Shown here: positions 1-64,000 of the stretch, piece by piece
Position numbering within the stretch: position 1 is the first letter of the stretch
How the letters are laid out: each line of letters opens with the position of its first letter
From: Ruminococcus sp.
GTDB taxonomy: Bacteria > Bacillota > Clostridia > Lachnospirales > Lachnospiraceae
Reading direction: 5' to 3'
Length of the DNA: 64,000 nt
Assembly (NCBI GenBank): GCA_023663085.1
Contig: JAMPIB010000001.1
Span: 130,833-194,832 of the forward strand
Notes under the pieces: model-generated
Database searches by the model: none
The model's input: only the letters and a program-made list of their open reading frames with translations
What the model was told of the DNA's origin: nothing
Position numbers and translations under genes: made by a program

Positions 1-2
1 GA

Positions 3-473
3 AAGCAGATGTCGTTAGAAGATGTTGACAGTGAAATGATGATGCGCGATGTAAAACATCTGACGGAAGGCAGTTTTGGCATGTTGAAGGCGGCACTCCC
101 GTATCTGCGTAAAAGCTCAAATCCGAGAGTTATTTTTATGACAACGGTAGAAGGCTGCTATGGCGGGAGATATGAAAGCTTTGTCAATGCTGTGGCTAAA
201 GGAACGGTACGGAGCCTGACGTTAAATGCGGCAGCCAGATTGGCGGCGGATGGCATTACGGTGAATGCCATTTCCAAAGGGCCTATTCCCAGGGTGGAAG
301 GAATCCGGGAAGGGGATGCCGATCCGGCGGATATGCTGCCTCTTATCCCCATGAAACGTTTAGGAACAGCCAAAGATCTGGCGGAAACCATCTGTTTCTT
401 TGCCAGTGAGGAAAGCAGCTTTATCACAGGGCAGATTCTGGCAGTAGACGGCGGACTTTCTGTCGGCCTGTAA
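3..473 (+). CDS. SDR family oxidoreductase, 5'-truncated by the window edge
   Basis: This is the C-terminal part (about 156 residues) of a short-chain dehydrogenase/reductase. The frame is open back to the first bases, so the gene starts outside the window. The fold is shown by the central helix region, a VNAI stretch and a C-terminal FITGQILAVDGG. The active site is unusual: where family members have a catalytic Ser the sequence reads MTTVEG, and the YxxxK motif reads NAVAK, so Lys is kept but Tyr is replaced by Asn; the following PG is KG. A Tyr further upstream (GGRYES) could be an alternative but sits at the wrong spacing. The gene precedes a MATE exporter by about 60 bases and is probably the upstream end of the catabolic operon. 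The NAD(P)-binding half cannot be seen. Confidence 0.8.
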   Translation, partial: KQMSLEDVDSEMMMRDVKHLTEGSFGMLKAALPYLRKSSNPRVIFMTTVEGCYGGRYESFVNAVAKGTVRSLTLNAAARLAADGITVNAISKGPIPRVEGIREGDADPADMLPLIPMKRLGTAKDLAETICFFASEESSFITGQILAVDGGLSVGL

Positions 474-532
474 ATAGAAAATGGTTATGCTGCTAAAATG
501 ATACATAAAAAATGAAAAGGAAGTTTATAGTT

Positions 533-1939
533 ATGGAACAGAAATCAAATGCTTTTCTAGAACAGGAAAAGATAAGCGTTTTAATGCGTAAGTTTTCCAT
601 TCCCTGCATTATATCTTTATTGATTGCCGCGCTGTATAACATAGTGGATCAGATATTTATTGCCAATGCGGATTATCTTGGCGCCTATGGGAATGCGGCC
701 AATAATGTTGTCTTTCCCATGACAATTGTGGCTTTGGCAATTGCAGTACTCATTGGTGATGGCTGCTGTGCGTTCGTCAGCATTTGTCTGGGCGCTGATA
801 AAAAGGAGGATGCCCATAAAAGCGTGGGTTGTTCTGTGGTACTTGTCATAGTGGTCAGCATTATCTTAACGGCGCTTTTTTTCTTATTTCAGGAGCAGAT
901 ACTGACTTTTTTCGGCGGACATGTGAATGAAGAAACTTTTGTAAATGCCAAAGAGTATTTTACCTGGATCACCATAGGAATTCCGTTTTATATGTTTGGA
1001 CAGGCCATGAATCCGATCATCCGTTCGGATGGTAGTCCGCGTTTTGCCATGATATCTACAGTTGCAGGAGCCTTATTTAATGTTATTTTTGATCCCATTT
1101 GTATTTACGGTTTAAAGTGGGGCATGATGGGCGCAGCCGTAGCGACGATCGGCGGGCAGATCCTGACGGCAATACTGGCCCTCTGGTATCTTTTCCATAT
1201 GAAATCCGTAAAACTTGAAAATGTAAGTTTCAGGTTAAACGGCGGCCTGATGCGGCAGTTCCTCCCACTGGGCGTTACCAGTCTTTTGTCACAGATTTCT
1301 GTAGTGGCTTCTATGGCAGCCATGAACAATATGATCGTGAAATATGGCGCGCTGGATGCAGTCTACGGGCAGGAACAATACTCCCATATTCCTATGGCTG
1401 TACTGGGCATCGTAATGAAATTTTTCCAGATAGTCATCTCTATTTCGGTAGGACTGGCGGCAGGCTGTATTCCGATTGTAGGGTATAACGTAGGCGCGAA
1501 GCGTAATGATCGTGTCATAGAATTATTTAAACGTCTGCTGGCTTATGAATTTGCGGTCGGTTTTATTGCCATGCTGATCGTGGAATTGCTGCCGACGCAG
1601 CTGATCAACATTTTTGGCGCTGCCAATGAAAGCGCTTATTATACGGAGTTTGCCGTGAAGGCTTTCCGGGTTTATTTATGTCTGATGCCGCTGGCGACAG
1701 TCAATAAAGGAACTTTTATTTATTTGCAGTCTCTGGGGAAAGCGGTAGAGTCTTCCGCCTTGTCTATGGTGCGTGAAATACTTTTTGGGGTTGGTTTTGC
1801 CCTGCTGCTGCCTGTTTTCTTCGGGCTGGATGGCGTGCTTTATTCCATGCCGCTCGCCGATGGTCTGACTTTTATCATTGCGATAATACTGATCGTGCAT
1901 ATTATGAGAAAACTGCGTATGCCGGCAGAAAATAATTAG
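533..1939 (+). CDS. MATE family efflux transporter
   Basis: A polytopic membrane protein of about 468 residues with some 12 hydrophobic segments, matching the two-bundle MATE (multidrug and toxin extrusion) family in length and pattern. The early region contains the typical FSIPCIISLLIAALYNIVDQ start of the first helix and a later IRSDGSPRFAM loop. MATE proteins export organic compounds using a cation gradient. An ATG 21 bases upstream is in frame, but AAAAGGAAG at 515-523 sits 9 bases before 533, so 533 is preferred. Its place at the head of a catabolic operon suggests it could export a substrate, intermediate or toxic phenolic product, but the cargo cannot be read from sequence. Confidence 0.88.
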   Translation: MEQKSNAFLEQEKISVLMRKFSIPCIISLLIAALYNIVDQIFIANADYLGAYGNAANNVVFPMTIVALAIAVLIGDGCCAFVSICLGADKKEDAHKSVGCSVVLVIVVSIILTALFFLFQEQILTFFGGHVNEETFVNAKEYFTWITIGIPFYMFGQAMNPIIRSDGSPRFAMISTVAGALFNVIFDPICIYGLKWGMMGAAVATIGGQILTAILALWYLFHMKSVKLENVSFRLNGGLMRQFLPLGVTSLLSQISVVASMAAMNNMIVKYGALDAVYGQEQYSHIPMAVLGIVMKFFQIVISISVGLAAGCIPIVGYNVGAKRNDRVIELFKRLLAYEFAVGFIAMLIVELLPTQLINIFGAANESAYYTEFAVKAFRVYLCLMPLATVNKGTFIYLQSLGKAVESSALSMVREILFGVGFALLLPVFFGLDGVLYSMPLADGLTFIIAIILIVHIMRKLRMPAENN

Positions 1940-1958
1940 GATTAGGAGAGAAGAGCTT

Positions 1959-3020
1959 ATGATCTATGATGCAAATATGTATTATATACCGGAAGAACTT
2001 TTTGAAGATAAAGAACTGTTAGCCCGTTTTATTTCTGAAATTCCGGAAAAAGACGGCTGGTATGGACATACAGAAGAGATTCCCGGAACCGATGGCCTGC
2101 AGCAGATCATTCTGGAGAAACCAAAGGGATATCAGAACCTGAATTATGCCCAGCATGATTACATTCTGGAAAATCAGCTGGCCGATCTGGATCAGGCAGG
2201 TGTAGACGCCGCATTCCTGAAAACGCCGTGCTGTCAGGAATGGATGAGTCTGGAGATGTGCCGTTTCTTTAACGACCATATGGCGGCCCACGCGGCTAAG
2301 AGCGGTGGACGTCTGATCCCGCTGGCTGTGGTGCCTCCGTATGGCACGCCGGAAAATATTGCGGAACTTGTACGCTGCCATGATGAACTTCATTTTCAGA
2401 CGGTGCAGTTGTCGGCACATTATGAAGATGCTTATCTCGATGATGAACGCTTTGCCGTTTTTTTTGAAAAATTAAATGAAATGGGCATGAATGCCTATGT
2501 ACACCATACGCCGGTGCCGGTTGAATATCAGTCATTTTATGAATATAACAATGTCCGCAGGTCTTATGGACGAAATGTGGATCAGGGTCTGGCGGTCAGC
2601 AGAGAACTTTTCAGCGGATTTTTTGATAAATATCCGAATGTAAAGCTTGTCCATTCGCAGTTAGGGGGCGGCTTCTTTGCTCTGAGTAATATGATGTTCC
2701 CCAGAAAAGCAAAGAAGGAAACGGTAAGCCGCTTTAAGTCCGATAATGAGAAAGTGGTCGAGCAGTTTAAAAACAATATCTATTTTGAGATGTCCCATGC
2801 CCAGCCGTGGGGAAAGATCCAGTTAGAGTGCGCGGTTAAGGTATTGGGAGCGGATCACATTCTGTTTGGTACTTCTTATCCGGTCAGGAAAGAGTGGCTT
2901 CTGGAGGGCGTGCAGTTTATCCGGGATCTGGATATTTCGGAGGAAGAGAAAGCCCTGATCCTGGGCGGCAATGCGCAGCGCCTGTATTTAAATAATAACG
3001 GCAAAAATGGGGGATTATGA
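1959..3020 (+). CDS. Amidohydrolase_2-like protein with degenerate metal site
   Basis: A 353-residue protein with the TIM-barrel features of the amidohydrolase_2 group (ACMSD and gamma-resorcylate decarboxylase relatives). Visible signs are [13 protein letters not shown], the strand-end histidines in VHHTPVP and [11 protein letters not shown], the terminal [10 protein letters not shown] and GGNAQRLYL. The N-terminal metal-binding HxH that normally follows the first strand is absent: the equivalent reads DANMYYIP. The usual C-terminal catalytic Asp in FG(S/T)DYP is Ser here. It may therefore work without a metal, bind another cofactor, or not be an enzyme. It overlaps the next gene by four bases (ATGA), so the two are translationally coupled. 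Family members hydrolyse lactones or decarboxylate ring acids, which fits the operon. Confidence 0.75.
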
Positions 3021-4123
3021 TGAGCAAGATTAGTGAAATGACCAGGGATTCCTGGATAAAAAGCACTTTTCCTGAATGGGGAACCTGGCTGGTGGAGGAT
3101 ATCGAGAATGCAGTAGTGCCTGCCGGTAATGTGTCCATGTGGTGGCTTGGATGTACCGGTATCTGGTTCAAGACGCCGGGCGGCGCTAATCTGCCAGTGG
3201 ATTTGTGGTGCGGTAATGGAAAACGTACCCATGGGGATGGCAAGATGAAAGTCGGACATCAGATGGCCAATATGTGTGGCGGACGCGCCATGCAGCCGAA
3301 TCTGCGGAATGTGCCTTTCGTGATCGATCCGTTTGCCTTTCAGCAGGTGGACGCGGTACTGGCAACACATTACCATCAGGATCACATGTCTGCGGAATGG
3401 GCGGCGCATGTGATCAATTCTGGCATGACGACTGTAGATGCAGATGGAAAAGAAATCCCGGTGCCTTTCATAGGGCCGCTCAAATCAGTAGAGACCTGGG
3501 TGAAGTGGGGAGTTCCCAGAGAACGTTGTCAGGTGGTAAGACCGGGTGATGTGATCAGGGTGAAAGATATCGAGATTGTTGTTCTGGACAGCTTTGACCG
3601 TACCTGTATCGTGACGACGGATTCTACGGGTGAAGACAGAGAAGAACTGGCCGGTAAATGTCCGACCGATATGGATGACAAGGCGGTAAATTATCTGTTA
3701 AAAACGCCCGGCGGCAATATCTATCATTCCGGCGATTCTCACTTTTCCATCTATTTTGCGAAGCATGGCAAGGATCATGATATTGATGTGGCGTTTGCTT
3801 CTTTTGGTGAGAATCCGATCGGTATGCAGGATAAGATGACGTCTGTGGATGTACTCCGCATGGCGGAAAATCTGCAATGTAAAGTGGTAGTGCCGATACA
3901 TTGGGACGTATGGACGAATTTCCAGGCGGACTGTGAGGAAATCAGACTCCTGTATGACTTTAAAAAAGATCGGAATGAATATAAGTTCCATCCGTTTTTC
4001 TGGCAGGTAGGCGGGCAGTACACATATCCGATGGATAAGGATAAGATTTATTATCATCATCGGCGTGGATTTGAGGACTGCTTTGAAGCGTCGCAGAATA
4101 TTCCGTTCCGTTCCTGTCTATAG
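3017..4123 (+). CDS. ulaG: UlaG-type metallo-beta-lactamase-fold lactonase
   Basis: A 368-residue metallo-beta-lactamase-fold protein that resembles L-ascorbate-6-phosphate lactonase (UlaG, about 354 residues) along its length. The metal motif HYHQDH is at residues 118-123; other signs are the N-terminal WWLGCTGIW, the insert [12 protein letters not shown], and the later HSGDSHFS and [10 protein letters not shown]. UlaG opens the lactone ring of ascorbate 6-phosphate in the cytoplasm. The start overlaps the upstream stop (ATGA), preceded by GGGGGATT. Its neighbour is UlaE-like, which supports a sugar-acid lactone pathway. No ascorbate PTS gene (UlaABC) or UlaD decarboxylase is in view and a sugar kinase follows, so the true substrate may be a related lactone rather than ascorbate 6-phosphate. 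Confidence 0.85.
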
Positions 4124-4157
4124 GAAAGAACTGTTCTGTAGGACGGAGGGGATTATT

Positions 4158-5003
4158 ATGAAGAGTTACAGTCTGGGATTGTATGAAAAGGCGATGCCCG
4201 GAACACTGACCTGGGAGGAGAAACTGCTGACTGCCAGGGAGGCCGGTTTTGATTACATAGAGATCAGTATTGACGAATCAGAGGAGAAACAGAGCCGCCT
4301 GCAATGGACGAAAAAACAGCGGGCGGATCTGGTAGCCTCTATGGAAGAATATGAACTTCCTATCCGCTCTATGTGTTTAAGCGCTCATAGAAAATATCCG
4401 TTGGGCAGCAGGGACGCAGATGTGAGAAAGCGCGGAATGGAGATCATGGAACAGGCGATTGAGCTGGCCGATGATCTGGGAATACGCACGATCCAGCTGG
4501 CCGGCTATGATGTGTATTATGAAGAGACTTCTGCGGATACGAGACGATATTTTGTAAATAACCTTGTAAGGGCGGCGCAGTTAGCGGCGGATAAGGGTAT
4601 TTTACTTGGATTTGAGACGATGGAAACTCCGTTTATGGACACGGTGGAAAAAGCAATGGAGTATGTCAATCTGGTTAATTCTCCGTATCTTGGAGTATAT
4701 CCGGACATTGGAAATCTTACGAATGCCGCCAAATTGTATGGGACAAGCGTTACCGGAGATCTGGGTAAAGGAGCAGGGCATATCATAGCCATGCATTTAA
4801 AGGAAACGATTCCCGGCGTTTACCGGGAAGTTCCTTTTGGAACCGGGCATGTCGATTTTGAGATGGCGCTGCAGAAAGCCATTCAGTTGGGAGTATTCCG
4901 TTTTGTTACAGAGCTGTGGTATGTCGGACAGAAGGACTGGACTGCCGATGTGCAGGATGCGGCGCAGAGGATGAAAATGATTTTAGAACAGCAGTTACAA
5001 TAG
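4158..5003 (+). CDS. ulaE: L-ribulose-5-phosphate 3-epimerase family protein (UlaE/SgbU-like)
   Basis: A 281-residue xylose-isomerase-like TIM barrel. All four metal-binding positions expected in UlaE are visible in order: Glu in GFETMET, Asp in YPDIGN, His in AMHLKET and Glu in VTELWYV. UlaE interconverts L-xylulose 5-phosphate and L-ribulose 5-phosphate, feeding the pentose phosphate pathway. An in-frame open stretch reaches back to 4065, inside the UlaG gene, but the ATG at 4158 has a GGAGGGG site just upstream and gives the family N-terminus (KSYSLGLYEKAMP). It sits between the lactonase and an FGGY kinase, consistent with catabolism of a sugar acid to a pentulose phosphate. Confidence 0.88.
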   Translation: MKSYSLGLYEKAMPGTLTWEEKLLTAREAGFDYIEISIDESEEKQSRLQWTKKQRADLVASMEEYELPIRSMCLSAHRKYPLGSRDADVRKRGMEIMEQAIELADDLGIRTIQLAGYDVYYEETSADTRRYFVNNLVRAAQLAADKGILLGFETMETPFMDTVEKAMEYVNLVNSPYLGVYPDIGNLTNAAKLYGTSVTGDLGKGAGHIIAMHLKETIPGVYREVPFGTGHVDFEMALQKAIQLGVFRFVTELWYVGQKDWTADVQDAAQRMKMILEQQLQ

Positions 5004-5039
5004 TGTAAAGGTTGAATAAATATTTGGGAATCTTGCAAT

Positions 5040-6503
5040 ATGAATATTTTAATTATTGATGCAGGCTCGTCGAGCATGAGAGGGGTTCTTTTTACAGAAA
5101 AGGGAAAAATCATAGAACAAAAGCAGATAAAATACCATCCATTTTATGGGGAAAATGGTATTTTTGTAGAACAGGATCCGTTAGAGTATAAAGAAGCATT
5201 ATGGGAAATTATGGAATGGACGGGTGAAATTGTAACGGGTCTTTCAGAAGCCGTAGACGCAATTGGACTGACCGCACAGCGTTCTTCCTGTATCTGCATG
5301 GACTATGAGGGGAATCCTATAGGAAATGCCATTTGCTGGCAGGATAAGCGTACTATACCGATATGCAGGATGCTTGAAGCATATAATGAGGATATTTTTG
5401 ATAAGAGCGGAGCCTTGGTCAATTCTGTGTTTCTGGGGCCCAAATTGACCTGGATACGCGAAAACCGCGGCGAAGTATATAAAAGAGTGTGGAAGTTTAT
5501 GACGATTGCTGATTATTTGATGTACATACTGACGGGGAATATCTGTACAGATGATACATATGCCAGCCGCACACACTTGATGAATCTGGAGACTCGTGCG
5601 TGGGATTCCTGCCTGTTGGATTATTTTTCTGTGGAAAGACAGAAGCTGTGTGAGATTTATCCGGTCGGAAACTGTATGGGGGTTTTACGCCGTGAAGCGG
5701 CAATGCTTACCGGCATGGAAGAAGGGATCCCTGTCTATTCCGCAGGCGGCGACCAACAGTGTGCGTTGATAGGGCAGGGAGTTTTTAATGAGGGCGATGT
5801 ATCGGTCACGCTGGGGACGGGAGAATTTATTGCCATGCAGTTAAAGCAATTACCTGTGCAGCGAAAATCACGGGTAATTTATAATACTTCTGCAATAAAG
5901 GGGGAGTATATTGTTGAATTTGGAGCAGTCACATGTTGTTCCGCATTAGATTGGTTCATGAGGGAGTTTTATCCGGATATGCGCTATGAAAATATCGGGC
6001 GTAGTCTTACGGAATCGAAACCCGGAGCATCCGGCTGTATAGCGCTGCCATATTTTCAGGGACGTATTACACCGGATCATAATAACAGTGCAAAGGCTGT
6101 TTTTGCAGGAATATCGCTGAATACTACAAAGGCTGACCTGCTGCGGGCCTTTGTAGAGGGAATCGGCATAGAAACCTGTCAGGGAATTGGGGAGATGCCG
6201 CTTGAACCCGGACGGATCCTGGTGAACGGTGGTCTGACCCATACATCGGAAATATGCCGGATTCTGGCGGATACTCTGGGACATCCAATCTATGTCAGTA
6301 ATGAGCAGGATGCCACGGCTTTGGGAGCATATATTGTAACTATGGTCTCTATGGGGTGTTTTCCGGATGAAGAGAATGCCTATCAAAATATACGCAGCAA
6401 CCCTTTGACAGATATTTTCATGCCCAGACAGGAAAATACAGAAATCTATCAAAGACTAAAAGAAGAAAATTGTGAGTTATATAACCGTATATATGGAAAT
6501 TAG
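5040..6503 (+). CDS. FGGY-family carbohydrate kinase
   Basis: A 487-residue kinase of the FGGY family (xylulokinase, gluconokinase and rhamnulokinase relatives). The N-terminal phosphate-binding strand reads IIDAGSSSMRGVLF; the second domain has SAGGDQQCALIGQG, VTLGTGEF and VNGGLTHTSEICRI, the ATP-binding part of the ASKHA fold. These enzymes phosphorylate sugars or polyols after non-PTS uptake. Next to UlaG- and UlaE-like genes, likely substrates are L-xylulose, 3-keto-L-gulonate or a relative, but specificity cannot be assigned by eye. There is no strong Shine-Dalgarno site before the ATG (only GGGAA about ten bases upstream). Confidence 0.87.
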   Translation: MNILIIDAGSSSMRGVLFTEKGKIIEQKQIKYHPFYGENGIFVEQDPLEYKEALWEIMEWTGEIVTGLSEAVDAIGLTAQRSSCICMDYEGNPIGNAICWQDKRTIPICRMLEAYNEDIFDKSGALVNSVFLGPKLTWIRENRGEVYKRVWKFMTIADYLMYILTGNICTDDTYASRTHLMNLETRAWDSCLLDYFSVERQKLCEIYPVGNCMGVLRREAAMLTGMEEGIPVYSAGGDQQCALIGQGVFNEGDVSVTLGTGEFIAMQLKQLPVQRKSRVIYNTSAIKGEYIVEFGAVTCCSALDWFMREFYPDMRYENIGRSLTESKPGASGCIALPYFQGRITPDHNNSAKAVFAGISLNTTKADLLRAFVEGIGIETCQGIGEMPLEPGRILVNGGLTHTSEICRILADTLGHPIYVSNEQDATALGAYIVTMVSMGCFPDEENAYQNIRSNPLTDIFMPRQENTEIYQRLKEENCELYNRIYGN

Positions 6504-6525
6504 AGAGAAAGGCACAGGTTAATAA

Positions 6526-7584
6526 ATGAATATAGAAAAAAAGGTTCTGGCAGGATTAGAAAAGTGTTATTCCATAGCGCCGTTACATTATCAGAATGAA
6601 GATTTTTTTCTGGTGGCGGCTGAAAAACAGGATCCCTGCTATTTATTTAATATGCAGGGAGAAATTGTAGATACCGTATGGGAAGGGCCGGGCGGCGTCA
6701 TGAGTATGGTGCAGGTGCCGGGCACAGATGGACAGTTTCTGGCAACGCAGAAGTTCTATTCACCGAATGATTCCAAAGAAGCTAAAATTGTAATTGTTAC
6801 GCCAAAGAATGGGACATGGGAAGTACGCACATTGGTGAATCTGCCGCATGTGCATCGATTTGATATTTTAAATCGGGGCAAGGGCCAGTACCTGATCGCC
6901 TGTACGCTAAAGTCGGGACATGAGTATAAAGATGACTGGAGTCAGCCGGGGAAAATCTATGTTGCGGAACTGCCGCAGGATTTGTCTGGTTTTCATGAGG
7001 AAAATCAGTTGGAGCTGACAGTATTAAAAGATCAGATGTTGAAAAATCATGGCTATTATAAGGTGATAGAGGATGGCGAGGAAACAGCTGTTATTTCAGC
7101 GGATTGCGGTGTTTTTCAAGTGGTTCCACCCAGGGAGCGGGGAGGCGCATGGGACGTCAGGTGTCTGCTTAAGGAAAGTGCCAGCGATGCGGTATTGGTG
7201 GATCTGAATCAGGACGGAGAAAAGGAATTATGTGTACTGGCTCCTTTTCACGGGCCGGAAATTAAAATTTATGAGAAGAAGAGCGACAAATTTGTACTGG
7301 TTTATCAGTATGAAAAAGATGCGGAATTTACGCATGCCATTTATGGCGGCGCGTTTGGAAAGGGGCAGGCATTCATCGTCGGCCACCGCAAGGGAGAGCG
7401 GGATCTGCTTTTATTTTATTATGATGCGGTGAGCGGGGAGTATAAATATCTGTTGCTGGATCATGACTGCGGCCCAGCCAATGTACATCGCATAAGCCGG
7501 GAGGGCCGGAATGACAGGGAAATTATCATATCAGCCAACAGGGAGACGAATGAAATTGCGATGTACAGTATAACAGAGGTTTAA
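6526..7584 (+). CDS. Uncharacterised cytoplasmic beta-propeller-like protein
   Basis: A 352-residue protein I do not recognise as a named family. It is rich in short beta-strand repeats typical of FG-GAP/VCBS or lactonase-like beta-propellers; examples are VDLNQDGEKELCVLAP, which looks like a calcium-binding DxNxDG blade loop, and HRFDILNRGKGQYLIA. There is no signal peptide or membrane segment, so it should be cytoplasmic, unusual for such propellers, which are mostly secreted. It lies 22 bases after the FGGY kinase and just before the decarboxylase genes, with a GAGAGAAAGG site upstream of its ATG. It may be an enzyme (lactonase or isomerase type) or a substrate-binding scaffold for the pathway. 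Confidence 0.55.
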   Translation: MNIEKKVLAGLEKCYSIAPLHYQNEDFFLVAAEKQDPCYLFNMQGEIVDTVWEGPGGVMSMVQVPGTDGQFLATQKFYSPNDSKEAKIVIVTPKNGTWEVRTLVNLPHVHRFDILNRGKGQYLIACTLKSGHEYKDDWSQPGKIYVAELPQDLSGFHEENQLELTVLKDQMLKNHGYYKVIEDGEETAVISADCGVFQVVPPRERGGAWDVRCLLKESASDAVLVDLNQDGEKELCVLAPFHGPEIKIYEKKSDKFVLVYQYEKDAEFTHAIYGGAFGKGQAFIVGHRKGERDLLLFYYDAVSGEYKYLLLDHDCGPANVHRISREGRNDREIIISANRETNEIAMYSITEV

Positions 7585-7632
7585 CAGTGTAGAGAAAACG
7601 AAAAAAACGCAGACGCAAAAAAGGATATGTAT

Positions 7633-7989
7633 ATGGAATCGGAGATCATATTGTCATTTGCCAAAATAGCGATATCTAAAAATTTTTTAGGGAATGATAT
7701 TCTTATTACTGTCAGGGGAGGTGATGAACCTCACATAGGAACAGTTGTACTTGCAGTTCCCAGACCATCGCTGACAGGAGATGGAACTGTCAGTACGACA
7801 TCTTCCGTATTGAATGTAATTGGCCATAAAGATGAAGATATTTGCCGTATCCTTGCAGAGAAAGCATCAAAAAGGTATGGAGTGCCGGCTGTTTGTGTCG
7901 GTGGTTTTCATATCGATGGTATGAGTGCTGAGCAGATCAGGGAAGTAGTGACGGCAGTCAGGAATTTTGATATAGATTGTATGAGGTGA
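7633..7989 (+). CDS. lpdD: LpdD-like prenylated-flavin decarboxylase accessory protein
   Basis: A 118-residue protein matching the small LpdD partner found with gallate/phenolic acid decarboxylases. Visible signs are GNDILITVRGGDEPHIG, AVPRPSL, STTSSVLNVIGHKDE and a GVPAVCVGGFHIDG stretch. LpdD is thought to help deliver or mature the prenyl-FMN cofactor for LpdC. The call rests on these motifs together with the adjacent UbiD- and UbiX-type genes, the same trio as in Lactiplantibacillus gallate decarboxylase. The ATG at 7633 has AAAAAGG eight bases upstream and is preferred to the ATG at 7627. It ends six bases before the decarboxylase gene. Confidence 0.75.
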   Translation: MESEIILSFAKIAISKNFLGNDILITVRGGDEPHIGTVVLAVPRPSLTGDGTVSTTSSVLNVIGHKDEDICRILAEKASKRYGVPAVCVGGFHIDGMSAEQIREVVTAVRNFDIDCMR

Positions 7990-7995
7990 AAGAAT

Positions 7996-9474
7996 ATGAA
8001 TAACAGGACAGATATACGGGATCTCAGGACTGCCATTGCGTTCCTGAAGACACAGAAAGGGCAGTATGTGGAGACGGATGTGGAAGTAAACCCGGAGGCG
8101 GAGCTTTCCGGTGTGTACCGTTATGTAGGGGCAGGCGGGACAGTTATGCGCCCTACCACTATTGAAGGCCCGGCTATGATGTTTAACAACATTAAAGGAT
8201 TTGATGATGCGCGGGTAGTGATTGGGATGTTGGCCAGCCGTAAACGTGTCGGTATGCTCTTTGGATGTGAACCGGAACGGCTTGGATGGCTGCTGCATGA
8301 CTGCGTTGAGCGTGCAGTAGCACCGGTGGTCCTTGAATCCCCGGCGCCCTGTCAGGAGGTTGTCCATCTGGCGACGGAGCCTGACTTTGATCTGCATAAG
8401 CTGGTGCCAGCGCCGACTAATACCCCGACAGACGCAGGGCCATATATTACTTTGGGTATGTGTTACGCAACCCACCCCGATACAGGAGAATCTGACGTTA
8501 CGATTCACAGGATGTGTATCCAGTCGAAAGATGAGTTATCAATCTTTTTACAGCCCGGTTCCAGACATATCGGCGCTATGGCGGAAAGAGCGGAAGAACT
8601 GGGGCAGAACCTGCCGATTTCCATCAGTATCGGTGTAGATCCGGCTATTGAAATCACATCATGCTTCGAGCCGCCGACTACCCCCCTTGGATTCAATGAA
8701 CTTTCTATTGCGGGCGCTTTGCGGGAACATCCGGTAGAACTGGTGAAATGCAAAACGGTTAAAGAAAATGCCATAGCCAATGCGGAATATGTGATCGAGG
8801 GAGAAATTATTACCGGACGCCGTATTGTAGAAGACCAGAATTCCCACACGGGATTTGCGATGCCGGAGTTTCCGGGGTACAGCGGCCGTGCAAGCACTGA
8901 AACATGGCTTCTCAAGGTTCATGCGGTTACTCATAGAAAGCATCCGATCATGCAGACCTGTATCGGCCCCAGCGATGAACATTTAAATATGGCCGGCATA
9001 CCGACAGAAGCAAGTATTATCGGTATGATAGAAAAAGCGTTGCCCGGTAAAGTGAAGAATGTATATGCGCACAGATCGGGATGTGGAAAATATATGGCCG
9101 TCCTTCAGGTTGCCAAGAAAGTACATACCGATGAGGGAAAACAGAGACAGGCCGCGTTGCTTGCATTTTCCGCGTTCCCGGAACTTAAGCATGTTATCCT
9201 GGTGGATGATGATGTGGATCTTTTTGACTCTGATGATGTTTTATGGGCGATGAATACCAGATTCCAAGGAGATAAGGATATTATCACGATACCGGGTGTA
9301 CGCTGTCATCCGCTCGATCCTTCATCATCTCCGGAATATGCAGATTCTATCAGCGATGTGGGGATTAGTTGTAAGACAATCTATGACTGCACAGTTCCCT
9401 TCCAATTAAAGGAGCATTTCAAGAGAGCGGCCTTTCTTGCAGTTGATCCGTATCACTGGCTGAAGGAATGGTAA
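7996..9474 (+). CDS. lpdC: UbiD-family prenyl-FMN-dependent decarboxylase (LpdC-like)
   Basis: A 492-residue UbiD-family enzyme. It has the N-terminal DLRTAIAFL start, a VESPAPCQEVVH region, NEL SIAGALRE and the conserved EFPGYSGRAS and ILVDDDVDLFD blocks. UbiD enzymes use prenylated FMN to decarboxylate unsaturated or aromatic carboxylic acids reversibly. Length and context (LpdD before, UbiX after) fit the gallate/protocatechuate-type subgroup; the substrate itself is not determined. The ribosome site GGTGAAAG precedes the ATG. It is the likely central enzyme of this operon, releasing CO2 from an acid produced or imported by the neighbours. Confidence 0.85.
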   Translation: MNNRTDIRDLRTAIAFLKTQKGQYVETDVEVNPEAELSGVYRYVGAGGTVMRPTTIEGPAMMFNNIKGFDDARVVIGMLASRKRVGMLFGCEPERLGWLLHDCVERAVAPVVLESPAPCQEVVHLATEPDFDLHKLVPAPTNTPTDAGPYITLGMCYATHPDTGESDVTIHRMCIQSKDELSIFLQPGSRHIGAMAERAEELGQNLPISISIGVDPAIEITSCFEPPTTPLGFNELSIAGALREHPVELVKCKTVKENAIANAEYVIEGEIITGRRIVEDQNSHTGFAMPEFPGYSGRASTETWLLKVHAVTHRKHPIMQTCIGPSDEHLNMAGIPTEASIIGMIEKALPGKVKNVYAHRSGCGKYMAVLQVAKKVHTDEGKQRQAALLAFSAFPELKHVILVDDDVDLFDSDDVLWAMNTRFQGDKDIITIPGVRCHPLDPSSSPEYADSISDVGISCKTIYDCTVPFQLKEHFKRAAFLAVDPYHWLKEW

Positions 9475-9533
9475 TCTGATCATTGTGGGGGATATGGGTA
9501 AAAAGCAGGGAAAATGCTGACAGGAGATAGTTT

Positions 9534-10169
9534 ATGAGAATTGCTGTACTTGCTGGGAATATTGCAAATTATATTCAGAGAAGGCTTCTTGAAGGAATTG
9601 TAAAATATGCAGAAACACAAAGTATCAATATTGATGTGTTCAGCTGCCATGGTGATATGTATGAGAACAGATACAGATTGGCTATGAGGCATGTAAAAGC
9701 CTCGTTGAAAAAGAACCGATACAGATTCGGAAGTTTAGGGTAAAACATCTTTTCCGGGGGAGAGTGTAAAAAGGACGGTGTCCGGATTGGTATTTTTTTT
9801 GCAGATATTAATAAATTGAAGCAGGTAAACGATAGATACGGACATGAAGAGGGTGATTTTTATATCAGGTCAGTCGCTGACTACATGAGTCAATTAAAAA
9901 AAGAAGGACAGATCCTCATGCGTTATGGAGGCGATGAATTTGTAGTTATGGGAAAAGTAATAGAGGGTAATGAGTTTACCGGACTGATAGAGACGTTGAA
10001 TCCAAGGCTGAAAGAATACAGGAAAAAGTCGAAAAAAGCATATGAGATGAGTGTAAGTGTAGGATTCAGGTCGGTTGAGATTACAAAAGATTTCAAACTC
10101 GGAAGCCTCATAGAAGCCGCGGATTACGAAATGTATAAAATGAAAAAGGGGACGGACAGCAATGGATAA
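9534..10169 (+). pseudogene. Broken substrate-binding-domain/GGDEF regulator
   Basis: Two pieces in the same frame belong to one decayed gene. The first (9534-9743, 69 codons) starts RIAVLAGNIANYIQRRLLEG and looks like the first strand and helix of a LacI-type periplasmic-binding domain. A stop at 9741-9743 follows. The second (readable from 9744, ending 10169) is most of a GGDEF domain: FFADINKLKQVNDRYGH, then RYGGDEFVV and a C-terminal AADYEMYKMKKG. About 200 or more residues of sensor domain are missing between them. The GGDEF core is intact, but the only start in front of it would be TTG at 9816 or similar. The tail overlaps the UbiX start by eight bases. It was probably a cyclic-di-GMP-type sensor protein for the operon. 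Confidence 0.7.
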
Positions 10170-10740
10170 AAAAAGAATTGTCGTAGCAGCCACTGGTGCC
10201 AGTGGGAGTCCTTTGTTGATACAATGTCTGAAATTAATAAAAGAAGACAGTAACTTTCGATCATGTCTGATCATGAGCGACAGTGCCAGATTGACTTTGG
10301 AGCATGAAACGGAAAAAACGGTAGAGGAATTGTACGTATTGGCGGATGAAACATTTGAATTTATGGAGATTGGAGCTGAACCCGCAAGCGGTTCTTTTAA
10401 AACCCAGGGAATGCTTATCGTACCGTGTAGTATGAAAACGCTTGCAGGTATTCATGGAGGTTATGCGGAAAATCTTATTTTGCGGACAGCAGATGTGACT
10501 TTGAAAGAACAGCGGACTCTGGTGCTGGCAGCGAGAGAAACACCTTTTAGTGCAGTTCATCTGCGCAATATGTATGAATTGTCAATGATACCCGGAGTGA
10601 GGATCATTCCGCCAATGTTGACATATTATATGAAGCCGCAGACAGTGGCGGAAATGACATATCATTGTGCGGCAAAGCTGGTAGAACCATTTGGGGTTAA
10701 AACACCGGATTATAAGCGCTGGAGAGGAATAAGAATGTAA
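10162..10740 (+). CDS. lpdB: UbiX-family flavin prenyltransferase (LpdB-like)
   Basis: A 192-residue UbiX-family protein with the phosphate/FMN-binding [10 protein letters not shown] near residue 10, MSDSARLTL, an [20 protein letters not shown] block and the [13 protein letters not shown] segment with its conserved Arg. UbiX joins dimethylallyl phosphate to FMN, making the prenyl-FMN needed by the UbiD partner at 7996. Expression should be coupled to that enzyme, but a broken GGDEF gene now lies between them. The ATG is eight bases before the end of that pseudogene frame, with AAAGGGGACGG upstream. The set LpdD-UbiD-UbiX is complete and looks functional. Confidence 0.88.
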
Positions 10741-10783
10741 CAGAGAAATAGAAAATCAACAGGAAAGGAATAAGGGCATCGGG

Positions 10784-12511
10784 ATGAATAAAAGTATAGG
10801 AAGAAAAATTTTTTCAATTTTATTTATGATGGTAGTAATATTTCTGGGAGTGATCAGCTATGATATCAGTTCGCTTTCGGTGATCCAGCACAATAATGAT
10901 AACATATCTATATATATGGAAATAGCTCAGGTGAAAGAGGATATTTCGGTATTGTTTCAACAGGTGCAGCTGTACTCTAATCTTGTTTATTATAAAAGGG
11001 ATAGTGAAGATATAGAAACAATGAAGAAAAAATTGTCGGATTCTCTTTCCGGATTAGATGATGAAAGAAATATACTGCAGGATCTTGGAAAAGAGATAGG
11101 AGATCTGGAGATTGAAAACACAATAGAAGAATGGAATGCGGCGTTAGTGGAATTTACGGATTACTGTACAGTGATCAGTAATGAAGCGGCAAATCAAAAT
11201 TATGACGCTATTCTGGAAATGGTAAATAGTGTATATCGATATATAAGCGCAGTCCAGGAAAAAGAAGCGGTATTTTCTGATCTGCTGGATATAAAGACAG
11301 AAAATCTGCAGGATATAAGCAGCTCTAAAATATCTTACACTTATACATTTTGTATAGGTGCTTTGGTAGTATTTTGTATTATTTGTGTTTTGACAGTCAT
11401 TATTGTATACTATACGATCACAAACCCCGTGAAAAAATCCGGAAAGCAAATAGAAGGACTGGTTCAAAAGATCCAGAATGATGAAGGAGATCTGACAGAA
11501 CGTATTCCCATAAGGACGCAGGATGAGATTGGGCAGATGTCTATGGGAATCAATAGTTTTCTGGATCAAATGCAGAATATCATGAATATCCTGAAGCAGA
11601 AATCAGAGAATTTGAAAATTTCAGCAGAACGGGTTTATCAGGAAACTAATAGATCAAGTGCCAGCGCAGAAACGGTATCTGCGGCAATGCAGGAAATGTC
11701 AGCGGGTATGGAGGAAATTTCTGCAATACTTGGGCAGATCGCATCCGGAAGTGAGAGTGTTTTATCAGATGTCCAATCTATGCTGAAACAGGTAGAAGAA
11801 GGCGTATCTCTGGTATCAAGGATTAAAGACCGGGCAGGAGAAATGCATCAGACTACCATAAATAATAAAGAGAGTACAGGCGCTGCAATGAATGAAATCC
11901 GCAGGAAACTGACTGATGCTGTGGCAGAAAGTCATAATGTAAAGCAGATCAATGAATTGACGGGAGATATTCTAAGTGTAGCCAACCAGACGAATTTACT
12001 GGCCCTGAACGCGTCCATTGAGGCTGCAAGAGCGGGAGAAGCAGGAAAAGGATTTGCTGTTGTTGCAGATGAGATCCGTGCGCTCGCCGATAATAGCAAA
12101 GATACTGCAAACAGTATTCAAACTGTAAGTAATCTGGTAATTTCTGCAGTAGAAAGCCTGTCAGAAAATGCAGAAAAGATTTTACGGTTTATTGATGAGA
12201 ATGTCATGGAAAATTATGATGAATTTGTGGATATGATCAATCAATATTGTGATGATGCTGAAAATGTCAATGACATTATGTTACGGTTTTCAAAAGATAC
12301 AAATGAAATAGAATCTACAATACAGGAGATGAATGAAGGGATCAACAGTATTGCAACATCTGTAGATGAAAATGTGAAAGGAATTACAAATGTTGCAGAA
12401 AGTTCGGTGGAACTGGTAGGAGCTATTTTAGAGATTCAGAAAGAAACAGAGAACAACCAGGAAATTTCCGTTCAGTTGAATGCGGAGGTCAATAGATTTA
12501 AGAACATTTAG
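10784..12511 (+). CDS. Methyl-accepting chemotaxis protein
   Basis: A 575-residue chemoreceptor. An N-terminal membrane helix (about residues 8-28) is followed by a helical extracytoplasmic sensor domain of about 155 residues, a second membrane helix (about 188-211), a HAMP domain (about 212-265) and a long coiled-coil signalling domain. The hairpin tip sequence [20 protein letters not shown] and EIRALAD identify the CheW/CheA-contact region near residues 400-435. It sits 43 bases after the UbiX gene in the same direction, so it may sense the compound degraded by the operon. The sensor domain resembles a four-helix bundle; its ligand is unknown. Confidence 0.9.
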
Positions 12512-12596
12512 GCGAAGTAGTATAGAAAGGTTTGGTCATATTTCAATCCTGGCGGCGGATTTTAAGGGTGATATTATGGAAAATATTAAAAAACTC

Positions 12597-12621
12597 ATGG
12601 CGCAGTTTTAAGCTGCGCCAT
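12597..12621 (-). terminator. Hairpin with T-run on the minus strand
   Basis: A perfect 9-bp stem (ATGGCGCAG / CTGCGCCAT) with a 7-base loop. On the minus strand the stem is followed by GAGTTTTTT, the pattern of a rho-independent terminator, although no minus-strand gene points at it now. On the plus strand no T-run follows. It lies between the chemoreceptor and the NTPase module and may mark an old junction. Confidence 0.45.
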
Positions 12622-12625
12622 AAAT

Positions 12626-12763
12626 ATGTGGCAGTATGCTAAAATGGCGTTTCGCTATGGAGAATGTCCTGCTTGGGATACTAAAGAATATTGTGAACAT
12701 TATATGGAAGAAAGTGAAAAAATATTTCATTTTATTGGTGGAATGATAGCGGGAGGGGTTTAG
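12626..12763 (+). CDS. Small ORF directly upstream of the double-NTPase gene
   Basis: A 45-codon frame encoding a peptide that begins MWQYAKMAFRYGECPAW and ends with FHFIGGMIAGGV. Its TAG (12761-12763) is one base before the ATG of the 900-residue NTPase, and the GGGAGGGG inside its last codons serves as that gene's ribosome site, so the arrangement suggests translational coupling. I do not recognise the product. The peptide lacks a clear ribosome site of its own and could be the tail of a once longer gene. Codon choice is AT-rich like the gene that follows. Confidence 0.4.
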   Translation: MWQYAKMAFRYGECPAWDTKEYCEHYMEESEKIFHFIGGMIAGGV

Positions 12764-12764
12764 T

Positions 12765-15467
12765 ATGGTTCATTATGATAGAATTTTAAAAGTTGCTGTG
12801 GATATCATAGAAGAGATATGGAAAGAAGAAAAAAAAGCTACAGCGTACATAATTCAGAATGTGTATGGGAAACTTCAGGTATATGTCGATGTAAATGATG
12901 AAAGTCTGCTTTCGCGCATAAAAGAACAGTTGGAAAAAAATATTGGGCATTGGCTTGGAAGTTGTGGAAACCTTCAGGAAAATGGTTTTGTGAAAACAGA
13001 AGTTGAGTTGTATATTAAATCGCATTCTGCTATTAAGGATAGAATCTGGATAATCGAAAAATATTTAACAAATGTATATTGGGATCAAAGCGTCGTAAGG
13101 AATAAGAAATTGGACTTGCAGAGCAAGCTGGTTTGCTTTTACTCATACAAGGGCGGTGTTGGCAGAACTACTACGATGGTGATGTCAGCGATTGAAATGG
13201 CAAAACGGGGTAAAAAGATCGTCATGATTGATTTTGATCTGGAAGCTCCGGGAGTGGCGAGTATATTTCCTGATGAAAGCGTTTCACAATATGGTATTTT
13301 GGATTATTTGATTGAAAGTGGTGTGTACGAAAGTGATATTCAGATAGATGAATATATGTATCCTGTTAGTGATTACTGTCATGTAGATCAGGCTGGAGGG
13401 GAAATATACGTTATTCCTGCCTATGGAAAAGTGGTAGATGATGATCCCAAGCTTTATCGAAAGTGTTTAATGAGATTTAACCTGGATATGCCAGTCTATA
13501 TGGAGAGAAGTACACCGATTGACGGATTATTGAAAAAAATAGATGCATTTGTTAAACCGGATTATATTTTTATAGATACGCGTTCAGGGTTACATCAAAT
13601 TGGCGGTATCACTTTATCAAGATATGCTGATATGGCCGTTTTATTTTTCTATGGGAGCCGTCAAAATGTAGAGGGAATGAAAATGGTGCTGCCAATTTTG
13701 AAAAGTAATGAAACGCCATTTGTTTTAATTAATTCAAAAGTTCCTGCTAATGATGAAGTAGCGGCAATTGAGAGGAGGATATATTTAGAAGGAGCATATA
13801 ATGCTTTGAGTATTTGTGATACGCAGTATCACGAAGGAGATATCCTGATAGACGACGAATCAGGAGAGCATTATCCGAAGGAAGTTCCATATAATGATTC
13901 TTTAGAGGTTGTAGCTAATATGGAGCAGTTTAAGAAAGCATACGAGGAGCAGAAAAGCAATTATAGAGAGATTGCTAATGTTCTGGAAGATACCCTTTCG
14001 GAAGAAATGGAAGACAGGAGTGTGTCGGTAATTTGCGATGCAGGGCAGGACTATATTGTCGATGCGTTTTCTGAGATTATGAATGGGTTGGAAACGGCGG
14101 CTGCAGAGGAAGAATTTTCTACAGAACAAAGTTTATGTAGTAATTTTTATCCATTAAAAGGGTATACGTTTATTTTCGACACGAGAAAGTTTCTTATATT
14201 AGGTCAAAAAGGTGTCGGGAAAACAGCATTATTCAGTGCATTGAAAAATAATAATTATGCAAAAGCACTTGCAAAGTATCTACAAGTAGGAATAGCTCAA
14301 TATGAGCATACAAAATGGATTGTAGGAACTTCTCAAGAGTCTGATTTTTCAGATATTTTCCGTTGCTTGAAAAACGAGGAACAGATCAGTACATTTCTGC
14401 TGTATGAAGCAATTGATGTCTTGATAAAAAGTGACTCTGATTTAAAAAGACTGGCAGAAAGCAGCGAAGTATGCTGGCTGTTTTCAAAAGAGATTGACAT
14501 CGAACAGTGCAAGAAATTGACAGATGAGTCTGCTTTTTATCTTAGTCAGTTATTGCGGAAAATGAATCAACAGCTACAGGAAAAGAATATTGTGGTAACG
14601 ATTATTTATGATGCTTTGGACAGGATTGTACCGTCAAAAGAGAGAAGCAAATTGGTCAGCGCGCTTATTGATATGTGGTACAGGTATGAAGGCACGGTTC
14701 AGAATATTCGAAGTAAAATTTTTCTAAGACAAGATATTTATGACAGAGAAGTGGTTGTAGCAGATAAAGTAAAATTAAAAAATTACTCGGTTACGCTGGG
14801 ATGGGCATATGATCAATTATTTGCAATGGTATGGAAAAGAGTAATTAATAAATCAGAGAAAATAAAGAATTTCTTTAAAGAAATAGCACCTCGTACTTTA
14901 GTAGAGTATGATGGACTAGGAAGTATCCCGATTATTGCTGAAGAAGAAAATCGGAAATTATTGGCGGCTTTGATAGGTTCTACGATGGGGGGCACAAAAA
15001 AAGCGTCAACATACAATTGGTTTCGCAATCGTCTTGCAGATACGCAGGGAATCATTGTACCTAGGAGTATGTTGGATATTTTTGCAAAAGCCGCATCAAA
15101 AGAGGCGGAATTAAGAAAGCCACCAGTATCGACAGTGTCTAAAAGTATAATTCGACCAAGATGCTTTGAAGATTCGTTGGAATTGGTTTCAAAAAACAGA
15201 GTATATGACTTGAAAGAAGAATATAAAGAATATTTGAATTTTTTAGATGATTTGAAAGACACCGTGCAGCGTTCACCAGTGGAGGAAGAGTTGCTGTGTA
15301 CTGCGTTAGAAAAGTCGGGATTAAAGAATCCGAAAGCGGAAATTACAAATTTAATCAATATTGGAATACTTAGACCATACCAGAGACGGTTGTCAGATTC
15401 GATAAGGTATCATTTTCCAGATATATATTTAAAAGGTTTGGGACTGCAAAGAGCCGGCATGCGGTAG
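12765..15467 (+). CDS. Two-NTPase protein: KGGVGR ParA/MinD-like plus Sll1717-like P-loop ATPase
   Basis: A 900-residue cytoplasmic protein. Residues 1-115 are an uncharacterised alpha/beta domain. Residues about 120-400 are a MinD/ParA-like ATPase with the variant Walker A KGGVGRTT (129-136) and DFDLEAPG (156-163). A second P-loop domain begins near residue 475 with GQKGVGKT (about 481-488), a Walker-B-like IIYDALDR near 613 and a sensor-like KIFLRQDIYD near 651, as in Sll1717-family ATPases. The last 60 residues look like a winged helix. KGGVGR ATPases are often found in bacterial conflict or phage-defence loci; that role here is inference. It is more AT-rich than its flanks, with different codon use, suggesting transfer. 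Confidence 0.7.
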   Translation: MVHYDRILKVAVDIIEEIWKEEKKATAYIIQNVYGKLQVYVDVNDESLLSRIKEQLEKNIGHWLGSCGNLQENGFVKTEVELYIKSHSAIKDRIWIIEKYLTNVYWDQSVVRNKKLDLQSKLVCFYSYKGGVGRTTTMVMSAIEMAKRGKKIVMIDFDLEAPGVASIFPDESVSQYGILDYLIESGVYESDIQIDEYMYPVSDYCHVDQAGGEIYVIPAYGKVVDDDPKLYRKCLMRFNLDMPVYMERSTPIDGLLKKIDAFVKPDYIFIDTRSGLHQIGGITLSRYADMAVLFFYGSRQNVEGMKMVLPILKSNETPFVLINSKVPANDEVAAIERRIYLEGAYNALSICDTQYHEGDILIDDESGEHYPKEVPYNDSLEVVANMEQFKKAYEEQKSNYREIANVLEDTLSEEMEDRSVSVICDAGQDYIVDAFSEIMNGLETAAAEEEFSTEQSLCSNFYPLKGYTFIFDTRKFLILGQKGVGKTALFSALKNNNYAKALAKYLQVGIAQYEHTKWIVGTSQESDFSDIFRCLKNEEQISTFLLYEAIDVLIKSDSDLKRLAESSEVCWLFSKEIDIEQCKKLTDESAFYLSQLLRKMNQQLQEKNIVVTIIYDALDRIVPSKERSKLVSALIDMWYRYEGTVQNIRSKIFLRQDIYDREVVVADKVKLKNYSVTLGWAYDQLFAMVWKRVINKSEKIKNFFKEIAPRTLVEYDGLGSIPIIAEEENRKLLAALIGSTMGGTKKASTYNWFRNRLADTQGIIVPRSMLDIFAKAASKEAELRKPPVSTVSKSIIRPRCFEDSLELVSKNRVYDLKEEYKEYLNFLDDLKDTVQRSPVEEELLCTALEKSGLKNPKAEITNLINIGILRPYQRRLSDSIRYHFPDIYLKGLGLQRAGMR

Positions 15468-15528
15468 CGGTAATTGAAAACCGTTCAAAGCAGCCGGAGC
15501 GGTGGGGTGAAAAACTAAAACTTTCCCC

Positions 15529-15557
15529 TTGACAAATCTACTCAAAATCAGTATACT
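15529..15557 (+). promoter_or_regulatory. Sigma-70-type promoter
   Basis: TTGACA at 15529-15534 and TATACT at 15552-15557 are separated by 17 bases, close to consensus. Transcription would start near 15564 and run toward the ATP-grasp gene at 15765, but it would meet a terminator-like hairpin within about 50 bases. Confidence 0.75.
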
Positions 15558-15574
15558 GCTTACTTGTAAGAAGC

Positions 15575-15614
15575 AAAGGCGTTTCACTTTTCCGAAGGTG
15601 GGACGTCTTTTTTT
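15575..15614 (+). terminator. Terminator-like hairpin in the leader of the ATP-grasp operon
   Basis: The arms 15575-15587 and 15598-15610 pair over 13 positions (three as G-U), with a 10-base loop and a run of seven T (15608-15614). It ends only about 50 bases after the predicted transcription start, so it could act as an attenuator or end a short RNA. A 150-base stretch without a recognisable gene lies between it and the ATG at 15765. I match it to no known riboswitch. Confidence 0.6.
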
Positions 15615-15764
15615 GTGCACAGGGGCGTACAGCGGAATATGCTGCCAAGGCAGCGTGCGTCCCGCGCGGCGAGTAGGAAATTTGTAAGCGGCGGAAGAAT
15701 GTCGAAACAGGAGGTTTGCACATATATGATTTGTTCAACAGAATCAAAAGAAGGAGGTCTGCGC

Positions 15765-17084
15765 ATGTACGATCTGGATTTACTGGAACATAAGGATACG
15801 GTGAACGAATTGCTGGCACGCTACGGCGTGAAGTTTGGTATTTATAAAAATAATCAGTTTAAGGAACAGCTTTTCCCGTTCGATGCGATTCCCAGAATTA
15901 TCGAGAAAGAGGAATTTGCTTATCTGGAAAAAGGATTAAAGCAGCGTGTGATGGCGCTGAATCTATTTTTAAATGATATCTATGGAGATAAGAAAATTGT
16001 AAAGGATAAAGTCATTCCGGAGGAATTTATCTTCGCCTCCAGCGGCTATATGGCGGAGTGCGAGGGCGTTATGCCCGCGAAGGGAATCTATTCCCATATT
16101 TCGGGGATTGATCTGGTACAGGGAAAAGATAAGAACTGGTACATATTAGAGGACAATCTGCGTGTCCCCTCCGGCGCTTCGTATCCGATGATCGCCAGAG
16201 ACCTGTGCAGGCGGAGCAGTCCTGCGACCTTTGAGCATGTCAAGTTAGAGGATAACCGCAATTATGCCGAGCTGCTGCGCAAAACGATGGACTTTGTCAA
16301 TGTAGGCGGTCATACGGTCATCCTTACGCCGGGGCGGTACAATGCGGCTTATTTTGAGCATTCCTATCTGGCGGAAAGAACGGGAGCGCATCTGGTCAAC
16401 GGTTCAGAACTGAAAGTGGAAGATGATAAGCTGTATTATGTGAATTACAGCGGCGAACTGGAACGGGTCGGAGCGGTCTACCGCAGGATATCCGACGAGT
16501 ATCTTGACCCGATGAATTTCAATCCGGAATCAGTCATCGGCATCCCGCATATTTATGATGTTTTCCGCAAGGGGAATGTGGCACTGATCAACGCGCCGGG
16601 CAACGGCGTGGCGGACGATAAGGGAATCTATTATTTTGTGCCGGCCATGATACGCTATTATCTGGACGAAGAGCCTATCTTAAGTAACGCGCCGACCTAT
16701 CTGCCTTTTTATGAAAAAGATATGCAATATGTGTTGGAGAATTTCGATAAACTGGTGTTAAAAGATGTGGCGGAGGCGGGCGGCTACGGCGTGGTGTTCG
16801 GTTCTTCCATGAGTGCGGCGCAGAAAGAAGATTTTATTGCTTTATTAAAAAGAGAACCGCGCAGGTTCATCGCGCAGGAAGTCATTGATTTTCTGGATAT
16901 CGAGATCTTTGAGGGGAACGAATGCGTTCCGCGCAAAGCGGATCTGCGGGCGTTCGTACTAATCGCGGATGAGCCGCTTGTCTGGAAAAGCGGGCTGACG
17001 CGTTTTTCCAGAAATCCGGATTCTTTTATCGTCAATTCATCACAGGGAGGAGGTTTCAAGGACACATGGGTGTTATCTCAGTAG
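15765..17084 (+). CDS. Circularly permuted type-2 ATP-grasp protein
   Basis: A 439-residue protein of the circularly permuted ATP-grasp type 2 family (older DUF404/DUF407). Recognisable blocks are DDIYG-like NLFLNDIYGDKKIV, ILEDNLRVPSGASYP, HTVILTPGRYN and LKDVAEAGGYGVVFG. The family is predicted to form amide or peptide bonds and is nearly always next to an alpha-E protein and a transglutaminase-like protein, exactly as here. An in-frame ATG-less extension runs back to 15615, but AAGGAGG at 15751-15757 fixes the start at 15765. The end overlaps the next gene by 19 bases. Confidence 0.88.
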   Translation: MYDLDLLEHKDTVNELLARYGVKFGIYKNNQFKEQLFPFDAIPRIIEKEEFAYLEKGLKQRVMALNLFLNDIYGDKKIVKDKVIPEEFIFASSGYMAECEGVMPAKGIYSHISGIDLVQGKDKNWYILEDNLRVPSGASYPMIARDLCRRSSPATFEHVKLEDNRNYAELLRKTMDFVNVGGHTVILTPGRYNAAYFEHSYLAERTGAHLVNGSELKVEDDKLYYVNYSGELERVGAVYRRISDEYLDPMNFNPESVIGIPHIYDVFRKGNVALINAPGNGVADDKGIYYFVPAMIRYYLDEEPILSNAPTYLPFYEKDMQYVLENFDKLVLKDVAEAGGYGVVFGSSMSAAQKEDFIALLKREPRRFIAQEVIDFLDIEIFEGNECVPRKADLRAFVLIADEPLVWKSGLTRFSRNPDSFIVNSSQGGGFKDTWVLSQ

Positions 17085-17734
17085 AACAGATCAACAGATT
17101 ATTCTGGTTAGGCAGGTATTCGGAGCGGGTATATACCACGCTGCGGCTGTATTCAAACAGTTTTGACAATATGATAGACAAGAAGGTCTATCATTATGAA
17201 GATTTCTGCCGGATGATCGATATCCCGGATATTTACGGGTCGAAGGAAAAATTCAAGGAAAGCTATCCTTTCGATGAAACAAACCCCGATTCCATCCTCA
17301 GCAATCTGGACAGGGCCTATGATAATGCCATCGTACTGCGGGAAGAAATCGGTTCGGAGACTCTTTCCTATATCCAGCTGGCGATCTACGATATGAACAA
17401 GGCCAAGATCAGCCGTGCGCCGCTTATCGAGATGCAGAGGGTCATTGATAATATTCTGGCATTCTGGGGCATTGCCGATGATATCATTGAAAGCGAACAA
17501 ATCAGAAATATTATTAAGATTGGCAAAAGGATCGAGCGCATTGATTTATATGCCAGACTCGGTATGGGCAGAAAGGAACTGGTGCGGGAGATCAACCGCA
17601 TGACGCACCGCATCGAGCGCTGCGGCATCAGATATGATAAAGAAAAAACAGAATCGCTAAAGGAACTTGTGCAGGCACCCGAAATCAATTATTATAAGAT
17701 TGTGGACGAAGTAGAAGCAGTCTGCAATGTTTGA
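17066..17734 (+). CDS. Alpha-E domain protein
   Basis: A 222-residue all-helical protein of the alpha-E family. The N-terminus VISVEQINRLFWLGRYSERVYTT-type segment (residues 2-24) and the helical R-rich stretch ISRAPLIEMQRVIDNI are typical, though this copy is shorter than the roughly 310-residue common form. Function is not established; the family is genetically tied to circularly permuted ATP-grasp enzymes and transglutaminase-fold proteins and may be a partner or catalytic helper in modifying a peptide. The start lies inside the ATP-grasp gene (19-base overlap), after GGGAGGAGG, so the two are coupled. Confidence 0.85.
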   Translation: MGVISVEQINRLFWLGRYSERVYTTLRLYSNSFDNMIDKKVYHYEDFCRMIDIPDIYGSKEKFKESYPFDETNPDSILSNLDRAYDNAIVLREEIGSETLSYIQLAIYDMNKAKISRAPLIEMQRVIDNILAFWGIADDIIESEQIRNIIKIGKRIERIDLYARLGMGRKELVREINRMTHRIERCGIRYDKEKTESLKELVQAPEINYYKIVDEVEAVCNV

Positions 17735-17749
17735 TAAGGGGCGGTCAGC

Positions 17750-18535
17750 TTGAAAAATTTATTCTTTGATTACAGGATGCGGATTTCCTATACCGAGCCC
17801 GTAGGCGTATGCCATTATACGATACGCTGTATTCCGGCGGCAACTGAAAACCAGCGGCTGGTGCAGATGGAAATGGAGATCATGCCCGAAGATAAGCATA
17901 CGCTGGGAGTGGACTCTTTCGGCAACCGGCTGATAACCGGGCGGGTGGATGCGGATCATGACTCGTTTGTATTTCATATCCAGGGCGAGGTGCAGACAGG
18001 GCTTTGCGGGTATGAAGAAGCGGCAGGAGAGGAAAAGACGGCGCTTTATAAATATCCTTCTAAATTGACGACGCCGGGGACAGGTCTTAAAGCTTATTAT
18101 GAGAGTCTGGTCTTTACGGAAGGCATGTCTGATTATGAGAAAGCGGTCTTTATGATGCACCGTTTATATAACGATTTTATTTATGAAAAAGGCGTAACGG
18201 GTGTGGAGACTACCGCGGAAGAAACCTGGAATATCGGCAAAGGAGTCTGTCAGGATTATGCCCATATCCTCATAGCCCTCTGTCGTCTGGCGGGGATTCC
18301 GGCCCGCTATATAACGGGCATGATGGTCGGGGAAGGCTACAGCCACGCATGGATTGAAATCCTCAGTGAAGGAAAATGGTATGCGTTAGACCCGACAAAT
18401 GATTTGATCGTGGAGGATGAACATATCAAGATCGGCAGCGGTCGTGACGCCGCAGACTGTATGATCAACAGAGGCATCATGAAAGGCGGCGGCAGGCAGG
18501 ATATGACTGTTACCGTGAAGGTGACGGAAAAGTAA
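17750..18535 (+). CDS. Transglutaminase-like cysteine protease family protein
   Basis: A 261-residue protein with an N-terminal beta-rich region typical of this family and a transglutaminase core. The catalytic triad is visible: Cys in GKGVCQDYAH, His in GYSHAWIE and Asp in YALDPTND. The start is a TTG with AAGGGGCGG eight bases upstream. It completes the conserved trio with the ATP-grasp and alpha-E genes, for which a peptide-forming and peptide-cutting or cross-linking role has been proposed from comparative genomics. The substrate is unknown. No signal peptide is seen, so it acts in the cytoplasm. Confidence 0.87.
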   Translation: MKNLFFDYRMRISYTEPVGVCHYTIRCIPAATENQRLVQMEMEIMPEDKHTLGVDSFGNRLITGRVDADHDSFVFHIQGEVQTGLCGYEEAAGEEKTALYKYPSKLTTPGTGLKAYYESLVFTEGMSDYEKAVFMMHRLYNDFIYEKGVTGVETTAEETWNIGKGVCQDYAHILIALCRLAGIPARYITGMMVGEGYSHAWIEILSEGKWYALDPTNDLIVEDEHIKIGSGRDAADCMINRGIMKGGGRQDMTVTVKVTEK

Positions 18536-18553
18536 CGTGAGAAGAAGTTCTAA
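18536..18553 (+). repeat. 18-base direct repeat, copy 1
   Basis: The 18 bases directly after the transglutaminase stop (CGTGAGAAGAAGTTCTAA) are identical to the last codons and stop of the M14 gene at 19572-19589. The bases just after both copies also resemble each other (CATACC...ATGC against CATGCC...ATGC). This looks like a remnant of a duplicated gene end. Confidence 0.6.
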
Positions 18554-18635
18554 CACTCATACCAGAGTATGCTTTACAAAGCGGAAATGCAGTAATGACA
18601 CGACTGTCATTTAAAAGGGAGAATGAGAGATTATT

Positions 18636-19589
18636 ATGATCCAGACGATAGCATCCGTGGGACTTCCCGTGGATGAAACATTACAGATAAAAAAGAACCG
18701 CCTGATACCGAATGGCGGAATAACAGGTAAAGAGAAAAGGATCAGTATTGTCACGGGAATCCATGGAGACGAACTGGAAGGACAGTATGTGTGCTTTGAA
18801 CTGATCCGCAGAATAGAGGCGCAGAAAGAGAAACTGACGGGTATCGTGGATATCTATCCGGCGATGAACCCGCTGGGAATTGATTCCATTACCCGCGGGA
18901 TTCCGGCTTTTGATCTGGACATGAACCGTCTTTTTCCGGGCAATGAAGATGGGGATATGACGGAATATCTGGCGGCGAAGATTATAGAGGATATCGAAGG
19001 TTCCGATGTGTGTGTGGATATCCATGCCAGCAATATCTATCTGACGGAAATCCCGCAGATCCGTATCAATGAATTACATAAAGAAAAACTGGTGCCTTTA
19101 GCGGCCATGACGAATGTGGATTTTATCTGGGTGCATGGGGCCAGTACAGTGTTGGAATCTACGTTTGCCTACAGCTTAAACAGCAGGGATGTGCCTACGT
19201 TAGTCGTGGAGATGGGCGTAGGGATGCGCATTACCCAGAGTTACTGCGAGCAGCTTACGGATGGCATCATGAACCTGATGCGGGAGATGGGAATCTGGCA
19301 GGGAGAGACGAAGAAACCCCGCGTACCCATTATTTCCGAGGATGCGGAGGACGTGTGCTTTTTAAACGCCAGTACGGCCGGGGTTTTCATTCCGCATGTG
19401 AAACATTGGGAAAAGTTGAAAAAGGGAGATCACATCGGCAGTATCATAGACCCGTTAAAAGGCGCCGTATTAGATAAGATACTTTCTCCTATCGACGGCA
19501 TTTTATTCACCATCAGGGAGTACCCTATTGTGGACGCGGGGTCGTTGATCGGCAGACTGTTACGGGCGGAGCGTGAGAAGAAGTTCTAA
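18636..19589 (+). CDS. Succinylglutamate desuccinylase/aspartoacylase-type M14 hydrolase
   Basis: A 317-residue zinc hydrolase of the AstE/AspA branch of the M14 carboxypeptidase family. The zinc ligands are intact: His43 and Glu46 in GIHGDELEG and His130 in VDIHAS; the substrate-side NRLFPG and the C-terminal barrel-like domain are also present. Such enzymes remove an acyl group or cut an amide next to an acidic amino acid. It follows the ATP-grasp/alpha-E/transglutaminase trio by 100 bases and precedes a paralogue without zinc ligands. RBS AAAGGGAGAA precedes the ATG. It could process the product of the trio or the amino acid imported by the ABC system downstream. Confidence 0.87.
   Translation: MIQTIASVGLPVDETLQIKKNRLIPNGGITGKEKRISIVTGIHGDELEGQYVCFELIRRIEAQKEKLTGIVDIYPAMNPLGIDSITRGIPAFDLDMNRLFPGNEDGDMTEYLAAKIIEDIEGSDVCVDIHASNIYLTEIPQIRINELHKEKLVPLAAMTNVDFIWVHGASTVLESTFAYSLNSRDVPTLVVEMGVGMRITQSYCEQLTDGIMNLMREMGIWQGETKKPRVPIISEDAEDVCFLNASTAGVFIPHVKHWEKLKKGDHIGSIIDPLKGAVLDKILSPIDGILFTIREYPIVDAGSLIGRLLRAEREKKF
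19572..19589 (+). repeat. 18-base direct repeat, copy 2 (end of M14 gene)
   Basis: The same 18 bases as at 18536-18553, here encoding the last residues and stop of the intact M14 gene. Confidence 0.6.
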
Positions 19590-19658
19590 GTTTCATGCCG
19601 GAAAATGCGGCGTGCAGTCACATGGCAATTTCCCAGATAAAATGAATCATGGAGGCCA

Positions 19659-19685
19659 GGTTGAAAAATCAAAGATTTTTCAACC
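19659..19685. other. Perfect 12-bp inverted repeat
   Basis: GGTTGAAAAATC and its exact complement are separated by three A, between the two M14 genes. No T-run follows beyond the arm itself, so it may be a weak terminator, an mRNA-stability hairpin or a protein site. Confidence 0.5.
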
Positions 19686-19715
19686 GCGAATTTGTTCCTT
19701 TCAGTCACAAATATC

Positions 19716-19737
19716 GCAGGCTGAGAGAAAGGCATGG
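19716..19737 (+). repeat. 22-base translation-start repeat, copy A
   Basis: The 22 bases covering the ribosome site and ATG of the second M14 gene (GCAGGCTGAGAGAAAGGCATGG) recur exactly, on the other strand, around the start of the AraC gene at 28166. Similarity extends about five bases on each side with one change per side. Confidence 0.6.
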
Positions 19738-20678
19738 TTATTAGATTGAAAAAGACAGTTTTATACGAGACGGAATCTTTATATAGAGATAATTTCCGGG
19801 TGAGCGGCTATGTGTTCGGACAGGGCGAAAAGTCGGCCTGTATCCTGGGAAATATCCGCGGCAACGAGGTACAGCAGTTATATGTCTGCTCGCAGCTTGT
19901 CAAACGCTTAAAGGAAATGGAGGCGGCGGGTAAGATCACGGAAGGATGCCAGATCATGGTAATCCCTTCCGCAAACCCTTATTCCATGAATATCGGCAAG
20001 CGGTTCTGGCCCACGGATAACACGGACATCAACAGAATGTTTCCGGGATATGACAAAGGCGAGACGACACAGCGGATCGCGGCGGGAATCTTTGAGGCAA
20101 TTCAGGGATATACTTATGGTATTCAGTTATCCTCTTTTTATATGCCGGGGAATTTCACACCTCATGTGCGGATGATGAAGACTGGATTTGAAGATGTGGA
20201 ACTGGCCAGGAAATTCGGTATGCCCTATGTGGTGGTGAGAAATACCCGTCCTTATGATACGACTACCTTAAATTATAACTGGCAGATATGGGAGACACAT
20301 GCTTTCAGCCTTTATACGACAACGACCGTCAGCATTGATAAAGAAAGCGCGTCCGCGGCAATCCGCAGTATCCTGACCTTTTTATCCAAGGAAGGGATTG
20401 TCGAGTATCATGGACATGAAGGGTATATTTCCCATGTGGTAGAGGATACGGATATGGTATCGGTGCGCACGGGCGTATCGGGTATCTTCGAGGCCGCGGT
20501 CAAGGTAGGCGATGAGGTTTTAAAAGGGCAGTTGCTGGCCAGAATCCTTGACCCTTACGAGGGCGAAGTCAAGGCAGTCTTAGATTCTCCAGTGGACGGG
20601 ATTGTGTTCTTTGCCCATAACGAGCCGCTGACTTATGCGGATACGGCGGTGTTTAAGCTGATATATAGGGGAATGTAA
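19734..20678 (+). CDS. M14-family paralogue without zinc ligands (predicted pseudoenzyme)
   Basis: A 314-residue relative of the gene just upstream, with the same layout (ANPYSMNIG, DINRMFPGYDKGE, C-terminal barrel domain) but an altered metal site. The motif that should read HxxE is NIRGNE, so His is Arg42, and the later zinc His is replaced (QLSS where its neighbour has IHAS). It is therefore unlikely to hold catalytic zinc. It may be a binding or regulatory partner of the active paralogue. The ATG is preceded by GAGAGAAAGG. No promoter is obvious between the two, so they are probably co-transcribed. Confidence 0.8.
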   Translation: MVIRLKKTVLYETESLYRDNFRVSGYVFGQGEKSACILGNIRGNEVQQLYVCSQLVKRLKEMEAAGKITEGCQIMVIPSANPYSMNIGKRFWPTDNTDINRMFPGYDKGETTQRIAAGIFEAIQGYTYGIQLSSFYMPGNFTPHVRMMKTGFEDVELARKFGMPYVVVRNTRPYDTTTLNYNWQIWETHAFSLYTTTTVSIDKESASAAIRSILTFLSKEGIVEYHGHEGYISHVVEDTDMVSVRTGVSGIFEAAVKVGDEVLKGQLLARILDPYEGEVKAVLDSPVDGIVFFAHNEPLTYADTAVFKLIYRGM

Positions 20679-20702
20679 AAATAGATGCAAAAAATCTTCT
20701 GC

Positions 20703-20731
20703 TTGACAACGAATAAGACAAGTGGTATAAA
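20703..20731 (+). promoter_or_regulatory. Sigma-70-type promoter of the amino acid ABC operon
   Basis: TTGACA at 20703-20708 and TATAAA at 20726-20731 with 17-base spacing. The predicted start near 20738 lies downstream of the upstream open frame, supporting the ATG at 20817 as the true start of the ATPase. Confidence 0.75.
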
Positions 20732-20816
20732 GGAAGAAAATAAAAAGCGACGAAAAACAAAGGTGTTTGGATGGATTCCAGATACCTTTCTTTTTTTGTC
20801 AGAAAAAGGTGGTAAG

Positions 20817-21539
20817 ATGATAAAACTGGAAAATGTGAATAAATATTTTGGCGATCTGCATGTATTGAAAGATGTGAACCTGACGGTAGAGGAAGGAGAG
20901 AAACTGGTCATTATCGGGCCTTCCGGTTCGGGAAAATCTACGACGGTACGTTGCATGAATTTTCTGGAAGAACCGACAAGCGGACATGTCTATATCGATG
21001 GCCGGGAACTGACAAGCAGGAATAAAATTTCAATCGTCAGGGAAACAACGTCTATGGTGTTTCAGCAGTTTAATCTGTATCCACATATGACGGTCATGAA
21101 AAACCTCACGCTGGCGCCTATGAAACTGCATCATAAATCCAGACAGGAAGCGGAAAAACTGGCCTATCACTATTTGGATGTCGTAGGACTGCGGGATAAA
21201 GCGGATGTTTATCCGACGACACTCTCCGGCGGACAGCAGCAGAGGATCGCGATCGCCAGAGCACTTTGCGCGGAAACGAAAATCATACTTTTCGATGAGC
21301 CTACATCAGCGTTAGACCCGGAGACCATTCAGGAAGTTTTGGATGTCATGATAAAACTGGCGAAAGAAAATATCACTATGGTAGTGGTTACGCATGAAAT
21401 GGGATTTGCCAGACAGGTTGCAGACCGTATCGTTTTTATGGCTGACGGACAGATTGTCGAAGAGGGAACACCGGATCACTTCTTTGATAATCCGACGAAT
21501 GAGAGAGTGAAACAGTTCCTCGGAAAAATTATCAGGTAA
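20817..21539 (+). CDS. glnQ: Polar amino acid ABC transporter, ATP-binding protein (GlnQ-like)
   Basis: A 240-residue ABC ATPase with Walker A GPSGSGKST (about 32-40), a Q-loop FQQFNLYPH, signature LSGGQQQR, Walker B IILFDEPTSALD and the H-loop VTHEM. Length and sequence fit the GlnQ/HisP group that energises uptake of polar amino acids. A longer reading frame starts at 20685 but lies upstream of the promoter; AAAGGTGG before the ATG at 20817 supports the chosen start. It is followed by the binding lipoprotein and two permeases of the same system. Confidence 0.92.
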   Translation: MIKLENVNKYFGDLHVLKDVNLTVEEGEKLVIIGPSGSGKSTTVRCMNFLEEPTSGHVYIDGRELTSRNKISIVRETTSMVFQQFNLYPHMTVMKNLTLAPMKLHHKSRQEAEKLAYHYLDVVGLRDKADVYPTTLSGGQQQRIAIARALCAETKIILFDEPTSALDPETIQEVLDVMIKLAKENITMVVVTHEMGFARQVADRIVFMADGQIVEEGTPDHFFDNPTNERVKQFLGKIIR

Positions 21540-21687
21540 TAAGTCCGGGATGCCGGAATCAGACAGGTACGGCATAAGGCTTATTATATAAATACGGATC
21601 TATGTAGGCGCTGCACATAAATCCGGAAGAAGGCTTGCATGTCATGGGGAAGCCAGAAGCGGCAGCGCAGAAATGAGGAGAAGAGTT

Positions 21688-22647
21688 ATGAAAAAGAAAA
21701 TGGTGGCATTAACATTAGCAGCGGTTATGAGTATGACGCTGTTAGCAGGCTGCGGCGGAGAGAAAGCCACAGAATCTTCCGCAGAACCGGTAGTAGAAGA
21801 ATCAGCACCAGAGACAGAAGAAACGACGGGAGAAACTGTACCGGAAGAAACAGGTGCTGCAGAAGCAGATTCCACAGAAGAGAACGAAGGAACGCTGGCC
21901 ACAGATGTACAGGCAATCGTTGACAGAGGTGTGTTAAGAGTAGGCGTTAAAAACGCAGTCGTAGGTTTTGGCTATGAAGACCCGCTGACGGGAGAATATA
22001 GCGGAATGGAGATTGACCTTGCTAATAAGATCGCAGAGAGCCTCGGCGTGGATGTAGAATTTACGACTGTTACGGCGGCGACCAGAACAGAACTTCTTGA
22101 TTCCGGCGATATTGACTGCGTATTGGCAACTTTTACTATCACGGATGAAAGAAAGCTGAGCTGGGATTTCACAACGCCGTATTTTACAGACCATGTCGGC
22201 GTACTTGTTGAAGATGTTTCCGGCATTACAGACCTTACAGGTCTTGTAGATAAGTCGGTAGGCGTTTCCAGTGGTTCCACATCCGCAAAATCTCTGGTAG
22301 AGGCGATGATCGAGGCCGGATTGGTAGATGGAGAAGGTTATGATGCGGAGACATTTGATCCGGCGACATGGACAACGGGAGTATCTTTTAAGCAGTACGA
22401 AGATTATCCAACGATATCAACAGCGCTCAGCGCGGGTGAGGTGGATGCCTTCTGTGTAGATAAATCCATTCTGGCTATCTATAATACGGATGGACGTTCT
22501 TACATAGCCGAAGAGTTTGCACCGCAGGAATACGGTGTGGCAACGAAAAAAGATTCGGGGTTGTCAGCGTATGTTGAAGAACTGGTTACGGGATGGTTAT
22601 CCGACGGAACAATCGATGGATTTATTAATGATTACGGACTGAATTAA
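21688..22647 (+). CDS. Amino acid ABC transporter substrate-binding lipoprotein
   Basis: A 319-residue family-3 solute-binding protein. It has a lipoprotein signal with lipobox LLAGC (Cys22), an acidic Glu/Thr-rich linker of about 45 residues, then a periplasmic-type amino acid binding domain (LRVGVKNAVVGFGYEDP, YSGMEIDLANKIAESLG, SWDFTTPYF, GVSSGSTSAKSL). Anchored outside the membrane, it delivers substrate to the two permeases that follow. The ATG at 21688, after GAGGAGAAG, is preferred to one five codons upstream. Ligand identity (glutamate, glutamine, aspartate or other) is not clear. Confidence 0.9.
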   Translation: MKKKMVALTLAAVMSMTLLAGCGGEKATESSAEPVVEESAPETEETTGETVPEETGAAEADSTEENEGTLATDVQAIVDRGVLRVGVKNAVVGFGYEDPLTGEYSGMEIDLANKIAESLGVDVEFTTVTAATRTELLDSGDIDCVLATFTITDERKLSWDFTTPYFTDHVGVLVEDVSGITDLTGLVDKSVGVSSGSTSAKSLVEAMIEAGLVDGEGYDAETFDPATWTTGVSFKQYEDYPTISTALSAGEVDAFCVDKSILAIYNTDGRSYIAEEFAPQEYGVATKKDSGLSAYVEELVTGWLSDGTIDGFINDYGLN

Positions 22648-22651
22648 TGAC

Positions 22652-22721
22652 TTGAACTGATGAAATAAACAGGTCAAATACCCCGCAGTTTGCTGTGAGG
22701 TATTTGACTTCATCCGTTCAA
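22652..22721 (+). other. Large intercistronic hairpin between binding protein and permeases
   Basis: A perfect 10-bp stem (22673-22682 with 22699-22708) is topped by a short GC-rich inner stem and continues outward with TTGAAC/GTTCAA and GATGAA/TTCATC pairs. Such structures often reduce read-through or protect the upstream message, giving more binding protein than permease. No clean T-run follows. Confidence 0.6.
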
Positions 22722-22761
22722 ACGGCTTTTGGCGGTATAGAAAGCGGAAACGAGGTGGGAT

Positions 22762-23487
22762 ATGTCGGGTTTATTATCTTCCAGAGCGTGGGAAAAAGTA
22801 TGGATGTTTCGGCAGACATTTCTGCTGGGACTCGGAAATACGGTAAAAGTAGCTTTTCTTGGACTTTTATTGGCGTTAGTCTTGGGCATTGTCTTTGGCC
22901 TTATGGCAACAAGTGAGAAAAAGATATTAAGAGCGATAGCAAGAGTATATGTAGAAGTGATACAAAATACGCCGCTTTTATTGCAGCTTTGTTTTTTGTA
23001 TTACGCGTTTGCCTTTTCCTCTCACAGCCTGGGTATTATTTTTTCAGGCATGATCTCGCTCGGAATCTACCATGGCGCGTATATCGCGGAGGTGGTCAGA
23101 GCAGGAATCGAGTCGATTCCCAAAGGGCAGTTTGAGGCAGCGAAATCACAGGGTTTTCCTTATGTGCAGAGAATGTATTACATTATCATTCCGCAGAGTA
23201 TCAAAATCATATTGCCGCCATTAGTCAATCAGGTCGTGAATATCATTAAAAATACTTCCTGCCTGTACCTGATTGGAGGTGCCGATTTGATTTCTCTTAC
23301 TTATAGTTTTGTGACAGGAGAAAATACAGGAGGCGCCTACGCTCCTGCTTATCTGGTGAGCGGTATGTTGTTCTTCCTCATCTGCTTTCCGCTTTCCACG
23401 TTGGCGAGCGTATGGGAGAACTCTTTGAAGAAAAGAGAGCGGCGGATTGTTGTCAGGAAGAAGACCGCTTTGGAAGGGAAGGTGTAG
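22762..23487 (+). CDS. Amino acid ABC transporter permease 1
   Basis: A 241-residue HisM/GlnP-type permease with about five membrane segments, the N-terminal GLGNTVKVAFLGLLLALVLG helix and the cytoplasmic EAA loop EAAKSQGFPYVQRMYYIIIPQ. Together with the second permease it forms the membrane channel of the polar amino acid importer. GAGGTGGG precedes the ATG. It ends two bases before the next start. Confidence 0.9.
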   Translation: MSGLLSSRAWEKVWMFRQTFLLGLGNTVKVAFLGLLLALVLGIVFGLMATSEKKILRAIARVYVEVIQNTPLLLQLCFLYYAFAFSSHSLGIIFSGMISLGIYHGAYIAEVVRAGIESIPKGQFEAAKSQGFPYVQRMYYIIIPQSIKIILPPLVNQVVNIIKNTSCLYLIGGADLISLTYSFVTGENTGGAYAPAYLVSGMLFFLICFPLSTLASVWENSLKKRERRIVVRKKTALEGKV

Positions 23488-23489
23488 CT

Positions 23490-24227
23490 ATGGATACATT
23501 AGGTGCAAGTTTATCCATTTTGACGCAGGCTCCTATCTGGATCTATATTTTAAAAGGTGTTGCCTTTACGCTGATTATTTCGGTAATCGCCGTGTTCTTT
23601 GGAATTGTTATCGGTTCAATACTGGCGCTTTTTCGCAATTATTGTAACAAAGGGCCTAATAAGATATTGAAATGGTTTGCCATAGCCTATATTGAAGTTT
23701 TCCGGAATACGCCGCTTCTTTTGTGGATATTTATCTGTCTGGTATTCTGTCCCTGCCCGGATTTTTTTGCAAGGAAAATGTTTGGCCTGACGACAGTGGA
23801 AATGAAACTTTTATTTAAAGCGGCGGTCGCTTTGATCTTATTTACTTCTTCCGTAATTGCAGAGATTGTCAGGGGCGGGCTTAATTCTGTGGCGCACGGT
23901 CAGTTTGAGGCGGGGCATTCGCAGGGGTTTCATATTGTACAGGTTATGATCTATATTGTACTTCCGCAGGCCTATCACAATATCGTACCGACCTTGCTCA
24001 GCCAAGTCATCACTACGGTAAAAGACTCATCTTATCTTGCAAATGTAGCGGTGATCGAGCTGATGTCCAGAGTAAAAAAACTGTTGTCTTCTGCACAGAT
24101 GTACAACGGAACCGGTTCTATCCATGTATCGGACGTATTTGTTTTGTTCGGGGCAGCAGCGGTCATTTATTTCATTATTAATTTTACCCTATCATGCATA
24201 GTCCGTTCTATCCGCGTGAAAGCATAG
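23490..24227 (+). CDS. Amino acid ABC transporter permease 2
   Basis: A 245-residue permease of the same family, with FRNTPLLLWIF near the second helix and the EAA loop EAGHSQGFHIVQVMIYIVLPQ. An in-frame extension back to 23412 overlaps the upstream permease and is unlikely; GGAAGGGAAGG before 23490 supports the chosen ATG. Completes a four-gene importer (ATPase, lipoprotein, two permeases). Confidence 0.9.
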   Translation: MDTLGASLSILTQAPIWIYILKGVAFTLIISVIAVFFGIVIGSILALFRNYCNKGPNKILKWFAIAYIEVFRNTPLLLWIFICLVFCPCPDFFARKMFGLTTVEMKLLFKAAVALILFTSSVIAEIVRGGLNSVAHGQFEAGHSQGFHIVQVMIYIVLPQAYHNIVPTLLSQVITTVKDSSYLANVAVIELMSRVKKLLSSAQMYNGTGSIHVSDVFVLFGAAAVIYFIINFTLSCIVRSIRVKA

Positions 24228-24262
24228 CCGGAAGGACATGATTGGGAGAGAGGAAACAGGTT

Positions 24263-24862
24263 ATGAGTGCGAAGCAATACGTGATTACCATATCCAGGCA
24301 GTTTGCCAGCCTGGGGAGAACGATTGGAAAAAATATGGCAAAAGAACTGGGTATTGGGTTTTATGACAGGGATATCGTAGAAGAAACGGCAAGGAGAATG
24401 CATCTGCCCATTCCGGAAGTGAGTAAAGAAGAAGAAAAGGCCGGATCTATCTTTGCCAACAGGAAATATCCGCTTGGTATGGGACTTATCAGCATGAAAC
24501 AGGAAATCTTTCACGTACAGTCTAATATCATCAGAGATCTGGCGAAAAAAGAGTCCTGTATTATTGTAGGAAGATGCGCGGATGTGTTGTTGAAAGACTA
24601 TACAAACGTTTTTAATATCTATATATATGCGCCCTATGAAGCCAGATTGAGAAATTGTGTGGAGAGTCTGGGAATGGATGAAAAGACGGCCAGAAACATG
24701 ATACGCGAGGTGGACAGAGCAAGGGAACTGTACAGACTGCGTTATTGTGAGGGCGTCAAAGAAGTATTCGACCATAGAGATTTCATGATTGATTCTTCAC
24801 GCTTCGGCGCTGAAAAAACGGCGCAGATTCTTTGTGGAGTAGTGAGAATGGCATTATGCTGA
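24263..24862 (+). CDS. Cytidylate-kinase-like family protein
   Basis: A 199-residue P-loop kinase-like protein. The nucleotide-binding segment reads ITISRQFASLGRTIGKNMA, the variant found in the cytidylate-kinase-like family common in clostridia, followed by FYDRDIVEETA, CIIVGRCADVLL and a lid-like RARELYRLRYC. The substrate of these orphan kinases is unknown; true CMP kinase is normally elsewhere. GAGAGG precedes the ATG at 24263. It follows the ABC permease by 35 bases and overlaps the next gene by seven bases, so it seems part of the same operon. Confidence 0.82.
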   Translation: MSAKQYVITISRQFASLGRTIGKNMAKELGIGFYDRDIVEETARRMHLPIPEVSKEEEKAGSIFANRKYPLGMGLISMKQEIFHVQSNIIRDLAKKESCIIVGRCADVLLKDYTNVFNIYIYAPYEARLRNCVESLGMDEKTARNMIREVDRARELYRLRYCEGVKEVFDHRDFMIDSSRFGAEKTAQILCGVVRMALC

Positions 24863-26181
24863 AAGATAAAAGGAAACATGAAAAAGCTGAATATGGCATG
24901 GGACATATAACGATTCCGAGAATCGGGATGCGGATTATAAAATCCGGGATTGCCACGGCGCTTTGTTTTGTTGTGGCCTATTTCCGGAGGGGCAATGGCA
25001 TCGTTTTCTATTCTCTGCTGTCTGCGCTGTGGTGTATGCAGGGATATCGGACGAATACGAAAAAAAATGCGTTACAGCGTCTGTCCGGAACCGTAATCGG
25101 AGCTTTGTACGGTTTGGTATTCATATTGCTCATAGAGCGGTGCGGCGTGCCGACGACAAAAGAATTTTTTCTGCAGGCGGTATTTGTATCCTTTTTCATT
25201 ATCATTGTGTTGTATACAACGGTGCTTCTGGGGCAGAAGCAGGCATCATATTTTTCCTGTGTCGTATTCCTGAGTATTGCGGTGAATCATATGGCGGATG
25301 CCAATCCGTATATTTTCGTGTGGAACAGGTTTTTGGATACCTGTATCGGCATTGTGATAGGGGTGTCTGTTAATGACTTTTATCTGCCGATTAAAAAAAA
25401 GAAGGATATTTTGTTTATCTCCGGACTGGATGATACACTTTTAAATAAAAACTGTAACCTGACGGACTATACGCGGGTAGAACTGAACCGGATGTTAGAA
25501 GAAGGACTTCAGTTTACCGTTTCCACGATGCGCACGCCCGCATCCCTAATGGAACCGGTGCGTGATATTCAGATAAAACTTCCGGTTATTGCTATGGATG
25601 GCGCAGTCTTATATGATATGAAAGAAAAGATGTACCGTAAAGTCTATGTGATTTCAGCCTCTACTTCACAGAAAGTATTGTCACTAATCAGAGAAGCAGG
25701 GGCAAACTGTTTTAGTAATGTCATAGTAGATGACATGCTTGTCATATACTATGCAGAGTGCCCTGACAGGGTGTATAATGAACTGGTAGCGACTTTGCGC
25801 AGGTCACCCTTTAGAAATTACGTAAAGAGAGAATTTCCGGCGGATGAGGAAGTTGTCTATTTTATGATTCTCGATAAAGAGCAGACCGTGGAAAATCTTT
25901 ACAGCCTGTTACAAAAAAGCGGTTATGACAAGGAATTAAAGATATTGAAGTATGCAGCCAAAGATTATCCAGGATACTATTATATGAAAATTTATAATAA
26001 GAACGCGACTAAAGAGAATATGATGGAATATTTGAAGAAAATAACAGGTTTGAATCAGACAGTTACGTTTGGGACGATTCCGGGACGTTATAATGTGACC
26101 GTGAAAGAAGGCGATGTTGATAAAGTAGTACATGTGGTGAAACGGTATTTTGAATATGGAGTCAAGCCGCGTAATAATTAA
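24856..26181 (+). CDS. FUSC-type membrane protein fused to an HAD-like domain
   Basis: A 441-residue fusion. Residues about 15-180 have six hydrophobic segments of the FUSC/aromatic-acid-exporter type (IKSGIATALCFVVAYF, RLSGTVIGALYGLVFILL). The rest looks like a Cof-type HAD phosphatase domain (STMRTPASLMEPVRDI, LPVIAMDGAVLYD). The HAD nucleophile is missing: the motif expected as DxDxT reads GLDDT (Gly190), and the late GDxxND motif is also absent. It is thus probably a binding rather than hydrolytic domain. The ATG at 24856 overlaps the upstream stop; later ATGs are possible. Cargo unknown. Confidence 0.75.
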   Translation: MLKDKRKHEKAEYGMGHITIPRIGMRIIKSGIATALCFVVAYFRRGNGIVFYSLLSALWCMQGYRTNTKKNALQRLSGTVIGALYGLVFILLIERCGVPTTKEFFLQAVFVSFFIIIVLYTTVLLGQKQASYFSCVVFLSIAVNHMADANPYIFVWNRFLDTCIGIVIGVSVNDFYLPIKKKKDILFISGLDDTLLNKNCNLTDYTRVELNRMLEEGLQFTVSTMRTPASLMEPVRDIQIKLPVIAMDGAVLYDMKEKMYRKVYVISASTSQKVLSLIREAGANCFSNVIVDDMLVIYYAECPDRVYNELVATLRRSPFRNYVKREFPADEEVVYFMILDKEQTVENLYSLLQKSGYDKELKILKYAAKDYPGYYYMKIYNKNATKENMMEYLKKITGLNQTVTFGTIPGRYNVTVKEGDVDKVVHVVKRYFEYGVKPRNN

Positions 26182-26226
26182 AAAAATGATGAGAACAAAG
26201 AGAATGAATAAGAATGGGGGATTATT

Positions 26227-27195
26227 ATGAAGATTTCAAGAAGTAAAGTTGCAATCGTAGGCTGTGGGCTGGTGGGTTCCACTACGGCATTCAGTCTGAT
26301 CACGCAGGGAGTCTGCGACGAGGTTCTGATGATTGATATCAATAAGGAACGCGCCTATGGAGAAATGCTTGATCTGCAGGACTCTATAGAGTATCTTAAC
26401 CGCAATGTGAAAGTAAAGACCGGAGAATACAGCGACTGCGGGGATGTGGACATCATTGTGATAACAGCCGGAGCGCCGCCGAAGCAGGGCCAGACAAGGC
26501 TAGATACTCTGGAAGTCAGCGCGAAAATCTGTAAATCCATTATCGAACCTATTATGAAAAGCGGGTTTGACGGGATTTTTCTGGTGATCTCCAATCCGGT
26601 GGATATCATTACACACTATGTAAAAATTCTATCGGGACTGCCGAAAAATCAGGTAATCGGCACAGGAACGGCCATTGATTCCGCGAGATTGCAGAATATG
26701 ATCGCCCAGCTTGTCAAAGTAGACCCCAGAAGCGTTCATGCCTATTCTATGGGCGAACATGGCGACTCGCAGATGGTTCCCTGGTCAACCGTGACGGTGG
26801 CGGGCAAACCTTTTTATGATGTGGTGGCCGATAATAAAGAACTGGTCGGCGAGGTTGATCTGGAAGACCTGCTTTATAAGATTACGCAGGAAGGATGGGA
26901 GATACTGAACCGGAAAGGAACTACCTACTATGGGATTGCGACTACCTGCGCGGGGATCATCAAGGCAATTCTCAATGATGAAAACCGCATCATCCCGGTA
27001 TCGACATTGTTGGAAGGCGAATACGGCGAGAAAGATGTTTATGCGGGTGTGCCCGTGGTCTTAAACCGCAGCGGGGTGGCGGATGTCCTGGAAATCCATA
27101 TGACGCCGGGAGAACTGGCAAGGTTTAAGGAATCGGTCGGCGTGATCAGGGAGTACACCGGGAAGTTACTGGAAAGTGTTGATTTTGAAAAATAG
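26227..27195 (+). CDS. L-lactate dehydrogenase family protein
   Basis: A 322-residue NAD-dependent 2-hydroxyacid dehydrogenase of the LDH/MDH superfamily. The NAD loop is VGCGLVGSTTA (about 10-20); the catalytic His is in GEHGDSQ and the substrate-binding Arg in DSARL. The mobile loop reads AGAPPKQGQTR (81-91), so the residue equal to Gln102 of classical lactate dehydrogenase is Pro. That suggests a 2-ketoacid other than pyruvate, as in L-2-hydroxyisocaproate dehydrogenases, though pyruvate is not excluded. GGGGGATT precedes the ATG. A terminator follows at 27251. Confidence 0.85.
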   Translation: MKISRSKVAIVGCGLVGSTTAFSLITQGVCDEVLMIDINKERAYGEMLDLQDSIEYLNRNVKVKTGEYSDCGDVDIIVITAGAPPKQGQTRLDTLEVSAKICKSIIEPIMKSGFDGIFLVISNPVDIITHYVKILSGLPKNQVIGTGTAIDSARLQNMIAQLVKVDPRSVHAYSMGEHGDSQMVPWSTVTVAGKPFYDVVADNKELVGEVDLEDLLYKITQEGWEILNRKGTTYYGIATTCAGIIKAILNDENRIIPVSTLLEGEYGEKDVYAGVPVVLNRSGVADVLEIHMTPGELARFKESVGVIREYTGKLLESVDFEK

Positions 27196-27250
27196 ATGCC
27201 GGTGAGGGAGATATCCGGTCATACGAGCACAGTGCCGGCATGAGACAGGG

Positions 27251-27286
27251 AGAACCGATAGAAAGTCCAATCGGTTCTTCTTTTTG
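27251..27286 (+). terminator. Rho-independent terminator
   Basis: A 9-bp stem (AGAACCGAT / ATCGGTTCT) with a 10-base loop followed by TCTTTTTG. It ends transcription of the dehydrogenase before the convergent AraC gene. Confidence 0.85.
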
Positions 27287-27401
27287 TCGTTTTTGCTGTA
27301 ATCAGAAAAGTTAATAAACAGATCCTCGTAGATATTGACCTTGATAGTGGAATCAAAAGGATATTGAACGCTTATAATATTGCCTTCAAAGTAATGGACA
27401 G

Positions 27402-28166
27402 TTACAATCTTTCGCTGGGAATCCACGATTCAGTACTCCCCGTCCGATACTGCAGCGGTGTTATGCCAAACTGTTTCTTAAATGCTTTTTGAAAATGGCT
27501 TTGGGAAGAAAAGCACAGGTAATTGCTGATCTGGGCCAGTGTCTTATCGGAATGTGCCAGCAGGTTTTTCGCTTCTTCCAATCGGCACCGCAGGATGAAT
27601 GCGCCTACAGGAAACCCCAGCATATCTTTAAAATATTTGGAAAAATAGGTTCTGCTGAATCCGACATAACTGGCCACGTCTGTAACAGAAAGCGGCTGGT
27701 TGATATTTCTGCGTATATACTGAATGGATTTCTGGCAGACGCCATCTGCTGCGGGGGATACTTGTTTGGCCTGTACTTTCTGTGTAAAATCTGACAGGAT
27801 TGTCATATGAAGATTTTTAAGTAATATCTGATTATCTGTTTTTTCTGCCAGGGATATATAATAATCCGATGTCTGATAGGCGGTTTCAAAATCAAGTCCG
27901 CCGGCAATCGCGGAACGTGTCGCCAGAGTTGTTGTGACAATAATGCTGTTTTTCAGCGCCCGGACAGCATCCGGCGCGTAGTCGCCTGTTTTATAGTCTG
28001 TGTTTTCGGGAATCAGACTCTGGATATAATCCAGATCGCCTCTTTCTACAGCATGAAATATCATCTGTTCCAGATGATAAGACTCATTGTAGTCCATATC
28101 TTCCATCGATTCATATATTTTATTTGTTATCTGAACCACATGCTCATTATTCATCTCAATAGCCAT
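27402..28166 (-). CDS. AraC-family transcriptional regulator
   Basis: A 254-residue regulator. The C-terminal 100 residues are a double helix-turn-helix AraC domain: ISVTD-like PLSVTDVASYVGFSRTYFSK, FILRCRLEEAKNLL, and the second helix ending FQKAFKKQFGITPLQY. The N-terminal half is an uncharacterised helical region shared with the regulator at 35703 (GGLDFETAYQTSDYYI against GGLDIEKTYQLVDYYI). It is divergent from the GH3 gene at 28309 and likely controls it. The ATG lies in a 22-base repeat shared with 19716-19737. Confidence 0.88.
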   Translation of the reverse strand: MAIEMNNEHVVQITNKIYESMEDMDYNESYHLEQMIFHAVERGDLDYIQSLIPENTDYKTGDYAPDAVRALKNSIIVTTTLATRSAIAGGLDFETAYQTSDYYISLAEKTDNQILLKNLHMTILSDFTQKVQAKQVSPAADGVCQKSIQYIRRNINQPLSVTDVASYVGFSRTYFSKYFKDMLGFPVGAFILRCRLEEAKNLLAHSDKTLAQISNYLCFSSQSHFQKAFKKQFGITPLQYRTGSTESWIPSERL

Positions 28167-28184
28167 GCCTTTCTCTCAGCCTGC
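28163..28184 (-). repeat. 22-base translation-start repeat, copy B
   Basis: Reverse-strand copy of the sequence at 19716-19737, covering ribosome site and ATG of the AraC gene. The two genes are unrelated. Confidence 0.6.
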
Positions 28185-28218
28185 AATATTCTCAATCCTC
28201 TATAATAAACTAATATAA

Positions 28219-28254
28219 TACAAATATATAATAAAAAATACAAAAGTACAATAG
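28219..28254. promoter_or_regulatory. TACAA direct repeats, candidate AraC sites
   Basis: TACAAATAT starts at 28219 and TACAAAAGT at 28239, exactly 20 bases apart; TACAATAG follows at 28247. They lie in an AT-rich divergent region between the AraC regulator and the GH3 gene. Confidence 0.4.
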
Positions 28255-28308
28255 CAGAACTTTTTAAAATGCTATAGTTTTCACAACAAGCATGAAAGGA
28301 GTTCTTAT

Positions 28309-30573
28309 ATGGAACGTGATATGAAAGCAATGATCAGGGAAATGACATTGGAGGAGAAGGCGGGCCTTTGTTCTGGGTTTGATTTCTGGAATACAAAAGC
28401 GGTAGAACGGCTTGGCATCCCTTCTGTGATGATGTCTGATGGCCCTCATGGTCTGCGTAAGCAGGAAAATGAAGCCGACCATCTGGGGATGAAAGAAAGC
28501 ATTAAAGCTGTCTGTTTTCCGGCCGCCTGTGCTACAGCCGCCAGTTTTGATCCGGATCTTCTGGAAAAAATGGGGGAGACGATCGGCAATGAATGTCAGG
28601 CGGAGAAACTGTCAATTATTCTTGGGCCGGGCATGAATATTAAGAGGAGCCCTCTTTGCGGGCGGAACTTTGAATATTTTTCTGAAGATCCTTATCTGGC
28701 CGGTAAACTTGCTTCTGCATTTGTCAAGGGTGTACAGTCCAAAAATATTGGCACGAGCCTGAAGCATTTTGCGGTAAACAATCAGGAAACCAACCGGATG
28801 AGCATTTCTTCCAATCTTTCTGAACGTGCTTTGCGGGAAATCTATCTGAGAGGTTTTGAAGAGGTCGTTAAGACGGCGCAGCCGAAAACGGTTATGTGCA
28901 GTTACAATAAGATCAATGGTGTTTACGCTTCTGAAAATGAATATCTTCTGAATCAGATTCTCCGTAAAGAATGGGGATTCAAAGGTTATGTCGTAACAGA
29001 CTGGGGAGCAATAGCAGACAGGATAAAAGGCCTTAAGGCCGGTGTGGAACTGGAGATGCCTGCCTCTGGTGGTGTAAGCGATAATAAGATTGTAGAAGCG
29101 GTGAAAGATGGAAGTCTGGAGGAAACGGTTCTGGACAGAGCTGTTGAAAGAATGCTGAAGGTACTGTTTTCTTACGTCGATCATGTGGATGAGTCTGTTG
29201 TATTTGACAGGGAAAAAGACCATAAAATCGCGGAAGATATCGCGGCGGAATGCGCGGTTCTTTTGAAAAACGACGGTGTCCTGCCTTTACAGTCTTCTGA
29301 AAAAATATTATATGTCGGGGAATATGCAGAAAATCCGAGATTTCAAGGAGGTGGTTCCAGCCATATCAATGTCTGCAAAGTTACTTCCGCGTTGGAATCA
29401 GCGAAAGAGAAAGGCCGCAACATATCATATCGGAAGGGTTTTTCCGGAACAACGGATGAATTATATGATATGGAGAGCGTATATGAAGAAGCGAAAAGTG
29501 CAGATAAAGTGGTGATTTTTGCGGGACTGCCTGATTCCTACGAAACAGAAGGAGTTGACAGGACCAGTATGCAGATGCCGGCAGTCCAGAATGAAGTGAT
29601 CAAAAAAATTGCCGCAATCAATCCTCATACCGTGGTGGTCCTTCATAATGGCAGCAGTATCGAATGCCCGTGGGCGGATGATGTGGCGGCTATTCTGGAA
29701 ATGTATTTAGGCGGCCAGGGCGTAGGCGAAGCAACAGACCGTCTGCTTTTTGGAGATGCCAACCCAAGCGGCAGATTGCCGGAAACCTTCCCCTATCGTT
29801 TGCAGGATAATCCAAGTTACCTTAATTTCCCCGGCAATGGAAGACGGACCAATTATGCGGAAGACATTTATGTAGGATACCGCTATTATGACGCCAAAGA
29901 AATCCCTGTCAGATGGGCATTCGGACACGGACTTTCCTACACGGATTTTGCGTATTCAAACTTGCGGTTTTCTACATCTGTATTACGGGATGATGAAGTA
30001 CTATCTGTATCAATAGATGTAAAAAACACGGGAGCAGTAAAAGGAAAAGAAACTGTCCAGCTTTATATTTCTGACCAGACAAAGTCAGTCGAAAGAGAGA
30101 AAAAGGCGCTGCGGGGATTCCGGAAGATTGCCCTTGAGCCGGGAGAAACAAAAACTGTGCTATTCCAGATTAATGCGCAGGATCTGGCTTATTATAACGA
30201 AGACATCAAAGACTGGTATGTATCCAGCGGAAACTATGACATACATATCGCACATGCCAGCGATGATATCCGCCTTTCCGGAACGATAGAATATCAAAAT
30301 TCCGTACGCCTGCCGCTGAGAGTCGATTCGACTACTACGTTTAAGGCTCTGATAGAAGATGACCGCTCACGTGATTTTGCCAACAGTATCATTGCAGAAG
30401 GCTTAAAGCATTCTTCCATTGCAAAAGAGTCCGCCTCTATTTCTTCGCCGGAGGAAATTGCCATGATGACGGCTATGATGGAGGCCATGCCCATCAAGTC
30501 GCTGATCAGCTTTGGCGTTTTGACAGAAGAGCAGGGGGATCTGCTTATCAGCAAACTGGACGGTTTAAAATAA
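28309..30573 (+). CDS. Glycoside hydrolase family 3 protein
   Basis: A 754-residue GH3 enzyme with the usual order: barrel domain, alpha/beta sandwich, fibronectin-III-like C-terminus (GKETVQLYI). The catalytic nucleophile is Asp231 in VVTDWGA; KHFAVNNQETNR and GRNFEYFSEDP are substrate-side motifs. An extra helical tail of about 60 residues follows the last domain. No signal peptide is seen, so it cleaves imported oligosaccharides, most likely beta-glucosides or beta-xylosides. GAAAGGAG precedes the ATG. It is 12 bases upstream of a GPH transporter and divergent from an AraC regulator. Confidence 0.92.
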   Translation: MERDMKAMIREMTLEEKAGLCSGFDFWNTKAVERLGIPSVMMSDGPHGLRKQENEADHLGMKESIKAVCFPAACATAASFDPDLLEKMGETIGNECQAEKLSIILGPGMNIKRSPLCGRNFEYFSEDPYLAGKLASAFVKGVQSKNIGTSLKHFAVNNQETNRMSISSNLSERALREIYLRGFEEVVKTAQPKTVMCSYNKINGVYASENEYLLNQILRKEWGFKGYVVTDWGAIADRIKGLKAGVELEMPASGGVSDNKIVEAVKDGSLEETVLDRAVERMLKVLFSYVDHVDESVVFDREKDHKIAEDIAAECAVLLKNDGVLPLQSSEKILYVGEYAENPRFQGGGSSHINVCKVTSALESAKEKGRNISYRKGFSGTTDELYDMESVYEEAKSADKVVIFAGLPDSYETEGVDRTSMQMPAVQNEVIKKIAAINPHTVVVLHNGSSIECPWADDVAAILEMYLGGQGVGEATDRLLFGDANPSGRLPETFPYRLQDNPSYLNFPGNGRRTNYAEDIYVGYRYYDAKEIPVRWAFGHGLSYTDFAYSNLRFSTSVLRDDEVLSVSIDVKNTGAVKGKETVQLYISDQTKSVEREKKALRGFRKIALEPGETKTVLFQINAQDLAYYNEDIKDWYVSSGNYDIHIAHASDDIRLSGTIEYQNSVRLPLRVDSTTTFKALIEDDRSRDFANSIIAEGLKHSSIAKESASISSPEEIAMMTAMMEAMPIKSLISFGVLTEEQGDLLISKLDGLK

Positions 30574-30585
30574 AAGGAGAGAGAA

Positions 30586-31968
30586 ATGAAGAAAACAGAT
30601 GAAATAAATGAAAAAAACGTGCCTTTCGGCGCCCGTGAAAAAATGCCGTTCTGGTACAGTCTGACCTGGTCTTCCAGGGCCGTTTCCGCGGCGATCAATG
30701 TCATGCTTGTCGCATATGTCACTTTTTATTGTACAGATGTACTCGGTCTGAACGCAACGATTGTCGGAACGATGCTTTTGGGTTCCAAAGTGATAGATGC
30801 TATTACAGATATCTGTGCCGGATATATTATTGATAAAACGCATACACGTATTGGAAAAGCAAGGCCATATGAAGTTTTTATTGTCGGTGAATGGATTCTG
30901 ACGATCATGCTTTTCGCAACCCCGAATTTTGGAACGACTTTGCAGTACGCATGGACATTTATCATTTATATTTTAATTAATGCCATCTGTAATACTGCAC
31001 TTGGCGCATCCGATTCCGTATATATGGCGAGGGCTTTTTCAACGGAAAAGAACAGAATGAAAGCAATGTCTATCAATGGGTTCTTTGTCATGATCCTTAG
31101 TATTGTATTTACTATCATTGTTCCGCAGTTTATAGATTCCGCGGGAACGGACAAAGGCGCGTGGACATCACTTGTGGCAATGCTGGCCATCCCCATGGCA
31201 GTAATCGGCATTCTGCGCTTTATCTTTGTTAAAGAAATTGTGACAGAATCTCCGGAAAAGAAAGAAGCCACGCAGGCTGTCAGTATGAAAGAAAGCGTCG
31301 GCGCACTCTTTAAGAATAAATATGCCTTAATTGTTATTGCGCTCATGTTTCTCTACGCGCTTTTGAATAATCTCGGAAGTGTTAATACTTATTATTTCAA
31401 ATATGTGATCGGCGATATCGGGCAGATGTCACTGATGTCACTTACTTCCATGATCACACCGTTTGTTCTGATCGTCTATCCGATGGTCAATCGTAAGCTG
31501 GGATCATCCGGTGTGCTGCGGGTGTTTTCGGTTGCTGGGATTATTGGTATGGTTGTTCGTATTATCGGCGGGACCAACATGGTCACTATTATGATCGGCG
31601 CTGTTGGTCTTTCCCTTGCCAATGTTCCTATTGGTATGATGGTCAATAACTATTTGATTGAGTGTATGGATTATGGCGAGTGGAAAACAGGCGTCCGTGT
31701 AGAAGGTCTGATTGCCTCTACCACAAATTTTGCCAACAAACTTGGCGGCGGTGCAATGTCGGCAGTCATCGGTTTCATCATGGGAGCGGCAGGATATGAT
31801 GGGACACTGGCGGTGCAGTCTGATTCTGCCATGACAGCCATTGTAACTCTTTTTAACTGGTTTCCGCTGATCTTGTTTATTATCATGTTAGTACTGGCGC
31901 TGGCCTATAAGATGGATAAGATCCGTCCGCAGATGATGGCTGATTTAGAAGCAAAACATAGTAAATAG
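30586..31968 (+). CDS. GPH-family sugar:cation symporter (MFS)
   Basis: A 460-residue membrane protein with 12 hydrophobic segments. The GPH signature is visible: DICAGYIIDKTHTRIGKARP between helices 2 and 3 and the late DYGEWKTGVRVEGL. GPH members import di- and oligosaccharides with Na+ or H+. Its tight spacing after the GH3 gene suggests it imports the glycoside that GH3 cleaves. A terminator follows. Confidence 0.92.
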   Translation: MKKTDEINEKNVPFGAREKMPFWYSLTWSSRAVSAAINVMLVAYVTFYCTDVLGLNATIVGTMLLGSKVIDAITDICAGYIIDKTHTRIGKARPYEVFIVGEWILTIMLFATPNFGTTLQYAWTFIIYILINAICNTALGASDSVYMARAFSTEKNRMKAMSINGFFVMILSIVFTIIVPQFIDSAGTDKGAWTSLVAMLAIPMAVIGILRFIFVKEIVTESPEKKEATQAVSMKESVGALFKNKYALIVIALMFLYALLNNLGSVNTYYFKYVIGDIGQMSLMSLTSMITPFVLIVYPMVNRKLGSSGVLRVFSVAGIIGMVVRIIGGTNMVTIMIGAVGLSLANVPIGMMVNNYLIECMDYGEWKTGVRVEGLIASTTNFANKLGGGAMSAVIGFIMGAAGYDGTLAVQSDSAMTAIVTLFNWFPLILFIIMLVLALAYKMDKIRPQMMADLEAKHSK

Positions 31969-32008
31969 AGATGGCAGGCCATCGAGGGGCAGGTGGATGA
32001 AAAGAACG

Positions 32009-32063
32009 ATAGAGCATATAGAAGACCGAAAACGTGTCAGAGATCTATATGCTCTATTTTTTG
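32009..32063. terminator. Bidirectional terminator between convergent genes
   Basis: A 14-bp perfect stem (32009-32022 with 32044-32057) followed by six T on the plus strand. On the minus strand the stem overlaps the stop codon of the acyltransferase and is followed by a weaker T-rich stretch, so it may serve both genes. Confidence 0.8.
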
Positions 32064-33106
32064 CTAACCACTCGTAAACCAGCAATCGCATTGAAAAGTA
32101 CTGCCAGTATGATTGCTGCAGGAAAAATGATAAGCATTCTGGACAATTCCGGGCAATCCGGGGCAACATAGCCAAGCAGAGAGATTATCACAGGGTGGAA
32201 CAGGTAAATGGCAAGGGAGATACTTCCGAGATAAGAGAAAATATTTCCGGTTATTTCATTGGTGATCTTAACGCCTTTATCTGCAAAAGTGATGGAGATA
32301 GCAATAAATACACAGATAACAGTGATCACCATGCAGAGGGCCATCATGGACGGATCCAGAGGAAGAAAGCCGAAAATGATGGGAATGGCATAGCATACGA
32401 TTTCTGTCACTTTTAAGGCAGTAGATGACGTATGTTTCAGTTCCAGTCTGGAAAGAGCGGCAGACAGATGATAGGCGAACATACCGACACACATGTCTCC
32501 CCAGGCTCTTATGTTTTGGATCAGATTTTGCGGGAATGTCCAGTTCATAGCCACTCCACTGATCATCAGAATAATAACAAGGATACCCACTAGAGCAAAG
32601 ACAACAGTTTTTCCCTGCATTTTCTTTCTCAGAAATAATGCAATGGGGAACATAAACAGCATACAGATCAGCATGGCGGACAGATACCATTCGGGGACGA
32701 TCAACATCGTTTCATAAGAGTTGGTCCAAAAAAATGCCATTTGTACCAGAAATATGCCCGGCAGACCTTTCAAAACAAGTGTTCTGAAGTTTCCCAGATC
32801 AAAAACCAGTAAAACAAGCAGTATGGCTATAGTGGCCGTGATATGTGCCGGTAATATGCCTTTTATTTTATTTTTCATAAAGTGCAGGGTTTCAGACATA
32901 ATCTTACTGTTCTGGCGGCCGTTTACTTTTTCTATCGACTTTGCCAGAAAATATCCCGAAATTAAAAAGAAAAACTCAACTGCCAGAGCGCCGTTTTCAA
33001 AAAAATCAGCAATCGAATTATTCATTGACATCTGGACATGATAACCAACAACCAAAATACTGAACAAAAATCTGGCAAATTCTACGATTACATTACGGTT
33101 TCTCAT
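32054..33106 (-). CDS. Acyltransferase family 3 membrane protein
   Basis: A 350-residue protein with about ten hydrophobic segments and the start RNRNVIVEFARFLFSILVVGYH, matching acyltransferase-3 (OafA/YrhL-type) proteins; a conserved His follows the first helix. These enzymes O-acetylate or succinylate cell-surface polysaccharides or glycans. An upstream ATG (33157) is possible, but GGGGGATG directly before 33106 favours the shorter form. It is the only minus-strand surface-modification gene here and is not obviously linked to its hydrolase neighbours. Confidence 0.85.
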   Translation of the reverse strand: MRNRNVIVEFARFLFSILVVGYHVQMSMNNSIADFFENGALAVEFFFLISGYFLAKSIEKVNGRQNSKIMSETLHFMKNKIKGILPAHITATIAILLVLLVFDLGNFRTLVLKGLPGIFLVQMAFFWTNSYETMLIVPEWYLSAMLICMLFMFPIALFLRKKMQGKTVVFALVGILVIILMISGVAMNWTFPQNLIQNIRAWGDMCVGMFAYHLSAALSRLELKHTSSTALKVTEIVCYAIPIIFGFLPLDPSMMALCMVITVICVFIAISITFADKGVKITNEITGNIFSYLGSISLAIYLFHPVIISLLGYVAPDCPELSRMLIIFPAAIILAVLFNAIAGLRVVSKK

Positions 33107-33400
33107 TTGTGCATCCCCCATGATAACAGTTTTAAAATTAAATTTTGAGAAGAGCATACAGAAAAAAAGTAATCATGTAATGTAAAATACTGTATAGTTT
33201 TATAAAATACGGCATGATCAAAGGTTAAATTGTTATGATTGTGAGAAACGTTTACTGGATAAGATGATTTAACCAGAGATATAAAACGCCATTTTGCAAT
33301 ATAAAACAGTAATTTACAATAATGATACAGTAAAATATGGTAGATTTCTAACAAATAGCACAATAGTGGCAAACAATTTTTCTTGAGGAGGCATGATTTT
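33107..33400. other. Divergent AT-rich intergenic region
   Basis: About 290 bases between the acyltransferase and the GH94 gene. It holds the GH94 ribosome site (AGGAGG at 33386-33391), a GAAACGTTTAC element at 33246-33256 resembling a weak LacI-type half palindrome, and the direct repeats at 33295-33322. No gene is seen. Confidence 0.5.
33295..33322. promoter_or_regulatory. TGCAATAT / TACAATAA repeats, candidate AraC sites
   Basis: TGCAATAT at 33295 and TACAATAA at 33315 lie exactly 20 bases apart upstream of the GH94 gene, matching the motif and spacing found at 36923-36969. Confidence 0.4.
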
Positions 33401-35701
33401 GTGAGCAGACTGTATCATTTTTCAGAGGACGGAAATACCTGTGTGATCACCGATCCCAGAACGCCGCGGTACTGGTACAATTATTTATGGAATGAAAACG
33501 GGTATTGTGCGCAGATTGCCCAGACGGGGCAGGGACGCAGTTATTATATTGACGAAAAAACGAATATGTGCCGCATCAATCAGGGGGACAATCGGTTTGT
33601 CTATCTTCGTGATGAGGAAAGCGGAGCATTCTGGAATATCGGCAAAGGCCCATCCGACCAGCCGGTGGACAGCTATCAGTGCAGTCACAGTATATGGGAT
33701 TCGGTAATTGAAACCGGCAGGGATAAAATAAACGCAAAGTGGCGGATTTTTGTCCCGCAGGATGCTTATCATGAGATGTGGAAACTGACAGTGCGCAATG
33801 AGGATGCCAGTGCGCGGACGATCAGCCTTTTCGCGGCTGTTTCCTTTGAACTGGAAGGGTTTTCTTATCCGCGTTATTATGAGATGTACCGCTGTCTGGA
33901 GACGGGATTTGACGAGCGGATGAACGGGGTGTTCTGCCAGTCCAGCCATCCTTTTGCCCCGCATAAAAGATATAACGGCTATCTGGCGTCCTCGGAAGAG
34001 GTGGCTGCTTATGATGGCGATCTGACGGTCTTCTGCGGCCCGACACAGACGCAGACGCGCCTCGATACTTCTCCGGTGGCGTTATTTGTCCGGCCGGAGA
34101 TCGTGGCGGAGGGAAAGGATTGTACAGGGTCTGAGGCAGCGCTTTTCATTCCGGGCGGTGTGTTACAGCACAAGTTTACGCTGGCGGCGGGTGAGGAAAA
34201 AGAAATTTATATGGCTTTTGGAGTCTGCGAGTCCAGAGAAGAAGCCGTGGAAGTTGCCAGAAACTATCTTGATCAGGAGGCTTTCCGGAAAGAATACCGG
34301 CGGACAAAAGAGGCAGTTTTGCAAAAATATAATGCACTTTCGCTGCGCATACCGGATGAGAAGCTGGGTGTGCAGTTAAATTCATGGATTAAAAAGCAGG
34401 TGGACTTTTGCATCGTCGGGAAAAAGGGCGTGCGGGATAATTTACAGATTGCAGTCGCTCTGTTAAATTACAGGCCGGAGAAAGCAAAGGAGGAGATACT
34501 GGAATGTCTGCGTCATCAATTCAAGGATGGGCACACTGTGCTGACATGGTATCCTTATGATGATACGCGTTACTCTGACCAGCCCTTCTGGATCATATGG
34601 GCGGTCTGCGCTTTGATTCAGGAGACGGGAGACTTTACCATTCTGGAACAAAAACTTGCATGGCAGGATGGAGGAGAAGACACGGTATTAGAGCATATAA
34701 AGGCCGCCGCTGCCTGTCTGCTGGCTGAAAAAGGGCGTAACGGCCTTATTAAGATCCGTTTTGCGGATTGGAATGACGCTCTGAATATTACGACGGATGC
34801 GGAGGCGGAATCGGTCATGCTCTCTCATCAGACCTGTCTGGGGTTTCTGGAATTATCGAAATTGATGGAAATGGCGGGAGATGCCGGTTACGCCGCTTAC
34901 ATAAAAGAGCAGTATGAGATTTTAAAAGCGGCCATCAACGAACATGCGTGGGATGGGGACTGGTATGTCCGGGCTCTGACAAAAGATGGCAGGATTGGAA
35001 GTAAGGACAGTGGGGGAAGTCATATTTATCTGAATGCCCAGACGTGGGGGATACTTGGTGACGTAGTGCCAAAAGACCGCCTGAAACAGGTGGAAACGGC
35101 CATTGACAGTATGGAACAGGATTTTGGTTTTCCATTAAACCTGCCGCCGTATGACCATTATCTTCCCGAAACCGGAAGGATGTCCGGTATGCTGCCGGGA
35201 TTATTTGAAAATGGCGGTGTCTACTGCCATGCCTCTGCCTTTAAGCTGCTTGCAGACTGTAAACTCGGACGGGCCAAAGAAGCGATCCGGACACTGAAAA
35301 AGATCATGCCGGACAGCGACCAGAATCCTTCGGAGAGATCGGGTGCGGAGCCTTATGTTTTTACAAACTGTTATGCAACGCATCCCAAATATTATGGAAA
35401 ATCTTATCAGTCATGGACGACTGGCACATCGGCGTGGTCTCTGCGCTGTATGGTGGAAGGCATCCTTGGTGTGAAAAGGGATTATGCCGGGCTTAAATTA
35501 GAACCCTGTATGCCGGAGGAGTGGGATTCTGCGGAGATCACGCGGCAGTTTCGCGGAGCATGGTATCATATCGTTATCTGTAATCCGGATCACAAAAGTC
35601 ATGGCTGCTCTTCCGTTACCGTGGACAACAGACGGATTGACGGCAACTTGATTCCGGATTACCGTGACGGCAAGGCGCATGAAGTGTGCGTGATCCTATA
35701 A
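33401..35701 (+). CDS. GH94 family glycoside phosphorylase
   Basis: A 766-residue cytoplasmic protein of GH94 (cellobiose, laminaribiose and cellobionate phosphorylase relatives). The N-terminal beta-sandwich has PRTPRYWYNYLWNENGY; the (alpha/alpha)6 catalytic domain has GVRDNLQ, TWYPYDDTRYSDQP, the acid-bearing DWNDALN at about 456-462 and TGTSAWSL near the end. These enzymes split a beta-glucosidic disaccharide with phosphate to a sugar 1-phosphate. Start is GTG at 33401, nine bases after AGGAGG; an upstream TTG frame is unlikely. Length fits cellobiose- or cellobionate-type phosphorylases; acceptor specificity is unknown. It converges on the AraC gene two bases away. Confidence 0.88.
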   Translation: MSRLYHFSEDGNTCVITDPRTPRYWYNYLWNENGYCAQIAQTGQGRSYYIDEKTNMCRINQGDNRFVYLRDEESGAFWNIGKGPSDQPVDSYQCSHSIWDSVIETGRDKINAKWRIFVPQDAYHEMWKLTVRNEDASARTISLFAAVSFELEGFSYPRYYEMYRCLETGFDERMNGVFCQSSHPFAPHKRYNGYLASSEEVAAYDGDLTVFCGPTQTQTRLDTSPVALFVRPEIVAEGKDCTGSEAALFIPGGVLQHKFTLAAGEEKEIYMAFGVCESREEAVEVARNYLDQEAFRKEYRRTKEAVLQKYNALSLRIPDEKLGVQLNSWIKKQVDFCIVGKKGVRDNLQIAVALLNYRPEKAKEEILECLRHQFKDGHTVLTWYPYDDTRYSDQPFWIIWAVCALIQETGDFTILEQKLAWQDGGEDTVLEHIKAAAACLLAEKGRNGLIKIRFADWNDALNITTDAEAESVMLSHQTCLGFLELSKLMEMAGDAGYAAYIKEQYEILKAAINEHAWDGDWYVRALTKDGRIGSKDSGGSHIYLNAQTWGILGDVVPKDRLKQVETAIDSMEQDFGFPLNLPPYDHYLPETGRMSGMLPGLFENGGVYCHASAFKLLADCKLGRAKEAIRTLKKIMPDSDQNPSERSGAEPYVFTNCYATHPKYYGKSYQSWTTGTSAWSLRCMVEGILGVKRDYAGLKLEPCMPEEWDSAEITRQFRGAWYHIVICNPDHKSHGCSSVTVDNRRIDGNLIPDYRDGKAHEVCVIL

Positions 35702-35702
35702 T

Positions 35703-36890
35703 TTACCGGGGCGCGTTCTGTTTCCGGTACTGCATGGGCGTAATGCCGTATTGTTTCTTAAAAAGATTCTGAAAATAGGACTGGCTGGAGAAGCAGAGAT
35801 ATGCGCTGATCTCGGAGAGAGATTTATTCGTAAAAGCCAGCATACTCCTGGCTTCTTCCAGTTTGCAGCGGGTAATATAAGCGCTGGCATGAATGCCGAG
35901 TTCCTGTTGGAATTTTTTGGTCACGTAGGAGGAACTCCGGTGGATATGCCGTGCAACATCTTCCAGTGTAATATGTTCGTTAATGTGCGTCTGGATGAAA
36001 TTCATGCAGAAATAAATGTCGGAGGAGATTCCCTCCGGCTTTTTGGCCTCGCTGACCCGTTTACAGAAATCAAACTGCATGGCATACATGAGATTTCCGA
36101 TCGCCTCTACGGTTGTCAGTTTTTCGCATTCCTGAATGTAGTAATCGACTAACTGATAGGTTTTTTCAATGTCCAGACCGCCGGGGATCGCTCCGTCGAA
36201 TCCGGTTTTTACAGCGGCGGAAATAAAGAGGTTTTTCGCGTGGCGCAGCGGTGAGGCGGCGAGGGTTCCTTCATTCAGTACGGTGTGCATATTATTTTCA
36301 AAGAATGTTTTTAAGGACGCCGGGTTTCCGCTCTTTATTTTTTCCAACATAGTCTGTTCAAAAAAATAGGTGTTGTGATAGTCGCCATTTTCCAGCTTTT
36401 CCATGCGATTTATGGCGGCGGAGTTCTTGCGCTCGGCATCTTCAGCAGGGAAAATGGGATAAAGTTCTTCGATGTCCGCCTCCCGCCCGTTTAGGGCAAC
36501 AAAGAGAAACAGCAGGTGCTTGCCAAGCTGGGAATGGCTTAGCGCAGGAATCTGGTAAAGAAGTTCTTCAAACTGTTCTTTGGCGGATAAGGGCACCATC
36601 ATTTCTTTCATACATTTTCGCACGAGATCATCCGTCACGGCAAAACCGAAGATCGGGCCTAATATAACATCATAATCTGTGTTTTCCACATGAACGCGCC
36701 CATATTCCATATCCTGGGATAAGGAACAGAATGTAGGATTGTGTTCGAGAGGAAACACCTCAAAAGTCGTAGGCAGCTCTATTGATAAAGCTTCACCAAG
36801 CGAAGAATAGACCGGCTGTTCTTTTTCTAATAAAGAGACTGGAATCTGGGTCGCGACATAATAGGAACGGCAAAAAGCAATATAATCCAT
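35703..36890 (-). CDS. AraC-family transcriptional regulator with long sensor region
   Basis: A 395-residue regulator. The last 100 residues are the AraC DNA-binding domain (ITLEDVARHIHRSSSYVTKK, CKLEEARSML, QNLFKKQYGITPMQYR). The first 280 residues form an unannotated sensor region, related in its last part to the AraC protein at 27402. GGAGGAAG six bases before 36890 indicates that start rather than the upstream ATGs. It is divergent from the glycoside hydrolase operon at 37035, whose intergenic region holds three phased repeats, and convergent with the GH94 gene. Confidence 0.87.
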   Translation of the reverse strand: MDYIAFCRSYYVATQIPVSLLEKEQPVYSSLGEALSIELPTTFEVFPLEHNPTFCSLSQDMEYGRVHVENTDYDVILGPIFGFAVTDDLVRKCMKEMMVPLSAKEQFEELLYQIPALSHSQLGKHLLFLFVALNGREADIEELYPIFPAEDAERKNSAAINRMEKLENGDYHNTYFFEQTMLEKIKSGNPASLKTFFENNMHTVLNEGTLAASPLRHAKNLFISAAVKTGFDGAIPGGLDIEKTYQLVDYYIQECEKLTTVEAIGNLMYAMQFDFCKRVSEAKKPEGISSDIYFCMNFIQTHINEHITLEDVARHIHRSSSYVTKKFQQELGIHASAYITRCKLEEARSMLAFTNKSLSEISAYLCFSSQSYFQNLFKKQYGITPMQYRKQNAPR

Positions 36891-36922
36891 AAAAGCTTCC
36901 TCCATCGAATATTTCATGAAAA

Positions 36923-36969
36923 TACAATATATATAGAATGTTACAATATTATCTTGAAAATTACAATAT
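36923..36969. promoter_or_regulatory. Three TACAATAT direct repeats, ~20 bp apart
   Basis: Identical TACAATAT octamers start at 36923, 36942 and 36962, spacing 19 and 20 bases, about two helical turns each. This is the pattern expected for AraC-family half-sites, in the divergent promoter between the regulator at 35703 and the operon at 37035. Confidence 0.6.
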
Positions 36970-37034
36970 GAAAACAAAAATAAGATTTATCATTATTAAA
37001 AACATATGACAGGACAGTTGAAAAGGAGGATGCA

Positions 37035-39473
37035 ATGAAACAGAGTATTTGGATTCATAAAGCAGAAGCAAACAAGGGAATATTGGATTATTCATGGCTT
37101 TTGGATGCTCCGGCCGGAAAACATGGATTTGTGAGAGAACAGAACGGCCATCTTTATTTTGCGGATGGTACCAGAGCCAGATTTCTGGGTTTTAACATGG
37201 CGACAAGGTCGGCGACACCGACACATGAGACTGCTGAAAAAATGGCGGAACGCTTTGCAACGATGGGTGTCAATATAATCCGCCTTCATGCGGCTGATGC
37301 GCCGATCGGAGAAGAACCCTGCAGCTGGTCGCAGACCAAAGAAGCCCCCCTGCTTGACTATGAAAGCGGGACTACTACAGAATTTAATAAAGAAGGACTG
37401 GATCGCTTTGATTATTTTGCGGCAAAGTTGAAGGAAAAGGGAATCTATCTGCATATTGACCTGATGGTTGCCAGACGCATGATCCCCGGCGACGGACTGG
37501 ATTATCCGGGTTCTTTTCAGGAATGTGTGAAGATGTTCCCGATGATAAACGAACGGTTGATACAATTGCAGATGGAATATGCGCGCAAATTGCTGACGCA
37601 TGTCAATCCTTATACCGGCCTTGCACTGGTCGATGACCCGGCGGTAGTGGTAGTCCAGATCAACAACGAGGAATCTGCGATCAAAGGAACTGGAGAAGTA
37701 CAGAGCAATCCCGATCTTGTTCCCTATGAGGAAGAAGTAGTTCGGAAGTTTAACGCTTTTCTGCTTAATAAATATGATACCAGAGAAAAACTGAAAGAAG
37801 CGTGGACAGTGGACGGCGTATGCGCGCTGGATGATGATGAAGACCCGGTGAAAAATACTGTGCGCAGGGTACAGGGAAACTTTGTCCAGCCGGTCAATGA
37901 TCCGAACGGTGACTGGAAAGGCAGCGACTGGATGCCTTCACCGGCAAGGTATGCAGATTTTATGGAATTTGGCATTGCGAATAACCGGCGGTTCTACAGG
38001 AGATTTAAGAATTTCCTGATCTCACTTGGCGTCAGAGTTCCGATCGCAGCCAGCAATCTGCTCGGCGGTGCGGCGGATGTCTATGGACATACGGACGGCG
38101 ATATCATGGAGAACAATGCTTATTTTAATCATCCGCTTCTGCCGTTTCATGGTACGACATTTACGGTTGCAGGGCCGACGGAGTATGTCAGTGTCAATCC
38201 GCTGACGCTGCAGACCGGAGCGGGCAGTATTGCAACGACGATTCTTTCTCTGTCATCAGAAGCGGTTGTGGACAAAAAACCTTTTATGATCACGGAGTGG
38301 AACGAATACGGACTGCATCCCTTTCATTCCACGGCATTTGTACATACGATTGCCTACGCATGTCTGAATGACTGGGATGGGCTGATTCTGTATAATTATC
38401 AGACTTCGGAAAACTGGGATGACCAGCCTGCCGATGAAATCTTAAATGTATTCGATGCTTATAATGATCCGGCGGTTGCCTGTCAGTGGGGATTTATGGC
38501 CTCCATGTTCTTGAAAGGAATGGTGCAGACGGCAAAAAATAAAATTGATATTGTTTATACACAGGACGATCTTACGACACTTCCGAACTGGCAGGCTATG
38601 AACCACACCTTTGTGCCATATATATCGTCTCTTAGAAATGTCTTTATCGATGGCGGATCCAAATACCGCGGGGATGGAGACGTGGCCATTAATGCAGGAT
38701 TTTTCAATGGCGGCGACTTAAGCGAAGCAAAGCACGGCGTATATTATGCCTGGTCGAAGTACAGGGATGCTTTCCGCAGAGCGGAAGATAAAAAGCGTCT
38801 TATATTGGCGGCCGAAGGAGCGGAAGAAATCGGGGATGGCATTTACCAGGGCGCGCAGCAGCTTGTCATCAATGACATCAATAATCTGGCAGGCACCGGC
38901 AATTACACGGAATATGCGAAAGTTCTGGATAAAGCCTTCAAGAAATGGGGCCTCTGGGATGAAAAGACGGGTTATGTAGATGGCAGACTGGTGTCGGATA
39001 CAGGTGAGATCCGCTTTGACCCGGATCAGAAGCAGTTTGCAGTAAATACGCCGTACTGCGGATATTTTTCCGGCGCTCCGGGGGAAGTGATTCATCTTAC
39101 GGATAAAATAAGTTTGCAGATCCAGAATGAGAGAATGTCTGTTTCTGTGATGGCAAAAGATGCGGAAGAGCTGGATACGGCAGCAGAGTTTATCTTAACA
39201 GCCATGGGTAAGACGGGATGCGATGAAACCACTTATGAAGCGGGGCAGCAGATGATGGGAGTAACCTTTACCAACGTGACGATAAAGGGAAAACTTTTTG
39301 CAGAAACTATCGAAGGCGTATTAAGGGTTAAGGCGAAAAAAGCCAGACTGGAGACATTAAATCCCATCGGGGAAGTCATTGATGCCGTAGAGGGAACGGC
39401 CAATGGAGAAGAGGTTTCCTTTGACTTGAAAGAATCGAAGGGTATCATGTTTCATCTTAGCATTGAAAAATAA
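37035..39473 (+). CDS. Clan GH-A glycoside hydrolase (GH5-like)
   Basis: An 812-residue protein with a TIM-barrel of the GH-A clan. The N-terminal region reads FLGFNMATRSATP and GVNIIRLHAAD; the acid/base is probably Glu212 in QINNEES and the nucleophile Glu421 in MITEWNEYG. A C-terminal part of about 200 residues looks like a beta-rich domain. No signal peptide. It resembles large cellulase-family proteins, but I cannot assign a subfamily or substrate. AAAAGGAGG precedes the ATG. It is the first gene of a five-gene operon. Confidence 0.75.
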   Translation: MKQSIWIHKAEANKGILDYSWLLDAPAGKHGFVREQNGHLYFADGTRARFLGFNMATRSATPTHETAEKMAERFATMGVNIIRLHAADAPIGEEPCSWSQTKEAPLLDYESGTTTEFNKEGLDRFDYFAAKLKEKGIYLHIDLMVARRMIPGDGLDYPGSFQECVKMFPMINERLIQLQMEYARKLLTHVNPYTGLALVDDPAVVVVQINNEESAIKGTGEVQSNPDLVPYEEEVVRKFNAFLLNKYDTREKLKEAWTVDGVCALDDDEDPVKNTVRRVQGNFVQPVNDPNGDWKGSDWMPSPARYADFMEFGIANNRRFYRRFKNFLISLGVRVPIAASNLLGGAADVYGHTDGDIMENNAYFNHPLLPFHGTTFTVAGPTEYVSVNPLTLQTGAGSIATTILSLSSEAVVDKKPFMITEWNEYGLHPFHSTAFVHTIAYACLNDWDGLILYNYQTSENWDDQPADEILNVFDAYNDPAVACQWGFMASMFLKGMVQTAKNKIDIVYTQDDLTTLPNWQAMNHTFVPYISSLRNVFIDGGSKYRGDGDVAINAGFFNGGDLSEAKHGVYYAWSKYRDAFRRAEDKKRLILAAEGAEEIGDGIYQGAQQLVINDINNLAGTGNYTEYAKVLDKAFKKWGLWDEKTGYVDGRLVSDTGEIRFDPDQKQFAVNTPYCGYFSGAPGEVIHLTDKISLQIQNERMSVSVMAKDAEELDTAAEFILTAMGKTGCDETTYEAGQQMMGVTFTNVTIKGKLFAETIEGVLRVKAKKARLETLNPIGEVIDAVEGTANGEEVSFDLKESKGIMFHLSIEK

Positions 39474-39493
39474 AAATCAGGAGGAAAAAAGTT

Positions 39494-40912
39494 ATGGCAA
39501 AAGCAAAAACACTTGGTCTGGATGCAGACGGTACGCAGAAAATGATGCGTACAGGCGACTACATGGCCGATATGGGCGGCCAGCTTGCACTTGGTATTAT
39601 GGGGAATCTGGTAGGCCAGCTGACGTATTTTTACACGGATAAGGTAGGACTTGCGGTTGGCGGCGTCGGCGTAGCCATGATGATTGCGAAGGTATTAGAT
39701 GCTTTTACGGATATTATCTTCGGACACTTTATTGACCGTATGAAAGGCGGTAAGGAGAAATATTACAAATGGCTGATCTATATGGGAATCCCGGCGGCGC
39801 TCATCACAGTCCTGCTCTTTACGGTTCCGGGTTCCATGGGAAGTCTGCCGGCGCTCATTTACGTCTGCATAACCAATATCCTTTTTACGGCTGTTATTTA
39901 TACAATTATTTCTACGCCATATGCGGCGATCATGGTCATCCGTACCAACAGCCAGAATGAACGCAATAAAATAGGTGTTTTCCGTGCGGTCGGGAATTAT
40001 GGCGCGGGCATGATCATAGCCATCGCAACGATACCGTTGACAAATGCTTTGGGCGGTGTTCAGAGTGCCTGGATCAAATATGGTGTGATCCTTGGTCTGG
40101 TGATCCTGCTTCTGTTTTTAGTAAGCTGGAATAATTTAAGAAAAGCAAAATTTGCAGATGAAGTTGGAGCAGAGGGTCAGGCAGAAGCCGCAGAAGAAGA
40201 AACAGGATCTTTTGCAGATTCGTTTGGCATGCTGATACATAACAAATATTGGGTTATCGTATTATTATTCAATCTGATCACACAGATCACCAATTCGCTG
40301 ACCGGGTCGGCAGGAACTTATTACTGTAAATGGATTTTTGGCAATGATAACCTTGTAGCGATCCTTGGCGCAGGCGGTATGATCGCGACCGTGATAGGCT
40401 TTGTTCTTTCCAATCCTATCATTAATAAGATCGGCGTACGTAATACGATTTATTTTGGCCTTCTGGGAGCGGCAATTATGGCCGGTATCCGTTGTATCGC
40501 ACCATCGAATTTTTATATGTATATGGTGACTGGTCTGATCGGCAGTTTTGTTCAGATCCCGCTTATGTGCCTGTATGGGGTTTTGCTGGCAATGGCTGTA
40601 GACTATAATGAATGGAAATATGGCAAACGTCTTCTGGCAATTTCTTCGGGTGCTATCGGTTTTGGAAGTAAGGTAGGCGGCGGCCTTGGTACGCTTCTGC
40701 TGACAGGACTGCTGACGATCGGCGGATATGATGCGACTCTGGCGGCGGCAACCGATTCTATGAGAATGTCGATTTATGCGCTTGGAAATTATGTGCCTTT
40801 GATTATAAATCTGCTCATGTTTGCTATTTTTACGCAGTTTGATCTGGAAAAGAAACTTCCGCAGATTCACGCTGATCTTGAAGCGCGCAGAAAAGAAAAC
40901 GCACATAATTAG
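39494..40912 (+). CDS. GPH-family sugar:cation symporter (MFS)
   Basis: A 472-residue GPH-type transporter: TDIIFGHFIDRMKGGKEKYY between helices 2 and 3, helix-rich body, late DYNEWKYGKRL. It differs from the copy at 30586 and carries an acidic Glu/Ala-rich cytoplasmic loop near the middle (AEGQAEAAEEE). It is probably the importer for the glycan handled by the surrounding hydrolases. AGGAGG lies before the ATG. Confidence 0.9.
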   Translation: MAKAKTLGLDADGTQKMMRTGDYMADMGGQLALGIMGNLVGQLTYFYTDKVGLAVGGVGVAMMIAKVLDAFTDIIFGHFIDRMKGGKEKYYKWLIYMGIPAALITVLLFTVPGSMGSLPALIYVCITNILFTAVIYTIISTPYAAIMVIRTNSQNERNKIGVFRAVGNYGAGMIIAIATIPLTNALGGVQSAWIKYGVILGLVILLLFLVSWNNLRKAKFADEVGAEGQAEAAEEETGSFADSFGMLIHNKYWVIVLLFNLITQITNSLTGSAGTYYCKWIFGNDNLVAILGAGGMIATVIGFVLSNPIINKIGVRNTIYFGLLGAAIMAGIRCIAPSNFYMYMVTGLIGSFVQIPLMCLYGVLLAMAVDYNEWKYGKRLLAISSGAIGFGSKVGGGLGTLLLTGLLTIGGYDATLAAATDSMRMSIYALGNYVPLIINLLMFAIFTQFDLEKKLPQIHADLEARRKENAHN

Positions 40913-40944
40913 TCTATAAGGCGGATTGAGCCGGAGGAGAACAA

Positions 40945-41841
40945 ATGGACTATCATTACCATGTACCGGAACATAAAAAAGTCCGCGTCATCATTGATAC
41001 AGATGCCAAAAACGAAGCGGATGACCAATATGCCATCGTTCATGCGCTCCTGACGCAGAAATTTGATGTGCGCGGGATCGTTGCGGCACATTTTGGAAAT
41101 TTTCATTCGGCGCATTCCATGCTTGACAGCTATCAGGAGTGTGTACAGATAAGAGAGCGTATGGGGATTGCTATAAATATTTATCACGGCGCCGAACGGG
41201 CGGTCAGTTCTGAAACAGATTATGAGTATTCGGAGGGAGCGGATCTGATCGTGCGGGAGGCGCTTTTGGATGACCCGCGGCCGCTTTATGTTCTTTTTAT
41301 GGGGCCGATCACCGATATGGCGTGCGCACTTTTGCGGCATCCGGAGATCGAAGGACGCGTTACGGCAATCTGGAACGGAGGTGGACAGTATCCTGTTGGC
41401 GGAGTAGAATTTAATCTGAGTAATGATATTCTGGCGGCGAATCTTGTGATGCGTTCTAAGCTGGATATCTGGCAGATTCCAGCCGATGTGGTGGCACAGA
41501 TGGCGGTCGGGATTGCAGAATTAGAGCAAAAAGTCCGGCCATATGGAAAGACAGGACGTTATCTGTTTGAACAGCTTGTCCAGTTTAATGATTCTAAGAA
41601 TGCACACTGGACTTCCGGTGAGACATGGTGTCTTGGCGATAACTGTACGGTGGGAGCTCTTTTGCATCAGGATATTTATGCGTATACCATGCAGGAGGCG
41701 CCCGGTTTTTACGCGGATATGACCTATATCCATGATACGGGATACCGCAGGATCCGCGTTTATCATAAGATGAATGTTTCTCTGGTACTGGGGGATTTCT
41801 TTGCAAAACTGGCGCTTTGTTTTCCGGCTGACACGGAATGA
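40945..41841 (+). CDS. Nucleoside-hydrolase-like protein
   Basis: A 298-residue protein of the inosine-uridine nucleoside hydrolase fold. The calcium-binding N-terminal motif, usually DTDPGxDDA, reads DTDAKNEADDQ, and a FMGPITDMACAL segment and YIHDTGYRRIR near the end are also seen. Its place between a GPH transporter and two GH3 enzymes suggests it hydrolyses an N- or O-riboside-like sugar bond rather than serving purine salvage. CGGAGGAGAAC precedes the ATG. Confidence 0.75.
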   Translation: MDYHYHVPEHKKVRVIIDTDAKNEADDQYAIVHALLTQKFDVRGIVAAHFGNFHSAHSMLDSYQECVQIRERMGIAINIYHGAERAVSSETDYEYSEGADLIVREALLDDPRPLYVLFMGPITDMACALLRHPEIEGRVTAIWNGGGQYPVGGVEFNLSNDILAANLVMRSKLDIWQIPADVVAQMAVGIAELEQKVRPYGKTGRYLFEQLVQFNDSKNAHWTSGETWCLGDNCTVGALLHQDIYAYTMQEAPGFYADMTYIHDTGYRRIRVYHKMNVSLVLGDFFAKLALCFPADTE

Positions 41842-41857
41842 GAGGAGGAATTTTATC

Positions 41858-44296
41858 ATGAGCAGAGATTATATGGATACAACATTAGGCCCCGAAGAAC
41901 GTGCCGGGATACTCCTTTCAGAAATGAGTCTGGAAGAAAAAATGGCGCAGGTCAACACAGTATTTCCGTATGATGTGGTCTATCTGGATTTCGATTATAT
42001 TTCCGGGCATACAGGAAAGGGGATCGGCGAAGTTAGTACGCTGGAAATGCGCAGGTTTGAAACGCTGGAAGAAGCGGCACAGTGGCAGAGAAAAGTGCAG
42101 GAAATTGTGATGGCTAACAGTCCGCATCATATTCCGGCAATCTTCCATATGGAAGGCTTATGCGGGGCGTTCATACAGGGCAGTACCAGCTTTCCATCCG
42201 GGATTGGCCGAGGAGCCGGTTTTGATCCGGAACTGGAAGAAAAAATCGCCAGGATTGTGAGCAGACAGGAGGCGGCCTGCGGTATTACGCATGTGCTGGC
42301 TCCGGTGCTGGATATTTCCAGAGATTCCCGCATGGGACGGCAGGGAGAAACATATGGAGAAGACCCGGCACTGGCGGCGGCGCTCGGCAGCGCTTATACC
42401 AGGGGGATACAGAAATATGAGACTGCCGGGAGAAAAACGGAGAGTGTGGCCAAACATTTTCTGGCTTTCCATAATTCGCAGGGCGGTATCCATGGAACGC
42501 ATTCCGATACGCCGACGCGTCCTTTGCAGGAGATCTATGGCAAGCCGTTTCAGGCCGCTATCGCCGAGTCGGGATTAAAAGGCATCATGCCCTGTTACTG
42601 TTCCATTAACGGGGAACCGCTTTCGGCGTCACATGGACTGCTGACGGAACTTTTGCGGGAAGATATGGGATTTGAAGGTCTTTGCATCAGCGATTATGGC
42701 GGGATAAGCGGCGTGCATGATGTCCAGCATGTAGGAGAAACAATGGGAGAAGCCGGGCTTTTGTGCATGGGAGCGGGCATGGATGTCGAGATGCCAAGTG
42801 TTGCCGGGTATGGAGAAGAATTGAAAGAAATGTTTGCAGGAGGTCAGGCGGATATGGCAGTCCTTGACCGGGCGGTACTGCGTGTTCTTACCGCCAAGTT
42901 CCGTATGGGCCTTTTCGAGCATCCGTTCGCTCTTGAGGGTGAGGAGCTGGCGGCACAATTTAACAGACAGGAAGACCGTGAGATTTCCCTGCGCTCGGCC
43001 AGAGAATCTATGGTTCTTTTAAAAAATAACGGCGTACTTCCTATTAAGCGGAATATCAGAAAAATCGCGCTGATCGGGCCTCATGCGGACTGTGCGAGGA
43101 AATTTTTCGGAGGCTATACCCATCTGTGCATGATGGAATCCACTTATGCGGTCGCCAATTCCATCGCCGGGGTAAACGGAAGTTACAGCGGAGAGGATTT
43201 GGAAGTAAAGACAGTTCCGGGAACCAATATCCAGTCGGATGAAGGAGAGGTCTTTGATGCTATTCTGCGCAGGCAGAAACCTGATTGCAGGAGTCTTTTG
43301 CAGGAACTGCGGGAGAAGCTGCCGGATGCAGAAATAAGTTATTCTTATGGCTATCATATTGCGGGGGATGATAAAAGATATTTTGAAGAGGCGCTCCAAC
43401 TGGTGAAAGAAGCGGATATTGCTATCTTGACGCTGGGGGGAAAACATGGGACGTGCTCTATGGCCTCTATGGGTGAAGGCGTGGATGCAGGTGATATCAA
43501 TCTGCCCGTCTGTCAGGATGAATTTATACGCAGGGCGGCGGAGACAGGAACGCCGCTTGTCGGGGTACATTTTAACGGCAGGCCGATTTCTTCCGATGCG
43601 GCGGATAAATATCTGGGGGCAATATTAGAGGCATGGAATCCCTCGGAGATGGGAGCGCAGGCCGTGGTAAGCACGCTTACCGGGGAAAATGATCCGGGCG
43701 GAAAACTGCCGTTGTCAGTCGCTTATCATGCAGGACAGATTCCTATTTATTATAACCATCCTAACGGCTCCGCCTGGCATCAGGGAGAAAGTATCGGCTT
43801 TGTGAACTATGTAGATCTTCCGCATACGCCCAGATATTGTTTCGGACATGGGCTTTCCTATACGGATTTTGCCTATTCTGATCTGCGGATTTTTCCAAAA
43901 GCGATCGGTCCTGGGGAAAAAGTGCGGATAGAGGCTGTAATTTCTAATATCGGGGAGCGGGAAGGAGACGAAGTCGTCCAGCTTTATCTGCGGGATCGGT
44001 TTGCCAGCATGACCAGACCGGTCAAAGAACTGGCAGGATTTAAAAGGATAACATTAAGGCCGGGAGAGCAAAAGAAAGTTATCTTTGAAGTGTCCGCCAG
44101 CCAGATGGCTTTTCTGGATAAAGATATGCGCTGGCGTATCGAGAAAGGAACGGTTGATGTGGAAATCGGCAGTTCTTCCGAGGATATCCGCCTGATGGGC
44201 GAATATGCAATAAAAGAAACCGGCTGGATAAAAGGCAGGGAGAGGACGTTTTATGCCGGAGCTTTGACGGAAAACTGTGCTAAGGGGAAGGAATAG
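41858..44296 (+). CDS. Glycoside hydrolase family 3 protein
   Basis: An 812-residue GH3 enzyme in the standard order: barrel domain, alpha/beta sandwich (RESMVLLKNNGVLPI), fibronectin-III-like C-terminus (GDEVVQLYLRD). The nucleophile is Asp279 in CISDYGG; other motifs are HMEGLCGAFIQGSTSFP and KHFLAFHNSQGG. It is similar in type to xylosidase/glucosidase GH3s but distinct from the copy at 28309. A frame extending to 41774 overlaps the previous gene; AGAGGAGGAA before 41858 fixes the start. No signal peptide. Confidence 0.92.
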   Translation: MSRDYMDTTLGPEERAGILLSEMSLEEKMAQVNTVFPYDVVYLDFDYISGHTGKGIGEVSTLEMRRFETLEEAAQWQRKVQEIVMANSPHHIPAIFHMEGLCGAFIQGSTSFPSGIGRGAGFDPELEEKIARIVSRQEAACGITHVLAPVLDISRDSRMGRQGETYGEDPALAAALGSAYTRGIQKYETAGRKTESVAKHFLAFHNSQGGIHGTHSDTPTRPLQEIYGKPFQAAIAESGLKGIMPCYCSINGEPLSASHGLLTELLREDMGFEGLCISDYGGISGVHDVQHVGETMGEAGLLCMGAGMDVEMPSVAGYGEELKEMFAGGQADMAVLDRAVLRVLTAKFRMGLFEHPFALEGEELAAQFNRQEDREISLRSARESMVLLKNNGVLPIKRNIRKIALIGPHADCARKFFGGYTHLCMMESTYAVANSIAGVNGSYSGEDLEVKTVPGTNIQSDEGEVFDAILRRQKPDCRSLLQELREKLPDAEISYSYGYHIAGDDKRYFEEALQLVKEADIAILTLGGKHGTCSMASMGEGVDAGDINLPVCQDEFIRRAAETGTPLVGVHFNGRPISSDAADKYLGAILEAWNPSEMGAQAVVSTLTGENDPGGKLPLSVAYHAGQIPIYYNHPNGSAWHQGESIGFVNYVDLPHTPRYCFGHGLSYTDFAYSDLRIFPKAIGPGEKVRIEAVISNIGEREGDEVVQLYLRDRFASMTRPVKELAGFKRITLRPGEQKKVIFEVSASQMAFLDKDMRWRIEKGTVDVEIGSSSEDIRLMGEYAIKETGWIKGRERTFYAGALTENCAKGKE

Positions 44297-44303
44297 AAAT
44301 AAG

Positions 44304-46775
44304 ATGAATACAAGCGAGATTGCAAGAAAAATAGCAGCGGAATCTATTGTATTGTTAAAAAATGAAGAGCAGATACTGCCTTTTTCCAAAGGGCAGCGGG
44401 CGGCATTTTTTGGCAGGACGCAAATAGATACTATTTATTCGGGAAACGGTTCCGGCGCCGCGCATGGCAAAAAGGCGAAGAATATTCTGGAAGAATGCGA
44501 ACGGGCGGGGATCTGCGCAGAGCCGGGATTAAAAGCCTATTATCAGAAACGGGTTAAAGAAGAAGCAAAAGATAAAAAAGATGATTTCGACTGGTCTAAA
44601 TTGGGAGAAGCGGTAAACAGTGGACTCATGTATGAAATCTTCGGCAGATACAATGCTCCGGCGAAAGAGTATGAGATATCGGAAGAACAGCTTACGCAGG
44701 CCAGCGCCTTTACGGATACGGCGGTATTGGTGATCGGCAGAAATGCGGGCGGGGAAGAGTGTGACCGCCATCTGCAGGAGGACTATTATCTGACAAACTC
44801 TGAAAAAATACTGGTGGAGAAAGTATGCAGCAGATTTGCGAAAGTAGTTCTTATTTTGAACATAAACGGTCTGACCGATCTGTCGTGGACGGAAAGTTAT
44901 GAAAGTCTTAAAGGCATTCTTTTTATCGGGATTCCGGGAGAAGAAGGCGCGGCGGCGCTGGCTGATATCCTTACCGGTCTTGTCAATCCTTCCGGGAAAC
45001 TTCCTGTGACCATTGCCAGACATTATGAGGACTATCCCTCGGCGGCACATTTTACATGGAATAAAGAGAACCCGGAAGAAGTGCTCACCTATGAAAGCTA
45101 TGGATTAAGCGTGGAAGAAAACGGCAGTACCGGATATGCGAAAAGTCCGGTCACGGTATATCAGGAAGGCATTTTTGCCGGATACCGCTATTTTGATACC
45201 TTTGGTAAAGAACCGCTGTTTGCGTTCGGATATGGATTATCCTATTCGGAGTTTGCGATTGAACCGGCAGAGGTCAGGAAAGAAGAGGATGGATTCAGAT
45301 TGGAAGTATCGGTAAAGAATATCGGGCATACGGCGGGAAAAGAGACCGTGCAGTTATATCTTCGTGCGGGAACTATGCAGACAACTGCTCGGGCAACGTG
45401 TGCCTATCAGGAACTGAAAGGATTTGCAAAGACCAAACTTCTCGCCCCGCAGGAAGAAGAACGGATTACTTTATTCGTGCCGTTTCGGGAGTTTGCCCAT
45501 TATGATGAAACGACGGCGGCTTATGTGATCGGGAAGGGGAAATATGACATGGCTGTCGGAAATAGTTCCCGGCAAACAGAACCTGTCGTCTGTGTGAGCG
45601 TAGAAGAGGATATCTTGATCGAACAGTGTCAGAATTGTCTGGGAATCCGTCCCTGCAATGCCGGGAAGATTTCTTTTTTGTCATTGGAGATGCGGGTGCA
45701 GGAGCATGGCGAGAGGGAGGCATCCCGTAAGTGGGAACTGGTTTTGGAAAAGGAAGATGTCTCATACGACAAAGACCCCTGTGATAAAGATGCCTACGGC
45801 GAAAACATCTGCAATAGATCGGAAGACGATAAAGTAAAAAATCTCTCCATAGAACAGCTTGCCGCCTTATGCGTGGGCTACGGGCCGGGAACGCCTTTTT
45901 CAGCTTTCGGGGATGGGAGCGACCCGGAGACAATTTTGGATAAAGAGGGAAAGCCTGTTACGACCAACAGTCATCCGGCAGGGTTTAACGGTTATGTTTC
46001 TCCGGCAATCCTGCAGGAAGGTATCCGGTCGGTGTTTTATAAAGATGGCCCGGCTGGGATTGGTGAAACGATATGGCCGACAGAGATGTTGATCGCCTGT
46101 GCATTTAACAGGGAATTGTGGTATCAGTTCGGCAATGCGGCAGGAGAAGAATGTGAGAGGCAGCAGGTAGATATCTGGCTGGCTCCGGCGGTGAATCTGC
46201 ATAGAAATCCTCTGGGCGGAAGAAATTTTGAATATTTTTCGGAAGATCCTTATCTGACGGGGATCTGTGCCTGCGAGATTGCCAAGGGAGTACAGGAAAA
46301 CCATCCGGTCTTAGTCTGTCCGAAACATTTTGCCATCAATGAGCAGGAAACATATCGACGCGGCAGCGCGAAGAAAAACTATGACGCTGTAGATTCTATC
46401 ATACAGGAAAAAGCGGCCAGAGAACTTTATCTGAAACCTTTTGAAATGCTGGTAAAGGATGCAAAAGTCTCCTGCATCATGACTTCTTTTAATAAGATAA
46501 ACGGTGTTTTTGCATGCGGAAACCATGACCTCTGTACGAAGATACTGCGTGACGAGTGGGGATTTAGCGGCGCGGTCGTTACCGACTGGGGCGATATGGA
46601 TGTGGTAGTCGATGGCGCGGATGCCGTGGCGGCCGGAAACGATATCGTGATGCCGGGCGGGCCTCCGGTCATTGCGCAGATCATGAAGGGGCTGGAAGAA
46701 GGCCGGGTAACGAGAAAGGAACTGGAAAAGGCGGTTGGGAATCTGCTGCGGATGATAGGGAGCGTTTGCATCTGA
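44304..46775 (+). CDS. Glycoside hydrolase family 3 protein with swapped domain order
   Basis: An 823-residue GH3 enzyme in which the domains are reversed. The alpha/beta sandwich is first (AAESIVLLKNEEQILPF, residues about 9-260), then a fibronectin-III-like segment (GKETVQLYLRAG, about 345), and the barrel domain is last (GPAGIGETIWPT, GGRNFEYFSEDP, KHFAINEQETYRR), with the nucleophile Asp761 in VVTDWGD. Such reversed GH3s are known in rumen clostridia. The start is 44304, with AAGGAAT upstream. No signal peptide. It ends three bases before the convergent AraC gene. Confidence 0.9.
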   Translation: MNTSEIARKIAAESIVLLKNEEQILPFSKGQRAAFFGRTQIDTIYSGNGSGAAHGKKAKNILEECERAGICAEPGLKAYYQKRVKEEAKDKKDDFDWSKLGEAVNSGLMYEIFGRYNAPAKEYEISEEQLTQASAFTDTAVLVIGRNAGGEECDRHLQEDYYLTNSEKILVEKVCSRFAKVVLILNINGLTDLSWTESYESLKGILFIGIPGEEGAAALADILTGLVNPSGKLPVTIARHYEDYPSAAHFTWNKENPEEVLTYESYGLSVEENGSTGYAKSPVTVYQEGIFAGYRYFDTFGKEPLFAFGYGLSYSEFAIEPAEVRKEEDGFRLEVSVKNIGHTAGKETVQLYLRAGTMQTTARATCAYQELKGFAKTKLLAPQEEERITLFVPFREFAHYDETTAAYVIGKGKYDMAVGNSSRQTEPVVCVSVEEDILIEQCQNCLGIRPCNAGKISFLSLEMRVQEHGEREASRKWELVLEKEDVSYDKDPCDKDAYGENICNRSEDDKVKNLSIEQLAALCVGYGPGTPFSAFGDGSDPETILDKEGKPVTTNSHPAGFNGYVSPAILQEGIRSVFYKDGPAGIGETIWPTEMLIACAFNRELWYQFGNAAGEECERQQVDIWLAPAVNLHRNPLGGRNFEYFSEDPYLTGICACEIAKGVQENHPVLVCPKHFAINEQETYRRGSAKKNYDAVDSIIQEKAARELYLKPFEMLVKDAKVSCIMTSFNKINGVFACGNHDLCTKILRDEWGFSGAVVTDWGDMDVVVDGADAVAAGNDIVMPGGPPVIAQIMKGLEEGRVTRKELEKAVGNLLRMIGSVCI

Positions 46776-46778
46776 TTT

Positions 46779-47636
46779 TTAAAGAACGCTGCATTGCGCA
46801 TATTTTTTGGGAGAAATACCGACAGCTTTGGTAAATGCCTTAAAAAAGTTGCTGTAATCGGTAAAGCCGCTTTTTTCATAAGCCTCCATGACACTGGCGC
46901 CATCATTTAAAGAAGATTTGGCAATGCTGATCCTTCGGGCAGTTATATATTTCATGATGGTGGTGCCGGTAGCGGCTTTAAAAATTTTGCAGATGTAAGA
47001 TTCGCTTAAATAAAATTGATCTGCAAGTTGTTTCAAGGTAATAGGCGAGGCAATATTCATGTTGATAAAAGATAGGATATTGTCTACCTGATGATTGTAG
47101 ATACAGTCTGTGGCGGGCTCCGGCATATGATTATTGAGAGCCTGTTTGTTGATCAGGGTCAATAATTCCATAAAGGCCGTCTGTTCGTAAATGTCATGTC
47201 CGTATCCCTGCGCCCCGGTGATCTTATTGATATAGTATAAAAAACGTTTCTGCTGTTCTTTATTTAGAGAAATCCTGTGGCTGAATGTCTCCAAACGACA
47301 GGAAAAGCAGGCGTCCAGATCTGTTTCCACAGAGGAAAGACGTTTAGGATATTCAGGATGAATAGATATTACGATACGTTCATGCGCCGCTTTGTCAACC
47401 TGTGTGATCTTGTGGCTTTCATATTGATTGATGATGAAAAGATCGCCGGGTTCTATGGTGTACAGCTTATTATCAATAAGAAACTGTTTTCCGCCGGAAA
47501 CGGAATAGTAGATTTCATAGCAGTCATGAATGTGCATATCCATCGTTTTTTCTTCTTTGTATAAATGTGCTATGGAAAAGGTACGGGTTGCCGCACATTG
47601 TTCAATCGCCTGCTGGCATGAGTATGATTCGTTCAT
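46779..47636 (-). CDS. AraC-family transcriptional regulator with cupin domain
   Basis: A 285-residue regulator of the classic two-part kind. The N-terminal half is a cupin sensor domain (MDMHIHDCYEIYYSVSGGKQ, YTIEPGDLFIINQYESHK) and the C-terminal half the double helix-turn-helix (LKQLADQFYLSESYICKIFK, FTDYSNFFKAFTKAVGISPK). It differs from the two other AraC proteins here, which have no cupin. It is divergent from the KduI gene at 47848 and likely controls uronate metabolism, with a sugar acid as effector. Confidence 0.9.
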   Translation of the reverse strand: MNESYSCQQAIEQCAATRTFSIAHLYKEEKTMDMHIHDCYEIYYSVSGGKQFLIDNKLYTIEPGDLFIINQYESHKITQVDKAAHERIVISIHPEYPKRLSSVETDLDACFSCRLETFSHRISLNKEQQKRFLYYINKITGAQGYGHDIYEQTAFMELLTLINKQALNNHMPEPATDCIYNHQVDNILSFINMNIASPITLKQLADQFYLSESYICKIFKAATGTTIMKYITARRISIAKSSLNDGASVMEAYEKSGFTDYSNFFKAFTKAVGISPKKYAQCSVL

Positions 47637-47847
47637 TTTTCTTTTTCCGTTCTTTTTTTATCTGATACAGTTGTCTGACATAATCGGTTCAGTTAATCCA
47701 GTATAGTTATGATTTAAGATATGATTTATTATATAAGAAGAGTTCAAGATATGCAATGTTTATAGAAAAATTTGAAAGGACATAGTAAATTTGTTTATAT
47801 ATAATAATATTTATAAAAATTTTAACAGGGAAAGGATGGATGAGAAA

Positions 47848-48708
47848 ATGGAATTGCGGACAGCCGTTTCACCCAAAGATGTGAAGTATTATACAACAGA
47901 GAGATTAAGAGAGGAATTTCTGATCCAGGATTTATTTCAGCCCGGAAAGATCAAGCTGGTCTACAGCCACGTTGACAGGATCATTACAGGGGCGGCGGTA
48001 CCGATGGAACCGTTGACGCTTACGGCGGGTGATGAACTGCGGGCGGAGTTTTTTTTACAGAGAAGAGAGATGGGAGTCATCAATGTAGGCGGTGCAGGAA
48101 CCATTACGATTGATGGAAAGAATTATGAAGTGGGTTATAAGGAAGGCATGTATATCGGTATGGGAGCAAAAGATATTGTTTTTGACAGTGCGGATGAGTC
48201 TGCTCCGGCCAAATTTTATATCAACAGTGCGCCTGCGCATAAAACGTATCCTACCGTCCTGATCAAACCGGAAGGTGAACCGGGAGAAGGGGTAGTGATT
48301 GTAAAAGATGAGAATAAGGTGGAGCTAGGATCTTTGGAGGATGCCAATCACAGAGTGATCTGTAAGTATATTCTTCCGGGACAGGTAGAAAGCTGTCAGC
48401 TTGTTATGGGTATGACAAAACTGGCTCCGGGAAGTGTCTGGAATACCATGCCCTGCCATACACATGACAGGCGTATGGAAGTTTATCTTTATTTCGAGAT
48501 GCCAGAGGATGCTATTGTCATGCACTATATGGGCGAACCTGATGAGACGAGACATATTGTCATGAGAAATGAAGAGGCTGTCATTTCTCCAAGCTGGTCG
48601 ATCCATGCAGGCTGCGGGACAAGAGCATACACTTTTATATGGGGAATGGTTGGTGAAAATCAGGAGTTTGGCGACATGGATGATGTTGCAATGAAAGATT
48701 TGAGATAA
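47848..48708 (+). CDS. kduI: 5-dehydro-4-deoxy-D-glucuronate isomerase
   Basis: A 286-residue KduI. The zinc-binding motif is visible (PCHTHDRRMEVYLYFEM, with later His in SWSIHAGCG). KduI turns 5-keto-4-deoxyuronate, the product of unsaturated-uronide hydrolysis, into 3-deoxy-D-glycero-2,5-hexodiulosonate. This fits the GH88 gene at 51518. Two in-frame ATGs precede; the one at 47848 gives the family N-terminus (ELRTAVSPKDVKYYTTERLR) and good spacing from AAAGGATGG. A frame running back to 47791 is unlikely to be used. Confidence 0.93.
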   Translation: MELRTAVSPKDVKYYTTERLREEFLIQDLFQPGKIKLVYSHVDRIITGAAVPMEPLTLTAGDELRAEFFLQRREMGVINVGGAGTITIDGKNYEVGYKEGMYIGMGAKDIVFDSADESAPAKFYINSAPAHKTYPTVLIKPEGEPGEGVVIVKDENKVELGSLEDANHRVICKYILPGQVESCQLVMGMTKLAPGSVWNTMPCHTHDRRMEVYLYFEMPEDAIVMHYMGEPDETRHIVMRNEEAVISPSWSIHAGCGTRAYTFIWGMVGENQEFGDMDDVAMKDLR

Positions 48709-48745
48709 TAGAATATGAGATAATGGAAGGAGCATGGTTATAAAG

Positions 48746-49552
48746 ATGAGTGATTTTATGAAGAAATTTTCCCTCGAAGGAAAAGTAGCGCTGGTGACAG
48801 GCGCGTCATATGGGATTGGTTTTGCGATTGCATCCGCTTATGCAGAGGCAGGTGCAGCCATTGTATTTAACGATATCAGGCAGGAACTGGTGGATAAAGG
48901 TCTTGCAGCCTATGAGGAAAAGGGTATTAAAGCGCATGGTTATGTATGTGATGTTACGAAAGAAGATCAGGTGCAGAATTTAGTTGCGCAAATTGAAAAG
49001 GAAGTAGGGGTAATTGATATTCTGGTAAATAATGCCGGGATCATCAAGCGTATTCCCATGTGCGAGATGAGCGCGGAAGAGTTCCGTCAGGTAATCGATG
49101 TCGATCTGAACGCACCGTTTATCGTATCAAAAGCGGTCATTCCCGGTATGATAAAAAAAGGACATGGGAAGATCATCAATATCTGTTCCATGATGAGCGA
49201 GTTAGGACGCGAGACGGTTTCCGCTTATGCGGCGGCCAAAGGCGGACTGAAAATGCTGACAAGAAATATTGCTTCTGAATATGGTGAATTTAATATCCAA
49301 TGTAACGGTATCGGACCGGGATATATCGCAACGCCGCAGACGGCGCCGCTAAGAGAGATCCAGCCGGATGGCTCAAAGCATCCTTTTGACCAGTTTATCA
49401 TTGCCAAGACGCCGGCGGCCCGCTGGGGAGTTACCGAAGATCTGCAGGGCCCTGCTGTTTTCCTGGCATCAGAAGCTTCTGATTTTGTAAACGGACATGT
49501 GCTTTATGTGGATGGCGGTATTCTGGCTTATATAGGAAAGCAGCCGCAGTAA
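48746..49552 (+). CDS. kduD: SDR oxidoreductase, KduD/gluconate 5-dehydrogenase type
   Basis: A 268-residue classical SDR with GASYGIG, NNAGI, the catalytic Tyr and Lys in SAYAAAKGG and VNG-HVLYVDGG near the end. Sequence alone fits gluconate 5-dehydrogenase; the adjacent KduI gene points to 2-dehydro-3-deoxy-D-gluconate 5-dehydrogenase, which makes KDG from the KduI product. The ribosome site GGAAGGAG lies rather far from 48746 and too close to the ATG at 48734, so the start is uncertain by four codons. KDG kinase and aldolase are not in the window. Confidence 0.88.
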   Translation: MSDFMKKFSLEGKVALVTGASYGIGFAIASAYAEAGAAIVFNDIRQELVDKGLAAYEEKGIKAHGYVCDVTKEDQVQNLVAQIEKEVGVIDILVNNAGIIKRIPMCEMSAEEFRQVIDVDLNAPFIVSKAVIPGMIKKGHGKIINICSMMSELGRETVSAYAAAKGGLKMLTRNIASEYGEFNIQCNGIGPGYIATPQTAPLREIQPDGSKHPFDQFIIAKTPAARWGVTEDLQGPAVFLASEASDFVNGHVLYVDGGILAYIGKQPQ

Positions 49553-49563
49553 AGCAGAAACTA

Positions 49564-51411
49564 TTAGTAAATGTGTATCGCAATATCCGCGGTAGAAGCG
49601 GATACCTGAATCCTGTAGATATCATGTTTCCAGGCGGTTTTCAGGCGCTGGTCGGTAACAGGGATACATTCTGTCTGGAGAAATTCCGCGCCTGCTATGT
49701 CGAGAAAACCGATCCGGCCAACCTGAAAGGAGAGGATATCCGCTTTCTTTTGCAGGACGGGCTCTTCATAGGTCATAAAGCTGAGAATAACATTCTGTTT
49801 CCCGGCAGGGGCACGGTGTTCTTCCTGAAAGGAGAAAGAATCCTGGATCCGGATGCCCGTCCCTTTTTGCAGGGAAACCTGTCTGATATAGTGCGCCAGT
49901 CCGGTTTCCGGCGGATAAGCCGGAGCGATATCCATTTGGATTTCGCACAGAGAATCCGTAAAGGATACTGCTGTATCCGCGGCGCCAAAGGATTCGCCAT
50001 CTTTTTGCATCAGTCCATTGACAGTGGGAAGATTATGATAGGCGGACTGCATGGTCCAGATTTCGTAACGCTGCGGTGAGAAGGTTTTTTTAGTATAGGT
50101 CTCTACCCCTACATCAATTAGAAAGGGAAGGCCGTTTTTATAGACGATGAAACTTCCGGTATCGTTGTGGTTATGACTATCTCCATTATCGCCTGCTTTG
50201 GCGGCCAGAAAATAAACGGCGTCTCTGGCAAGGAAGAGTCCTGTGCTGGGATAAAAGATATCGGGATAGGCGATACTTTTCTGATCCGTGTCAGCAAAAG
50301 AAAAGAGTTCATTGATCGTGAAGGCATGCTGCAGCCTGTAATATAGATTGTTTTCCGACGGCAGAAGGAGCGTGTCAGGGAGTCCCTGCATAAAGTCTCT
50401 GGATGCAAAGCGCATCATATTATCGTTTTCTGTGCGGCGTGCGAAGAGAAATTCTCTGGCGCTGCATCTGCCGGCAACGGAGGAACAGTCCGCGAAGTTT
50501 ACATAATATTCGTCCTGTATATGTACATTCATGATATAGGAGGCGATGTTTCTGATCTTAGGTTCTTGAAAAAGACCGGCAAAGTGGTCGTTGGTCACAG
50601 CATTGAGAATTTCCAGCGTATTAAAAAGGCAGAGGCCGGAATGACGGTAATACAGAGCGCCCTCGTCACAGCAGCCATCTTCACCGTAATCCTTCAGAAA
50701 ATAATCCGTGCTCCGGCAGGCTTTTAACAGGACTTTTTGCCGCAGATCGTCGTCATTGTGTATGAGAAATACGGAAAGCAGAACATTCTGCGTGCACCAG
50801 ATAGTCCAGTTGTTCATCGGTTCCTCTCCGTTGCCCATCCACCAGAAATGGCAGTTGATATAAGGCTCGTAAATCCGTACAGAAAGTTCATGGGCAATTC
50901 TTTTGCGGATAAAAGGAGAAAAATGGTCTAATTTTTCTCCCAGAAGATAGCTTACGGCGGCTAAAATACTGCCGGTCTCACAGGCAAACAGATCCAGGAC
51001 CGGAGCGGTATGATCGGGCAGAGAAAACTGCGGCGTATCACGGGTATAAGAATTGTGCGGCGGCAGCTGCCAGCCGCTTTCTTCGCAGATACAGAATATG
51101 CCGTTGATGATATCGGTGAGAAATTCGCCTTCATCAGCCACACATTCCGCCAGAACAAGGGCGCAGAGGGCCCGCCGTCTGGCAAAATACTTATCTTCAT
51201 AGCGGACTCTGTTCCCGGTGATGGAGAAGTCCAGAAAATCCGAGGCCAGAATCCGGGGATAGTCATAATGGAGATAAGAACGTCCAAGTGACAGGGCGCT
51301 CTGTTTCCAATCGTCATTTAATGCCGCCCATGCCGCCCGGTTTGTGGATGCAGGATAAAGCGCAAAATTGTGGAAAGGTAACGGAAAGGTTTGTGCAAGC
51401 TCGTAAAACAT
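49564..51411 (-). CDS. Heparinase II/III-family polysaccharide lyase-like protein
   Basis: A 615-residue two-domain protein: an N-terminal (alpha/alpha) toroid (residues about 20-340, with MNNWTIWC and CDEGALYYRH) and a C-terminal beta-sandwich beginning near 380, holding SHNHNDTGSF (His413, His415) and LIDVGVETY. This pattern is that of the heparinase II/III-type lyase families, which cleave uronic-acid-containing glycans to unsaturated products. No signal peptide, so it acts on imported oligosaccharides. It converges on the KduD gene and is divergent from GH88, the enzyme that would use its products. Confidence 0.87.
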   Translation of the reverse strand: MFYELAQTFPLPFHNFALYPASTNRAAWAALNDDWKQSALSLGRSYLHYDYPRILASDFLDFSITGNRVRYEDKYFARRRALCALVLAECVADEGEFLTDIINGIFCICEESGWQLPPHNSYTRDTPQFSLPDHTAPVLDLFACETGSILAAVSYLLGEKLDHFSPFIRKRIAHELSVRIYEPYINCHFWWMGNGEEPMNNWTIWCTQNVLLSVFLIHNDDDLRQKVLLKACRSTDYFLKDYGEDGCCDEGALYYRHSGLCLFNTLEILNAVTNDHFAGLFQEPKIRNIASYIMNVHIQDEYYVNFADCSSVAGRCSAREFLFARRTENDNMMRFASRDFMQGLPDTLLLPSENNLYYRLQHAFTINELFSFADTDQKSIAYPDIFYPSTGLFLARDAVYFLAAKAGDNGDSHNHNDTGSFIVYKNGLPFLIDVGVETYTKKTFSPQRYEIWTMQSAYHNLPTVNGLMQKDGESFGAADTAVSFTDSLCEIQMDIAPAYPPETGLAHYIRQVSLQKGTGIRIQDSFSFQEEHRAPAGKQNVILSFMTYEEPVLQKKADILSFQVGRIGFLDIAGAEFLQTECIPVTDQRLKTAWKHDIYRIQVSASTADIAIHIY

Positions 51412-51517
51412 GGTTTTTCCTCACTTTTTATCTGGAATAGTTTTTGTGTTCAGAGTCTGTTCTTAATTTTAGCACAGAAAAGAATACTTGGAAATAAAAA
51501 ATAAACAGGAGGTTTTT

Positions 51518-52705
51518 ATGAAAACAATGTATGAAGATATGCCAATGATAACGGACGATGAAGTGGAACAGGCGCTGCGCTTTTCTATGGATCAGACTGT
51601 GCGCAATCTGCCGATGTTTACAGAGAAATTTCCCAAAGCATACAGTGAAGATAATTTTTATCAACCGATAGACAATGCCGACTGGACAACAGGTTTCTGG
51701 ACGGGTGAGATATGGCTTTCCTATGAATACGCTCTGGAAAAAAAGAACGACGCGGCCAAAGCCCTGCGTCAGGCAGGTGAGATTCAGGTAGAAAGTTTCC
51801 GTAACAGAATGGAAAAGAAGATCGCAGTCGATCATCATGATATGGGATTTCTGTATTCACCTTCCTGTGTGGCGGCTTATAAGCTGACAGGCAATGAAAG
51901 CGCAAAGAAGACGGCGCTTCTGGCGGCGGAACAGCTGATCACCAGATATCATCCGGTGGGAGAGTTCATACAGGCTTGGGGGCCTATGGATGATCCGGAG
52001 AATTATCGGCTCATCATCGACTGCCTTTTAAATCTGCCGCTGCTTTATTGGGCCAGTGAGGAAAGCGGTGACGAGCGCTACAGGCAGATTGCAGAGAAAC
52101 ATATTCATACTGCTGTAAAAAATGTGGTGCGGGAAGATTATTCCACATGGCATACATTCTTCTTTGATATGAAGACGGGCGCACCCGATCATGGCGCCAC
52201 CTGTCAGGGATATCGTGACGGTTCCGCGTGGGCAAGAGGGCAGGCATGGGGAATTTACGGCTGTGCTCTGGCCTATAAGTATACAAAGCGGGAAGAATAC
52301 AGGGAACTGTTCCGGCATGTGACACAGTATTTTCTGGAACATCTTCCACAGGATATGATTCCTTTCTGGGATCTGGAATTTACCGATGGGGACGATCAGC
52401 CGAGGGATTCTTCGTCGGCATCTATTGCGGCCTGCGGTATGCTGGAAATGGCCGGATATATGAAAAATGACGAGAGTGTCATTTATGAGGGCTATGCGAG
52501 AAAGCTGATGAAGTCGCTGTATGATGATTATGCGGTCAAAGACCCGGAAGTTTCCAACGGCCTTGTGCTTCACAGCACCTACTCCAATCATTCGCCCTAT
52601 AATACCTGTAATCATTATGGTGTGGACGAGTGCAATATCTGGGGGGATTATTTTTATATGGAGGCGCTTACAAGACTGCATAAGGACTGGAAATTATATT
52701 GGTAA
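51518..52705 (+). CDS. GH88 unsaturated glucuronyl hydrolase
   Basis: A 395-residue GH88 protein with the (alpha/alpha)6 motifs DNADWTTGFWTGEIWL, the catalytic Asp pair Asp108 in HHDMGF and Asp168 in IIDCLLNLPLLYWAS, and a late RDSSSASIAACGMLEM. It hydrates the double bond of an unsaturated uronic acid and releases 5-keto-4-deoxyuronate, which is the KduI substrate. GGAGG before 51518 supports this start over the in-frame extension to 51488. It begins a four-gene operon with DUF2264, a discoidin-like protein and GH30. Confidence 0.93.
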   Translation: MKTMYEDMPMITDDEVEQALRFSMDQTVRNLPMFTEKFPKAYSEDNFYQPIDNADWTTGFWTGEIWLSYEYALEKKNDAAKALRQAGEIQVESFRNRMEKKIAVDHHDMGFLYSPSCVAAYKLTGNESAKKTALLAAEQLITRYHPVGEFIQAWGPMDDPENYRLIIDCLLNLPLLYWASEESGDERYRQIAEKHIHTAVKNVVREDYSTWHTFFFDMKTGAPDHGATCQGYRDGSAWARGQAWGIYGCALAYKYTKREEYRELFRHVTQYFLEHLPQDMIPFWDLEFTDGDDQPRDSSSASIAACGMLEMAGYMKNDESVIYEGYARKLMKSLYDDYAVKDPEVSNGLVLHSTYSNHSPYNTCNHYGVDECNIWGDYFYMEALTRLHKDWKLYW

Positions 52706-52725
52706 AAAGGAAGGCGGGAAGGGAT

Positions 52726-54435
52726 ATGAAAACGGATTGGAAAGGACAATTACATACAAAAGAAGATTTCCGGAACTTATTGATAGAAATCATTAGTCCG
52801 CTGCGTCCTTATTATAGTAAGGGCGGCGCGGAATTGATCCTTGGCGTAAACGCCACAAGCTATGGGCAGAAAGCGATTCGTCTGGAGGCTTTTTCCAGGC
52901 CGCTGTGGGGACTGGTGCCGTTCTGGGCAGGAGGGGGCGAAAACTCTGATTTTGAACATCTTTACCAAAAGGGGCTGGCGAGCGGGACTGATCCCGACAA
53001 TCCGGAGTATTGGGGCGGATTCCATGCTTTTGACCAGCGCTTTGTAGAAATGGCGGCCATCGCCTATGGACTCATTCTTGTACCGGACAAATTGTGGAAC
53101 CCATTGGAAGAAAAGGCGAAAGATGATCTGGCAAAGTGGCTTTATGGCATCAACCAGTATGAACTGCCTGTCTGTAACTGGATCTTATTCGCGGTATTGG
53201 TAAATATCGCTTTAAAAAAACTGGACAGGAAATACGATGCGGACAAACTGGAAAAATATCTGGAAGGGATAGAAACTTTTTATCTTGGCGATGGCTGGTA
53301 TCAGGATGGCGATTCCGGACAAAAAGATTACTACGTATCTTTTGCCATTCATTTTTACTGCCTTTTTTACGCAATGGTCATGAAAGAGGAAGATCCGGAC
53401 AGATGCAGAAAATATTTGCAGAGAGCGGAAGTGTTCGGTAGACAGTTTATTTATTGGTTTGATGAAGAGGGAAGGGCGCTGCCGTTTGGCAGGTCGCTTA
53501 CTTACCGCTTTGCGCAGGTCAGTTTTTTTAGCGCATGTCTGATAGCAGGTGCCGAGCCGTTTTCCGTTGGAGTCATGAAAGGTTTGATCGTCAGACATCT
53601 GTGCGACTGGATGAAAAAACCGATTTTTGACAGGAGCGATATTCTGACGGTAGGATATGGATATCCGAATCTGGTCATGGGAGAGCGTTATAATGGGCCG
53701 GGCTCGCCTTATTGGGCTTTAAAGACGTTTGCGGTACTCATGCTGCCGGATGAGCATCCGTTTTGGGCGGTGCAGCCGCAGCCGCTCCCGGAATTGGAAA
53801 TGCAGAAAGCGCTGCCTTATGCCGATATGCTGATCCACAGGTATCCGGGACATGTGTCGGCATTTGTTCCGGGGAAATACAGTCCGGCAGGACATGGACA
53901 GACGCCGGCCAAATACGCCAAGTTCGTATATGATACCAGATTTGCCTTTAATGTGGCCAGATCTTCGCAGGAAGTACATGAAGCGGCGCCGGACTGTATG
54001 CTGGCCTTTTATATCAACGGTTATGTTTATGTACGCAGGATATGTGAAGATTTTCAGATATCGGAGACAGAGGTGGTATCGAAATGGATTCCTTATGAAG
54101 GAATTACTGTAAAGACCACCATCATACCGAGTGAAAAGGGGCATATCAGAAAGCATGTCATTGAGAGCGACAGAGAGTGTACGGCTTATGACTGCGGATT
54201 TGCGGTAGAGATTGACATAGCGGGCGAAGAACTGGTATGTGAAAGGGATTTTGCGCTGGCAAAGAATTTTTACAGCCGCTGCAGGGTGTCGCGGATAGAA
54301 GGAACAGGCGCGGGAGAAATCATTATAGCGGATCCCAATACGAACCTGCTGCATCCGATGACCAGGATTCCGGCAATCTGCTATCAGATTCATCCGGGAA
54401 AAAATGAGATCGTCACAGAAGTGACAGCAGAGTAG
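52726..54435 (+). CDS. DUF2264-family protein
   Basis: A 569-residue protein of the DUF2264 family, with YYSKGGAELILGVNATSYGQ at the start, FWGL-like LWGLVPFWAGGG, NWILFAVLVNIALKK, DGWYQDGDSGQKDYYV and a C-terminal beta-rich part. The first half looks like an (alpha/alpha)6 barrel, as in many glycan-active enzymes. The family is often near lyases and unsaturated-glycan hydrolases; here it follows GH88. The precise reaction is unknown to me. The ATG at 52726 has GGCGGGAAGGG just upstream; it is 20 bases after the GH88 stop. No signal peptide. Confidence 0.8.
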   Translation: MKTDWKGQLHTKEDFRNLLIEIISPLRPYYSKGGAELILGVNATSYGQKAIRLEAFSRPLWGLVPFWAGGGENSDFEHLYQKGLASGTDPDNPEYWGGFHAFDQRFVEMAAIAYGLILVPDKLWNPLEEKAKDDLAKWLYGINQYELPVCNWILFAVLVNIALKKLDRKYDADKLEKYLEGIETFYLGDGWYQDGDSGQKDYYVSFAIHFYCLFYAMVMKEEDPDRCRKYLQRAEVFGRQFIYWFDEEGRALPFGRSLTYRFAQVSFFSACLIAGAEPFSVGVMKGLIVRHLCDWMKKPIFDRSDILTVGYGYPNLVMGERYNGPGSPYWALKTFAVLMLPDEHPFWAVQPQPLPELEMQKALPYADMLIHRYPGHVSAFVPGKYSPAGHGQTPAKYAKFVYDTRFAFNVARSSQEVHEAAPDCMLAFYINGYVYVRRICEDFQISETEVVSKWIPYEGITVKTTIIPSEKGHIRKHVIESDRECTAYDCGFAVEIDIAGEELVCERDFALAKNFYSRCRVSRIEGTGAGEIIIADPNTNLLHPMTRIPAICYQIHPGKNEIVTEVTAE

Positions 54436-54486
54436 TTGGCTGCAGAAAGATATGAAAATCAGAGAATGAAAGAGAGGGGCGTTTGT

Positions 54487-55275
54487 ATGGCTGAATTGGC
54501 GCTGAAAGTTCTGGATAAAAGCGGAAAAACGATCTGTGTGAGCAGAGGAGAGGATCATGTAAGTCTGGTATGTACTACGGAGTATCAGGAGGGAGACAGG
54601 ATCGTATTGGAGACTTCAGAGAAGAAGATTCCGGTCTGGATACAGGTGGATGATGCGCTCGGTGCGTCTTTGTGTTATCTGACGGATAATTTTTCTTATG
54701 CTATCCCGTTTGGAGAAAAAAAGATTGCTTATTCACCGAAGACCTTTGCAGGGAACAGGCATTATTTATATGCCAGATGCGCAGCCGGAGAAGAAATTTA
54801 TGCTTATAGAAATCTGGCGTTAAATGTATGCGATCAGCACGGCGATACGCACTGTTATCCCCATGCGTGGGCCAATGTAGAGACGAGAGGAGAATCTGTT
54901 TTTGCGGCCCGCAACGCCATTGACGGAGTATGCGAGAACCGTTCCCACGGGGAATGGCCCTACGAGTCATGGGGAATCAATATGCAGGACGATGCGGAAA
55001 TGACGGTCGAGTTTGGCCGATTGGTGGAAGTTGATAAGATTGTATTGTACACCCGTTCGGATTTTCCACATGATAACTGGTGGAGACAGGTAACGCTTAC
55101 TTTTTCAGATGGAAGCGGTTTAGACTGGAAACTGGAAAAAAGCAGCCTGCCGCATATTCTTACTTTTGAAAGTAAAAAGATTACATGGGTGAAGTTGGAA
55201 AAGCTGTTAAAAGCAGATGATCCCTCACCGTTTCCGGCGCTTAGTCAGATAGAAATTTATGGGAAGGATGTATAA
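54487..55275 (+). CDS. Discoidin-like (F5/8 type C) carbohydrate-binding protein, no signal peptide
   Basis: A 262-residue protein. The first half (about 1-110) is an unrecognised beta-rich segment. The second half resembles an F5/8 type C (CBM32-type) domain: AARNAIDGV, SWGINMQDDAEMTVEFGRL, VLYTRSDFPHDNWW and the closing ALSQIEIYG. CBM32 domains usually bind galactose or uronic acid ends and sit on secreted enzymes; here the protein is alone and without a signal peptide. It sits between the DUF2264 and GH30 genes in one operon, so it may be a partner of a neighbour. GAGAGGGG lies seven bases before 54487. Confidence 0.65.
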   Translation: MAELALKVLDKSGKTICVSRGEDHVSLVCTTEYQEGDRIVLETSEKKIPVWIQVDDALGASLCYLTDNFSYAIPFGEKKIAYSPKTFAGNRHYLYARCAAGEEIYAYRNLALNVCDQHGDTHCYPHAWANVETRGESVFAARNAIDGVCENRSHGEWPYESWGINMQDDAEMTVEFGRLVEVDKIVLYTRSDFPHDNWWRQVTLTFSDGSGLDWKLEKSSLPHILTFESKKITWVKLEKLLKADDPSPFPALSQIEIYGKDV

Positions 55276-55279
55276 GAGT

Positions 55280-56731
55280 ATGGTGCGTGTAGAGATTTCC
55301 ATGCGAAACGCGTCGCTGACCAACGGCGGAAAATTTCAGGGCTGGGGTACCAGCCTGTGCTGGTGGGCGAATCGTCTGGGATATTCCGACGAGCTTGCGC
55401 AGCAGGCCGCGGATCTGTTCTTCGGCCGGGACGGTCTGCGGCTTAATATAATGCGTTATAATATCGGAGGCGGCGACGACCCTTCTCATACGCATATTAC
55501 CAGAAGCGACAGTGCGGTTCCCGGCTGGCTCATTTATGATAAGGAAACTGGCGGCTATATTTTCAATTATCATGCCGATCACAGACAGCTCAACGTGTTG
55601 AAGCGCGCGGCCGAAGCGGCGGGAGAGGACGCATATGTGGAAGTATTTTCAAATTCGCCGCCCTATTTTATGACACAAAGCGGTTGTTCTTCGGGAAATA
55701 CAGATGCCGATAAGGACAATCTCAAAGTGGAATGTTATAGTGAATTTGCCCAATATCTCGCCCGTGTCGCCCAATATATCAACAATGAACTGGGTATAAA
55801 AGTTGACAGTGTTTCCCCTATGAACGAGCCGAATACGGATTACTGGATGGCGGGTAACTGGAAACAGGAAGGCTGCCATTTCGATCCGGGACAATCTCAG
55901 TCCGATATGATCGTGGCAACAGCCAGAGCATTTACAGAATGCGGGCTTGAGGACGTCGAAATAGCAGGAAGTGATGAAACAAGTCCGCAAAGACAGATAA
56001 CAGCATACCATTCCTATACGAAAGAAGCGCGGGATACAATCGACAGAATAAGTACCCATACTTATGATACAGATGGTATTTCGGAACTTGGAGCACTGGC
56101 CAGAACCGGGAATCTGAATCTCTGGATGAGCGAGGTGGACGGCGAAGGCACAGCCGGTGAAAACGCAGGTGAGATGGGGGCGGCATTATGGCTCGGTGAG
56201 AAGATCATTTCCGATATCAATTCCCTGTCGCCGTCGGCCTGGGTAATGTGGCAGGTCATTGATAACCATATTTCCGCCGGGGGCATGAATGGTAATCCTG
56301 ATTCGGGAATGGTTGATGTGAATGCCGGTTTCTGGGGAGTGGCTGTTGCAGATCATGATAATAAGAAAATTATTTTGACCCAAAAATATTATGGACTTGG
56401 ACAATTCACGAGATACATCCGTCCGCAGGATACGATCATCCACTGTGGGAGCGATACTCTTGCAGCGTACAATCCTGCAATGAAGCGGCTTACGATCGTT
56501 GCGTTGAACCGATTGGCAGCGGAGCGGACATATCATTTTGCTCTATCGCATATGAAAACTGCCGATAAGAGCGTTGAGGTGGTGCGTACCAGCGGCAGTA
56601 TGGAAAACGGTGAAAGTTGGGCAAGACTGGACAATATTTGCGCATCTGAAACCGGTTTTACCGCCAGACTGAAAGGAAATTCCATTACGACGTTTCTTCT
56701 TGGCGGTGTGACGCCTGTCCCTGTATGTTGA
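55280..56731 (+). CDS. GH30-family glycoside hydrolase
   Basis: A 483-residue clan GH-A enzyme of GH30 type, with GWGTSLCWWANRLG at the start, MRYNIGGGD, acid/base Glu183 in SPMNEPN and nucleophile Glu285 in WMSEVDG, then a C-terminal beta domain. It looks most like the endo-beta-1,6-galactanase branch, but the subfamily is not certain. Lacking a signal peptide, it would act on imported galactooligosaccharides. The start is 55280, GGGAAGG upstream. Its end overlaps the convergent LacI gene by about 47 bases. Confidence 0.85.
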   Translation: MVRVEISMRNASLTNGGKFQGWGTSLCWWANRLGYSDELAQQAADLFFGRDGLRLNIMRYNIGGGDDPSHTHITRSDSAVPGWLIYDKETGGYIFNYHADHRQLNVLKRAAEAAGEDAYVEVFSNSPPYFMTQSGCSSGNTDADKDNLKVECYSEFAQYLARVAQYINNELGIKVDSVSPMNEPNTDYWMAGNWKQEGCHFDPGQSQSDMIVATARAFTECGLEDVEIAGSDETSPQRQITAYHSYTKEARDTIDRISTHTYDTDGISELGALARTGNLNLWMSEVDGEGTAGENAGEMGAALWLGEKIISDINSLSPSAWVMWQVIDNHISAGGMNGNPDSGMVDVNAGFWGVAVADHDNKKIILTQKYYGLGQFTRYIRPQDTIIHCGSDTLAAYNPAMKRLTIVALNRLAAERTYHFALSHMKTADKSVEVVRTSGSMENGESWARLDNICASETGFTARLKGNSITTFLLGGVTPVPVC

Positions 56732-57767
56732 GCGGAGGCGCGCTGCTCTCCCGTACGACCAGAGAGGGAGTAACTTTTTGATGCCTTGGTATCTTTCGTC
56801 CCTGTCCAGCGGCAATTGCCGTATCTATCAGCTTTCTGCCAAAAGTCACATAATCATAATCGATGCTTGTCAGTTTGGGGATCATTACATTTGTAAGATG
56901 CGTATTATCGTAACTGACTATCGATATATCTTCCGGGATCCGATATCCGTGCTCCGCTGCGCTGCGTACGGCTCCGGCAGCGGAAAAGTCGTTAATTGCT
57001 ATGACAGCCGTGGGAATATCTTCCAGTTCCAGAATCTGGTTCATACCAAAGTATCCGGTTTCATAATCATAACTTCCATCGATGACATACTCTTCCCTGT
57101 ATTCTATCTGATGCTGTTTCAGAAAATCGACGTATTTCCAATATTTTTCGTAAGTGGCAGTAACATTCTGCCGGCCGCCTACCAGGGCGATCTTTCTATG
57201 GCCAAGATTGTATAGATACTCCATGAGGAGTTCTGCCGCCCGTTCTGCGTCAATCTGCACTTCATAACATTGTGTACCATCGAGTTTGCCTGTTACGACC
57301 ATCGGGATTGTGAGACTCATCTGATTGACTTTTTCTACATAGCTTTCATTGGAGACAAGATCGTCTACGCGGCCGCCTAACTGGATGACTGCCTCTACGC
57401 GCTGGCGCTTCAACATATCAAGATAGGAAAATTCCCTTTCTGTTTCTCCCAGAGAATTGCATAAGAGCAAGGTATAACCAGTTTCTCTGGCCGCGTTCTC
57501 ACAGGATATAAAAAGTTCGGCATAATAGGGGTTTCGGACGTCAGCCGCCAGAATGCCGATAACGCCGCTTTTCGTGTCTGAAAGGCCGCGTGCCATAGCA
57601 TTGGGCATAAAATTATATTTTTCAATAAGGCTCTGGATCTTTTCCCGTTTTTCCTGCCGCACATTGGCATTATTGGTCAGGACTCTGGAAACCGTCGAAG
57701 GGGACACGCCGGCTTCTCTGGCAATATCGTATATGGTAACGTTTCTGTTGTCTGAAGAATTCTGCAT
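56685..57767 (-). CDS. LacI-family transcriptional repressor
   Basis: A 360-residue regulator with the N-terminal helix-turn-helix VTIYDIAREAGVSPSTVSRVL and a periplasmic-binding-type sensor domain (IGILAADVRNPYYAELF, YNLGHRKIALVGG, TAVIAINDFSAAGAV). It is divergent from the ABC importer operon and probably binds the two TGAAACCGGTTTCA palindromes there. Its own promoter (TTGACA/TATGAT) faces away from them. Effector is probably a galactoside or related sugar from the GH30/GH35 pathway. Confidence 0.93.
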   Translation of the reverse strand: MQNSSDNRNVTIYDIAREAGVSPSTVSRVLTNNANVRQEKREKIQSLIEKYNFMPNAMARGLSDTKSGVIGILAADVRNPYYAELFISCENAARETGYTLLLCNSLGETEREFSYLDMLKRQRVEAVIQLGGRVDDLVSNESYVEKVNQMSLTIPMVVTGKLDGTQCYEVQIDAERAAELLMEYLYNLGHRKIALVGGRQNVTATYEKYWKYVDFLKQHQIEYREEYVIDGSYDYETGYFGMNQILELEDIPTAVIAINDFSAAGAVRSAAEHGYRIPEDISIVSYDNTHLTNVMIPKLTSIDYDYVTFGRKLIDTAIAAGQGRKIPRHQKVTPSLVVRESSAPPLNIQGQASHRQEETS

Positions 57768-57828
57768 GATATACCCCGCTTAAGGTGATTTTATTCCTAT
57801 GGTATAAGTATTTATCTGATATAAATTC

Positions 57829-57857
57829 ATCATATGAAAAATTATGGCAGATGTCAA
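57829..57857 (-). promoter_or_regulatory. Promoter of the LacI regulator
   Basis: On the minus strand TTGACA (57852-57857) and TATGAT (57829-57834) with 17-base spacing. The nearest palindromic operator is about 95 bases upstream of the -35 box. Confidence 0.75.
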
Positions 57858-57952
57858 GAAAACATATGCGTGATTACTTAATCGTTTACGAATAAATTTT
57901 ATACAGCAAATTGCACAAAACAGCAGCTTCAAAAGCGCCATATTCACCAAAA

Positions 57953-57968
57953 TTGAAACCGGTTTCAA
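57953..57968. promoter_or_regulatory. LacI-type operator 1
   Basis: A perfect 16-bp palindrome TTGAAACCGGTTTCAA, centred upstream of the -35 box of the ABC operon promoter. The same 14-bp core recurs at 58019-58032. The CCGG centre fits LacI-family sites. Confidence 0.85.
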
Positions 57969-57976
57969 AAGAAAGA

Positions 57977-58006
57977 TTGACAGGATTGGGGGGGGTATGG
58001 TATAGT
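57977..58006 (+). promoter_or_regulatory. Promoter of the ABC importer operon
   Basis: TTGACA at 57977-57982 and TATAGT at 58001-58006 with 18-base spacing, framed by the two operators. Confidence 0.75.
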
Positions 58007-58018
58007 AAAAAAAGAAAA

Positions 58019-58032
58019 TGAAACCGGTTTCA
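58019..58032. promoter_or_regulatory. LacI-type operator 2
   Basis: A 14-bp perfect palindrome TGAAACCGGTTTCA just downstream of the -10 box, 65 bases centre-to-centre from operator 1. A repressor bound here would block transcription; bound at both, it could form a loop. Confidence 0.85.
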
Positions 58033-58105
58033 ATTCTAAAAAATGCAACAAATGTTATAAAGAAACAGCAAAAAGAAACAGAACGCATGGAAATGGGGGT
58101 AGAAG

Positions 58106-59038
58106 ATGAAAAAACGTAAAGGTGGTTTGACTTTTTGGCAGAAAATTGTAAAAGACAGAACATTGATCGTAATGTGCATTCCGGCAATTTTGTTTTTCTT
58201 CCTGTTCAGTTATATGCCGTTGCCGGGGGTTTATGCGGCATTCGTCAAATTTAATTACCGGGATGGTATTTTCGGGAGTAAGTTTATCGGACTGGATAAT
58301 TTTAAATTTCTGGTCACGTCCGGTGAACTGTTCACACTGACACGCAACACGATCCTGTATAATCTGGCGTTTATCCTTTTGGGGAATCTGCTGGCAGTAT
58401 TCATAGCAATCTTGCTCAATGAATTGCAGAGCAGGATGTTCAAGAAAGTATCGCAGACGATCCTTTTCCTGCCATACTTTATCTCACAGGTATTGGTAGG
58501 GCTTCTTGTATTCAATCTCTTAAATTATGATACGGGTTTTGTCAACGGTATCCTGACCAGCCTTGGCAGAGAGAAATGGCAGCCGTACGCCGATCCGAAT
58601 GTATGGCCGGTGCTTTTGGTCATTATCTATTTATGGCAGCAGACAGGTTATAACTCGGTCGTATATTTTGCATCCATTATGGGAATTGACGGGGAAATGA
58701 TGGAGGCAGCGAAGGTAGACGGGGCAAACGGTTTCCAGAGGATCCGTTATATTATTCTTCCTTCCTTAAAGCCGACGATCGTAATTCTGCTGTTATTCGC
58801 GCTGGGAGGTATCGTTAAAGGTAACTTCGGCCTGTTCTACAATATTGTCGGAACGAACCCGATCCTTTATCCAACGACGGATATTATCGAAACCTATGTA
58901 TACCGCGCATCTATGGTATCGTTTAACTTTTCAACGGCGTCCGCGGTTGGTCTGTATCAGTCGATCATAGGTTTTGTCATTGTAATGACAGTCAACTGGA
59001 TCGTAAAGAAGATTGAACCGGACTATTCATTATTCTAA
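58106..59038 (+). CDS. Carbohydrate ABC transporter permease (LplB-like)
   Basis: A 310-residue permease with six hydrophobic segments and the EAA-type loop EAAKVDGANGFQRIRYIILPS. The N-terminus PAILFFFLFSYMPLPGVYAAF is typical of the LplB/YtcP group that imports complex oligosaccharides. It is the first gene after the double-operator promoter; GGGGGTAGAAG precedes the ATG. No dedicated ATPase is in the operon, as usual for this group, which shares an MsmX-type ATPase. Confidence 0.92.
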   Translation: MKKRKGGLTFWQKIVKDRTLIVMCIPAILFFFLFSYMPLPGVYAAFVKFNYRDGIFGSKFIGLDNFKFLVTSGELFTLTRNTILYNLAFILLGNLLAVFIAILLNELQSRMFKKVSQTILFLPYFISQVLVGLLVFNLLNYDTGFVNGILTSLGREKWQPYADPNVWPVLLVIIYLWQQTGYNSVVYFASIMGIDGEMMEAAKVDGANGFQRIRYIILPSLKPTIVILLLFALGGIVKGNFGLFYNIVGTNPILYPTTDIIETYVYRASMVSFNFSTASAVGLYQSIIGFVIVMTVNWIVKKIEPDYSLF

Positions 59039-59051
59039 AAGGAGGCAGATC

Positions 59052-59975
59052 ATGGCGAAAAAAGATAAAGATTTAATGGAATCAGGAGCTAAAGTACGGC
59101 TTGGTACGTCAGATAAGATCATCAGAGGATTTGGATATACGTTTATCACCTTATATGCAGTCTGCTGTATTATTCCTTTTCTGATCATTGTCAGTTCTTC
59201 TTTTACAAGCGAAGCGGTGATCCGGGCGCAGGGCGTTCAGCTTATCCCGAAGGATATTACGCTGGAAGCCTATAAGATGGTTACAAAGAGCGGCGGTATC
59301 TGGAAGTCGTACATATTGACAATTGTGATGACGCTGGTAGGAACCGCTATAGGTCTGTCCGTTATTGCCATGACAGGCTACGCTTTGCAGAGAAAAGATT
59401 TTCATTTTAGAAATGCGATATCTTTCTATATATACTTTACCAGTCTGTTTTCAGCAGGTCTGGCTCCGTATTATCTGTTGATGACACAGACTTATCATTT
59501 ACAGGACAGCTATCTGGCAGTTCTGCTGCCGCTTATGATGTCGCCGTGGCTGGTCATTCTGATGAAGAATTTTGTCAAGGCCATTCCACATGAGATTACG
59601 GAATCCGGCAAAATAGACGGGGCGGGAGATATGAGGATATTTGTTTCCCTGATCCTGCCGATGTTAAAGCCGGCGCTGGCGACGATCGGACTTTTCCTGG
59701 CGCTTGGTTATTGGAATGAATGGTATCAGTCCTCTTTATTCCTGGGTTCCAAAGTAGCTGTAAAACCTTTGCAGTTCACCCTGTATGAGGTAGTCAATAA
59801 GATTGATGCCCTGAAAAACTCCGTAGCGGGGCAGTTTGTAAACATTTCCGATATTCCACAGGAGAGTGTTAAAATGGCAAATGCGGTTCTGGCTACAGGC
59901 CCTATCGTACTCCTGTACCCGTTCGTGCAGAAGTATTTTATCAGCGGTATTACGGTTGGAGCTGTGAAAGGCTGA
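59052..59975 (+). CDS. Carbohydrate ABC transporter permease (LplC/YtcP-like)
   Basis: A 307-residue permease paired with the one upstream. Six hydrophobic segments, MSPWLVILMKNFVKAIPHEI followed by ESGKIDGAGDMRIFVSLILP (EAA loop). AAAAGGAGG precedes the ATG at 59052; an in-frame extension to 59013 is not favoured. Forms the channel with LplB-like protein and the lipoprotein at 60060. Confidence 0.92.
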   Translation: MAKKDKDLMESGAKVRLGTSDKIIRGFGYTFITLYAVCCIIPFLIIVSSSFTSEAVIRAQGVQLIPKDITLEAYKMVTKSGGIWKSYILTIVMTLVGTAIGLSVIAMTGYALQRKDFHFRNAISFYIYFTSLFSAGLAPYYLLMTQTYHLQDSYLAVLLPLMMSPWLVILMKNFVKAIPHEITESGKIDGAGDMRIFVSLILPMLKPALATIGLFLALGYWNEWYQSSLFLGSKVAVKPLQFTLYEVVNKIDALKNSVAGQFVNISDIPQESVKMANAVLATGPIVLLYPFVQKYFISGITVGAVKG

Positions 59976-60059
59976 TAGGTATCCAAAGACTGCTACATAT
60001 CTAAAAGGTTGATACTCATCCAATGAGTTCAATATAAAATAAAAAGATGGAGGTATGAT

Positions 60060-61778
60060 ATGAAAAAGAAATTACTCGCAGCATTATTAACAGCGTCTAT
60101 GGTTGTCAGTCTGACAGCCTGTGGCGGCGGTTCCGATGCACCGGCTGATAACAGCGCTTCTTCAGCTGACGACAGCGCGGCATCGACGGCAGCGGACGAC
60201 AGTTCTGCACCTGCGGATGACAGTGAAGCGGAAGATACGGCATCATCCGACGGGGCGGCGGCAGAGGATACGGCATCATCCGATGATCCGTGGGCGAATG
60301 TAGACACATCTGAGCATGTAGTGATTACATACATGACGACTGGGGATACGCCTTCCGGCACAAAAGAGAAATATGATGAAATGATGGCGGAATTGAATGC
60401 AATATTGACTGAGAAAGTCAATGCAGAACTGGACATCAACTTTATTTCCTGGACAGATTATCTTTCTAATTATAATCTGACACTGGCCCGTATGGATGGC
60501 TCTGTTGATCTGGTAGGTACGGCATCCGACTGGCTGGATGCGTGGCCGAATGCCAAGAACGGCGCATTTCTGGAATTATCCGAGGATATGTTAAAGACTT
60601 ATGCACCGAAGACATGGGCCAGTGTACCCGCAGAAAACTGGGAACTCTGCAAATATGATGGTGAAATTTACCTGATACCGGAAGATAATTATGCACAGTG
60701 GACCAACCATGGATTCATCTATCGTCTGGACTGGGCCAAAGAAGCAGGCTTAGCGGATGGTGTGCATAGCTGGGAAGACTTGACAGAATATTTCCGTTAT
60801 GTAAAAGGCGCTTATCCGGATATCATCCCATGGGATTCCGACGGAACACAGCAGTCACAGATGGCAGGCGGCTGGATCGCTTCACACTCTGATTTTGTAC
60901 CGATCGATGGTATCAGCTCAGGCGGTTTATGGGGCGGCACAAGAGATGACCTTTACACAGTTTATTGTCCGTTCATGACTGAAACAGATTCTCTCGTTGA
61001 ATATGCTAAGATGATGAAAGAATGGGATGAGATCGGCGTATGGCAGACAGACGTATTGAACAACCGTTCTTCAACAAACCGTGATGATTACAGAGTTGGT
61101 TCTGTAGCAGCGGAACAGCATCATACACAGACATGGACAGATCTCGTAAGCCCTACATCGGCAAATACAATTTACGCGGATAATCCGGACGCAGAAACAG
61201 GTTTCTTCTATTTTGGTGAGGAGACAGGAAACGTAACGGCCCTTTCCATTACACATGGTGCAATGGCAATTTCTGCAGGAAGCGCAAATCCGGAAAGAGC
61301 ATTGATGGTTTATGATCTTCTGAGAAATGATCCGGATTGCTACAGACTGTTCTGCTATGGTATCGAAGGCGTATCTTATGAGATCACGGCTGACGGCCTT
61401 AGAGCGACACCGGAAGGCTACAATCAGGATACAGACAACATCAACGGAACGACCAATTTCTGGTGGGGACGTAATGATGACTTGGAAATTCCTGACGCAA
61501 ATTTCGACTGGGATAAGATCAATGCTCTGTATGATGAATATGACAAGATCAAGATAGAATATCCTTATGGTCAGTTTGTTGCTGATATCGACGCAATTGA
61601 CGCACAGATCCGTAACATTCAGGAGATCCATGACAGCTATATGAAACAGATTTCCTTTGGTAAATATTCGGGTTCCGCAGAAGATATCGTTGCGGAGTAT
61701 CAGGCAGCTATCGAAGCAGCAGGCGTTAATGAAGTTACGGCTGAACTGCAGAGACAGTTTGATGAACTTTACAAATAA
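60060..61778 (+). CDS. Extracellular oligosaccharide-binding lipoprotein
   Basis: A 572-residue solute-binding protein with a lipoprotein signal (lipobox LTAC, Cys21), a low-complexity Asp/Ser/Ala linker of about 55 residues and a large binding domain (VVITYMTTGDTPSGTKEKYDEM, WTDYLSNYNLTLA, DLVGTASDWLDAWPN) of the LplA type. It captures oligosaccharides outside the cell for the two permeases. The repeated linker sequence may vary in length between strains. GGAGG lies before the ATG. Confidence 0.9.
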   Translation: MKKKLLAALLTASMVVSLTACGGGSDAPADNSASSADDSAASTAADDSSAPADDSEAEDTASSDGAAAEDTASSDDPWANVDTSEHVVITYMTTGDTPSGTKEKYDEMMAELNAILTEKVNAELDINFISWTDYLSNYNLTLARMDGSVDLVGTASDWLDAWPNAKNGAFLELSEDMLKTYAPKTWASVPAENWELCKYDGEIYLIPEDNYAQWTNHGFIYRLDWAKEAGLADGVHSWEDLTEYFRYVKGAYPDIIPWDSDGTQQSQMAGGWIASHSDFVPIDGISSGGLWGGTRDDLYTVYCPFMTETDSLVEYAKMMKEWDEIGVWQTDVLNNRSSTNRDDYRVGSVAAEQHHTQTWTDLVSPTSANTIYADNPDAETGFFYFGEETGNVTALSITHGAMAISAGSANPERALMVYDLLRNDPDCYRLFCYGIEGVSYEITADGLRATPEGYNQDTDNINGTTNFWWGRNDDLEIPDANFDWDKINALYDEYDKIKIEYPYGQFVADIDAIDAQIRNIQEIHDSYMKQISFGKYSGSAEDIVAEYQAAIEAAGVNEVTAELQRQFDELYK

Positions 61779-61804
61779 GAGGATTCAGAAATCATAAGAA
61801 ATGA

Positions 61805-61824
61805 GAAAGCGGTGTGCCGCTTTC
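61805..61824 (+). other. Small hairpin before the operon terminator
   Basis: An 8-bp perfect stem (GAAAGCGG / CCGCTTTC) with a 4-base loop directly after the binding protein gene. No T-run of its own; it stands before the terminator at 61833. Confidence 0.6.
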
Positions 61825-61832
61825 CCATCTCT

Positions 61833-61869
61833 AAAAGAGGTAGGGACAGGCATCCTTACCTCTTTTTTT
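61833..61869 (+). terminator. Rho-independent terminator of the ABC operon
   Basis: Arms AAAAGAGGTA and TACCTCTTTT plus three inner pairs, 8-base loop, followed by seven T. It ends transcription between the binding protein and the GH35 gene, partly separating them. Confidence 0.85.
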
Positions 61870-61947
61870 ACACACGGGAAGGGGATATTTTCCCCGCCCG
61901 CTTGAAAAAATAAAGGTCTGTAACAGCGGACAGAAGGGGAAAGATAT

Positions 61948-63696
61948 ATGAATGGCAGATTTGAAATAAAAGAAGACTTTTATCTCAATGGGAAGAAAAT
62001 AAAAATTATTTCGGGAGGCATTCATTATTTTCGTATGATACCTGAGTATTGGCGAGACCGTCTGGAGAAGCTGAAAGCGCTCGGCTGTAATACGGTAGAA
62101 ACATACATTCCGTGGAATCTCCATGAAAAAGAAAAAGGAAAATTTGATTTTACGGGGATGCTGGATATCTGTGCGTTTGTAAAAACGGCACAGGAAATCG
62201 GGTTATGGGTCATCCTGCGTCCGTCGCCATATACCTGCGGAGAATGGGAGTTCGGTGGATTTCCCTGGTGGCTGCTCGCGGAAGATGGTATGCGGCTGCG
62301 TTGTATGTATGAACCTTATTTAAAGCATGTAAAAGAGTATTATGAGAAATTGTTTCAGGTGATCGGGCCTTTGCAGATCACACAGGGCGGCCCTGTTATT
62401 TTCATGCAGATTGAAAATGAATATGGTTATTATGGAGATAATGGAGAATATCTTGAATATCTGAAAAAATTGATGATCGACTGTGGTTGTGAGGTACCGC
62501 TTGTGACTTCCGATGGGCCGTTTGGAGACGCTTTTGACTGCGGAAAAGTGGAGGGCGTTTTACAGACAGGTAATTTTGGCTCAAAAGGCAGGCAGCAGTT
62601 TGCTCTAATGAAACGGAAAATAGGCGATAAACCGCTGATGTGTATGGAATTCTGGGTAGGCTGGTTCGATAGCTGGGGTGTTTCCTGCCACCAGAGGGGT
62701 GATCTGGCGGAACATGTCAAAGATCTGGAGGAAATTCTTGCCGAAGGCCATGTCAATATTTATATGTTCATAGGAGGCACCAATTTTGGCTTTATGAATG
62801 GAGCGAATTACTATGATGTGCTGACGCCGGATGTAACTTCCTATGATTACGATGCGCTTTTGACAGAGGATGGCCGGATAACACCTAAATATGAAGCTTT
62901 TCGGGAAGTGATTGCTAAATATGCCCCAATTCCCGATATTAAACTGACAATGCAGATTGAGAGAAAGCATTATGGAACTTTGAAAGCGGTACGAAGTACC
63001 GGGTTATTTGGTAATTTATTAAATATTTCCAGGAAAGTCAGCAATATGCTGCCTCTTTCCATGGAAAAGTCAGGGCAGGGGTATGGTTATATCCTTTATG
63101 AGAGTGCCTTGCAAAAAGAAAGCAATCTCATGACGCTGCGGCTCCACGGAGCAAACGACAGGGCTAATATTTTTCTGGACGAAAGACCAATCCTTACATT
63201 GTACGACAGGGAACTGCTCACAGAGCATACGTTTGAACCGCCTGTTACAAAAGGGAAAAAATTGTCTATTCTCGTAGAAAACATGGGACGTGTGAATTTT
63301 GGCCCTGCCCTGGAAAAGCAGCGTAAGGGAATCGATCAGAGTGTGCAGATCAACGGACACTTGCACTTTGACTGGGATATGTATTGTCTGCCGATGGAAG
63401 ATTTGTCTGCTTTATCGTTTGAGCAGCCGGTCCGAAGCGGTGAACCGGGGTTTTATGAGTTTGTCTTTAACGTAGAAGAAATCGGCGATACCTTTCTGGA
63501 TTTTGCAGGCTGGGGCAAAGGCTTTGTGCTGGTAAACGATTTCAATATAGGAAGATTCTGGGAGATCGGCCCGCAGAAACGCCTTTATATTCCGGCGCCC
63601 CTGCTTCATAAAGGGGAAAACAGGATTCTGATCTTTGAAACAGAAGGCAAAGCGCCGGGAGAGATCACGCTGTGTGACGAACCTGATCTGGGGTAA
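61948..63696 (+). CDS. GH35 beta-galactosidase
   Basis: A 582-residue GH35 enzyme. The N-terminus has ISGGIHYFRMIPEYWRDRL and NTVETYIPWNLHE; the acid/base is Glu158 in IENEYG and the nucleophile Glu234 in MEFWVGW; jelly-roll domains follow, ending with GFVLVNDFNIGRFW. GH35 enzymes remove terminal beta-galactose, often beta-1,3- or beta-1,6-linked. No signal peptide, so it completes breakdown of galactosides imported by the ABC system upstream. GAAGGGGAAAG precedes the ATG; a terminator follows. Confidence 0.93.
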   Translation: MNGRFEIKEDFYLNGKKIKIISGGIHYFRMIPEYWRDRLEKLKALGCNTVETYIPWNLHEKEKGKFDFTGMLDICAFVKTAQEIGLWVILRPSPYTCGEWEFGGFPWWLLAEDGMRLRCMYEPYLKHVKEYYEKLFQVIGPLQITQGGPVIFMQIENEYGYYGDNGEYLEYLKKLMIDCGCEVPLVTSDGPFGDAFDCGKVEGVLQTGNFGSKGRQQFALMKRKIGDKPLMCMEFWVGWFDSWGVSCHQRGDLAEHVKDLEEILAEGHVNIYMFIGGTNFGFMNGANYYDVLTPDVTSYDYDALLTEDGRITPKYEAFREVIAKYAPIPDIKLTMQIERKHYGTLKAVRSTGLFGNLLNISRKVSNMLPLSMEKSGQGYGYILYESALQKESNLMTLRLHGANDRANIFLDERPILTLYDRELLTEHTFEPPVTKGKKLSILVENMGRVNFGPALEKQRKGIDQSVQINGHLHFDWDMYCLPMEDLSALSFEQPVRSGEPGFYEFVFNVEEIGDTFLDFAGWGKGFVLVNDFNIGRFWEIGPQKRLYIPAPLLHKGENRILIFETEGKAPGEITLCDEPDLG

Positions 63697-63749
63697 TATG
63701 ATATATGCTCCATACACCCATACACAGAAATAGATTTGTTTATTATCTT

Positions 63750-63785
63750 ATTCATCCTCCTTACAAACGGAGGATGAATTTTTTT
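63750..63785 (+). terminator. Rho-independent terminator
   Basis: An 11-bp stem (ATTCATCCTCC / GGAGGATGAAT), 8-base loop and seven T after the GH35 gene. Confidence 0.88.
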
Positions 63786-64000
63786 AAATGAAGAACAGAT
63801 GTTGGTGGATATTCCTATTGGCCTTGCTGTTTTTTGCGGGAAATTTACGGCAGCCATTCCTTTTTCTTTAGAGGTTTTATATAATTTTTCTTTAAATCAC
63901 GGATGTTTCCAAAGAAAAATTTTGCAGATTTAGAGAACATATTTTTTTGTAATGATGGAGAGCATACAGAACCGCATCATTGCAAACGGCAAGAGGGGCG
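63786..64000. other. Non-coding tail of the window
   Basis: No supported gene. A 27-codon frame from 63788 encodes a short hydrophobic peptide without a ribosome site and is not called. The following gene, if any, starts beyond the window. Confidence 0.5.

What the first reader, a model, noticed from the sequence alone, without database searches (positions are those of the whole stretch)
533..10740. Catabolic operon joining ascorbate-type sugar-acid steps to a prenyl-FMN decarboxylase
UlaG-like lactonase, UlaE-like epimerase and an FGGY kinase sit in one directional run with a complete LpdD/UbiD/UbiX set, an amidohydrolase-like protein and a propeller-like protein. I know of no described pathway with this combination. 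It suggests a substrate with both a sugar lactone or uronate and a carboxylated aromatic or enoic part, or a decarboxylation acting on a sugar acid itself.
Basis: partly seen in the sequence, partly recalled or inferred. Interest (0 to 1): 0.72.

Follow-up and report, generated by a model that had tools for sequence, protein, structure and literature searches.

The report
Propeller protein replacing vitamin C decarboxylase

Summary
The genes are real and run in one direction, but the operon starts about 12 kb upstream of the window (LysR, Opp ABC transporter, hydrolase, redox genes). The UlaG/UlaE/FGGY/propeller block and the LpdD/UbiD/UbiX block are separable modules: 0 of 94 fetched UlaG loci (up to 10 kb each side, many shorter) has UbiD. 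The window's species and one congener carry both, and in the congener UbiD sits in another unit beside a tannase. UbiD is most likely a gallate/protocatechuate-type decarboxylase.

The surprise is the propeller protein (6526-7584). It lies with UlaG in 80 of 94 loci, as often as UlaE (78), in 64 of them with an ascorbate PTS, and with no UlaD in any. Of 42 UlaG genomes, 40 have the propeller and no close UlaD; the other 2 have UlaD and no propeller. AlphaFold (pLDDT 94) gives 28 strands, read as seven blades; 23 of 29 invariant residues, including four histidines, lie on one face. [quoted passage not shown] Neither activity has been shown by experiment, and no fold comparison could be run.

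The parts
9..473 (+). 3' part of an SDR dehydrogenase whose start lies upstream of the window (L002:19039-19806)
512..1939 (+). MATE efflux transporter
   Evidence: PF01554, TIGR00797 above cut-off; 78% in G057
1959..3020 (+). Amidohydro_2 protein, distant relative of 5-carboxyvanillate, gamma-resorcylate and ACMS decarboxylases
   Evidence: PF04909; PDB 4icm E 4.5e-22; 79% in G057
3017..4123 (+). UlaG, L-ascorbate-6-phosphate lactonase
   Evidence: NF008688 596 bits; E. coli UlaG 2wyl 502 bits; metal-site residues conserved
4158..5003 (+). UlaE, L-xylulose/L-ribulose-5-phosphate 3-epimerase
   Evidence: NF009689, TIGR00542 above cut-off; E. coli UlaE 3cqh
5040..6503 (+). FGGY carbohydrate kinase, candidate 6-kinase of ascorbate or 3-keto-L-gulonate
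   Evidence: PF00370/PF02782; no equivalog cut-off met; no ascorbate PTS EIIC found in this genome
6526..7584 (+). Predicted seven-bladed FG-GAP-type propeller (PROP), candidate replacement of UlaD
7627..7989 (+). LpdD-like accessory protein (PF21758)
   Evidence: 80% in G057
7996..9474 (+). UbiD-family decarboxylase, closest solved relative 3,4-dihydroxybenzoate decarboxylase
   Evidence: PDB 5o3n/5ny5 about 629 bits; 94% in G057 beside a tannase
9523..10160 (+). Relic of a LacI-GGDEF regulator (three pieces)
   Evidence: intact in L009:2208-4076
10162..10740 (+). UbiX flavin prenyltransferase
   Evidence: TIGR00421, NF004685 above cut-off; only 49% to the UbiX beside UbiD in G057

Best explanation
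The region is an ascorbate-type catabolic operon, probably for plant-derived ascorbate conjugates, joined to a separate aromatic-acid decarboxylase module. Proposed chemistry: a conjugate enters by the Opp-type ABC transporter; hydrolases free the lactone; the FGGY kinase phosphorylates it at C6 (in place of the PTS), before or after ring opening; UlaG opens the lactone to 3-keto-L-gulonate-6-phosphate; the propeller protein decarboxylates this to L-xylulose-5-phosphate (in place of UlaD), with invariant histidines on one face perhaps holding a metal; UlaE makes L-ribulose-5-phosphate; an UlaF/AraD encoded elsewhere in the genome finishes. UbiX makes prenyl-FMN for UbiD/LpdD, which decarboxylates a gallate/protocatechuate-type acid. 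Shown here: gene content, families, no match for PTS EIIC or UlaD in this draft genome, mutual exclusion of propeller and UlaD, predicted all-beta model and invariant face. Inferred: every reaction of the propeller and the kinase, the natural substrate, and the metal.
For: UlaG and UlaE meet curated cut-offs. Propeller in 80 of 94 UlaG loci, UlaE in 78, UlaD in 0; the next unexplained family is in 31 (the two UlaD-bearing regions L168 and L169 were not among the 94). Sampled genomes with UlaG at 55% or more: 18 propeller+/UlaD-, 2 propeller-/UlaD+, none with both or neither (the UlaD query's positive control is G309 and G301). With 22 more genomes reached from loci: 40 and 2 of 42; 3 of the 40 have 27-34% UlaD-family matches only. 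Gene order: L169 is UlaG-IIA-IIC-IIB-UlaD-UlaE-UlaF, L163 is UlaG-IIA-IIC-IIB-PROP-UlaF-UlaE. UlaG metal-site residues are the same in both groups and no column separates them by the test used. In PLSDB, 24 of 26 UlaG records carry UlaD and none matches the propeller query. Model pLDDT 94.1, 28 strands; 23 of 29 invariant residues on one face, p 4.7e-6. No ascorbate EIIC in G000 or G057; UlaF/AraD copy in G000 at C8:22615-23307, 85%.
Against: No activity has been measured. 3-Keto-L-gulonate-6-phosphate is a beta-keto acid that could lose CO2 without an enzyme, so an UlaD gap need not be filled. No solved structure matches the propeller family by sequence and no fold comparison could be run, so there is no enzymatic precedent in hand and the blade reading rests on strand counts. 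The exclusion rests on two UlaD+ Bacillota genomes plus PLSDB records, many of which are close relatives of each other. In G049 the propeller pairs with a 35% UlaG-like protein in a stretch with no UlaE hit, so its reaction may be wider. Many genomes are drafts, so absence of UlaD is not certain in each. The kinase is not a general stand-in: five genomes without the EIIC (G070, G853, G854, G520, G049) show no FGGY hit in the stretch fetched, and G071, G077 and L042 have both.
Confidence: 0.6

Rival explanations
1. The propeller is not the decarboxylase: it is an isomerase, a mutarotase-like helper or a binding protein of the ascorbate pathway, and decarboxylation is spontaneous or done by another enzyme.
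For: Beta-keto acids can decarboxylate without a catalyst (general knowledge). The propeller also sits beside a 35% UlaG-like protein in a stretch without an UlaE hit in G049.
Against: In the 42 genomes it is found where UlaD is missing and missing where UlaD is present; it takes UlaD's place in gene order; its invariant residues look catalytic and face one way.
Confidence: 0.25
2. One reading: UbiD with prenyl-FMN works on the sugar acid, or on the aromatic half of one substrate shared with the Ula steps, in a single joint pathway.
For: One directional run with gaps of at most 42 bases from 1939 to the end of UbiD; both modules in one region in two species, with UbiD 94% alike. G057 has a tannase in the region, so galloyl esters of a lactone are thinkable.
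Against: UbiD, LpdD and UbiX in 0 of 94 UlaG loci. In G057 UbiD is in another unit, next to the tannase and behind two LysR genes. UbiD is closest to solved 3,4-dihydroxybenzoate decarboxylases.
Confidence: 0.12
3. The FGGY kinase belongs to another sugar, and ascorbate-6-phosphate comes from another transporter.
For: The kinase meets no equivalog cut-off, FGGY homologues lie in only 15 of 94 loci, some only 25-34% alike, and several EIIC-less genomes show no FGGY in the stretch fetched.
Against: G000 and G057 have no ascorbate EIIC, and the kinase sits between UlaE and the propeller in both. 13 of 15 FGGY-bearing loci have no EIIC in the stretch, and five further kinase-bearing genomes, G851, G852, G855, G771 and G791, have no EIIC match at all.
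Confidence: 0.2

Closest known systems
E. coli ula regulon (UlaG, UlaABC, UlaD, UlaE, UlaF)
   Same: UlaG and UlaE are clear orthologues; of 94 related loci 72 keep an EIIC and 60 UlaF
   Different: no UlaD: the propeller takes its place; here also no PTS but an FGGY kinase and an Opp-type ABC transporter
yia/sgb-type pathway with LyxK (FGGY), SgbH/UlaD-type decarboxylase and SgbU (roles recalled)
   Same: FGGY kinase with an UlaE-type epimerase
   Different: has an UlaD-type decarboxylase (some PLSDB records show UlaD next to an FGGY kinase or LyxK); here UlaG and the propeller instead
Gallate decarboxylase set LpdB/LpdC/LpdD with tannase (Lactiplantibacillus plantarum, Streptococcus gallolyticus)
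   Same: UbiX, UbiD and LpdD here; a tannase_B above cut-off in the G057 cluster
   Different: no tannase hit in the window or L002 (the rest of G000 was not searched for it); embedded beside ascorbate genes; NCBIfam VdcC and VdcB cut-offs not reached
FG-GAP repeat beta-propellers (Pfam PF13517/PF01839)
   Same: 34 of 46 family members hit PF13517 weakly; 28 strands in the model, read as seven blades
   Different: compact single-domain protein, no signal-peptide-like N terminus by eye, catalytic-looking invariant residues on one face

Membership tests
[quoted passage not shown]
   596 bits against 306
[quoted passage not shown]
   same residues as E. coli and the two UlaD+ genomes; which residues bind metal is partly recalled
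[quoted passage not shown]
   needs an enzyme assay
UlaE epimerase | NF009689 / TIGR00542 above cut-off | tested here: met
   361 and 313 bits
[quoted passage not shown] coli UlaD in this genome | tested here: not met
   no match in G000; the same query finds UlaD in G309 and G301
[quoted passage not shown]
   inferred from genome context only
FG-GAP beta-propeller | seven four-stranded blades | tested here: inconclusive
   model has 28 strands, pLDDT 94.1, pTM 0.92, which fits seven blades of four; coordinates were not viewed and no fold comparison ran
FG-GAP beta-propeller | Pfam FG-GAP hit in the window protein | tested here: not met
   window protein has no hit; best among 46 members E 2.3e-5, Pfam cut-off not shown there
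Hydroxyarylic acid decarboxylase VdcC/LpdC | NF041204 above curated cut-off | tested here: not met
   459 bits against 650
Hydroxyarylic acid decarboxylase VdcC/LpdC | accompanied by UbiX and LpdD | tested here: met
FGGY kinase of known substrate | any NCBIfam equivalog cut-off reached | tested here: not met
   best XylB 273 bits against 380

The most novel reading that the evidence does not exclude
[quoted passage not shown] It would be a metal-dependent sugar-acid decarboxylase on a new fold that has displaced UlaD of the OMP decarboxylase group, and in some lineages it is coupled to a kinase-based, PTS-free route for ascorbate freed from plant conjugates.
Probability: 0.5. Interest if true: 0.75.

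Novelty: new variant of a known kind. Interest (0 to 1): 0.6.

Why it matters
If true, vitamin C breakdown in many rumen and gut anaerobes runs through an enzyme that present family libraries do not name, so pathway calls that look for UlaD miss it or report a gap. It would give a function to a conserved FG-GAP-type protein family, add a fold to known sugar-acid decarboxylases, and point to a kinase-dependent way to use ascorbate conjugates from plants.

Tried and rejected
UbiD as the sugar-acid decarboxylase: rejected as the main reading because it is in 0 of 94 UlaG loci. Recent transfer as the cause of the high UlaG identity: in nine comparisons (88-92% amino-acid identity) four-fold sites are only 22-39% identical, so the protein is held by selection. 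A residue change in UlaG that goes with the propeller: no column passed the test, with three UlaD+ sequences. Internal repeats of the propeller by profile comparison: only weak, not significant matches. Solved relatives of the propeller: none below E 0.1. Propeller on plasmids: no match. Prior description: searches of the open-access library showed no paper in their listings that ties a propeller or FG-GAP protein to ascorbate; the listings of 15, 40 and 78 were capped (20 of 365, 20 of 145, 12 of 502), and most subscription papers are not held. [quoted passage not shown] Fold comparison with the PDB was not obtained.

Counting notes. The propeller was scored by whole-genome search in 27 of the 42 and by its presence in the fetched locus in the other 15. 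Five sampled genomes with only a 33-38% UlaG-like protein (G203, G237, G422, G120, G095) have neither propeller nor UlaD, and G049 has the propeller without UlaD; these six are not in the 42. One search found no UlaD in any of 19 genomes and holds no positive of its own; the control is. Two of 26 PLSDB UlaG records (NZ_CP149363, CP131519) showed no UlaD. The 94 loci are the 80 plus 14 of the 18 regions; left out were L168 and L169 (UlaD-bearing) and L170 and L171 (duplicates). The 80 loci are the best of 289 found, so they favour this UlaG clade. The 72 rows of the propeller alignment hold 4 repeats, so 68 distinct.
Full report
What is there. The window is G000:C11:130833-194832 of an unnamed draft genome (3.4 Mb, about 91% complete). 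The run begins outside the window: L002 holds a divergent LysR gene, an SBP5/OppBCDF transporter, a small membrane protein, an MBL-fold protein, an LRR-like protein, a hydrolase-like protein, an FMN-dependent dehydrogenase, a GFO/IDH oxidoreductase and an SDR whose end is at 473 of the window (the LRR and hydrolase names are by eye). A GH3 protein and a beta-phosphoglucomutase-like protein lie just before the LysR gene.

Families. UlaG and UlaE pass curated cut-offs and match the solved E. coli enzymes. The FGGY kinase passes no equivalog cut-off. UbiD is closest to solved 3,4-dihydroxybenzoate decarboxylases but stays below the VdcC cut-off. The amidohydrolase is a distant relative of LigW/ACMSD-type decarboxylases. 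The propeller protein has no hit in Pfam or NCBIfam.

One other species of the genus was found with the cluster. Of 60 genomes sampled from the genus, 3 have an UlaG match: the window's own, G057 (92%) and a 35% relative in G049. It keeps nearly all the genes: LysR, SBP5, OppBCDF, membrane protein, MBL, LRR, hydrolase, UlaG, UlaE, FGGY, propeller, a second MBL, FMN-dehydrogenase, GFO, chemoreceptor, MATE, a 413-residue protein, amidohydrolase, SDR, UlaF/AraD, Rpe, another MATE and LpdD. Then, behind two LysR genes on the other strand, come a GPH symporter, an esterase-like protein, a subtype B tannase (NF041556 above cut-off), UbiD (94%), UbiX (49%), GH3, phosphoglucomutase and an intact LacI-GGDEF regulator. 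UbiD is about 24 kb from UlaG there. So UbiD in the relative belongs to a tannase unit. In the window's species the two parts are pushed together, with a broken remnant of that regulator between UbiD and UbiX.

The wider family. UlaG of this type was found in 80 named loci (best of 289), from Lachnospiraceae, Oribacterium, Selenomonas, Oscillospiraceae, Synergistaceae, Flexilinea and others, many with rumen or gut in the title. Of the 80, 63 have an UlaA-like EIIC, 65 UlaE, 66 the propeller, 49 UlaF and 0 UlaD. With 14 more regions from sampled genomes: propeller 80 of 94, UlaE 78, EIIC 72, UlaF 60, FGGY 15, UlaD 0, UbiD 0; the next unexplained family, a HAD hydrolase, is in 31. 64 of the 80 propeller loci have the EIIC in the stretch. 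Of the 14 loci without the propeller in the fetched stretch, the 5 whose genomes were searched (L061, L063, L065, L066, L090) all have it elsewhere.

Propeller against UlaD. In a sample of 398 Bacillota genomes, 8 have UlaG at 58% or more: 6 have the propeller and no UlaD, 2 have UlaD (60 and 53%) and no propeller. In a class sample of 393, 14 have UlaG at 55% or more, 2 of them already counted; all 12 new ones have the propeller and none has UlaD. Together 18 to 2 of 20, with none having both or neither. Adding 22 genomes reached from the fetched loci gives 40 to 2 of 42; three of the 40 have remote UlaD-family matches (27-34%). In PLSDB, 24 of 26 records with UlaG also carry UlaD (many are near copies of each other), and none of 72,556 records matches the propeller query. 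The gene order shows a straight swap: UlaG-IIA-IIC-IIB-UlaD-UlaE-UlaF in G301 and UlaG-IIA-IIC-IIB-PROP-UlaF-UlaE in G793. UlaG's metal-site residues do not differ between the two groups. Since UlaG must deliver 3-keto-L-gulonate-6-phosphate and UlaE and UlaF need a pentulose phosphate (established E. coli pathway), a decarboxylation must lie between them. The propeller is the only near-constant unassigned gene.

Structure. AlphaFold gives mean pLDDT 94.1 and pTM 0.92, with 28 strands, which I read as seven blades of four. In 72 aligned rows (68 distinct), 29 residues are invariant; 23 of them fall on one face, that of alternate loops (D-A and B-C in my labelling) and the strand ends beside them, against 136 of 349 positions (p 4.7e-6). 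They include H110, H175, H242, H270, E33, D137, N174, R288 and N338. Under my labelling this is the usual active-site face of enzymatic propellers (general knowledge). D226, D230 and E234 lie on the other face, in or at the edge of an FG-GAP-type loop that may bind calcium (inference). A metal held by the histidines is a guess.

Kinase instead of PTS. G000 and G057 have no ascorbate EIIC match anywhere, and their FGGY kinase lies between UlaE and the propeller. 13 of 15 FGGY-bearing loci have no EIIC in the stretch. FGGY-bearing G851, G852, G855, G771 and G791 have no EIIC match in the genome; G071 and G077 have FGGY beside UlaG plus an EIIC elsewhere in the genome, and L042 has both together. 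Against a general rule, G070, G853, G854, G520 and G049 lack the EIIC and show no FGGY in the stretch fetched. A GH3 homologue lies in 6 of 94 loci, and several of these have sugar ABC transporters by eye. This suggests that ascorbate is taken up as a conjugate and phosphorylated inside; the order of kinase and lactonase is open. The tannase in G057 makes galloyl conjugates possible, but no substrate is shown.

Verdict on the finding. The joint UlaG-UbiD pathway is not supported by neighbourhoods beyond two congeners. The most interesting part is the propeller protein. Tannase with gallate decarboxylase is already described in Streptococcus gallolyticus and Lactiplantibacillus plantarum (PMC4218992, PMC4600210 and PMC9794748; search listing and start of abstracts only), so that half is ordinary.

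Noticed in passing
window 9523-10160: Three in-order pieces of a LacI-GGDEF regulator, intact as a 622-residue gene in G057 (L009:2208-4076), lie between UbiD and UbiX; the gene is broken here.
   Followed up: partly
window 3017-4123; L011-L090: UlaG is 87-92% identical across distant phyla while UlaE and the propeller in the same loci are mostly 45-65%; four-fold sites in nine comparisons are near random. Why UlaG is so strongly held is unexplained.
   Followed up: partly
L008:10189-12478 (G049): A 35% UlaG-like protein sits next to a 35% propeller relative in an operon with RbsABC-like genes (by eye), suggesting that the lactonase-propeller pair also serves another sugar acid.
   Followed up: partly
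window 1959-3020: The amidohydrolase begins [13 protein letters not shown] where relatives carry an HxH metal motif (recalled, by eye), so its metal site may differ.
   Followed up: no
L002:4180-6523: A GH3 protein with a KHFPGDG...DHH motif followed by a beta-phosphoglucomutase-like gene, also paired in G057, hints at a glycoside phosphorylase route.
   Followed up: no
31 of 94 UlaG loci, e.g. L013:13362-14066: A HAD-family hydrolase (by eye) is the next most common unexplained neighbour of UlaG.
   Followed up: no
window 10162-10740: UbiX here is only 49% identical to the UbiX beside the 94% identical UbiD in G057, so it may have come from another source.
   Followed up: no
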